Origin: Segatella copri
GTDB taxonomy: Bacteria; Bacteroidota; Bacteroidia; Bacteroidales; Bacteroidaceae
DNA length: 32,415 bases
Assembly (NCBI RefSeq): GCF_019127135.1
Contig: NZ_JAHOEA010000040.1
Span: 1-32,415 of the forward strand
Direction of reading: 5' to 3'
The position numbers and the translations under genes are program-made. Below the pieces are notes generated by a model that ran no database searches, had not been told where the DNA came from, and saw only the letters and a list, made by a program, of their open reading frames with translations. Below are positions 1 through 32,415 of the stretch, piece after piece. Within the stretch, counting starts at the first letter, position 1, and each line of letters begins with the position of its first letter.

Positions 1-894
1 GTTCTACCCTATGTGATACACCCCAAAACGGCCGTTCTCGGACGGGCTGGGGGGGGCAGTTTGTTAGATGAAATTCTTCAGCGAATTGATGAAGGAAATG
101 GACTGCCAGAAAAAACATTAAAGATTGAAACCCAAAGTCATATTGACGACACAGACATCCATAGTGTTCCAGATGGTTTAATCTCTTGCAACTATGCTTT
201 CAACATTTATATTGAAAGCAAACTGTCTGATGTCATCAATCTAACCCAACTAGAAAATCACAAGAAGTTGATTGTCGAAGACAGAGATGAACGCAATAAA
301 CTCATCTATATCACTACACACGACAAACGACCAGAAATTCTTCCCCAAGAGATAATATGGACTAATTGGACCACCTTGATGAATATCCTCAATGACTATC
401 AGCAAGATGTTCCGAATCCAGTCCTCAGCTATCTCATAGAACAGTTTGAGCTTCTTATTACCTCATTAGGTTTATATGATGATCACGAAAACCGCGTCAT
501 CATAGTAGGCGGAAGATGGGGTGAGCCTATTGCTTTGGAATATAATTTCTATGCCTGCCAAGGCGGTAGAAGATTCAAGAATGCCAAATACTTAGCATTC
601 TATTACGCTCAAAGAATCCAATATCTCTTTGAAATTGAAAAAAAACTAGAAAATGTAGATATCAGAGAGTTAAAAGAATATGTTCCAAAAGAGTACTTTG
701 CTAAAAAGGAACCTCTATACAAACCAGAGAAACGAACATTCTTCAAACTCAAGAAAATAGAAGAATTCACACCTGCCATTCAAAATGATTCTTTCGGAAA
801 GACAGGAAGACGTATAGCCTTCACACAAGGCCAGACCTACACCACTCTTGAAAGAATCCGAAAGGCAAAAGTGACCTCAGAACTTAGATTTTAA
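1..894 (+). CDS. PD-(D/E)XK nuclease-like protein, probably 5' truncated by window edge
   Basis: The reading frame is open to base 1; the first usable start inside the window is a GTG at 13, giving 293 residues, so the true start is probably outside. Counting from that GTG, the pattern E20, then PDG at 53-55, then ESK at 68-70 inside a predicted beta strand, then Q79 in the next helix, fits the E/D-(D/E)xK-Q core of PD-(D/E)XK nucleases. The rest is mixed alpha/beta and basic at the C-terminus, with no signal peptide or membrane segment. It is the first gene of a close run (13 bp to the next) that continues to 8076. A run of eight G at 49-56 lies near the start. Nuclease fold is an inference from motif spacing; substrate is unknown. 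Confidence 0.6.
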   Translation, partial: VLPYVIHPKTAVLGRAGGGSLLDEILQRIDEGNGLPEKTLKIETQSHIDDTDIHSVPDGLISCNYAFNIYIESKLSDVINLTQLENHKKLIVEDRDERNKLIYITTHDKRPEILPQEIIWTNWTTLMNILNDYQQDVPNPVLSYLIEQFELLITSLGLYDDHENRVIIVGGRWGEPIALEYNFYACQGGRRFKNAKYLAFYYAQRIQYLFEIEKKLENVDIRELKEYVPKEYFAKKEPLYKPEKRTFFKLKKIEEFTPAIQNDSFGKTGRRIAFTQGQTYTTLERIRKAKVTSELRF

Positions 895-906
895 ATACAC
901 TATATT

Positions 907-1128
907 ATGGCAACAACTGTAAAAGAAGGTAATTTTATTTACCGCATTAATCCAGACAAGCCCACTGAGCTTCAAAGAGCCACGATGGGGAGTAACAGCT
1001 GGAGTTTCGTCTGCGGATGTAATGGTGCCCAGATCTTTGACATTATCACCAAGGGCAGTGATATCATCATGAGCACGTCAATGGGTACGTATGTCCGTTC
1101 ACATAGTGGAACTGTAACAAAGAAATAA
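907..1128 (+). CDS. Small conserved-looking hypothetical protein (73 aa)
   Basis: ATG start 13 bp after the nuclease-like gene, in an A-rich leader typical of the phylum. The product is soluble, short and rich in Gly, Ser, Thr and predicted beta strands (for example GSNSWSFVCGCNG and TKGSDIIMSTSMGTYVRS), with a CxC pair in the middle. No family is recognised. Its place in the run of eight genes suggests a small accessory subunit. The reading frame is supported by position and spacing rather than by homology. Confidence 0.6.
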   Translation: MATTVKEGNFIYRINPDKPTELQRATMGSNSWSFVCGCNGAQIFDIITKGSDIIMSTSMGTYVRSHSGTVTKK

Positions 1129-1159
1129 ACTTTCAATTTACAAATAAATTATTCAAGCA

Positions 1160-1354
1160 ATGATTGCTATACTAGGATTCATAGGCATATTGGTTTTAGG
1201 CTTTGTCATCCTCGGTCTAATCGGTTGGGGAGTACAAGCCTTAGGTCTATTTGCCTCTTTCCTAGGGGAAGGTATCACAGGATGTATCGGATGTTTCTGT
1301 AAATTCATTTGGTTTTTCATTTTAGCATTCGTCTTGATATGTTTAATTCTATAA
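1160..1354 (+). CDS. Small two-segment membrane protein (64 aa)
   Basis: Residues 2-27 and about 45-64 are strongly hydrophobic and should cross the membrane; the short link between them contains the cysteine cluster GCIGCFC. There is no cleavable signal peptide. It is the only membrane protein apparent in the run at 1-8076, so it is a natural candidate to tether the otherwise soluble partners, including the SPFH protein, to the inner membrane. Function is unknown. It starts 31 bp after the 73-residue gene and ends 11 bp before the zinc-ribbon gene. Confidence 0.6.
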   Translation: MIAILGFIGILVLGFVILGLIGWGVQALGLFASFLGEGITGCIGCFCKFIWFFILAFVLICLIL

Positions 1355-1365
1355 AATAAATATAC

Positions 1366-2400
1366 ATGATAAAGAATTGCCCATATTGTAACACAGCATT
1401 ACCAGAGAACTGGCAATTTCCACGATGTCCCTATTGTGGAAAGGAATTGCCAGCAGAAGAACCTGCCAATACAGGCTTCTCTATGGGTGATGCCAACGCT
1501 ATATCAGGAGGCGTACACATAGACTCTCACAATGTGTCGACTACGAATATCACGAATATAGAACGTGACAAGACCAATGAAGAATTAGAGCAGGAAAAGA
1601 TTGTGAAATACAAGCAACTCTGCCAACAAGTCTATGCTGACGGTCGTATAGATTCTCATGAAGCCAAGCAGATGGAGGATATGAGACTGACCCTGGGATT
1701 AGACGAAGAAACTGCCTTCAATATTCAGGAGCAGGTAAGAAAGAACAGATTGCAACAATCTTCCAACAATCTCAATCCCATCGTTAAGGTAACCATCAAT
1801 CAGGTCATCTCACTTGCTAAGTCTGACAAAACAGATATGTTAAGACTGAGCATTTCAAGACTTGAGTCACTTGCCAACAAATACAACGTAGAAGAAGTAC
1901 AATTCTACTATTATTTGATTTTGTCAGCTTTAGAGCCACAAAAGTGCATTTCCGATTATACGAATCGAACAACAGATAACTATTGGCAAGCTTTTTGGAC
2001 CTATATCGCTTATCTAAATACCGACCAGATTGGTGAAGCCGAAGAGATACTCGCCAACATGGAAATCTTCGACAACCAGCCATACGGCAATATTACATTA
2101 TTGGCTGCCACAAGCAGTCTGTATCAATATTGGTCAAATGTAGATATGGCAGATTACCTGGAGCAAGCCAAGATGTTCCTAGAACAAGGCAGTATTGACC
2201 ATAGCGAGATATTAGACAGATTCACGCAAGTATTGATGCTGATAATCGAAAACGATGACGATGATAGCATACAGGAATTCCAAAAGGAATTCTCATTCTA
2301 TTTCAATCATATATTCAATGTGGTTATGGAGAAGAAAAAGATAGCGAATATCAGAAAAATGATACCACCTATTCCAAAGATAGCTCCACTACCACACTAA
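1366..2400 (+). CDS. Zinc-ribbon protein with TerB-like segment and helical repeat region (344 aa)
   Basis: N-terminal double CxxC zinc ribbon (C5, C8, C21, C24). A Gly/Asn/Thr-rich linker follows to about residue 70. Residues about 80-125 contain 'VYADGRIDSHEAKQME', a pattern like TerB or EF-hand-like helical domains (acidic residues in 'ADG.ID..EA' followed by a helix). The rest, about 130-344, is helical and resembles TPR/Sel1-type solenoid. No signal peptide. Its partner genes start 17 bp downstream (FHA) and 11 bp upstream (membrane protein). The zinc ribbon is clear; the TerB comparison is by eye and moderate. A scaffold or sensing role is inferred only. Confidence 0.7.
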   Translation: MIKNCPYCNTALPENWQFPRCPYCGKELPAEEPANTGFSMGDANAISGGVHIDSHNVSTTNITNIERDKTNEELEQEKIVKYKQLCQQVYADGRIDSHEAKQMEDMRLTLGLDEETAFNIQEQVRKNRLQQSSNNLNPIVKVTINQVISLAKSDKTDMLRLSISRLESLANKYNVEEVQFYYYLILSALEPQKCISDYTNRTTDNYWQAFWTYIAYLNTDQIGEAEEILANMEIFDNQPYGNITLLAATSSLYQYWSNVDMADYLEQAKMFLEQGSIDHSEILDRFTQVLMLIIENDDDDSIQEFQKEFSFYFNHIFNVVMEKKKIANIRKMIPPIPKIAPLPH

Positions 2401-2417
2401 CATAAAACAATGAGAAT

Positions 2418-3122
2418 ATGGATATATTAGTAGGAAGAGGAGGAAATCAAGGAATGATTATTGATGACGAAAGCGTCAGCAAGATTCATTGCAAAATAGA
2501 AGTTCTCGATTCAGGAAGAATGGCTCTGACAAACCTGAGCGCGAAAGGAACTTGGCTCAATGGCATCAAGCTTATCAAACGAACACTTGTCAAGCCTGAT
2601 GATGAATTGCGCCTTGGACCAACATACACAGTTCAGGTAAAAGAACTTCTCACACAAGAGAACTACAATGCATACACCAACTACATCTATGTAGCAGAAC
2701 GATATAAGACAAAAGGAGATTTGGAGGCTTTTATCAACGCTGCTGCTAAATATTCTGCTGGAAACATGCCAAGTTATGTGATGCCAGTCGTCAAAAGTAC
2801 GATGGCATATTACGAAATCCAAGAAGATAAGTTGTATGATGCACAAATGCTCTTGTATGAAGTTGGTGACCAATTATACGAGATGCAAGATGGAACTGAG
2901 CTGCTGCAAGGTATCTACGCTTCTATCTTGGATTTAGTAGGCAAACTCTATGTTGAGGTTGGCAAATACGAAGAAGCAAAGATTGCAGCCGATGCTGCTA
3001 CAAAAATCTTCCATCGTATTAAGCCTGGACAGTTCAGTTCTTCAGAAGAGCAAATCGAATCTGTCACTCAGTTATCAGAAAGTATTAATGCAATTTTAGG
3101 TATAAATCAATTAAGACAATAG
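2418..3122 (+). CDS. FHA-domain protein with TPR-like C-terminal half (234 aa)
   Basis: Residues 1-75 form an FHA domain: LVGRGG at the start, then SVSKIHCKIE (the conserved Ser and His of the phosphothreonine loop), then LSAKGTWLNG matching the family's N/G-rich loop. FHA domains bind phosphothreonine peptides. The C-terminal half, about 85-230, is helical and TPR-like. No kinase or phosphatase is visible in the window, so the phosphopeptide partner, if any, is either encoded further left or elsewhere. It sits 17 bp after the zinc-ribbon gene and 4 bp before the LRR gene, which implies cotranscription. Confidence 0.85.
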   Translation: MDILVGRGGNQGMIIDDESVSKIHCKIEVLDSGRMALTNLSAKGTWLNGIKLIKRTLVKPDDELRLGPTYTVQVKELLTQENYNAYTNYIYVAERYKTKGDLEAFINAAAKYSAGNMPSYVMPVVKSTMAYYEIQEDKLYDAQMLLYEVGDQLYEMQDGTELLQGIYASILDLVGKLYVEVGKYEEAKIAADAATKIFHRIKPGQFSSSEEQIESVTQLSESINAILGINQLRQ

Positions 3123-3126
3123 GGCT

Positions 3127-5100
3127 ATGGGATTATTTAAGAAACTTTTTTCGATTCTCCAAGGAGATTCAGAAGAGAAAGATATAGAAAATCTTTCCGG
3201 TACTTCTAATTCACAGGAAACAAATTGCTGTGAAGAGAAGAAGCATCAAGCTGAAAAAAAGGTAAAAAAAGAAGTAAGCAAAACTTCTCAAGAGCCGATT
3301 CGCGAACAAAAAGAATTTTACACAAACGAAATCGAAAATAACGATAAAGAAAGTGTAAATTTGGAAGAGCTTAGTTTAGAAGAACTAGAAGAAATGCAGA
3401 AAAAGCTCGAAGTTGACGGAAAAAAAGCTAGACGAAGAGGCGATAAAAAGGCTGAAGAAAAATTGCATTCAGAGTGGCAAAATGTTAGATATACAATATG
3501 GAAGAGACAAAGTGAAAAAAAAGCAGAGAAAGGAGCTGTTGAAAAATCTCAAAAGTCAAATAGCCAGCAACCAAACAGTCACTCTACTCAAATAGAAGAT
3601 AGCGACAAAAAAAAAGTCAATTTGGAAGAACTTAGTTTAGAAGAATTAGAAAAAATGCAGGAAAAGCTCTTCGTCGACATACAAAAAGCCAGACTTAGAG
3701 AAGACAAAGAAGCTGAGAAAGAAATGTATTCAGAGTGGAGAAATGTTAGATCTGCAGTTTGGATAAAAGAAAGAGAGAAAAAGGCTAAGGAAGAAACTGT
3801 AGCCAAGGCAAAGGCTGAAGAAGTTGCTGCTAAGGAAAAGGCTGAAGAAGAAGCTGCTGCTAAGGAAAAGGCTGAAGAAGAGGCTGCAAATCCAACCCTT
3901 GTAGACTCAAAATTTGCAAACCAATTAACTGATGGTGGGAAAAAAAAGAATGTAATATTGCCAGCTTCTGTATGTGAAATCGCTCAATGGGCCTTTGAAG
4001 GCAATAAGACGCTTGAACGTATCGATATGACGTCATGTAACAAGTTGACAATAATCGGGGAAAGAGCATTTTCTGGATGTGAAAATCTGACGAATATCAT
4101 TTTCCCAGAAAATATAGAAGAAATTGGAGAGGAGGCGTTCTATGAATGTAAAGCTCTTGCTTCTGTTGACTTATCAAACTGCAAAAGGCTTAATAAAATC
4201 GGGAAAAATACATTTTCTGGATGTGAAAATCTGACGAATATTATTTTCCCAGAGAATATAGAAGAAATTGGAGTGCTTGCGTTCTCTAATTGCGAAGCTC
4301 TTGCTTCTGTTGACTTATCAAACTGCAAAAAGCTTGATAAAATCGGGGAATCCGCATTTAACTGGTGCCCTTCTCTCGAAGAAGTTCTTCTACCTGAAAG
4401 TTTATCTTCCATTGGAATGTCGGCTTTTTGTAGTTGTAAAATTAGAAACATAGATTTTTCAGCTTGCAAACTTCTCACGAAGTTTCCAGCTAACTTATTT
4501 AATGACTGTAAGTCTTTGGAAGAAGTCGTATGGCCACCACATCTAAAAGAAATTGGTGATATAGCCTTCAGCTGTTGCGAATCATTAAGACGAGTAGAAC
4601 TACCAGACAGCGTAGAAGTTTTGGGAGAAGATATTTTCAAATGGTGTAAATTAAAATCTCTTTCGCTGCCTAAAGACATAAAAAAATTACCTACGTTAAT
4701 AGGACTATCAGGCGAAATAAAGTCGTTAGACATGTCTAGATGCAAAAAGCTTAAAGTTCTAACAGCCCCTATAACTTGCTCTAGTAAGACCATAGTATTT
4801 CCTGTTGGAGTTGAGGAAATTGAGACAGCTGTCTTTAAATACAACAAACCTGGGCAATTTGAATCAATATTTCTTCCACCAACTATCAAAGAGGTTGAAC
4901 TCAACTATTCTGCTGATGATGCCAATGTATATTGCTATGCGCCAGAATTAGAGAACGTAAAAGACATCATAGAGAAATGTGCATGCTTATTAGTGTTACC
5001 ACAATACTATGACAGCTATTTAGACCAAGCTGTAGCAGAAGGCGCAGAAGGATATTTAGACAAAATTCCAGAAGACAAGTTCTACTTCTACGATGAATAG
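3127..5100 (+). CDS. Charged coiled-coil plus BspA-type leucine-rich-repeat protein (657 aa), apparently cytoplasmic
   Basis: Residues about 77-130 and 163-217 are two diverged copies of one charged helical module (both contain LEELSLEELE, then an SEW..VR segment). A low-complexity Ala/Glu/Lys stretch follows to about residue 250. From about 255 to 620 there are BspA-like (LRR_5) repeats with the signature 'AF..C..L..v.lP..i..IG'. Two neighbouring repeats are almost identical at DNA level with a 144-bp period (near 4069 and 4213), indicating recent internal duplication. BspA-type proteins are usually secreted or surface-bound; this one has no signal peptide or sorting signal, so it probably acts inside the cell as a protein-binding partner of the operon. 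Starts 4 bp after the FHA gene. Confidence 0.8.
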   Translation: MGLFKKLFSILQGDSEEKDIENLSGTSNSQETNCCEEKKHQAEKKVKKEVSKTSQEPIREQKEFYTNEIENNDKESVNLEELSLEELEEMQKKLEVDGKKARRRGDKKAEEKLHSEWQNVRYTIWKRQSEKKAEKGAVEKSQKSNSQQPNSHSTQIEDSDKKKVNLEELSLEELEKMQEKLFVDIQKARLREDKEAEKEMYSEWRNVRSAVWIKEREKKAKEETVAKAKAEEVAAKEKAEEEAAAKEKAEEEAANPTLVDSKFANQLTDGGKKKNVILPASVCEIAQWAFEGNKTLERIDMTSCNKLTIIGERAFSGCENLTNIIFPENIEEIGEEAFYECKALASVDLSNCKRLNKIGKNTFSGCENLTNIIFPENIEEIGVLAFSNCEALASVDLSNCKKLDKIGESAFNWCPSLEEVLLPESLSSIGMSAFCSCKIRNIDFSACKLLTKFPANLFNDCKSLEEVVWPPHLKEIGDIAFSCCESLRRVELPDSVEVLGEDIFKWCKLKSLSLPKDIKKLPTLIGLSGEIKSLDMSRCKKLKVLTAPITCSSKTIVFPVGVEEIETAVFKYNKPGQFESIFLPPTIKEVELNYSADDANVYCYAPELENVKDIIEKCACLLVLPQYYDSYLDQAVAEGAEGYLDKIPEDKFYFYDE

Positions 5101-5130
5101 TTTTATAACTAATAATTAAGTTTTGAGAAT

Positions 5131-7869
5131 ATGAAATGTCCAAAATGTGGGTATCCAGTTTTACCCAAATTTACGAAATGTCCTCATTGTGGCGAAAGCC
5201 TCATCAAAGAGGACAATAACACGAACCTTCCCGATGCTAATGACTTTAGCATCGTAAAGGGACGTGCCATTTGGAATGTACAAAAGGGAGAAATCGCTCA
5301 TCTCATCAAAGAGACTGAGCTGATTAATACCGATGGTCTAAAAGGTGTAATTGTACAAGAAGGATGTAGTGCCATTGTTTTTATGAATGGAATCATCACT
5401 TCCATTATGCAAGCTGGCATTTACTCTTTTCCAACAAAAGAGCCAACCCCTGCTATAAGACCTGTCGTGCCAAGCGAGCCTAAAGCGGGAGACAAGACAA
5501 ACGACTTCACAGGATTTGCAAATGGCGAATCAGCCATAGGACGAGGAATCAGAAATTTCCTTTTTGGCAAGAAAAAAGATGAAAAGCCAGAGCAACATGA
5601 AAAGAGAGTGGATCGCACTAAAGAAAAAATCAACAAGTTGCCTGATCTTAAGACTTGCCGTATCTATATCGTAAGCAACAGACTGTTTAATCTGTTCTTC
5701 GACCTACAAGTTGATGAAGAAGGTAATTACGACTTCGCTCCTTTTGTCATCGCCACAAAAACGGTAGATGCCAAGATTGCACTATCACTGCAAATGCAAG
5801 TTACCAACATGAATGAATTTGTTGGCAACTATCTGACAGACCAACAATCAGTCAGTACTGTATTGTTCCAGCAACAATTGAGAACATGCGTTAAGAGTAC
5901 ATTGACGCAACTATTGCGCAATCTTGATTATCAACAAGATGGCTTACCGGAGCCTATTATCATCAATCTGAAGAATCGCATCAAATCAGCTTGTAACGAA
6001 CAGCTATATGGCATTGAAGTTACCAAGGTACTTGACATAACTGACGAAAGTGAAGATTTCAATCGTTTCCGTTCTGCCGAGCACGATTTGTTTGTCAACG
6101 AGAAAGAATTGGACTATCTCACTAGATCCAACGAATTCCGCAATCGTCTCGAACAAGAGAAGAATAAGCAAGAAGCTAATCAGGCAGCCAATGCTGAATC
6201 TTTGCGACAAACCTTACAAAGCATCAATAAGGACAAATTGCTGAGTGAGGATGAAATGGAGCAGTTCGTCATGATGATGGATAGCCAAAAACGTCTTCGT
6301 GAAGCTAAGACAAAACAAGAAGAATATGAGGCACTTAGCGACATGAAGAAGAGTCGTCTTGTAAAGGAAGAGGACATTGCTGCTCTGGAAAATGTTCTTG
6401 CTCAAAACAAAGTAAGCAGAGACAGCATCGTTGACTTAATGCGTGCCCAAGCTGAGCAAGACCTTGCCTTGAATAAACAAATAGCCGAGTTCAAGCTTTC
6501 AGACAACAAGAAAGACCATGATATAGCAAATGAGCTCAAAGATGCTCTACACAAAGGTAAACTTGCCAGCACCCAACTTGATACGAAACGCATTATTGAC
6601 GCTTATCAGGATGAACGCCGCAAGAAGGAAGATGACTACACTTTTGCCCAGCAGCAGCGTAAGGATGATTATCAATTCCAGCAGGAACAGAAACTAGAAG
6701 ATAGTTCTTTCAATCGTCAAAAACGACAAAACGACTGGGAGTTTAGCAACCAGCAAAGACAAAGCGATTGGGAATTCAATAATCAGCAGCGACAGCAAGA
6801 CGCTGATTTCAAGTCCCGTGTACAGAATGAAGATTATGACTTTCAAAAGCAGCAACGACAGCAAGACGCTGATTTCAAGTCCCGTGTACAGAATGAAGAC
6901 TATGATTTCCAGAAGCAGCAGCGACAGGACAACAGAGACTTCTTGAAGCAACAGCGTGACTTCCAAGGAAAAGTACAGAACGACGACTACGAATTTTTGA
7001 AGAAGCAACGTCTCGATGAACACCAGTTTGAACAAGACAAGCGCAAGTTCCAAAGTCGTGTGCAGAACGAAGACTATGACTTCCAGAAGATGCAACGAGA
7101 GCAGGCCTTAAAGGAAGAGCAGAATCAAGCAGATTTTATGCGCCAACGTCAAAACAAGTTTGATGACTTGGATGTATTGGAGAGAAAAGCTGCGATTGCT
7201 CAACGTAACATGAAGGCAATGAAAGAAGCAGAACTTGCAGAACTTCAAGAGAAGAACCGCTCAGCAGAAACAATGCAGTCGATGAATCTCAATGTAGAGA
7301 TGAACCGTGACAATCTCTTTGCCAATATGACTGCAGAGCAAATACGTGCAGCGCAGCTTTCTCACCTTTCAAGTGATGCTCAGGCAGAAATGGCAAAGTC
7401 TTATAGTTCTGAAAAGGAGAATGAACTTCGTGCACAACAACAAGCTGAACAGAAAGCCCTTTATGAGCAAATGATGCAAAATCAAATGGCGCAAAACAGT
7501 CAGAATCAAGAGATGATGATGAAAATGGCGCAAATGATGCAACAAGGCATGATGGGAATGGGCCAACAGCAAATGGCTGCTCAGCAACAGCGCTATGACG
7601 ACCAGGTTGCTATGAAGCAAGAGTATCGTGAGAATGCGATGCGCCAGCAACAGCGTACAGATCATACTCAAGATAGTGCTTTAGACAACATCGGTAGAGT
7701 CAGCACAGCTGCTGCAAGCAACATGAATGCTTACGGAGGAAGAAACCAGCAATATCAGCAACCTTCCCAACCTCAACAGCCTGCTGCTCGCACCAAGACC
7801 TGCCCAAGTTGCGGAGCGGAATTTGATGCAGACGAGACATTCTGCCCAGAATGTGGATCTAGAGTATAA
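5131..7869 (+). CDS. Zinc-ribbon / SPFH (band 7-like) / coiled-coil / zinc-ribbon protein (912 aa)
   Basis: An N-terminal zinc ribbon has C3, C6, C17 and C20. From about residue 40 to 330 there is an SPFH-like domain of the type often named 'virion core protein-like' (starts IVKGRAIWNVQKGEIAHLI). Residues about 330-770 are a long Gln/Glu/Lys-rich coiled coil, including a perfect 22-residue tandem repeat at 552-573 and 574-595. A Met/Gln-rich stretch follows, then a C-terminal zinc ribbon (CPSC...CPEC). No transmembrane helix is seen. SPFH proteins form large membrane-associated rings or microdomains; the same role is inferred here, with the zinc ribbons as binding ends. It is the largest member of the run and its likely scaffold. 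Confidence 0.85.
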   Translation: MKCPKCGYPVLPKFTKCPHCGESLIKEDNNTNLPDANDFSIVKGRAIWNVQKGEIAHLIKETELINTDGLKGVIVQEGCSAIVFMNGIITSIMQAGIYSFPTKEPTPAIRPVVPSEPKAGDKTNDFTGFANGESAIGRGIRNFLFGKKKDEKPEQHEKRVDRTKEKINKLPDLKTCRIYIVSNRLFNLFFDLQVDEEGNYDFAPFVIATKTVDAKIALSLQMQVTNMNEFVGNYLTDQQSVSTVLFQQQLRTCVKSTLTQLLRNLDYQQDGLPEPIIINLKNRIKSACNEQLYGIEVTKVLDITDESEDFNRFRSAEHDLFVNEKELDYLTRSNEFRNRLEQEKNKQEANQAANAESLRQTLQSINKDKLLSEDEMEQFVMMMDSQKRLREAKTKQEEYEALSDMKKSRLVKEEDIAALENVLAQNKVSRDSIVDLMRAQAEQDLALNKQIAEFKLSDNKKDHDIANELKDALHKGKLASTQLDTKRIIDAYQDERRKKEDDYTFAQQQRKDDYQFQQEQKLEDSSFNRQKRQNDWEFSNQQRQSDWEFNNQQRQQDADFKSRVQNEDYDFQKQQRQQDADFKSRVQNEDYDFQKQQRQDNRDFLKQQRDFQGKVQNDDYEFLKKQRLDEHQFEQDKRKFQSRVQNEDYDFQKMQREQALKEEQNQADFMRQRQNKFDDLDVLERKAAIAQRNMKAMKEAELAELQEKNRSAETMQSMNLNVEMNRDNLFANMTAEQIRAAQLSHLSSDAQAEMAKSYSSEKENELRAQQQAEQKALYEQMMQNQMAQNSQNQEMMMKMAQMMQQGMMGMGQQQMAAQQQRYDDQVAMKQEYRENAMRQQQRTDHTQDSALDNIGRVSTAAASNMNAYGGRNQQYQQPSQPQQPAARTKTCPSCGAEFDADETFCPECGSRV
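6784..6915 (+). repeat. Perfect-frame 66-bp tandem repeat in the SPFH gene
   Basis: Two direct copies, 6784-6849 and 6850-6915, encode the same 22 residues (motif QQDADFKSRVQNEDYDFQK) and differ only at a few third-position bases. Weaker copies of the RVQNEDYDFQ core lie on both sides, up to about 7090. Unit length preserves the coiled-coil frame, so copy number could change without breaking the protein. Confidence 0.9.
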
Positions 7870-7890
7870 TTTTTAAAAGAAATATATATT

Positions 7891-8076
7891 ATGAACAAAT
7901 TTAAATGTACATTAAAAGCTGACCGTGCCGGAATGAAGAAAGGTACAGTCATTGAGGTAACAACATCTCTCGCAAGTTGTGACGCTCACAACATCGCTGA
8001 TGCATGTGAGGCAAAGTTTGGTAAGAAATCTCGTGATGCTTCCCATCCAAGTTACTGGGACATCAAGAAGGTATAA
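7891..8076 (+). CDS. Small hypothetical protein (61 aa), last gene of the run
   Basis: ATG start 21 bp after the SPFH gene. The product is soluble and slightly basic, with an N-terminal strand-rich half (KFKCTLKADRAGMKKGTVIEV) and a C-terminal half containing two cysteines. No family recognised. The frame is supported by its spacing and by the terminator that follows at 8102. It may be a small partner of the SPFH protein. Confidence 0.65.
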   Translation: MNKFKCTLKADRAGMKKGTVIEVTTSLASCDAHNIADACEAKFGKKSRDASHPSYWDIKKV

Positions 8077-8101
8077 CATAAGAAAGTGTAACTATAAAAA
8101 G

Positions 8102-8137
8102 AATGCTGGTATTTCAAAAAAATTCAGCATTTTTTTG
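8102..8137 (+). terminator. Rho-independent-type terminator after the eight-gene run
   Basis: Arms AATGCTG (8102-8108) and CAGCATT (8125-8131) pair perfectly and are followed by a T tract. Its place 25 bp after the last stop marks the 3' end of the run starting left of base 1. Confidence 0.75.
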
Positions 8138-8192
8138 AAATTTTCTCCCAAGATTACTATATTATATAAGGTATCACCAAAACAGAGTAATT

Positions 8193-8777
8193 ATGACAGA
8201 GAAAGAAAAGAAGAGACTGGAAATGTACGAACAGCGATATGCTGAGAGTTGGAAGAAGCGAGAGATTAACGAGGAAGGTACGCTCAAACCTTTCTCCAAG
8301 GAAGAACTTGAGCATATCTTCATGCTCAACGACCACCTGAAAGAGCTCACTTCTTCCACTATCGACAAAACGCTTCGGGTATCGATACATCTCCTCGACG
8401 AAATAGAAAAAGGCTACAAGGACTTCGAGGACTATCAAATAGAGAGCTACATCGGAATGACTTACCTTGATGATGGCGACGAGACCTTGGAAGAACAAAT
8501 CAGACTTACATTCGAAATGGCAAAGTGCGACATCATCGGATGGGGCGCTGATTTGGAACCTGGAGTGCAAGAGGACGATGCCTTCGACAAGGAGATGATA
8601 TTCAATAATGAAGAAAATAGCATCGGACAACTCTGGAATGAAATTTGGGAGAAATATCATGTTTCGCTCAACTGGGCTTTCAGCCATTATTTCAACTATC
8701 TCTCCATCTTCACGGTGGAAGACATCATGAAAATCAAGCCCGGAAACTTCGAGATGAGTATTGAAATATCACTTTAA
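8193..8777 (+). CDS. Hypothetical acidic protein (194 aa)
   Basis: The ATG at 8193 opens a frame with a charged N-terminal helix and an acidic body (many Asp/Glu, several Trp), no signal peptide and no membrane segment. No family is recognised. It is the first of three genes (8193, 8800, 11182) that were probably one operon before the ATPase cassette entered. No clear TAnnTTTG promoter is visible in the 55 bp between the preceding terminator and this start. Confidence 0.7.
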   Translation: MTEKEKKRLEMYEQRYAESWKKREINEEGTLKPFSKEELEHIFMLNDHLKELTSSTIDKTLRVSIHLLDEIEKGYKDFEDYQIESYIGMTYLDDGDETLEEQIRLTFEMAKCDIIGWGADLEPGVQEDDAFDKEMIFNNEENSIGQLWNEIWEKYHVSLNWAFSHYFNYLSIFTVEDIMKIKPGNFEMSIEISL

Positions 8778-8799
8778 CAAACAAAAGAAAGGGAAGAAT

Positions 8800-9330
8800 A
8801 TGGCAGCAAAAATGTCTTTATGTATTATCAAATACACCTATACTCAATACGCAGGGGTGGATATCGAAAAATATACTCGAGGACTATTCGAGTATGTGAA
8901 GGAAGCGTTTGGGGAGTTTCGACCACAAATGTCAGAGCCTGGAACTATACCTGATATGCCAGACTATCTGGATATCGTGCTCTGCAAAAAGGATGGAAGC
9001 ATCTTCTACAAAATGGATATCGCAAGACGTGCCATCAACATCCCGCGCGACTTTCAGCTGGAAGGATTGGTCCTGGAAATCTCTATCACCAACTGTGATG
9101 GTACAAATTACAAGAAGAGACACCTATATCATCGTTTCGGGAATTGTAACGGAAAAGAGGATACCAAGTCGGACATGAGAAAACTGAAAATTCATAAAAC
9201 TATCAGCAAAAGGAATCTTAACAATCAAGAAGGCAAAGACTCTGAAGGCATCAGAATACCTGAACTTAGACCACAGATTGACTTTCACGATTTTTTAAGA
9301 CAATTATCCCATGACATACGAAAAATTTAA
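8800..9330 (+). CDS. Hypothetical protein (176 aa), C-terminus extended by a duplication
   Basis: I place the start at the ATG at 8800 (MAAKMSL), 22 bp after the previous stop and just after a purine-rich GGGAAG; a TTG at 8761 would overlap the upstream gene. The product is soluble with a PDMPDYLDIVLCKKDG segment and a basic C-terminal part. No family recognised. The original ending is preserved downstream: the second copy of the repeat at 11147 reads IDFHKFLK then stop, whereas here the copy reads IDFHDFLRQLSHDIRKI. The stop has mutated, so this gene now runs about nine codons further and overlaps the start of the broken gene at 9311. Confidence 0.7.
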   Translation: MAAKMSLCIIKYTYTQYAGVDIEKYTRGLFEYVKEAFGEFRPQMSEPGTIPDMPDYLDIVLCKKDGSIFYKMDIARRAINIPRDFQLEGLVLEISITNCDGTNYKKRHLYHRFGNCNGKEDTKSDMRKLKIHKTISKRNLNNQEGKDSEGIRIPELRPQIDFHDFLRQLSHDIRKI

Positions 9331-9474
9331 GCATTTGGCTGAGCATCCACAGCATCAGGATGTTCCTATCATCTTCAAACTCGAAGTGTTAGAAACGGAA
9401 GAGCTGGAGGAAAAGAAGCGTTCACATTATCCGAAATATAAGGTGAACACCTATTGTCCGCAAGCCTTCACCAC
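9276..9474 (+). repeat. Left copy of 199-bp direct repeat flanking the ATPase cassette
   Basis: This segment matches 11147-11345 along its whole length without gaps, starting at GATTGACTTTCAC and ending at TTCACCAC. Differences are scattered substitutions, so the duplication is not brand new. It contains the end of the 176-residue gene and the first 55 codons of the zinc-ribbon gene now intact at 11182. Confidence 0.9.
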
Positions 9475-9556
9475 GAAAAGAATAGAACTTTTCCCTCATA
9501 AAAGTTTGGTGGTATCATTTTTTTGTTGTAGCTTTGCAAATGAATTAATTCGATGA
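9311..9556 (+). pseudogene. Truncated 5' duplicate of the zinc-ribbon gene at 11182
   Basis: Residues 1-54 repeat the N-terminus of the 342-residue protein downstream (MTYEKFKHLAEHPQHQDVP against MTYEEFKQLAEHPQHRDVP). Similarity stops sharply after TTCACCAC at 9474. The remaining codons run into the promoter region of the ATPase and are not expected to be functional. The fragment is what insertion of the cassette left behind, or the by-product of the duplication that came with it. Confidence 0.85.
9505..9536 (+). promoter_or_regulatory. Bacteroidota promoter carried by the ATPase cassette
   Basis: -33 box TTTG at 9505-9508, exactly 20 bp, then -7 box TAGCTTTG at 9529-9536, matching the phylum's TTTG-N19-21-TAnnTTTG consensus. 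Expected transcription start is near 9543, about 18 nt before the ATG at 9561. It lies outside the 199-bp repeat, so it entered with the cassette. Confidence 0.8.
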
Positions 9557-9560
9557 CGCA

Positions 9561-11120
9561 ATGGCAAGAAAATTATATCCTATAGGAATTCAGACATTTG
9601 AACGGATCCGCAAGGAGGATAAGTTCTATATAGATAAGACGGAATATGTCTATCGTATGACTCATACGGATGGAACGTATTTCTTCTTGAGTCGCCCACG
9701 CCGTTTCGGCAAATCGCTGCTGGTTTCAACCTTCCAAAGTTATTTCGAGGGAAAGAAGGAACTGTTCAAGGGGCTTGCCATCGAGAAGTTGGAGAAGGAG
9801 TGGAATACTTATCCTGTTCTGCACTTCGACCTGAGCAAGGGTAAGCATATGGAGAAGGAGCAGCTAGAAGAGCATCTGGGCTACCTTTTGGAAGATTATG
9901 AACAAAAGTATGGTATAGAAAAGCACCGTAACGGAAACAATAATCGGTTCAATGACTTGATAGAAGTGGTTTTCCAAAAGACAGGCAAGCAGGTGGTGGT
10001 GCTCATTGATGAATATGACGCTCCGCTGCTGGATGTGGCGCATGAAAAAGAAAAACTTGATGAGCTCCGTAACACAATGCGCAACTTCTATAGTCCTCTG
10101 AAGGGAAACGAGTCTATGCTTCGATTTGTCTTTATGACGGGCATCACGAAGTTTTCGCAGCTCAGCATCTTCAGCGAGCTGAACAACATCACCAACGTGA
10201 GTATGGACGAGCCTTACGCCGGCATCTGCGGCATCACCAAGGAGGAAATGTTAACCCAGATGAGTGATGACATCGACGCTCTTGCCAAGCATCTAGAACT
10301 GAGCAGGGAGGAGACCATCCAGGAACTCAAAGACCATTATGATGGTTATCACTTCACATGGCCATCGCCTGATATTTTCAATCCTTATAGCTTGCTCAAT
10401 TGTTTCGCAAAACAAGATTTGAGAGCTTTTTGGTTTGAGTCTGGCACACCTGTTTATCTTATCAACATGATGAGAAAATTCAAGGTTCTTCCTTCTATGT
10501 TGGGCAGGATGAGAGCCAAGGCTTCCTCTTTTGATGCTGCTACGGAAAAAATGACTAGTTTGTTGCCTTTGCTTTACCAAAGCGGATATTCCACCATCAA
10601 AGGGTACGAGAAAAAGACCAGGGTTTATACCTTGGATATTCCAAATCGAGAAATTTTTATCGGTCTTTATGAGAGCTTGTTGCCTGGATATGTGCAGTCG
10701 GAATCTGATGAAGGAAAGGTGGTGATAGCTGATATTTCCACCTATCTGGAAGACAAGGATATGGAAGGGGCGTTACAACTCTTGGCAGACTTCTTGGCGA
10801 CGGTGCCTTATTGTGCCAATACGGATTATGAGGGACATTACCAGCAGATGTTTTATATCATCTTTGCCTTGCTTACTGACTACAATATTATTGTGGAGCA
10901 GCACACGGCTAAAGGGAGAATCGACATCACGATGGAGACTGCCGACACCATCTATGTGATGGAACTGAAATTCAATAAGAGTGCGCAAGAGGCATTAGAT
11001 CAAATCAATGACAAGCATTATGCCCAAGCCTTTGCCTTGAAGAATAAGGAAATTGTAAAGGTGGGCTTGAACTTCTCTGTCAAAGACGAGGTGAATACTC
11101 TGGAATGGGTGATTTCCTAA
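9561..11120 (+). CDS. AAA-ATPase-like / PD-(D/E)XK protein (519 aa)
   Basis: The family is recognised as AAA-ATPase_like (PF09820) with a C-terminal PDDEXK_9 domain (formerly DUF1703), a group present in many copies in Bacteroidota genomes. The N-terminus LYPIGIQTFERIR is typical. The P-loop is RPRRFGKS at about 45-52, an atypical Walker A. Walker B is VVVLIDEYDAP at about 145-155. Near the C-terminus, GRIDITM and YVMELKFNKS give the D...ExK nuclease core, followed by the expected Gln. Length is normal, so the gene is probably intact. Biological role of the family is not settled. It lies between two 199-bp direct repeats and has its own promoter, which marks it as an inserted unit. Confidence 0.9.
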   Translation: MARKLYPIGIQTFERIRKEDKFYIDKTEYVYRMTHTDGTYFFLSRPRRFGKSLLVSTFQSYFEGKKELFKGLAIEKLEKEWNTYPVLHFDLSKGKHMEKEQLEEHLGYLLEDYEQKYGIEKHRNGNNNRFNDLIEVVFQKTGKQVVVLIDEYDAPLLDVAHEKEKLDELRNTMRNFYSPLKGNESMLRFVFMTGITKFSQLSIFSELNNITNVSMDEPYAGICGITKEEMLTQMSDDIDALAKHLELSREETIQELKDHYDGYHFTWPSPDIFNPYSLLNCFAKQDLRAFWFESGTPVYLINMMRKFKVLPSMLGRMRAKASSFDAATEKMTSLLPLLYQSGYSTIKGYEKKTRVYTLDIPNREIFIGLYESLLPGYVQSESDEGKVVIADISTYLEDKDMEGALQLLADFLATVPYCANTDYEGHYQQMFYIIFALLTDYNIIVEQHTAKGRIDITMETADTIYVMELKFNKSAQEALDQINDKHYAQAFALKNKEIVKVGLNFSVKDEVNTLEWVIS

Positions 11121-11146
11121 CACTGAGGGGTTAGCCGATGGATTAC

Positions 11147-11345
11147 GATTGACTTTCACAAATTCTTAAAATAACCATCCCATGACATACGAAGAATTCA
11201 AGCAATTGGCTGAGCATCCACAGCATCGGGATGTTCCTGCCATCTTCAAGCTCGAAGTTTTAGAAACAGAAGAGCTGGAGGAGAAAAAGCGTTCACATTA
11301 TCCGAAATACAAGGTGAACACCTATTGTCCGCAAGCCTTCACCAC
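11147..11345 (+). repeat. Right copy of 199-bp direct repeat flanking the ATPase cassette
   Basis: Partner of 9276-9474. This copy holds the apparently ancestral arrangement: the IDFHKFLK-stop tail of the upstream gene, then the start of the intact zinc-ribbon gene at 11182. The unique cassette is therefore 9475-11146 (1672 bp). Confidence 0.9.
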
Positions 11346-12210
11346 AACTCTGGAGGAGGCTGAGAGACTGATGCACCAGGATGTCCTTTACCGCAAGAAG
11401 ATGAAGGAGGAAGACGACTATCCGCTGGATACCTTCTGCTATTATATCTCGGAGATTCCAATGGGACTGTTGCACTACGACCGCGAATGTCTTTCGGAAA
11501 GGATGTATAATGGGGAAGGAAAACTGATCGACCGGTCTTACTGCTGTTCGCGTTTCAGCATTTACTATCCCGGAGTCTGCGATTTGCCTGCATACGACCG
11601 TCATCCTGACGAGACCTTCCGAGGCAGAAACGCAGAACAGATTAGATTCCAGAAAGGTGACATCGTGGAAATATATCGTGGCGATGAGGTAAAACTTGCC
11701 ATCGTTGTCGGTACTCCGCTTACCACCGAATGGATCTGGGAGAGAAACCAGGCTGCCAAGGATAAAAGGGGATTGGATGAACTGCCATATGATGAGACGG
11801 ATGACAGCTATACCGTGATAGATGGTCCTGGTTACGAGTACCACGACCACGTTCCGTCGCTGTATGTCTTCGCCCCTCACTATCATGTGCCGCTCTATCT
11901 TCTGAGACGATTCAAGGGGTATCTGGAAAAGGCTGAGAAAAAGCAGAAAGAAGAGGAGGAGAAAGACAGGATTTTCCGCCAGGCTCACGACTGCTGCTAC
12001 AGCAACAAGGAACAGATAGAGAAGTCTGAAAAGTGCGGCTGCTTCTTCTGCGGCGAAATCTTCACGCCATCCGAAATCACGGATTACCTCCCTGATGAGC
12101 CGCCTACAGCTGAATGTCCCTTCTGTTTTACCGACTCCGTAATAGGTGATGCCTCCGGCTTCCCTATCACCAAGGATTTCTTGAAGAAAATGAAGAAGAG
12201 ATGGTTCTAG
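11182..12210 (+). CDS. C-terminal zinc-ribbon protein of unknown function (342 aa)
   Basis: Intact copy of the gene whose first part is duplicated at 9311. The C-terminus from about residue 285 has KCGCFFCGEIF ... AECPFCFTDSVIGD, a CxC/CxxC plus CxxC zinc-binding arrangement resembling a small conserved zinc-ribbon domain ending in 'DSVIGD.SG.PIT..FL..M...WF'. The central part has a possible beta-rich domain (VEIYRGDEVKLAIVVG). No signal peptide. The ATG at 11182 is supported by conservation between the two repeat copies. It was probably cotranscribed with 8193 and 8800 before the insertion; now it may depend on read-through from the ATPase gene. Confidence 0.8.
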   Translation: MTYEEFKQLAEHPQHRDVPAIFKLEVLETEELEEKKRSHYPKYKVNTYCPQAFTTTLEEAERLMHQDVLYRKKMKEEDDYPLDTFCYYISEIPMGLLHYDRECLSERMYNGEGKLIDRSYCCSRFSIYYPGVCDLPAYDRHPDETFRGRNAEQIRFQKGDIVEIYRGDEVKLAIVVGTPLTTEWIWERNQAAKDKRGLDELPYDETDDSYTVIDGPGYEYHDHVPSLYVFAPHYHVPLYLLRRFKGYLEKAEKKQKEEEEKDRIFRQAHDCCYSNKEQIEKSEKCGCFFCGEIFTPSEITDYLPDEPPTAECPFCFTDSVIGDASGFPITKDFLKKMKKRWF

Positions 12211-12294
12211 GGCGTTTTTTCAATGTTTTCATCTATCTTCCTCCCCTATCTCATGGGGGCAGTATCAGTTTTGAAAACGGACATAAAAAATGCG

Positions 12295-12342
12295 ATAGCA
12301 CCGCCCTAACTACCTGTTTTTATACAGTTAGAGGGGTGCTAT
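12295..12342. terminator. Long imperfect hairpin between convergent genes
   Basis: Arms ATAGCACC..CCTAACT and AGTTAGAGGGGTGCTAT pair over 17 positions with two mismatches around a 14-nt loop. On the plus strand it is followed by AATAAAAAAG rather than a T tract, so it may act with the next hairpin or protect the mRNA end. Confidence 0.6.
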
Positions 12343-12354
12343 TAATAAAAAAGA

Positions 12355-12392
12355 AGCAGGATGGAAGACTGGTCCACCCTGCTATTTTTATT
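12355..12392. terminator. Bidirectional terminator between the zinc-ribbon gene and hmuR
   Basis: AGCAGGATGG (12355-12364) pairs with CCACCCTGCT (12374-12383) with one G-U pair. A T tract follows on the plus strand (ATTTTTATT). On the minus strand the complement of AATAAAAAAGA gives a T-rich tail, so it can end both the plus-strand gene and the haem operon. Confidence 0.8.
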
Positions 12393-14565
12393 AGAATACC
12401 TTTACGAAACGGTCGATATCGATAGAAAGACCTACTGAGAAGGTGCGGCCGGTGGTCATCGCAGAACTCCAATAATAGTTCTTTGGCGTATAACCGAAAA
12501 GATTATCTACCGTAAAGTTCAGATTGACGGCATCCAGGAATCGCTGCTGAAGCGTGAACTTCCACAACTGATAACTGCTGTCATGCTTCTTGATGTTCGT
12601 ATCAGGAGAAGACAGGTATCTGCCTGACAGAGCGGCATTGATGCGATAGAACGAACAGAGCTGGCGATCGTAGTCGAGACGCCAGGTGGCGGTATGAGGA
12701 CGAGGCTGGGAGAACTGGGAATCTACACTTCTGCCACCCACATGGAGATAACTGTAGTCGAGTTTCACACCGAGGCCCATATCCGAACGATACTGGGCAC
12801 TGAAGTCGATGCCGCTCACCTCTACTCCATCCTCATTGCAATAACGGGAAGCCACATCCGGCTGACCGGTTCCCGGGGTATAATCGGCATAATCCTCGGT
12901 AGTGATGCGCTTATCATACTTATTATAATAGCCCATCAGGGTAAGACTATACTGACCGGTAAAGAAGCCAGCATTCTTCACCCTTCCGGTATGCTCCAGC
13001 GCCAGGTTGTAGTTGTCGCTCTTCTCCGGCTTCAGATCCGGATTACCGTAAATCATCTGCATACCTGCCATATCAAAATTCATATACATCTCCTTGAGCG
13101 TTGGGGCACGGAATCCGCCGGCATAGTTGGCACGGATGGAGAAACCCTTCCACTTAGTCATCAGAGCCAGACGACCGGTAGTAGCATGCTGGCTGGATGC
13201 AGAGAAGTAATCATGACGAAGACTTGCCACGATGTTCAACCACTGCAAAGGATTGTAATCGAACTGGGCGAAGGCATCACATGAATTCTGATTCTTTGAT
13301 TCATTATCCTCAAACTGATAGGTGGTAAGATAATCGTTCAGGAAATCTGCACCTACCGTCAATGTATTCTTGCCGAAGATATGGGAATAGAGGGCACGGA
13401 CGGTGTTCTGACGGTTGGTATAATCGTGGTCGTGAGTACGTTCATCATTCACATATCGAGCCTTGTCATACTGGTCGAAGCCGTAAGAAATCTCCAAATT
13501 ATCATTCTCAGAAAGATTCATCACGGTTTTCAGTCCGGCAGAATAATCCATGTAATGATCATCATAGTTGCTGCGCTTGCTGATACGATTGAAATAACCG
13601 CCACGACCTATCAGTTTTACCTTATCAGAGAGCTTGTAGGTAAGACGCTCCTTCACATTGAAGGTCTCTCCACCATAGATATGGAGGATGTTGGATTCTG
13701 TATCGAAAGGACTGGTAAGCTGAACCTCATCCGATGTGGTGCGCTGGATGCTGGTCTGCGAATTCCATTTTCCGGCATTGAAGCTGAAGCTTCCACCGTG
13801 GCGCCACTCCTTGTTGAAGTCGTTGTAGCGGGTATTGACATTGGCAGTCCAAGGTTCGCTGTTTTCACGGGAGATGATGTTGACAACTCCGGCTACGGCA
13901 TTGGCGCCATAGAGCGCCGAAGCAGCACCCTTTACTATCTCGATACGTCCTACATTATCCAAGTTCAGACGACTATAATCTACATTATCCATGGTTTCAC
14001 CAGCCAATCGCTCGCCATCTACGAGGAAGAGCACGGCGTTTCCACCGAAACCATTCATGTTGAGAGAAGTCTCCTGATTCATGGCATAGCCGAATTCCAG
14101 ACCCGGCATCTGCTCGGTGAGGAGGTCCTGGATATTGGTAGCATCAGCTATCTTGATATCATTGGCGGTAATCAGACGGGTTACCACAGGAGCATCCTTC
14201 AAAGCCTTCGGAGTTCGGGTTGCGGTAACTACCACCTGGTCGAGGGCAGTAGCATCCGGTTGAAGGCGAAGCACATGCTGCTCACCTTTTCTCTCATCCG
14301 CTTTCAGTACGAAAGTCTGAGTCTGATAGCCCACAAAGCTCACCTTCACTCTCACCGCTCCATCCTTGCTGTAAGGAATGCGGAAATATCCGTCTTCATC
14401 AGTTGTTACCCCATCCTTTGCATGCAAAATCTGGACGGTAGCACCCGCCAGAGGTGCGCCCGAATCATCGAGCACTCTACCCACGACATCGCCCTGGGTT
14501 TCGGCTTTCAGATTCAGGCACAATCCGCAAAGGATCAGGAATAGTGCGAATATCTTTTGTTTCAT
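12391..14565 (-). CDS. hmuR: TonB-dependent outer-membrane haem receptor, HmuR-like (724 aa)
   Basis: A signal peptide spans residues 1 to about 21. A carboxypeptidase-D regulatory-like domain follows at about 26-105 (VVGRVLDDSGAPLAGATV). The plug is at about 110-235 (VVVTATRTPKALKDAPV ... VEIVKGAASALYGANAVAGVVNI type), then a 22-strand beta barrel ends near the terminal Phe. The haem-receptor landmarks FRAP (485-488) and NPDL (508-511) are present. Between them, where HmuR-type receptors carry a haem-ligating His, this protein has no His but several Met (MYMNFDMAGMQM). It is the last gene of the operon, 35 bp after the lipoprotein. Haem is the probable substrate from context; Met coordination is an inference. 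Confidence 0.85.
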   Translation of the reverse strand: MKQKIFALFLILCGLCLNLKAETQGDVVGRVLDDSGAPLAGATVQILHAKDGVTTDEDGYFRIPYSKDGAVRVKVSFVGYQTQTFVLKADERKGEQHVLRLQPDATALDQVVVTATRTPKALKDAPVVTRLITANDIKIADATNIQDLLTEQMPGLEFGYAMNQETSLNMNGFGGNAVLFLVDGERLAGETMDNVDYSRLNLDNVGRIEIVKGAASALYGANAVAGVVNIISRENSEPWTANVNTRYNDFNKEWRHGGSFSFNAGKWNSQTSIQRTTSDEVQLTSPFDTESNILHIYGGETFNVKERLTYKLSDKVKLIGRGGYFNRISKRSNYDDHYMDYSAGLKTVMNLSENDNLEISYGFDQYDKARYVNDERTHDHDYTNRQNTVRALYSHIFGKNTLTVGADFLNDYLTTYQFEDNESKNQNSCDAFAQFDYNPLQWLNIVASLRHDYFSASSQHATTGRLALMTKWKGFSIRANYAGGFRAPTLKEMYMNFDMAGMQMIYGNPDLKPEKSDNYNLALEHTGRVKNAGFFTGQYSLTLMGYYNKYDKRITTEDYADYTPGTGQPDVASRYCNEDGVEVSGIDFSAQYRSDMGLGVKLDYSYLHVGGRSVDSQFSQPRPHTATWRLDYDRQLCSFYRINAALSGRYLSSPDTNIKKHDSSYQLWKFTLQQRFLDAVNLNFTVDNLFGYTPKNYYWSSAMTTGRTFSVGLSIDIDRFVKVF

Positions 14566-14600
14566 CTAGTTATATCAAAGCTTATCCTGAAACAATCTTC

Positions 14601-15083
14601 TTATTTTGTACAAACAAACTTACCAATCATTGGCATAGGCATCTTGCCATACTGCACAGAATAGTTGACGGTCAGGGTTTTGTCCTTCAATGTACCCTGC
14701 AAAGTAACTGTGTACTTCTTCTCTGCACCATTTACGGTAATAGTACCGGCATAGCTTTCCTGAGAGAAAGCATAAGCACCTTTAGAACCGGAAACCTTTA
14801 CTGCAGGAACCTCCAGAGCAGGAAGAGCCATCATGCCCTCGCCACAAGCAGGTAAGGTAACCTTGACTGTAGCATCATCAACAGCCTCAATCTTCATGGT
14901 AAGGTTTTCGTATGTAGAAGCCTCACCCATTACGGTCATATCCAGGGTGCTGGTGTATGAACCAGCAATCTCCTTGGCTGCAGCTACTGCTACATTATCA
15001 TCATCACTGCTGCAAGAGCTGAATGCTACACACATAGAAACCAAAGCCAACATCATGGCCATCATTGTCTTAAACTTTTTCAT
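14601..15083 (-). CDS. Calycin-like surface lipoprotein, possible haem-binding partner (160 aa)
   Basis: Lipoprotein signal: hydrophobic segment then lipobox FSSC at about residues 21-24, followed by SSDDDN, an acidic stretch like the Bacteroidota surface-export signal. The mature part is about 135 residues of alternating beta strands and fits the calycin-like (PF13944) group. Several Met lie in exposed-looking turns (EGMMALP, GKMPMPMIG). In Porphyromonas gingivalis the equivalent position is held by HmuY, a larger haemophore; this protein is shorter and I do not call it HmuY. A haem-capture role is inferred from its place between hmuV and hmuR and the Met content. Confidence 0.75.
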   Translation of the reverse strand: MKKFKTMMAMMLALVSMCVAFSSCSSDDDNVAVAAAKEIAGSYTSTLDMTVMGEASTYENLTMKIEAVDDATVKVTLPACGEGMMALPALEVPAVKVSGSKGAYAFSQESYAGTITVNGAEKKYTVTLQGTLKDKTLTVNYSVQYGKMPMPMIGKFVCTK

Positions 15084-15122
15084 TTTTCTTTATTTTTCTT
15101 TTAGTTACAATAATCTGTTCAA

Positions 15123-15139
15123 GGGGATTTGCAATCCCC
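15123..15139 (-). promoter_or_regulatory. Intercistronic hairpin directly after the hmuV stop
   Basis: GGGGATT and AATCCCC pair perfectly around TGC, 2 nt after the hmuV stop codon and about 40 nt before the lipoprotein start. No T tract follows in the direction of transcription. Its place suggests mRNA processing, protection or partial attenuation rather than a full terminator. Confidence 0.6.
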
Positions 15140-15141
15140 AT

Positions 15142-15486
15142 TTATTTATCTTCCGGAACATAGATGATTTCACCATTCTCCAGCTGGTAAGCGATACCCA
15201 CCTTCTTTCCTTTGTTGCCAGATTTATTGCTCTGGTCTTCAGAAGGAGTATAGCGATTGATCTTCTGTCCATCCTTGGTAATGATTTCCATATTCTCCTT
15301 GCCAGGGTTCTTCACCATCGTGAAGTTATCCTTGCTGAACATTTCCGTCATATTATAGCGCGAAACGAGTGCCACCATCAGGGCAAGGGCAAACACCATC
15401 GCCACATCGAAGAGGTTGCTCACTACGCTCATCGGATCATCATCCTCGCCATCATGCGAGAGACGACTTCTACGTCTTTGTCTCAT
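15142..15486 (-). CDS. hmuV: DUF2149 / HmuV-like membrane protein (114 aa)
   Basis: Basic N-terminus (RQRRRSR), acidic GEDDDP, then one transmembrane segment at about residues 24-42 (VSNLFDVAMVFALALMVAL), then a soluble C-terminal domain of about 70 residues. This is the DUF2149 layout (ExbD-like topology: short inside, one helix, outside domain) of HmuV in the hmu locus. It would pair with the MotA/TolQ/ExbB-like HmuU encoded just upstream. It follows hmuU by 35 bp. Symbol assigned from family and context. Confidence 0.75.
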   Translation of the reverse strand: MRQRRRSRLSHDGEDDDPMSVVSNLFDVAMVFALALMVALVSRYNMTEMFSKDNFTMVKNPGKENMEIITKDGQKINRYTPSEDQSNKSGNKGKKVGIAYQLENGEIIYVPEDK

Positions 15487-15503
15487 AAATTATTACTATT
15501 GAA

Positions 15504-15532
15504 TTCTTCACTCTTCGTTCTTCACTCTTCAC
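15504..15532 (-). repeat. 14-bp tandem repeat over the hmuU stop codon
   Basis: Plus-strand TTCTTCACTCTTCG is followed at once by TTCTTCACTCTTCA. On the coding strand this is a purine-rich GAAGAGTGAAGAA motif twice, covering the last codons and stop of hmuU and the leader of hmuV. It may be slippage product or a leader-stimulating purine tract. Confidence 0.7.
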
Positions 15533-16112
15533 TTACAAGGTCTGCCATAAATTCAAGGTTGCTCATATCCTCGGTGTACCAGCGGTTCTTGGTCTGCTTG
15601 GTTACAAAACCGATGGCTGCAGAGAACAATCCCACTACGGTGGTAGCGAAAGCCACCTGCATATTGTAAGCCATCGAAGCAATATCACCGGTAGAAAGAC
15701 CAACCAGAGCTGGACCCATCGGAATCAAGGTACCCATCAGTCCGAGCATCGGACCCATCTTCAGAAGTGTAGAAGGGAGAGAAAGCTCCTTCTCAACAAA
15801 CTGGGCATACTGGTCGAGGATGCGGTTCACCTGCGCCTTGCTCTGGCGATTGTCCACGAGTTTCTTCATATAGGAAACGATGACAGCCTGCTTGTTCTTC
15901 GGCAAGCGATCGCCCAAGGTATCGATGTTATCGAGCGTCAGAGTGTTCATCTGTTCACGAATCTCCGCACCCGACTTGCGCTTTACAAGATACTGTCCGA
16001 AGAAACCTCCGAGGAGCAGCAAGGCTCTGAGGAAGAAGAAAATCAACAAAATAATCACAGGAACCAGCATGCCTGTGGAAATCCAAAACAATACGTCTGA
16101 TATGTAATTCAT
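15522..16112 (-). CDS. hmuU: MotA/TolQ/ExbB proton-channel family protein, HmuU-like (196 aa)
   Basis: Transmembrane segments lie at about residues 10-30, 115-140 and 148-172. The family core LKMGPMLGLMGTLIPMGPAL is followed by AFATTVVGLFSAAIG, the two conserved TolQ/ExbB pore helices. It probably forms a proton-driven channel with the DUF2149 protein, energising outer-membrane haem transport or HmuS. Its start overlaps the last base of hmuT, so the two are translationally coupled. Symbol from hmu synteny. Confidence 0.8.
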   Translation of the reverse strand: MNYISDVLFWISTGMLVPVIILLIFFFLRALLLLGGFFGQYLVKRKSGAEIREQMNTLTLDNIDTLGDRLPKNKQAVIVSYMKKLVDNRQSKAQVNRILDQYAQFVEKELSLPSTLLKMGPMLGLMGTLIPMGPALVGLSTGDIASMAYNMQVAFATTVVGLFSAAIGFVTKQTKNRWYTEDMSNLEFMADLVSEE

Positions 16113-16801
16113 TATACTCTATATTTTTTAATTTGATAATTGTAAACTGCCCATCCGATTGCCATTCCTACGATGACGATGGCGATGACACCCAGAAGCG
16201 AGAGGGCATCGAAACTGTTGAAGCCTGCCACGGCTGTCCTGCCATTCACCGTACCGATGATGCCCATCAATCCGAGCAGCACCTCTACCAGAAAAAGCAG
16301 TTCCAAGCGGATTGGTCGCTCCGGCAAGAGCCATCTCAAACCGTAGGTGAATACCGGTATCAAGACCAGCAGCACTACGGCAAGCACCCATGCCACAACC
16401 TGGAACGATACGCCGGGAAGCAGGAAGATGGTCATCACCAGAACGCTGAAAAGCACTGGGAAAACCAGCAAACCCGGGAAGAACTTCAGGAAGATGAAGA
16501 ACACCCATTTGCGGCGGCTCACATGTTCTGAAGTCTTCAGATCTACGTGGTGCACACAGAAAAGCATCGTGAGTGCCACGTCGATACTCAGCAGCACCGC
16601 CATATCGAGCATCAGCTTCTGATCGGCTATCCAGGCCGCAATCTGCGTCTTCGACTGCTCAATGGCGAATGGCCAGGTCATTCCCACGAAGAAGGCTACG
16701 AGCACCGAGATGATCATAATCTCCTTCACTCCGTGGAAAGTCTGCTTCAGCACAAAACTGAAGCAAACCAATATCATCATTACTAAAACTAATGTCTCCA
16801 C
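16112..16801 (-). CDS. hmuT: Polytopic membrane protein, HmuT-like (229 aa)
   Basis: At least five to six hydrophobic segments (about 1-17, 27-45, 66-85, 99-127, 131-152, 165-185, 199-220) without a known catalytic motif. It lies between hmuS and hmuU, the position of HmuT in the P. gingivalis hmu operon, and is assigned on that basis. It overlaps hmuU by one base. Exact role is unknown. Confidence 0.7.
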   Translation of the reverse strand: METLVLVMMILVCFSFVLKQTFHGVKEIMIISVLVAFFVGMTWPFAIEQSKTQIAAWIADQKLMLDMAVLLSIDVALTMLFCVHHVDLKTSEHVSRRKWVFFIFLKFFPGLLVFPVLFSVLVMTIFLLPGVSFQVVAWVLAVVLLVLIPVFTYGLRWLLPERPIRLELLFLVEVLLGLMGIIGTVNGRTAVAGFNSFDALSLLGVIAIVIVGMAIGWAVYNYQIKKYRV

Positions 16802-16823
16802 TATTTATAAATGTTTAGTTTGA

Positions 16824-16842
16824 GGGGGATATGTTATCCCCC
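16824..16842 (-). promoter_or_regulatory. Intercistronic hairpin directly after the hmuS stop
   Basis: GGGGGAT and ATCCCCC pair perfectly around five bases, 5 nt after the hmuS stop and 22 nt before hmuT. Nearly the same hairpin follows hmuV. No T tract follows on the transcribed side, so it is more likely an mRNA-stability or attenuation element. Confidence 0.6.
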
Positions 16843-16847
16843 CTTTA

Positions 16848-19800
16848 CTATTCTACCATATTCTTTCTTCTCCGTCGAATCAGGATAGCCAACATCACGA
16901 AAGCTACGATGACGATGACACCTACAACGATGCCGCTCACCACAGTGGTGGTCTTCTGAGCATCCTCATTCAGCGTCTCCTTCTTCATCACCATACCCTT
17001 GTCGCTGCTGTTCTTCGCAGCCTCAGCATCACGGATCTGCTCTACATTCTGCTGATATTCCTTGGCAGAAGCAGCATCGGTCTTGCTGGCGATATAGTTG
17101 CGGAGCTTGGCATTGTCGCAGACGAAACCGGAGCATGAAGGCTTATACTTGTTCACGGTCTCGGTATGAAGCTTGGCAATGTCCTTGAGCTGCTGAGGAG
17201 TAGCCTTCCACATACCCTTGCGGGCACTCTCCATCATCACGGCGGTCATCTCCATCAGCGCAGCCGGATTCTGCTTGTCGAAGAACTCCTTGGTTCCGAG
17301 ATTGTACTTGTCCTTGACATATACATTATAGATCTCGTCCCACATCTCCTTGTCAATTGCCTTTGGCTTCATCACATTCCAGCCGTAGGTATTGGTTACG
17401 ATTTCGGCGAATGTGCTGGCACTGCTGGCTCCACCCTTCATCTTCTCCTTGATATAGGCTGGATTGAAGATGGTGGTTCTGCCCTCGATGCCAATTGCCT
17501 CCTTCACCTCCTGCATTCTCATATTGCTATGGTTGCGATAGTCGGCGAGATAAGCATCCGGATCCTTACCGGTTACGTTGCGCACTGCGAGGTTCATACC
17601 TCCCATAAACTCATATACGTGGTCGAGACTCAAGGCACCCCAGGTGTTGCTCTGTCGTGGCTGAACCACTACATCGGTACGGGTCAGCGCTGCCTCGAAA
17701 GCAGCCTTGCGCACGGTCTCCCAGTTCTTCTCATCACCGTAGTAGGCACCCATATTGTTCATATAGACCTCGGCAATCTGACTCTCCTTATCCCAGCGGT
17801 CGCCTGCGGTTACCATCTCCTGGATACCGGTGCCATAGTTGCCGTTTACGCCACCAAAAACTCGATACATACTCACCTCGCGGGCCTCCTTTGGCGACAT
17901 ACCCTTCTCTACGAGCACTCGTTCCGATTCGGTAACACCGGCTTTCACCAGGTTGTCGTACTTGTCACCCTTGGCATTTGCCGCCATCTCTATCGCCTTG
18001 TTGATGAGGAAGAGACGGGATGCTGCCAGGTCGCGGAGCTGACCGGAAGTCTGAACCACGACATCGATGCGAGGACGGCCCAACTGCTTGGATGGGATAA
18101 GACGCAGATCGGTAACACGGCCGAAGGCATCTCTTACCGGTTCTACACCGAGCATATAGAGAATCTGGGCGATGGTAGCACCCTCTGTTTCGATAAACTC
18201 GCTACTCCAGAGTGTGTAGCTCACCTTACGAGGATATTCACCCTTATGTCGCTCACAATACATCTTGATGGTATTGTCGCAAAGTTCCTTTGCCTTCTCC
18301 CAGGCATCCTCCGAAGGTGTATTCTCCACATTGATGGAGAAGAGGTTTCTACCGGTAGGCAGGGTGTTTGGATTCACAATCAGATCACCACCAGGAGATG
18401 GAGCAGTAAAGCCGCCATTCAGGGCATTCATCAGAGAAGACATCTCGTTGAGCGGACTCTGACGGAGCGCCTCCGAATACTTGCCCACATTCTGCAAGGC
18501 ATGCTCTACGGTAGTAATCGCCTGAGCCAGATGAATCTGCTGACGGGTATATTTAGGTGCTTTCGACATCATCATACCCTTATCTTTAGAAGATTTCTGA
18601 GATGCTTTGCCCTTGCCGGCTTTCGCCATCTTCGCCTTCTTCAAATCCTCTTGATACCATTTCTGTCCCTTCTTGATGGCTTCCATCATCTTGTCAGGGA
18701 AGCGACCGGTCTGCTCCATCTTCTCAAAAGCCTCACGACTCATCTGCGGAATCTTCTTCTTATGAGAAACCTTGGCAGCACGGAGCTCGCTTACCGTACG
18801 GTGGTCCACCTTCTTCGGCTTCGCCTCCTTCGCTCCACCCATCTGGTCTGCCATCTGCATCATCATCTGGATAGGATCCGGAGCTGCCTGCATCGCCTCT
18901 ACCTTACGGGCCATCTGGAGTTCGGCAGGAGTGATTCCTACATAACGGCAGATGTATTCATCAGAAACCGAGGCTGAACCCAGAAGCTGGGTCACGGTAT
19001 TGCGTGCCTTGCTCAGATAGAGACGGTCGAAAAGCTGCTTGTGCTTCTCCACACCCTCCTGGGCACGACCTTTCAACTTATCCACAGCCAGCATTCCGTA
19101 GGCAATAGGATCTGTAGCCATCGCATAGACACTGGTGCGGACATCATCATTATCGTATGGCACACCCAAAGTATAGAGCTTGCCGGTAATCTTCTCGTTT
19201 GCCAACTCTTCCGCAAAGTTCTCTACTCTCGCGATTTCATCTGCAGAATAAGGCTTGTTCATCTGCTTGGCATCGAGGCCCAGTTCTCGGGCAATTCCCA
19301 TCTTCACCGTCAGCGCCTTCACTTTCAGCGACTGTTCGGCAGATGCCTTCTTCTCGTATGACTGGATGGCATCGCTCAACTGCTTATAGGTCTGTCGCAA
19401 CTCGCTCTCCTTGAAAGGAGGGGTGAGATAGCTCTGGGTCTGGGCATAGGTGCGGCGCTTGGCAATCATCGCTTCGCCCACATTGCCAATGGTATATATA
19501 TAAAGATGTGGAACCACACCAATCAATCGGTCACTCCAGTCGTTGCTGTCGAGTGCCACCTGCTTTCTCGGAGTATATTCCAGCGAACCGTGGGTTCCGA
19601 AATGGATAAGTGCATCGGCACTGAAACCATAACGTGCCCAGAGATAAGAGGCAACATAGGTGTAAGGAGGTGCCTGGTCGGTGCCATGCACAATCTTGAA
19701 GGAGTCGCCTCCCACGCCTGCCATCACCTGTGGAAGCAGAGCCACATTACCAAACTGCAGTCTTGCCACCGCCAACTTACCATCATCGGTAGCCATATAT

Positions 19801-21236
19801 TTGCCTGGGAAGGAACCATAGAGCTGGTTCATCTCCTTGACCATCTTCTTAGACAAAGCCTTCTGGGTCCATCCGGCAAACTGCTGGGCGGTAACCAGGG
19901 CAGGATGTCCAGACTTCAGAAACTGGGTATAAGCACCCTCGGCATAGGTTCCGAAGACGGCACCCTGAGCCTGGATCATCTTTGCCAGTTCCTGAGGATT
20001 GGCTGGCAACTTGCCTACATTGTACCCTTCATTCTTCAAGCGAACCAGGAGATTGTAGAGCGATGGAACCACTTCCATTCCCGAAGCGGTAAGTGCATTC
20101 TGACCGGGACCCTTGAAGTAGAAGATGGCGATACGCTTGCTGCTGTTCTTCTTGTTCTTCAGATTCACATAGCCCTGCACACTCTCCACGAAACTCTCCA
20201 TTCTGTCTGGAATGCCGTAAACCTCCTGCAAGCCCTCCTTGTTGATGCGCTGTCCGAAAACCACGTATGGACGGATGGCACCATCAATCTCCGGAGTCAC
20301 GATGCTCTGCGACATGAAGCCGCCGTTCATTCCCTGCTTGTCGTTCTCCCAATCGGTGGTCAAACGGTTGATATTAAGAGGTGAGAACAGAGGAATATTC
20401 TTCTGCTTCAGAAACTCTACGAAGTAATCGCCCAACCTGCCATGCGCCATATTTACTACGGCATTCGCCTGAATACTGTCGGCATGATGACCGGCAATAA
20501 AGCTCTGAAGCTTATTGATGCGATACACCATGAATCCCTTCTTCTCGAAAGCTTTTTCCATATCAGGAGCCGCACCCATAAAACCAGTAAGCATAATGGT
20601 AGGAGCACCTTCTTTATATAAACCGTTCTTTGCCAGGAATGCATTGTACTCGCGGATGCTGTTGAAACCCAGCTCATCGCCCTTTTCATCTTTCGGGTCG
20701 AAATGAGTCAGGAGATAGTCTGGTCGCTCATTTACACGTTCCGGCTCTGGAGCCATGAACTTCTTTCCGTCGATAAACTTACGGATGTAAGCGAGCATAC
20801 TGTGATAATTCTTCTTGCTGCCGTTCTCGATGTACTGCATCAGATAATCTGCATCGAAGTTATCTACTGATACGATATTGTTGGCTGGGTTGGTAGCAGC
20901 ATGAGTCAGGGTTGGCACCTTGTAGGAAGCCTCTTCCAACTGCTTGCGCTGGTTCTCGTCGATTCGGAGACCCATACCATTCACGATAATCATATCGTAA
21001 TCATCCAGATGATCAAAATCATCGGTTGTAATTTCACTCAGTTTAATCATCGCATTGTCGTTGGCATGCGAAATCTGTCCCAGCGCAATAGCCTGATAGT
21101 TGAGGAAAGCGATGCGGGTAGTACCCACCCAGGCAGAGTAAGCCTTCGCCAAACCTCCCAGAACGATCACAGCCAATAAGGCCAGGAAGATGTGTTTCTT
21201 TTTAATCTTTCTGATTTTTCCTAATCCTTTTTTCAT
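16848..21236 (-). CDS. hmuS: CobN/Mg-chelatase-like haem dechelatase HmuS (1462 aa)
   Basis: CobN-type large chelatase subunit with the family motif HFGTHGSLEY at about residues 545-554 and FGNVALLPQ and HGTDQAPPY upstream. A single N-terminal transmembrane helix (about 15-33) and a single C-terminal one (about 1430-1455, followed by RRRRKN) bracket the enzyme, so the catalytic body should lie on the outer face of the inner membrane. Residues about 795-900 are a Lys/Met-rich insertion (MMQMADQMGG, KAKMAKAGKGKASQ). In Bacteroidota HmuS is linked to anaerobic removal of iron from haem; that role is applied here by family and by the neighbours. It is first in the operon. Confidence 0.85.
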   Translation of the reverse strand: MKKGLGKIRKIKKKHIFLALLAVIVLGGLAKAYSAWVGTTRIAFLNYQAIALGQISHANDNAMIKLSEITTDDFDHLDDYDMIIVNGMGLRIDENQRKQLEEASYKVPTLTHAATNPANNIVSVDNFDADYLMQYIENGSKKNYHSMLAYIRKFIDGKKFMAPEPERVNERPDYLLTHFDPKDEKGDELGFNSIREYNAFLAKNGLYKEGAPTIMLTGFMGAAPDMEKAFEKKGFMVYRINKLQSFIAGHHADSIQANAVVNMAHGRLGDYFVEFLKQKNIPLFSPLNINRLTTDWENDKQGMNGGFMSQSIVTPEIDGAIRPYVVFGQRINKEGLQEVYGIPDRMESFVESVQGYVNLKNKKNSSKRIAIFYFKGPGQNALTASGMEVVPSLYNLLVRLKNEGYNVGKLPANPQELAKMIQAQGAVFGTYAEGAYTQFLKSGHPALVTAQQFAGWTQKALSKKMVKEMNQLYGSFPGKYMATDDGKLAVARLQFGNVALLPQVMAGVGGDSFKIVHGTDQAPPYTYVASYLWARYGFSADALIHFGTHGSLEYTPRKQVALDSNDWSDRLIGVVPHLYIYTIGNVGEAMIAKRRTYAQTQSYLTPPFKESELRQTYKQLSDAIQSYEKKASAEQSLKVKALTVKMGIARELGLDAKQMNKPYSADEIARVENFAEELANEKITGKLYTLGVPYDNDDVRTSVYAMATDPIAYGMLAVDKLKGRAQEGVEKHKQLFDRLYLSKARNTVTQLLGSASVSDEYICRYVGITPAELQMARKVEAMQAAPDPIQMMMQMADQMGGAKEAKPKKVDHRTVSELRAAKVSHKKKIPQMSREAFEKMEQTGRFPDKMMEAIKKGQKWYQEDLKKAKMAKAGKGKASQKSSKDKGMMMSKAPKYTRQQIHLAQAITTVEHALQNVGKYSEALRQSPLNEMSSLMNALNGGFTAPSPGGDLIVNPNTLPTGRNLFSINVENTPSEDAWEKAKELCDNTIKMYCERHKGEYPRKVSYTLWSSEFIETEGATIAQILYMLGVEPVRDAFGRVTDLRLIPSKQLGRPRIDVVVQTSGQLRDLAASRLFLINKAIEMAANAKGDKYDNLVKAGVTESERVLVEKGMSPKEAREVSMYRVFGGVNGNYGTGIQEMVTAGDRWDKESQIAEVYMNNMGAYYGDEKNWETVRKAAFEAALTRTDVVVQPRQSNTWGALSLDHVYEFMGGMNLAVRNVTGKDPDAYLADYRNHSNMRMQEVKEAIGIEGRTTIFNPAYIKEKMKGGASSASTFAEIVTNTYGWNVMKPKAIDKEMWDEIYNVYVKDKYNLGTKEFFDKQNPAALMEMTAVMMESARKGMWKATPQQLKDIAKLHTETVNKYKPSCSGFVCDNAKLRNYIASKTDAASAKEYQQNVEQIRDAEAAKNSSDKGMVMKKETLNEDAQKTTTVVSGIVVGVIVIVAFVMLAILIRRRRKNMVE

Positions 21237-21258
21237 ATCTATTCCTTTTTTCGGGCTG

Positions 21259-21290
21259 CAAAGGTAAGGCTTATTTAGAAATTGTACAAT
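21259..21290 (-). promoter_or_regulatory. hmuS: Promoter of the hmu operon
   Basis: Read on the minus strand: -7 box TACCTTTG (plus 21259-21266), 20-bp spacer, then ATTG (plus 21287-21290) as a -33 box. Start of transcription would be near 21252, about 16 nt before hmuS. The -33 box is part of the perfect palindrome ATTGTACAAT (21281-21290). Confidence 0.7.
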
Positions 21291-21300
21291 ACCGAGAAAT

Positions 21301-21313
21301 TGTGATTTTCACA
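21301..21313. promoter_or_regulatory. Possible operator upstream of the hmu promoter
   Basis: TGTGA-TTT-TCACA, a perfect inverted repeat, lies 10 bp upstream of the -33 box of hmuS. With ATTGTACAAT at 21281-21290 this makes two dyads next to the promoter. An iron or haem regulator is plausible from context; neither dyad is a convincing classical Fur box. Confidence 0.4.
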
Positions 21314-21441
21314 TTTTTTATACTTAGAATTAGGTATCAGGTTAAACGCATTGATATAGTCTGTACTAATAAATAAGTAGTGTTTTCAGGACTTTTTCTT
21401 TCATTTCAACCTTCAAAAAGAGGAATTATTCCGAAATATGC

Positions 21442-21482
21442 AGAAAGAGCGTAATCACCATTACGGCAATCACGCTCTTTCT
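21442..21482 (-). terminator. Hairpin after the DUF2023 gene
   Basis: AGAAAGAGCGT (21442-21452) and ACGCTCTTTCT (21472-21482) are perfect inverted repeats of 11 bp. It lies 40 bp after the DUF2023 stop and separates the flavodoxin-DUF2023 pair from the hmuS promoter. The stem itself supplies the T-rich 3' arm. Confidence 0.65.
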
Positions 21483-21521
21483 ACTTATAAACATAAAACA
21501 TTACGAAGATGAAAGAAAAGC

Positions 21522-21875
21522 TTAGCAAACCTTCTTCTTGCGCTCACAATAGCGTTCGCATTGGGCACAGATGTCATATCCCAGCATGGCACCCAAGATG
21601 AAATCCTCCTCCGGCGTAAGCTGGCACAACGGTTTGGTGATTATCATGCGGATAGCATCCAGACATTCTTTCTTACCAAAGAAGAGATTCAGACGGTCGT
21701 TGCCAACCGGCTGGATGATATAATCAATGTTCTGACGCTCTAATCTAGTTATGGCAAAAGACTCATATTTCTTGTTGAAGGTGTAGAGCACCAGGCGGCG
21801 CACGCCCTTCTTATATTCATATATATGATTCATCAGAACCTTCAAATCTACTGGTGTTGCGATTTCCTGCTGCAT
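21522..21875 (-). CDS. DUF2023 family protein with C-terminal cysteine cluster (117 aa)
   Basis: Soluble protein of normal length for DUF2023, ending in CAQCERYCERKKKVC, four cysteines that could bind a metal or an Fe-S cluster. The gene lies 81 bp downstream of a flavodoxin gene, an association I recall for this family in Bacteroidota. No transmembrane segment. Function unknown; the pairing suggests it works with flavodoxin, perhaps in iron limitation. No promoter is obvious in the 81-bp gap, so it is probably cotranscribed with the flavodoxin. Confidence 0.75.
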   Translation of the reverse strand: MQQEIATPVDLKVLMNHIYEYKKGVRRLVLYTFNKKYESFAITRLERQNIDYIIQPVGNDRLNLFFGKKECLDAIRMIITKPLCQLTPEEDFILGAMLGYDICAQCERYCERKKKVC

Positions 21876-21956
21876 ACTATCCGAATTTATCTGTTTTTAA
21901 ACCAAGAATCAGAGAATTCCATCATTCTCCAATTCTTGAAAAATATTTTTGTAAAA

Positions 21957-22451
21957 TTATAACGCTGGCTTGATGTCCTCGAGCCAGGCATCGATACGCT
22001 CCTCTGTCTTGTCGTCCTCGTTCACCTCGTCGAGTGCGAGTCCCAGGAACTTGTCGCCATCAATTGCCTCACTGTCATCATAGGTGTATCCGTCTGTAGA
22101 AACACCAGGCAATACGGTAGCACCAGCCTCAACGGCAGCATCATAGAGTTCCTTCATGCCGCCACAGAAGGTATCAGGGTAAGACTCGCTGTCGCCACAA
22201 CCAAACAGGGCCACAGTCTTACCAGCCAAGCCGGCACTCTTCAATGTCTTCACGCCATCATACCAGTCATCCTGCATCTCACCGGCACCCCATGTAGAAG
22301 TACCGAGAAGAAGATTCTCATGACTTGCGATAGTAGCGTCATCGATGTTAGCTACATCTACAGCTTCCACGCCCAACTTAGAGGCGATGGTTTCGGCAAT
22401 CGACTGGCATGAGCCAGTAGAAGAGCCATAAATTACGATTGTTGTTTTCAT
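21957..22451 (-). CDS. fldA: Flavodoxin (164 aa)
   Basis: FMN-binding flavodoxin of the usual length. The phosphate loop is GSSTGSCQS at about residues 9-17, where most homologues have TGNT. The first FMN-stacking loop is GTSTWGAGEMQDDW (Trp near 54) and the second GCGDSESYPDTFCGG (Tyr near 92). Acidic overall. It is a low-potential electron carrier that replaces ferredoxin when iron is short. Placed upstream of DUF2023 and the hmu operon, it is a candidate electron donor for haem iron release, an inference. Confidence 0.9.
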   Translation of the reverse strand: MKTTIVIYGSSTGSCQSIAETIASKLGVEAVDVANIDDATIASHENLLLGTSTWGAGEMQDDWYDGVKTLKSAGLAGKTVALFGCGDSESYPDTFCGGMKELYDAAVEAGATVLPGVSTDGYTYDDSEAIDGDKFLGLALDEVNEDDKTEERIDAWLEDIKPAL

Positions 22452-22489
22452 TTGTCTATCTTACTTTTAGTTACATTTATTTTCGGGTG

Positions 22490-22521
22490 CAAAGATACAT
22501 CCTTTTTCCATCATCTGCAAT
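22490..22521 (-). promoter_or_regulatory. fldA: Promoter of the flavodoxin gene
   Basis: On the minus strand: -7 box TATCTTTG (plus 22490-22497), 20-bp spacer, ATTG (plus 22518-22521). It has the same ATTG-N20-TAnCTTTG form as the hmuS promoter, about 40 nt upstream of the ATG. Confidence 0.75.
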
Positions 22522-22572
22522 ACCTAAAAATGATGGTTTCGCAGAAATACCTAAATATGGGGATAGATAAAA

Positions 22573-22679
22573 AGTTTTAGGACGATTCATCCTAAAACTT
22601 CTCTAATTTCAAAAGTTTTAGGACGATTCATCCTAAAACTTTCTTAAATATTCTACTTTTAGGATGATTTATCCTAAAA
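22573..22679 (+). repeat. Three phased palindromes upstream of the DUF4143 ATPase
   Basis: Copies at 22573-22599, 22614-22640 and 22657-22679. All have the form TTTTAGGA-N7-TCCTAAAA; the first two extend to ten-base arms AGTTTTAGGA/TCCTAAAACT and share the centre CGATTCA. Centres are at 22586, 22627 and 22668, that is 41 and 41 bp apart (about four helical turns), so all face the same side of DNA. The third overlaps the spacer of a possible promoter whose -7-like TATCTTCG is at 22686-22693. They look like operators, but could also form RNA hairpins. Confidence 0.85.
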
Positions 22680-22727
22680 AAATAGTATCTTCGCAGCAAA
22701 TATATAATCAAAGAGCAATGAAATGAT

Positions 22728-23933
22728 ATGAAACGAATAGAAAGAACGGAATATCTCAATAAACTGATCGCTTTCAAAGACAAGTCTCTTATCAAAGTGA
22801 TAACCGGCATTCGCCGTTGCGGTAAATCCACCATTATGGAGATTTATCGTGACTGGCTTAAGAGGCAAGGTGTCAGTGCCGACCAAATCATCTATCTCAA
22901 TTTCGAGGATTACGACTTCTATGAGCTTCGTAATCCACATAACTTATACGCTTATATCAAGCCATTAATTCATCAAGACAAGATGACTTATATCTTCTTT
23001 GATGAGATACAACATGTGGAAGATTTCCCAGACATCATCAACAGCCTCAACCTGAAGCCAACAGTAGATCTCTATATTACGGGGTCGAATGCCTATATGC
23101 TGTCAAGCGAAATCGCCACGTTACTATCCGGAAGATATGTGGAAATCGCAATGCTTCCCCTTTCATTCAGAGAGTATGTTGAAGGTATCGGAGGAACCGA
23201 CAATCTTCCCAAAGCCTATACAGACTACATCACAAGGAGCAGTTTTCCATATACCCTTGAACTGGATACTCCCGCAGAAATCAGCGACTACCTGAATGGC
23301 GTATATAACACCATTGTAGTAAAGGATATCATGAGCAGGAAGAAGTTACCCGATGTCATGATGCTGGAAAGCGTTATCCGTTTCACAGCCGACAATATCG
23401 GCAACATCCTATCCACCAAGCGCATAGCCGACATCATGACTGCCGATGGAAGGAAAATAGACCAGAAAACCGTAGAACGATATCTGACCGCACTCTGCGA
23501 AACCTTCTTCGTATATGAAACCAAAAGATACAACATCAAGGGTAAGCAGCTGCTCAAGACATTGGGTAAATATTATCTAGTAGATATCGGTTTGAGAAGA
23601 ATGCTCCTAGGTTCCCGCTCATTCGATGCCGGCCGCATCCTGGAGAACATCGTTTATCTGGAACTACTCCATCGCCAGCAGAAAGTATATATAGGAAAGA
23701 TGGATAATCTGGAAGTAGATTTTGTAGCGATTGATGAAAACAATATCACGTATTATCAGGTAGCTGCTACCGTTAGAGATGAGACTACCTTAAAACGTGA
23801 ATTGGCATCTCTGCAGCAGATCAATGACCAATATCCTAAGTATATCCTTACACTTGATGAAGACCCTACTGCCGATTACAACGGTATCAAGAGAATCAAT
23901 GCCCTAAGATGGCTGATAGGAGAAATAGGATAG
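22728..23933 (+). CDS. AAA_14 / DUF4143 ATPase (401 aa), intact
   Basis: N-terminus MKRIERTEYLNKLIAFKDKS then the P-loop TGIRRCGKST (Walker A, about 26-35). Walker B is YIFFDEIQ at about 89-96, and a sensor-like ITGSNAYML follows. The C-terminal half, about 180-400, is DUF4143 (VVKDIMSRK ... YNIKGKQLLKTLGKYYLVDIGLR) and ends with a restriction-nuclease-like LEVDFVA...YYQVA core. Length is normal. The family is widespread and multi-copy in Bacteroidota; its function is not established. It stands alone behind three palindromes, which suggests autogenous control. A broken paralogue lies at 28331. Confidence 0.9.
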   Translation: MKRIERTEYLNKLIAFKDKSLIKVITGIRRCGKSTIMEIYRDWLKRQGVSADQIIYLNFEDYDFYELRNPHNLYAYIKPLIHQDKMTYIFFDEIQHVEDFPDIINSLNLKPTVDLYITGSNAYMLSSEIATLLSGRYVEIAMLPLSFREYVEGIGGTDNLPKAYTDYITRSSFPYTLELDTPAEISDYLNGVYNTIVVKDIMSRKKLPDVMMLESVIRFTADNIGNILSTKRIADIMTADGRKIDQKTVERYLTALCETFFVYETKRYNIKGKQLLKTLGKYYLVDIGLRRMLLGSRSFDAGRILENIVYLELLHRQQKVYIGKMDNLEVDFVAIDENNITYYQVAATVRDETTLKRELASLQQINDQYPKYILTLDEDPTADYNGIKRINALRWLIGEIG

Positions 23934-23988
23934 CCTATATTTCCTCAGAGTAACACCATAATATATAAGGCACAAAAATGATAATTCT

Positions 23989-24167
23989 ATGAAAGATTTT
24001 GCAGCGATAAATTTCGAAACGGCCAACCAGCAGCGTACAAGTGTCTGCTCGGTGGGCATTGTGATAGTGAGGGATGGCGAGATTGCAGACAGCTACTACA
24101 GCCTCATCAAGTCCGAACCGGAATAGATGCCGAAGCCTGTGCCTGGATAGCAAGAGAGCTGTTATAG
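23989..24167 (+). pseudogene. Remnant of a DnaQ-like (DEDDh) exonuclease with the middle deleted
   Basis: The ATG at 23989 gives 45 residues, MKDFAAINFETANQQRTSVC onwards, matching the first strand region of DnaQ/epsilon-type exonucleases; the family's IDFETA is INFETA here, so the first catalytic Asp is Asn. After the stop at 24126 a second stretch, DAEACAWIARELL then stop (24126-24167), matches the family's last catalytic region (xxDAEA). About 120 or more residues between are missing. Both ends survive and the centre is gone, as in several neighbours. Confidence 0.75.
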
Positions 24168-24185
24168 TAAGTACCAGAAATGCAT

Positions 24186-24217
24186 GAGGGTGTGTCATAA
24201 AGCCATGACACACCCTC
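24186..24217. terminator. Hairpin between the exonuclease remnant and the PepSY-like gene
   Basis: GAGGGTGTGTCAT (24186-24198) and ATGACACACCCTC (24205-24217) pair over 13 bp around a six-base loop. It lies 5 bp before the end of the convergent minus-strand gene, so it probably serves both directions; the plus-strand tail TTCTGTTATTT is moderately T-rich. Confidence 0.7.
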
Positions 24218-24222
24218 TTCTG

Positions 24223-24675
24223 TTATTTGTCAATTTCAGCACGTATGAACATACCATTATATCTGTAATAGAGATCGTAGCCAGGAATATCAATTTCATA
24301 TCCGCCAACCTCTTTTTCAATTTTGTAAGGCTTCAAATCAGGATATTTCTTTGCAATATCCTCAGCTATGACAGTAGGAATAATGCCTACAGGGATCTCA
24401 GAGTATTTGCACTCAACACTCGTCCACTCTCCCTTCTCATTAAACTCCACTTTAGAGCCATCACTGAGCAATACTTCATATTCCCAAAAGCCATTATCTT
24501 TCTCCTTTTCCACACGGCTGTATGATGCATCAGCAAAATATTGCTTTACAAACAGCTGTGCCGACATCGGCAATGCTGCATAATCAAACTCTTTATCTTC
24601 ACTGCTGCATGAAACTGTAAAAAGGACCAGTAACATCGTAAATAATGTGGTAATAAATGGTCGTTTCATATTCAT
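24223..24675 (-). CDS. PepSY-like (DUF2874) lipoprotein (150 aa)
   Basis: Signal peptide with lipobox VSCS at about residues 21-24 followed by SEDKE, so probably a surface or periplasmic lipoprotein. The mature part matches the PepSY-like DUF2874 pattern: LPMSAQLFVKQYFAD, YEVLLSDGSKVEFNEKGEWTSV, a second half with IPTVIAEDIAKKYPDLKPYKIE and GGYEIDI. Family members are small periplasmic proteins of unknown function. It stands alone. A -7-like TATATTTG on the minus strand (plus 24759-24766) could be its promoter, though no good -33 box lies 20 bp further. Confidence 0.8.
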   Translation of the reverse strand: MNMKRPFITTLFTMLLVLFTVSCSSEDKEFDYAALPMSAQLFVKQYFADASYSRVEKEKDNGFWEYEVLLSDGSKVEFNEKGEWTSVECKYSEIPVGIIPTVIAEDIAKKYPDLKPYKIEKEVGGYEIDIPGYDLYYRYNGMFIRAEIDK

Positions 24676-25053
24676 AATGTTATTGTTTAAAATTACTATA
24701 ATATATTCTATAATCTCTTGAATCTAGGTTTGTTATGCAGATTCGTATCTATCGGTTACAAATATAATAGTTTTATTTTAGATAAGAATGATTTCAAACT
24801 CAAATTAACTATAATTCAATATTTTTTTATTTTTCCATTTGTTCTACTGCCATAGTTCTTAGTTGTTAGGCTTATTCAGGTTACAATAGATATTGCATAG
24901 ATAGAAATTACAAGGTAGACTTTTAGGTTCGGTTTTTGAAAGTGAGTCCTGCTGGCAGTGATGCCGGCAGGATTCTGCGTTATTATGCTCTAATGCAGAC
25001 TGCGCTTACTTAAATTCTTCAATCTACGGGCAAACTCAGGTGCAACCTCTATC
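24676..25053. other. Intergenic region with a toxin stub and a hairpin repeat
   Basis: From 24676 to about 24930 the DNA is AT-rich with no gene; it probably holds the PepSY-like gene's promoter. From 24923 to 24974 a segment is nearly identical to 32076-32125, which follows the intact RelE gene. From 24990 to 25064 lies a toxin stub described separately. Confidence 0.5.
24945..24974 (+). repeat. Dispersed hairpin repeat, copy 1
   Basis: TCCTGCTGGC and GCCGGCAGGA pair around AGTGAT. Three other copies lie at 29753, 31302 and 32094. Its left flank GGTTCGGTTTTTGAAAGTGA is shared with copy 4 only. Here it does not directly follow an intact gene on the plus strand. Confidence 0.85.
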
Positions 25054-25064
25054 CTATAACTCAT
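24990..25064 (-). pseudogene. N-terminal stub of a RelE/ParE-type toxin
   Basis: The ATG (plus 25062-25064) overlaps the end of the antitoxin gene exactly as in the intact pair at 31738. It encodes MSYRIEVAPEFARRLKNLSK and four more residues before a stop; the intact toxin starts MSYNIETTPHFEKELKDLAK. The remaining 85 or so residues, including all catalytic positions, are absent. Confidence 0.75.
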
Positions 25065-25230
25065 TAAGCAAATCCTCCGCAGGAATAAAATCCATTTTTC
25101 CTTCGCGATGAAGCTTCAATTCCGTAAAGGTCTGATTGATACTAGCAAGGACTTCTTCCAAATAGCTCTCGTCATTAGAAAGTACGCCCAAGCTATTATA
25201 AATATCAGTATTCAATTGCATCACATTCAT
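25054..25230 (-). CDS. Orphan antitoxin-like protein (58 aa)
   Basis: I use the ATG at 25230 (MNVMQLNTDIYNS), not a longer frame to 25353 that would overlap the glycohydrolase. The C-terminus IPAEDLLNEL resembles the KSADELFDEL end of the antitoxin at 31494, and the toxin stub starts inside its last codons. The N-terminal half lacks an obvious ribbon-helix-helix, so DNA binding is uncertain; the C-terminal part should be the toxin-binding region. It survives without an intact toxin in the window. Confidence 0.7.
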   Translation of the reverse strand: MNVMQLNTDIYNSLGVLSNDESYLEEVLASINQTFTELKLHREGKMDFIPAEDLLNEL

Positions 25231-25246
25231 TATCGAATCCTTTCTT

Positions 25247-25750
25247 TTATCGATACATTGCGTAGAATTCCTGCACCTTGTCATGAAGCATAGAAGCATG
25301 GAGAAGACCATTTCTCCATTCGTCAGGAATATGGCATATTCCAAATTTAGCACCCAGGATAGCTCCTGCTACTGCAGCATTTGTATCCGCATCTCCTCCT
25401 GATAAAACAATCTTCAAGATACCCTTTTTATACGAGGTTGCATGCCAATAAGCCCATAGGGCAGCCCCTAAAGTTCTGAGCGTATATCCCATACTCTTTT
25501 CATCATCCAGACACAAAGAATCCAGACCTTCATGATATGCCAAGTCAACAAATGGAACGATTCGTTCATCATATTGTTTGGCTATGCCAATCACATCTTC
25601 ATAATCCAATATCCTGTTTTCAAAGACAAGAGCATGTATGATAGAAGAAACGATAACGCAAGAGCCCACACAGCGTGGATCAAAATGAGTTAGCTTACAG
25701 ATATTCTCAGCATTACTAGTCACATTTTTCTTCAGAAGTCCTACCACCAA
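25247..25750 (-). pseudogene. N-terminally truncated ADP-ribosylglycohydrolase
   Basis: The C-terminal part of the ADP-ribosylglycohydrolase (DraG-like) family is clear: THFDPRCVGSCVIVS, TLGAALWAYWHA, and the metal-binding block VLSGGDADTNAAVAGAILGAKFG. The N-terminal part with the first metal-binding Thr-Asp-Asp region (about 100 residues) is missing and an in-frame TGA lies just upstream of 25750, so the enzyme is almost certainly inactive. Intact members remove ADP-ribose from proteins or metabolites. It lies 16 bp upstream of the orphan antitoxin. Confidence 0.8.
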
Positions 25751-25788
25751 ACGCCTTCAAAGAGCAGTAAAATCAGAATAAAACAAAA

Positions 25789-25820
25789 TCTCCTCTCTTG
25801 CAAAGACACAAGAGAGGAGA
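25789..25820 (-). terminator. Terminator of the tannase-like gene
   Basis: Perfect 12-bp arms TCTCCTCTCTTG (25789-25800) and CAAGAGAGGAGA (25809-25820). On the minus strand the stem is followed by TTTTGTTTTATT, a good T tract, 25 bp after the stop of the esterase gene. Confidence 0.85.
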
Positions 25821-25844
25821 AAGAGTTTCATCCCAAATATTTCT

Positions 25845-27365
25845 CTATTTACCGCAAATCGATCGAATCCATCCAAAAAGTTCGTTCAAGGCGTAATCAC
25901 CTGAGTGAGGACGATTCCAAGGCAGCTTGAAGTTAACATCCTTACCCTTGTTTTCAAGCTTGGTAGCCAAGTTGATAGGAATAGGGAACGCCGTGTCTCT
26001 GTCTATGGCTCCATGACGGATGTACCAATGAGGTGCAATGCAAGAACCTTCTTCATCCATCATGCACATCGGATTGAGCAACCTTACATTCTCTTCTATT
26101 TCCTTGCCAAGAACAGCTTTGGAATTTCCTATGGCTTTTACCAACGAATAGGTGGTAAAGTTAACAGAACTACCCTTGCTATTGCCAAACTCCTCATTTT
26201 CTCCACTGGCCTTACTTCCTGCTACTCCTTTACTATCGAAAGCCGGCACACCTTTTAGGGCTGTCTTACTTGCCACATAAAAAAGATACTTATCCAAGTC
26301 AAGACCAGTGATGTATTCTCCCTTTGACTTATTTCTCATTGGCATCATCTTAGGACCATCTTTTGGCACATCCATTGGAAACTTCATTTCTCCCTGCTTC
26401 TTGCCACCATTCATAGGAGCAATGAACTTCATGCCTGAAGAGAATGAAAATCCAATACTATCTGGTATATCAGCACCATAATCCTTTGCATCCTGAGCAC
26501 TTGTCATCAAAAGCTGCTTGATATAATCACGATAGTTGTCTGCGTTCAAATCACTTCCATCCTTTTTCTTTAGTCCCAAACTATTGATGTAAGCAGGAAA
26601 TTGTGCAGCCAACTCCTTAGAAACAGCAACTTGCTCGCTCGTTACAGGTCGAATCTTTTCATCCACACCTCCATACAACCACTCATACGCCATATCCGCA
26701 TGGTCAAGATCGATGATAGGGCAAAAACAAACTGCCGCAAAAACATCGTCTCTTGTATCAGCTGCTCCCATGGCTTTGAGCATAGGCTCATAAGAAGGAT
26801 TATTGCCGGTGGAACCCAATAAAGACGACATAGCTCCACCTGCACTTGTTCCATCGGTAATAATATGCTCGGCATCACCCAGCATATCCCTGTCAAAGAA
26901 ACGCAGATAGCGAACTGCCGCTTTCAAATCAAGCAGTCCCTTAGGAGCACGACCCGTATAAACTGTCTTTCCCTTCTGTACAATCATAGAGTTTCTACCT
27001 CTTGCACCAGGTATAGCTACAACATAGCCTTCTGCCAAAGCTCTACCTGATGCATCACCCTCATCTATCATCCTTGGAGCAGCTGCCATATAGCCACCCA
27101 CATAATTGGGCATAAAGATAGGAGTGGATTGCGTTGCACCCTCAGGAACAAACACATTCATGTACTGATACGTAGAATCCTCTACATGAGTAACATAATA
27201 CAAATTTGTGTAAGCAGTATAGTTGACCTTCTTCCCATTAGGAAGGGTAACAGACCCCGCCACGCCTTTCGAAGCATCAAACACCAACTTTGGTGTAGGC
27301 TTCTTCGCTGCCTGGGCACATACACAAAGTACCAAGGCCAGCGATGCTACGAAAAACTTCTTCAT
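25845..27365 (-). CDS. Secreted subtype-B tannase-like / alpha-beta hydrolase (506 aa)
   Basis: A signal peptide MKKFFVASLALVLCVCAQA is followed by an alpha/beta-hydrolase. The nucleophile elbow is TDGTSAGGAMSSLLGSTGN (Ser in GTSAGG, near residue 174). The acid is probably Asp in WYIRHGAIDRDTAFP and the base His in WNRPHSGDYALNELFGWI at the C-terminus, a layout I associate with subtype-B tannases. It would cleave ester bonds in the periplasm, for example of galloyl or other aromatic esters; substrate is not proven. A -7-like TAACTTTG lies on the minus strand at plus 27391-27398 without a clear -33 box. Single gene, own terminator. Confidence 0.8.
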   Translation of the reverse strand: MKKFFVASLALVLCVCAQAAKKPTPKLVFDASKGVAGSVTLPNGKKVNYTAYTNLYYVTHVEDSTYQYMNVFVPEGATQSTPIFMPNYVGGYMAAAPRMIDEGDASGRALAEGYVVAIPGARGRNSMIVQKGKTVYTGRAPKGLLDLKAAVRYLRFFDRDMLGDAEHIITDGTSAGGAMSSLLGSTGNNPSYEPMLKAMGAADTRDDVFAAVCFCPIIDLDHADMAYEWLYGGVDEKIRPVTSEQVAVSKELAAQFPAYINSLGLKKKDGSDLNADNYRDYIKQLLMTSAQDAKDYGADIPDSIGFSFSSGMKFIAPMNGGKKQGEMKFPMDVPKDGPKMMPMRNKSKGEYITGLDLDKYLFYVASKTALKGVPAFDSKGVAGSKASGENEEFGNSKGSSVNFTTYSLVKAIGNSKAVLGKEIEENVRLLNPMCMMDEEGSCIAPHWYIRHGAIDRDTAFPIPINLATKLENKGKDVNFKLPWNRPHSGDYALNELFGWIRSICGK

Positions 27366-27466
27366 TGTTACTTGATATATTTGAACGATGCAAAGTTACT
27401 TCAAATCCTGAAGAAACAGAACAATTAGCAGTGAAAAATTACGATTTTAACAAATAATAACACTAG

Positions 27467-27936
27467 TGTCCCGTTAAAACGAGACCGACAATTAGCAAAT
27501 AAGTTATTAATACTCAAAAGTTTACGGACTTTTTATAGTGTATTCGATTTGATTTTGTATCTTTGCACGCATATTTAAAATACGTGTGCGATGAACAAAG
27601 GCAAAACTATATTCTCTCAGATTATGTCACTTATACCAGAACGTGATTTCAAAACTTGTGTAGACCGTTATAAGGGAAACTACAGAGCAAGAAACTTCTC
27701 TTGCAAAGACCAATTCCTAGTAATGAGGTGTATAGGTTTCTCACAAACAACATGGAATATGCAAAGAAAGTGATGCACATAGATCAATCGCTACACACTA
27801 TTTCAAAGAACGTGGGTCTATTCCTTACGGACAAGACTCCTTTAAATGAATTGTTTAACAAAGCTGTTCCAACAGAAGAGACGGAAGATTGGCTATATCC
27901 TAGCCTTTTCAGCCCCGACGATTTCTAAACGGGACA
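27467..27936 (+). mobile_element. Internally deleted IS4-like element (470 bp, MITE-like)
   Basis: The ends are the inverted repeats TGTCCCGTT (27467-27475) and AACGGGACA (27928-27936). Inside are only the beginning and end of a transposase gene. No convincing target-site duplication is visible. Because the ends are kept, a full-length relative elsewhere in the genome could still move it. It has interrupted a SHOCT-domain gene on the minus strand. Confidence 0.75.
27591..27928 (+). pseudogene. IS4-family transposase remnant (DUF4372 N-terminus plus C-terminus)
   Basis: The first 46 or so codons, MNKGKTIFSQIMSLIPERDF then CVDRYKGNYRARNFSCKDQF, match the N-terminal DUF4372 domain of IS4-family transposases. 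The frame then changes, and the last 50 codons (HTISKNVGLFLTDKTPLNEL then a stop at 27928) match the family's C-terminus. The DDE catalytic core is gone. A TATCTTTG -7-like box at 27558-27565 precedes it. Confidence 0.8.
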
Positions 27937-28033
27937 GCAGTGATTGCAATATTTTTGCTTTCTGAGCTTGGAATTCATATTCTGTAAGAACTCCGGAATC
28001 TCTGAGTTGCACCTATTTTGTCAATTCATCAAC
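27937..28033 (-). pseudogene. C-terminal SHOCT-domain fragment cut by the IS element
   Basis: The minus strand reads VDELTK, stop, VQLRDSGVLTEYEFQAQKAK and then into the IS end. This is the SHOCT motif (short helical C-terminal domain, 'L..LRD.G.LTEEEFQA.KAKIL'). One in-frame TAG has appeared, the 3' end is replaced by the IS, and the 5' side ends where the copied leader at 28034 begins. The rest of the gene is not in the window. Confidence 0.7.
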
Positions 28034-28116
28034 AATGAATCCACAAAGAAAGTAAGTAACATTAATATAGTAACAATTTTAAAAAGATAAGATTATGAAG
28101 AAGTTCATTTTGCAGC
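28034..28116 (+). repeat. Broken copy of the leader and start of the secreted-protein gene at 29434
   Basis: Matches 29370-29456: AATGAATCCACAAAGAAAGT, the A-rich leader, and the start ATGAAGAAGTT. The copy keeps the start codon (28095) but a one-base change of frame ends it after about ten codons. It shows that this leader-gene unit has been duplicated and then lost its body. Confidence 0.8.
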
Positions 28117-28164
28117 GTTATTCATATTAATAGGATTTAGTTTTTAAAGGTAATTTTATTAAAC

Positions 28165-28326
28165 ATTCCCAGTTTTTGACATTTGTGTCATTTTTCGGGA
28201 ATGAACACACGAAAAGCCATTGACATCTTACTTTCTGGGGCTTACGTTACAAGATTTTGAATGCAAAAGTCCACAAAGGAGCCGATTTATTCCCGATTTT
28301 TGTCATTAATGACACTTTTCGGGAAC
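28165..28326 (+). repeat. Two 38-bp palindromes upstream of the broken DUF4143 gene
   Basis: Copies at 28165-28202 and 28289-28326. Both have outer arms ATTCCC/GGGAA(T/C), T-rich flanks on both sides and an inner dyad GACA..TGTC or GTCATTAATGAC (a perfect 12-bp palindrome in the second). The second ends 4 bp before the ATG at 28331. The sequence differs from the palindromes at 22573 but the position before a DUF4143 gene is the same. Confidence 0.85.
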
Positions 28327-28330
28327 GACT

Positions 28331-29123
28331 ATGATTATAAAAAGAGATTATTATTTACAGCAACTCATATCGAGCAAGTCTAACAATCTCATAAAGATTG
28401 TAACTGGAATTAGATAGTGATAAGAAGAAAGATGCATACCTCCGATCTTTACACGAAACAGTGTATCTCAAAGATATAATAGAGAGGAACAACTTGAAGA
28501 ACAGCGAAGAATTCATGGAGTTGATGCGTGTGATGGCTTCATGTATAGGTTCTCCGTGCAATCCTAGTAAGTTGGAAAATACATTCAAAAGTATAAAGAA
28601 TGAAACCCTTGACAGAAAAACCATATCCAAATATCTTTCCTACATGGAAGATGCTTTTCTTATAGAGAAGTCAATGCGATATGACATAAAGGGCAGAAAA
28701 TATATAGGTACACTTTCGAAATACTATTTTCAAGACATCGGATTACGCAATGCCTTACTGAATTTTAGACAAGTGGAAGAGAATCATATCATGGAAAACG
28801 TCATATACAATGAGCTTCGTTTACGAGGCTTTTGCGTTGATGTGGGTATGGTAGAGGCAAGGACTGCAAAAGAACGCAAACAACTGGAAGTGGATTTCGT
28901 TGCAAATATGGCAGACCGTAGATATTATATCCAATCAGCATTTGCAATGCCTGATGATGCAAAAAGAGAGCAAGAATGCGCTTCATTAAAAAGAATCGAC
29001 GATTCCTTTAAGAAGATAATCATAATGCGCGATGACATAAAACCATATCATGACAACAATGGCTTTTATATTGTCGGGTTAATGGATTTCTTGCTAAAGC
29101 CAGATTTGATGGAACAATTATAG
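28331..29123 (+). pseudogene. AAA_14/DUF4143 ATPase with the ATPase core deleted
   Basis: From 28331 the frame reads MIIKRDYYLQQLISSKSNNL then KIVTGIR, and stops at 28417 exactly where the P-loop RCGKST should follow. In another frame from about 28409 the family resumes at DKKKDAYLRSLHE, then VYLKDIIERNN, and continues through DUF4143 to 29123 with no further break (YDIKGRKYIGTLSKYYFQDI, then LEVDFVAN). Compared with the intact paralogue at 22728, about 180-200 residues containing Walker A, Walker B and the sensor are gone. Codons from a GTG at 28461 still make an open frame of 220 codons, but no ATPase can be produced. Confidence 0.85.
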
Positions 29124-29131
29124 AAATCGGA

Positions 29132-29164
29132 GAAAGAATCCATTCGTCATGAGTGGACTCTTTC
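29132..29164 (+). terminator. Terminator after the broken DUF4143 gene
   Basis: GAAAGAATCCA (29132-29142) pairs with TGGACTCTTTC (29154-29164) with one G-U pair, followed by TTTTG. It lies 8 bp after the stop at 29123. Confidence 0.7.
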
Positions 29165-29433
29165 TTTTGAAAATCATAGCTTACCTATTATTACATGGTT
29201 GGGTACCTTACATTCCCCAACTTTTTGTGGAATGTTTCCACATACTTTCCTCATTTTCTACACTATCTACTTTTGACACAAAAAAGAACATAAACGTCTG
29301 ATAATCAACGCATATTATTTTCTCGTTTTTTTTGGCACACAGATTGTGACTATGAATAGCGGGTTCGAAAATGAATCCACAAAGAAAGTAAGTAAGTAAC
29401 ATTAAATAGTAACAATTTTAAAAATATACGATT
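29165..29433. other. Intergenic leader region of the secreted-protein gene
   Basis: No coding signal is seen on either strand. It contains a short dyad CATTCC...GGAATG near 29210-29233 and, from 29370, the A-rich leader that is copied at 28034. No clear TAnnTTTG promoter is visible. Confidence 0.4.
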
Positions 29434-29685
29434 ATGAAGAAGTTTATGTTTGCAGCTATCGCAGCTATGGTAATGGTTTCAGTAAGCAACGTTTTTGCAT
29501 CAAGCAGAATGGTAAGTAACGCAGAGGTAGCACCAGTTGATACCATGGTTCCAGATGCTCCTTCAGATACATTGGCAACAGGTACTTCTATCAAGCCACA
29601 GGCTACCACTGAGGATTCTATCCAGCAGGAGACAACTCAGCCGCAGGAGTCTACAGAGACTGAGCAGCAGGCAAATGCTGAATAA
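29434..29685 (+). CDS. Small secreted Thr/Gln/Glu-rich protein (83 aa)
   Basis: A signal peptide (MKKFMFAAIAAMVMVSVSNV then FAS) is followed by a low-complexity, probably disordered mature part of about 60 residues rich in Thr, Gln, Glu, Ser and Pro. There is no lipobox, so it should be released to the periplasm. No family is recognised. A broken N-terminal copy lies at 28034 and a decayed C-terminal copy at 30928-31221, and the same hairpin repeat follows both this gene and the decayed copy, so the unit of duplication was leader, gene and terminator. Confidence 0.7.
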   Translation: MKKFMFAAIAAMVMVSVSNVFASSRMVSNAEVAPVDTMVPDAPSDTLATGTSIKPQATTEDSIQQETTQPQESTETEQQANAE

Positions 29686-29752
29686 GAATTCACAAGAAAG
29701 TTCTATTAAGTTCAATTGAGTTTATTTTGCAATCGACATATAAGAAAAGCGT

Positions 29753-29786
29753 AGAATCCTGATGGCTGTAATACCAGCAGGATTCT
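29753..29786 (+). terminator. Dispersed hairpin repeat, copy 2, after the secreted-protein gene
   Basis: AGAATCCTG.TGG and CCA.CAGGATTCT pair around a short loop; the tail TGCGTTATTATT is moderately T-rich. It is the same repeat as 24945, 31302 and 32094, and its 60-bp left flank matches that of copy 3. Confidence 0.75.
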
Positions 29787-29836
29787 GCGTTATTATTACG
29801 CATTGATAAATTTTTGTGTTAAATTCGTGAAAAATA

Positions 29837-29868
29837 CTTGGAAGATAACTGAAAAATGATTACCTTTG
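29837..29868 (+). promoter_or_regulatory. Promoter of the unknown two-gene operon
   Basis: CTTG (29837-29840), 20-bp spacer, TACCTTTG (29861-29868). The predicted transcription start near 29875 rules out an ATG at 29856 and points to 29886 as the first usable start. Confidence 0.7.
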
Positions 29869-29885
29869 TATTAATTAATGTAAGA

Positions 29886-30131
29886 ATGAGTTTTATGCAT
29901 ATACTGAATGAACAGACACGAGAAACATTAAGTCGGAAGTTAGGAAAAACTTACGATGAGATATTGCAGATGAGTGCGGAAGAGCTAGATGCACTTGTCG
30001 AGGCTCGTATTGGCAAAAAACTAACTCCAGCATTCTCTCTCAAAAACATGGTTAATAGAGGGTCTGTCTATTTGTTTTTCAAACGTTTAGTTTCAAAAAA
30101 TGATATAGACAAACGTTTAGCACGAATTTAA
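29886..30131 (+). CDS. Hypothetical protein (81 aa), first gene of a two-gene operon
   Basis: The start at 29886 (MSFMHILNEQTRETLSRKLG) is chosen because the promoter's -7 box overlaps the longer frame. The product is helical and basic, with KTYDEILQMSAEELDALVEA in the centre. No signal peptide; no family recognised. The next gene starts one base after its stop, so the two are coupled. Confidence 0.65.
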   Translation: MSFMHILNEQTRETLSRKLGKTYDEILQMSAEELDALVEARIGKKLTPAFSLKNMVNRGSVYLFFKRLVSKNDIDKRLARI

Positions 30132-30132
30132 A

Positions 30133-30735
30133 ATGGATAATAGCAAGCAAATTATAGCACTATATGACGACTACAATACGATTATCAAACCGCTTATTGC
30201 AGAAGTAGAAGCGAGGACTGAACAGTTCCCGTTACCATTATTTAATGAAATACGTGCATTGCATGACCATATTGCCCGATGCTACTTTAAAGATATAACT
30301 CCAGAGCAAAGAAATATCGAAATTCATAAAGCAGAACGTCATGTACTTAGAATTATACTTGACTGCTATAAGTGTTTGAACTTATCTATTCATGATTCGG
30401 TTTTATTATTTGAAAAACAAACAAGACATGTGGATTTGACTGTGCTGCAAAACGGCACTTTTTATCCAAAATATAAATCTCTACGCTCTGATGCAGTAAG
30501 AGCTGTACGTAAAGCTAAGATTTTAGAAAGTATCAATACTAGCGAAGCGTTAGATATCTATCAGCAGGCCTACAATAAATATAGTGAATTGGAACTTCTC
30601 ATGGATACAACAGCTCCCGATGTTCACTGGGCTAGTGTACATTTTACAGTAAGACGTGCTTTACAAGTCTTACTATGGATTTTAAGTGCTGTTGCATCAG
30701 GAATCATCTCCATAGTATTGGCTGATTTATTCTAG
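30133..30735 (+). CDS. Hypothetical membrane-anchored helical protein (200 aa)
   Basis: Mostly alpha-helical cytosolic part (about 1-170) with a C-terminal transmembrane helix at about 175-197 (LQVLLWILSAVASGIISIVL), so a tail-anchored type. Several conserved-looking Asp, His, Arg and Tyr but no known motif. It starts one base after the small helical protein's stop. The pair, with a small soluble partner and a tail-anchored partner, recalls toxin or defence modules in layout only; no homology is claimed. Confidence 0.7.
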   Translation: MDNSKQIIALYDDYNTIIKPLIAEVEARTEQFPLPLFNEIRALHDHIARCYFKDITPEQRNIEIHKAERHVLRIILDCYKCLNLSIHDSVLLFEKQTRHVDLTVLQNGTFYPKYKSLRSDAVRAVRKAKILESINTSEALDIYQQAYNKYSELELLMDTTAPDVHWASVHFTVRRALQVLLWILSAVASGIISIVLADLF

Positions 30736-30750
30736 AGTTATTGATATGAT

Positions 30751-30840
30751 ATGAGTACAACTATAGAAACTAAATCAACAAACGAACTTTTTGATGGCGC
30801 TGTACCGAACACACCGATACAGCGCTATTATATTTTATGA
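30751..30840 (+). pseudogene. Antitoxin gene reduced to its two ends
   Basis: ATG AGT ACA ACT reads MSTTIETKSTNELFDG, that is the first eight residues of the antitoxin at 31494 (MSTTIKTKS) joined to its end (KSADELFDEL). The intact gene has AAATC both near its start and just before its end, so loss of the middle by recombination between these short repeats would give this product. The frame then runs through a hairpin to a stop at 30840. Confidence 0.7.
30797..30825 (+). terminator. Hairpin after the antitoxin remnant
   Basis: GCGCTGTA (30797-30804) and TACAGCGC (30818-30825) are perfect arms; the tail TATTATATTTTAT is T-rich. It may end the two-gene operon at 30735, 62 bp upstream. Half of its sequence (CTGTACCGA) recurs near 30876. 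Confidence 0.7.
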
Positions 30841-30927
30841 ACAAATCGTAAAGTCACCCATATCTAGCAATAGTACTGTACCGATTACACAGCACCACTT
30901 TTTTAACGACAACACTTATTCCCTTTT

Positions 30928-31221
30928 ATGCTCCTTCAGATACTTTTAGTCTAAGCCAAGAAGGGAATTGCTCCCAAAGCAAATAACCCATTTTGAGTTC
31001 GACTAAACTACGACTAAAACCCACCTTTTTCCATCTATTATTTTTATGATACCTTTTTTCTTAAGCGTAGAGAGGAAGATACTCATATAGCAACAGAAGA
31101 GAACACCCAGTCAGAGCAGCCAGCTACTACTGTTCAGGAAACTCCACAGGAGTAAACTCAGGAGGAGACAACTCTGCAGCAGGAGGCTACAGAGACAGAG
31201 CAGCAGACAAATACTGAATAA
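30928..31221 (+). pseudogene. Decayed, interrupted copy of the small secreted-protein gene
   Basis: ATGCTCCTTCAGATAC at 30928-30943 is identical to 29555-29570 in the intact gene. The match resumes near 31086 and reads IATEENTQSEQPATTVQETP, then an in-frame TAA, then TQEETTLQQEATETEQQ to the stop at 31221, like the intact QQETTQPQESTETEQQANAE. The 140 bp between are unrelated. The 3' flank to 31335 also matches that of the intact gene. Confidence 0.75.
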
Positions 31222-31301
31222 GAAATCATAAGAGAGTTCTGTAGAGTTCAATTGAGTTCATTTTGCAGACGACATATTTAAGAAATTAATAGGGAAAGCG
31301 T

Positions 31302-31335
31302 AGAATCCTGCTGGCAGTGATGCTGGCAGGATTCT
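31302..31335 (+). terminator. Dispersed hairpin repeat, copy 3
   Basis: AGAATCCTGCTGGC and GCTGGCAGGATTCT pair around a short loop, followed by GTGTTTTTTGG, the best T tract of the four copies. It stands after the decayed secreted-protein copy, as copy 2 stands after the intact gene. Confidence 0.8.
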
Positions 31336-31434
31336 GTGTTTTTTGGATGCAGCAGCATATACATACATAGATTTCAAAAGAGTAAGCTAAAGAAAGAACT
31401 CAAAAGTTTAATTCAATTAAAAAAAGCAAAAAAC

Positions 31435-31466
31435 TTTGGAAGTTATAATCTTTTGCACTATATTTG
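31435..31466 (+). promoter_or_regulatory. Promoter of the toxin-antitoxin pair
   Basis: TTTG (31435-31438), 20-bp spacer, TATATTTG (31459-31466), a perfect match to the phylum consensus, 28 bp before the antitoxin ATG. Autoregulation by the antitoxin or complex at this site would be usual for the family. Confidence 0.8.
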
Positions 31467-31493
31467 CACATATATAATTAAAATGTAAGTAAT

Positions 31494-31748
31494 ATGAGTA
31501 CAACAATAAAAACAAAATCTTCCGCCTCTATAAGAATAGATACGGATTTGCTCAATATTCTAAAGAGCAATGCTAAAAGAGACAACAGAAGCCTCAGCAA
31601 TTATTTGGAAACGATTCTGTTTGAAATAATTCCTCAGCAGTCAATTGACAGAACCGAAGGAATTTGTCAAGGACTACGTGAAGTAAAAATGATAAAGGAG
31701 GGTAAATTGAAAGCAAAATCCGCAGACGAACTTTTCGATGAGCTATAA
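31494..31748 (+). CDS. RHH-type antitoxin of a RelE/ParE-like pair (84 aa)
   Basis: The N-terminal part SASIRIDTDLLNILKSNAKR then RSLSNYLETIL fits a ribbon-helix-helix DNA-binding fold (one strand, two helices). The acidic C-terminal end KAKSADELFDEL should wrap the toxin. The last codons contain the toxin's ATG (ATGAGCTATAA), an 11-bp overlap implying translational coupling. A two-ended remnant of the same gene type lies at 30751 and an orphan antitoxin with a similar end at 25054. Confidence 0.85.
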   Translation: MSTTIKTKSSASIRIDTDLLNILKSNAKRDNRSLSNYLETILFEIIPQQSIDRTEGICQGLREVKMIKEGKLKAKSADELFDEL

Positions 31749-32076
31749 TATTGAAACAACTCCTCATTTCGAAAAGGAGTTAAAGGACTTAGCTAAACGC
31801 TATAAGTCCATGAAACAGGATTTTGGCAAATTCAAAGAATCCTTAAAAGAAGATCCTTTTCAAGGAGTTGACTTAGGTGGTGGGTTAAGAAAAATCCGCA
31901 TGGCTATTGATTCCAAAAGAAAAGGTAAAGCTGGAGGAGCTAGAGTTATTACATATACAACATTAGTAGATGAAAATACTGGTGAAGTATGGTTGATAGA
32001 AATCTATGACAAATCTGAATTCTCCACCATCAAGACTGACGTCATAAAGAAAATGCTAAAAGAGTTGGGACTATAG
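31738..32076 (+). CDS. RelE/ParE-type toxin (112 aa)
   Basis: MSYNIETTPHFEKELKDLAK and the central FQGVDLGGGLRKIRMAID then GGARVITYTTLV match RelE-superfamily toxins, with the basic strand and the final YDKSEFSTIKTDVIKKML helix. Length is normal. Toxins of this group cut mRNA on the ribosome or, in the ParE branch, act on gyrase; I cannot separate the two from sequence alone. The antitoxin gene overlaps its start, and hairpin repeat copy 4 follows its stop by 18 bp. Confidence 0.85.
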   Translation: MSYNIETTPHFEKELKDLAKRYKSMKQDFGKFKESLKEDPFQGVDLGGGLRKIRMAIDSKRKGKAGGARVITYTTLVDENTGEVWLIEIYDKSEFSTIKTDVIKKMLKELGL

Positions 32077-32093
32077 GTCCGGTTTTTGAAAGT

Positions 32094-32125
32094 GAATCCT
32101 GCTGGCAGTGATGCCGGCAGGATTC
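32094..32125. terminator. Dispersed hairpin repeat, copy 4, between convergent genes
   Basis: GAATCCTGCTGGC and GCCGGCAGGATTC pair around AGTGAT. It lies between the end of the toxin gene and the end of a minus-strand coding remnant, so it may stop transcription from both sides. The 20-bp left flank is shared with copy 1. Confidence 0.8.
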
Positions 32126-32129
32126 TTGC

Positions 32130-32384
32130 TTAATAGCCCCTGTTAAACTCATCAAGTATCTGACGAAGATTATCATCAAGCACATAATTATATACACAAC
32201 GAGATACTTATGGCTATTTGCGAGGACTAGGGATGAAGAAATCCTCAGGAGAGAAATCATCCCCTTTTTGGCCTGGTCTTTTTGGCGTCCATGTTCTAAC
32301 ATGAATCTTAGGATTTCCTTCTTCTGTAAAATCCCACAACAAGAACACATAGCCATCATCTCCTGACTTTGACAAAATGTGTAC
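32130..32384 (-). pseudogene. C-terminal remnant(s) of a minus-strand gene at the right edge
   Basis: From plus 32384 to 32214 the minus strand encodes 56 residues with normal codon use: VHILSKSGDDGYVFLLWDFT ... RTWTPKRPGQKGDDFSPEDF, ending IPSPRK. A stop lies just upstream, so the frame is broken or shifted there. In the same frame after TAG and TAA, a further stretch reads VYNYVLDDNLRQILDEFNRG then a stop at 32130. The family is not recognised. It could be one decayed gene or two fragments; the right edge hides the rest. Confidence 0.5.
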
Positions 32385-32415
32385 CTATAAAATAACATAT
32401 CCTAATTTTCAGGCA

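Follow-up and report, generated by a model that had tools for sequence, protein, structure and literature searches.

The AAA-ATPase_like/PDDEXK_9 (DUF1703-type) gene described here from Segatella copri probably lies within a recombining array of a duplicated two-gene unit, gene A followed by gene B. The long direct repeats that flank it would be remnants of two such units, not a target duplication made by the ATPase; we put the probability of this reading at about 0.6. The window, that is the whole 32,415-nt stretch analysed (contig NZ_JAHOEA010000040.1), has the following features at this locus.

8800..9330, + strand: gene A, an ORF starting at TTG 8761 or ATG 8800; no Pfam match, function unknown
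9276..9474, + strand: left junction copy, the end of A (type I allele) plus B codons 1-55
9311..9556, + strand: truncated B frame (B'), 81 aa, 55 B residues followed by a tail
9475..11146, + strand: ATPase unit between the repeats, 1672 bp
9500..9538 (approximate), + strand: promoter-like element AAAAGTTTGGTGG...TAGCTTTGC, present before unrelated genes of the genus too
9561..11120, + strand: AAA-ATPase_like/PDDEXK_9 (DUF1703-type) gene, 519 aa, called from the ORF, Pfam and motifs
11147..11345, + strand: right junction copy, a 35-bp remnant of another A end (type II allele) plus the intact B start
11182..12210, + strand: gene B, intact, 342 aa, without Pfam match
12212..12291, + strand: repeat R, the 3′ flank of B, recurring between cassettes in related strains
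12391..14565, - strand: TonB-dependent receptor, right flank of the locus

A repeat search of the window returned the two gap-free 199-nt direct repeats, 9276-9474 and 11147-11345, 90% identical at a spacing of 1871. By blastn the left and right flanks match at 90.45% over 199 nt (E 3e-76), with 19 of the 199 sites differing; chance is excluded as the source of such a pair. The first 35 bp of the left repeat are the 3′ end of gene A, and the tail of B' is read through the ATPase upstream region, ending 4 nt before the ATPase ATG. The preliminary description had placed a 1672-bp unit with an ATPase gene between two gap-free 199-bp copies of a gene junction, and the repeat search, blastn and Pfam bear this out. 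Its account of the two copies, the left with a dead start of the downstream gene and the right leading into the intact gene, also stands (55 codons on the left, 342 aa on the right), as does its view that the target gene is undisrupted, B being intact beside the insert.

The ATPase (519 aa) matches PF09820 in its N-terminal part (E 5.1e-69) and PF08011 in its C-terminal part (E 7.7e-23) in Pfam, and contains a Walker A motif RPRRFGKS, a Walker B motif DEYD and a nuclease motif D..ELK. RPRRFGKS and DEYD are as given for DUF1703 proteins in the available part of Knizewski et al. 2007 (PMC1913061). It is the sole ORF above 100 aa in 9475-11146; no transposase gene lies inside the unit, and no terminal inverted repeats were found at its ends in a search limited to those of at least 25 nt. 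The promoter-like element at about 9500-9538, which we take to be a Bacteroidota housekeeping promoter, is widespread in the genus. A script placed it in 19 of 26 loci checked, a DUF1703-type gene being next in none; at one of the placed loci (L121) an ATPase match lies ~0.9 kb beyond it. We considered the element as the end of a mobile element and rejected this because it precedes unrelated genes. Of the earlier claim that the unit carries its own promoter, the promoter-like element itself survives, with the qualification that the same element stands before unrelated genes in the genus. The genome of strain Indica has 34 ATPase matches at E<=0.001, fragments included. Elsewhere, plasmids gave distant matches only (6 records, 60-80%), phage records relatives of up to 61% (33 records) and viral contigs one relative at 63%. 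PADLOC gave a weak Cas4 match only, and solved structures gave no sequence match at E<=0.01.

The junction copied in the repeats also occurs in several copies in relatives. Scanning genome contigs with B gave five loci, in Indica, iA622, a Prevotella MAG and Leyella stercorea; sampling of the genus covered 299 and 398 genomes out of a larger group, and 149 relatives besides. The window belongs to the Segatella copri clade, being 94% identical to strain Indica over 4.1 kb of right flank. Indica has three A-B units in one array, with the junction repeated there without the ATPase.

Unit 1, L092 11573-12542: A and a B start fused to a different tail
Unit 2, L092 14459-15833: A-B intact
Unit 3, from 19008 in L092 and whole in L001 5457-7029: A-B intact, the ATPase-free orthologous site

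The upstream flank of unit 3 is 99% identical to that of the window over 316 bp. Two A-B units with a shortened B are found in the complete genome G048, and iA622 has at least two (L003 and L004), both of which end inside B at residue 90. The TonB-dependent receptor lies near B also in Indica, in G048 (L094) and in the fecal scaffold MT839553.1 (L290), with an extra hexosaminidase-like gene before it in Indica. MT839553.1 has no ATPase at the junction and is 97.6% identical to the window over a stretch that starts at the junction, spans B and enters the TonB gene; its gene A is complete and longer, and ends in nearly the A-end sequence of the right copy. The ATPase is at the junction in none of the 10 other copies read (two in L092, one more in L001, and one each in L002, L003, L004, L005, L093, L094 and L290). 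The empty site that the preliminary description had proposed to look for thus exists, at Indica L001 5457-7029 and in MT839553.1, both among the 10 of 10 other copies without the ATPase at the junction. Its coupling of the lost A stop to the ATPase fails, the ATPase-free Indica site having the same extended A frame and the same 35 bases.

Empty sites are also what would be seen if the ATPase unit had inserted at a single A-B junction with a 199-bp duplication of the target that kept B intact, the two dead halves decaying later. We consider this unlikely. At the 19 differing sites, the empty Indica junction agrees with the left copy at 7 of 7 sites before the B ATG and with the right copy at 12 of 12 after it. 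A recombinant of the two outer halves (left before the ATG, right after) differs from Indica at 1 of 199 sites, with the crossover within offsets 30-47, and the occupied and empty forms are related through one crossover across the repeats. This match of the outer halves suits an inserted and decaying duplication as well as it suits an array, since a duplication whose dead halves decayed would likewise agree with the empty site in its live halves and depart from it in the others. The dead halves themselves argue the other way: standing alleles, not private decay, account for the changes in the right A-end and for half of those in the left B-start. At each of the 7 A-end sites the base of the right copy occurs in 2-7 of 9 other junctions, some A ends aligning poorly; among the 12 B-start changes of the left copy, 6 equal alleles of other junctions (5 of those synonymous) and 6 are private, with 3 amino-acid changes and 2 silent, the private ones counting against the array reading. 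Plain duplication with decay would account for the outer-half match and not for the shared alleles, unless later exchange were added. Pairwise differences are 19 between the two window copies, 4 between the right copy and L003 and 13 between the left copy and Indica, so the two window copies are not each other's nearest. Taken with the A end of MT839553.1, the different allele ancestry of the halves indicates that the window joins a left unit of one type to a right unit of another, with the ATPase between. The claim that the 199-bp repeats are a product of ATPase insertion is thereby undercut, the junction being multicopy without the ATPase and its copies carrying different standing alleles. 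A point against the array reading is that gene A of the window is a mosaic, ~80-92% identical to other copies over different stretches, so exchange after insertion could have altered the left A-end.

In the recombining array that we favour, the left repeat would be the A-B junction of one unit whose B lost everything past codon 55, and the right repeat the junction of another unit whose A was lost except for its last 35 bp. Homologous recombination across these ~90% identical 199-bp remnants could remove the ATPase, with a single complete A-B pair remaining and B unharmed, and the reverse exchange could bring the ATPase in. More generally, A-B units would be duplicated and exchanged, with cargo between homologous stretches (the junction J, or R) gained and lost by crossing over. 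RecA-type recombination as the agent, the direction of events and the first arrival of the ATPase between units are what we infer. Against this reading, no genome was found in the intermediate state, an ATPase flanked by two complete A-B units, so the parent of the window arrangement is unseen, and a search for the joint in 398 genomes gave no match running beyond the 199 bp. The same sorting of outer and inner halves is predicted by single-crossover integration of a circle carrying the ATPase and one junction copy, driven by RecA or by a dedicated recombinase in trans. Such a circle would fit the exact presence or absence at R, in the same arrays, of another cassette described below. We rate it as improbable, slightly more so than insertion with target duplication: no circle was observed, recombinase-type matches in 10 array ORFs are limited to a DDE transposase and a maturase, ATPase loss by recombination gives the same pattern, and one cassette (L094) has no second R.

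A family-wide insertion mechanism should leave long flanking repeats at other ATPase genes. ATPase regions comprised 20 regions for the 34 Indica matches and 20 from the other four genomes, with more from G048 later. For a test of 55 ATPase genes we compared 400-bp flanks at E<=1e-4 with duplicates removed; 450 bp on each side and ORFs of at least 300 aa were needed, and shorter or edge copies were dropped. A direct repeat was found at 7 of 55 ATPase genes versus 7 of 125 control genes from the same neighbourhoods, a background that is not clean, since 3 of the 7 control hits are R-bounded ATPase cassettes (L092, L093). The seven ATPase cases are the two genes of the L277 tandem pair, L145 (22 bp), L156 (54 bp, 74%), L163 (32 bp), the window and L288. 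Within the 400 bp, only 2 of the 55 genes, or 2 of 53 with one tandem pair left out, have non-tandem repeats that reach 60 bp or more: those of the window and of L288 in G048. With flanks extended up to 2.5 kb for 43 ATPase genes (window included), the 199 bp of the window is the longest non-tandem repeat, followed by L153 (58 bp at 93% and 70 bp at 84%), L156 (54 bp, 74%) and L138 and L152 (40 bp each). Among 11 further G048 ATPase genes, repeats were found in the L277 tandem pair, L282 (the same as L288) and L228 (the same as L163).

Repeats at L140 and L277 were set aside as tandem ATPase pairs and the 40-bp repeat of L138 as a repeated terminator-like hairpin; the empty site of L138 (G002:C24) shows ~3 kb inserted. 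At L131, comparison with the empty site G002:C35 shows no duplication beyond an A-tract, which speaks against target duplication. Two other loci speak for it, with repeats of ~30 bp (L163) and 95 bp (L288) that copy adjacent sequence, and count against the array reading, being locus-derived flanking repeats without a known unit duplication. At L163 (G048) the empty site in G002 has a single copy. A stretch like the left repeat also lies upstream of a paralogous ATPase, and this repeat may have come with the unit, which weakens the value of L163 for target duplication; the L163 repeat is moreover dispersed, with 12 hits in 7 loci, some overlapping. The L288 repeat (86%) is a copy of the 3′ end of the 867-aa gene upstream; the last residues of the ATPase there are read from it. 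Long flanking repeats are therefore not general in the family (2 of 53 genes at 60 bp or more; L131 without duplication), and the earlier proposal of long target duplication as its insertion mechanism is weakened, with L163 and L288 still showing locus-derived repeats. L153 and the dispersed L163 repeat make this comparison less clear-cut and slightly lower our confidence in the array reading.

A 1652-bp unit common to L131 and L150 (90%) in different contexts shows compact mobility or turnover. No clean empty site was found for L150, and no right flank was obtained for L134. L126 and L147 had been considered as one moved 1656-bp unit (98%); they are more likely one variable locus, because the G002 sequence adjoining the unit lies 3.7 kb away on the same contig in G001.

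The control hits of the repeat test led, unexpectedly, to repeat R. R is the 3′ flank of B (window 12212-12291), begins at the B stop codon and has the core CCCCTATCTCATGGGGGCAGTATCAGTTTTGAAAACGGACATTAAA; 18 copies were aligned, and beyond the core they are either unrelated or sort into a few classes. A motif scan of loci, mostly ATPase neighbourhoods, located R exclusively in A-B loci, always in the same orientation. The order in G048 (L093 8555-13891) is A, B, R, ATPase_2 gene, R, GNAT-like gene, R, DUF4143 ATPase, R. Indica has R-AbiE pair-R and B-R-GNAT-like-R-DUF4143-R, and iA622 has R-ATPase-R (L004). The GNAT-like gene, which has no Pfam match, is named from its sequence; the AbiE label comes from PF08843 in the second gene of the pair, and the L004 gene is a putative ATPase, so called from a start nearly like that of the L093 ATPase. 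Presence and absence of the ATPase_2 cassette differ exactly at R: where Indica has a single R (L092 15864-15919), G048 carries the cassette between two (L093 9654-9709 and 11352-11407). The window is in turn the empty form of the cassette site filled in the second G048 unit (L094), where the cassette has no second R. Cassette orientation is mixed, with the AbiE pair on + and the GNAT-like gene and ATPases on -. No integrase was found among 10 array ORFs scanned; matches of a recombination type were limited to a DDE transposase and a group II intron maturase. The one Rfam match in the G048 array, far under the gathering score, was taken as chance. Cassette genes at this locus are repeatedly seen flanked by repeats that derive from the locus itself. 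Tentatively, and with more doubt than confidence, we suggest that A-B loci of Segatella copri may serve as a cassette platform, on which R, and more rarely J, would be the site for homologous or site-specific exchange of single ATPase/nuclease, GNAT-like and toxin-antitoxin genes, leaving B unharmed.

Genes A and B offer few functional clues. A is 65-88% identical to the A of six other copies. B belongs to a cluster of close relatives (P0107) with 16,491 member sequences; NCBIfam gave no match for it, and the only PHROG match is phrog_30788, of unknown function. No toxin or immunity domain was recognised in Pfam for A and B or in NCBIfam for B. The predicted model of B is fairly confident (mean pLDDT 84) and has no fold match in the PDB at E<=0.001; its sole BFVD match at E<0.001 is to an 89-residue viral protein named RPC12/RpoP, over 80 columns. 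In viral contigs neither a relative of B nor a match to the joint or R patterns was found.

In the protein collection the B start continues into many different tails and internal deletions. Breakpoints, placed by script for 99 of 101 hits, range from residue 19 to 118. The largest class (residue 35, 18 hits) contains many internal deletions of B; at residue 58 (10 hits) the fusion tail begins KERMM in 7 of 10, and at residue 55 (7 hits) the ATPase joint is among them. The ATPase joint is present in P0006 and P0007 too, where substitutions shifted the placement to 53 and 50. Assembly chimeras will account for some of these fusion and fragment proteins, and misassembly at the locus is conceivable given that the iA622 contigs end inside B. 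That the window arrangement itself stems from a chimera or from chance is nevertheless very improbable, because the B'-ATPase joint occurs in other assemblies: representatives P0004-P0007 stand for clusters at 90% identity with 444 member sequences, the members not having been read individually. The joint occurs with several B-start alleles (P0004-P0008, P0011), as expected if exchange continues inside the repeat.

We know of no agreed role or spreading route for orphan ATPase/nuclease genes of the DUF1703 type, which are numerous in gut Bacteroidota. A locus at which ATPase genes are present or absent exactly between locus-derived repeats suggests that they could spread by recombination between such repeats, a route that can be tested in bacteria common in the human gut, and it supplies natural empty and occupied sites. 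A mechanism of long target duplication is not needed and is not the rule in the family. Direct repeats flanking duplicated genes do not alone prove transposition. The cassette platform, if true, would be one route to the abundance of these orphan genes in Bacteroidota. No title on A-B-R arrays came up in searches of open-access literature.

Insertion sequences also lie between direct repeats, which arise from target duplication, and share with our locus an insert so flanked and a known empty site; here, however, the repeats are 199 bp long and 10% diverged, not short and identical, and the unit contains no transposase. Rhs and CDI module arrays are tandem gene families rearranged by homologous recombination. 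They resemble the A-B arrays in their truncated copies and their conserved start with varied 3′ parts, as B fragments end in many tails, but neither A nor B has a recognised toxin or immunity domain, and B has no fold match in the PDB. Integron gene-cassette arrays consist of single-gene cassettes with a recurrent short sequence between them; R likewise stands between single-gene cassettes and marks one exact cassette indel. The differences from integrons are that no integrase was found among the ORFs scanned, that R starts at the B stop, that cassette orientation is mixed and that the cargo here consists of ATPase, GNAT-like and AbiE genes. For proteins with PF09820 and PF08011 themselves, the function is called unknown in the available parts of two papers (PMC1913061; PMC6387759), which in those parts describe no flanking repeats or junction copies. 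The likeness to the window ATPase lies in the same two domains and motifs and in multiple copies within one genome, as the same parts of both papers describe them, and for Cardinium cCpun an expansion with variation by mutation and recombination is inferred in the available part of the second (PMC6387759).

Repeats also flank ATPase genes at other loci, differing in length from one locus to the next:

L288 6021-6114 and 7642-7734 (G048:C1 844,020-845,733), 95-bp repeat flanking the ATPase gene
L163 2835-2866 and 4578-4607, repeats of ~30 bp on both flanks of the ATPase gene
L153 6267-7820 (genome G003, contig C110), ATPase gene with its flanks

At L288 the 95-bp repeat is a copy of the 3′ end of the 867-aa gene upstream of the ATPase, and the last residues of the ATPase come from the repeat copy, read out of frame. 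The L163 locus has a counterpart without the ATPase, an empty site at ~311,600 on contig C24 of genome G002, where the repeat is present in single copy. The L153 flanks hold direct repeats of 58 bp (93%) and 70 bp (84%); the 58-bp repeat may be a hairpin element because it has a match in inverted orientation as well (at locus L006).

An ATPase unit is duplicated in tandem in G048 (L277 2293-5935), with a period of ~1.8 kb and 92% identity. Comparison of L131 with L150, from two genomes, shows a conserved ATPase unit of ~1.65 kb in differing flanks, consisting of the gene, ~80 bp upstream and 7 bp downstream.

The window itself contains further repeats:

28029-28111 and 29365-29450, duplicated gene start on the right side of the window
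29599-29741 and 31135-31277, 143-bp repeat, likewise on the right side
22570-22692, three 41-bp palindromic copies, head-to-tail, around TTTTAGGA..TCCTAAAA
24924-24985, 29740-29794, 31283-31344 and 32074-32135, copies of a dispersed repeat around CCTGCTGGCAGTGATGCCGGCAGG that resembles a terminator hairpin
12212-12291, R, the 3′ flank of gene B

A fecal scaffold labelled 'Bacteriophage sp.' (MT839553.1, L290) contains the A-B-R stretch together with a portion of the TonB gene, and looks like bacterial chromosome inside a virome set. Single-gene cassettes separated by recurring R occur in the A-B arrays of related strains (L093 9624-13891; L092 9401-18505), and one ATPase_2 cassette in these arrays is an exact indel at R.
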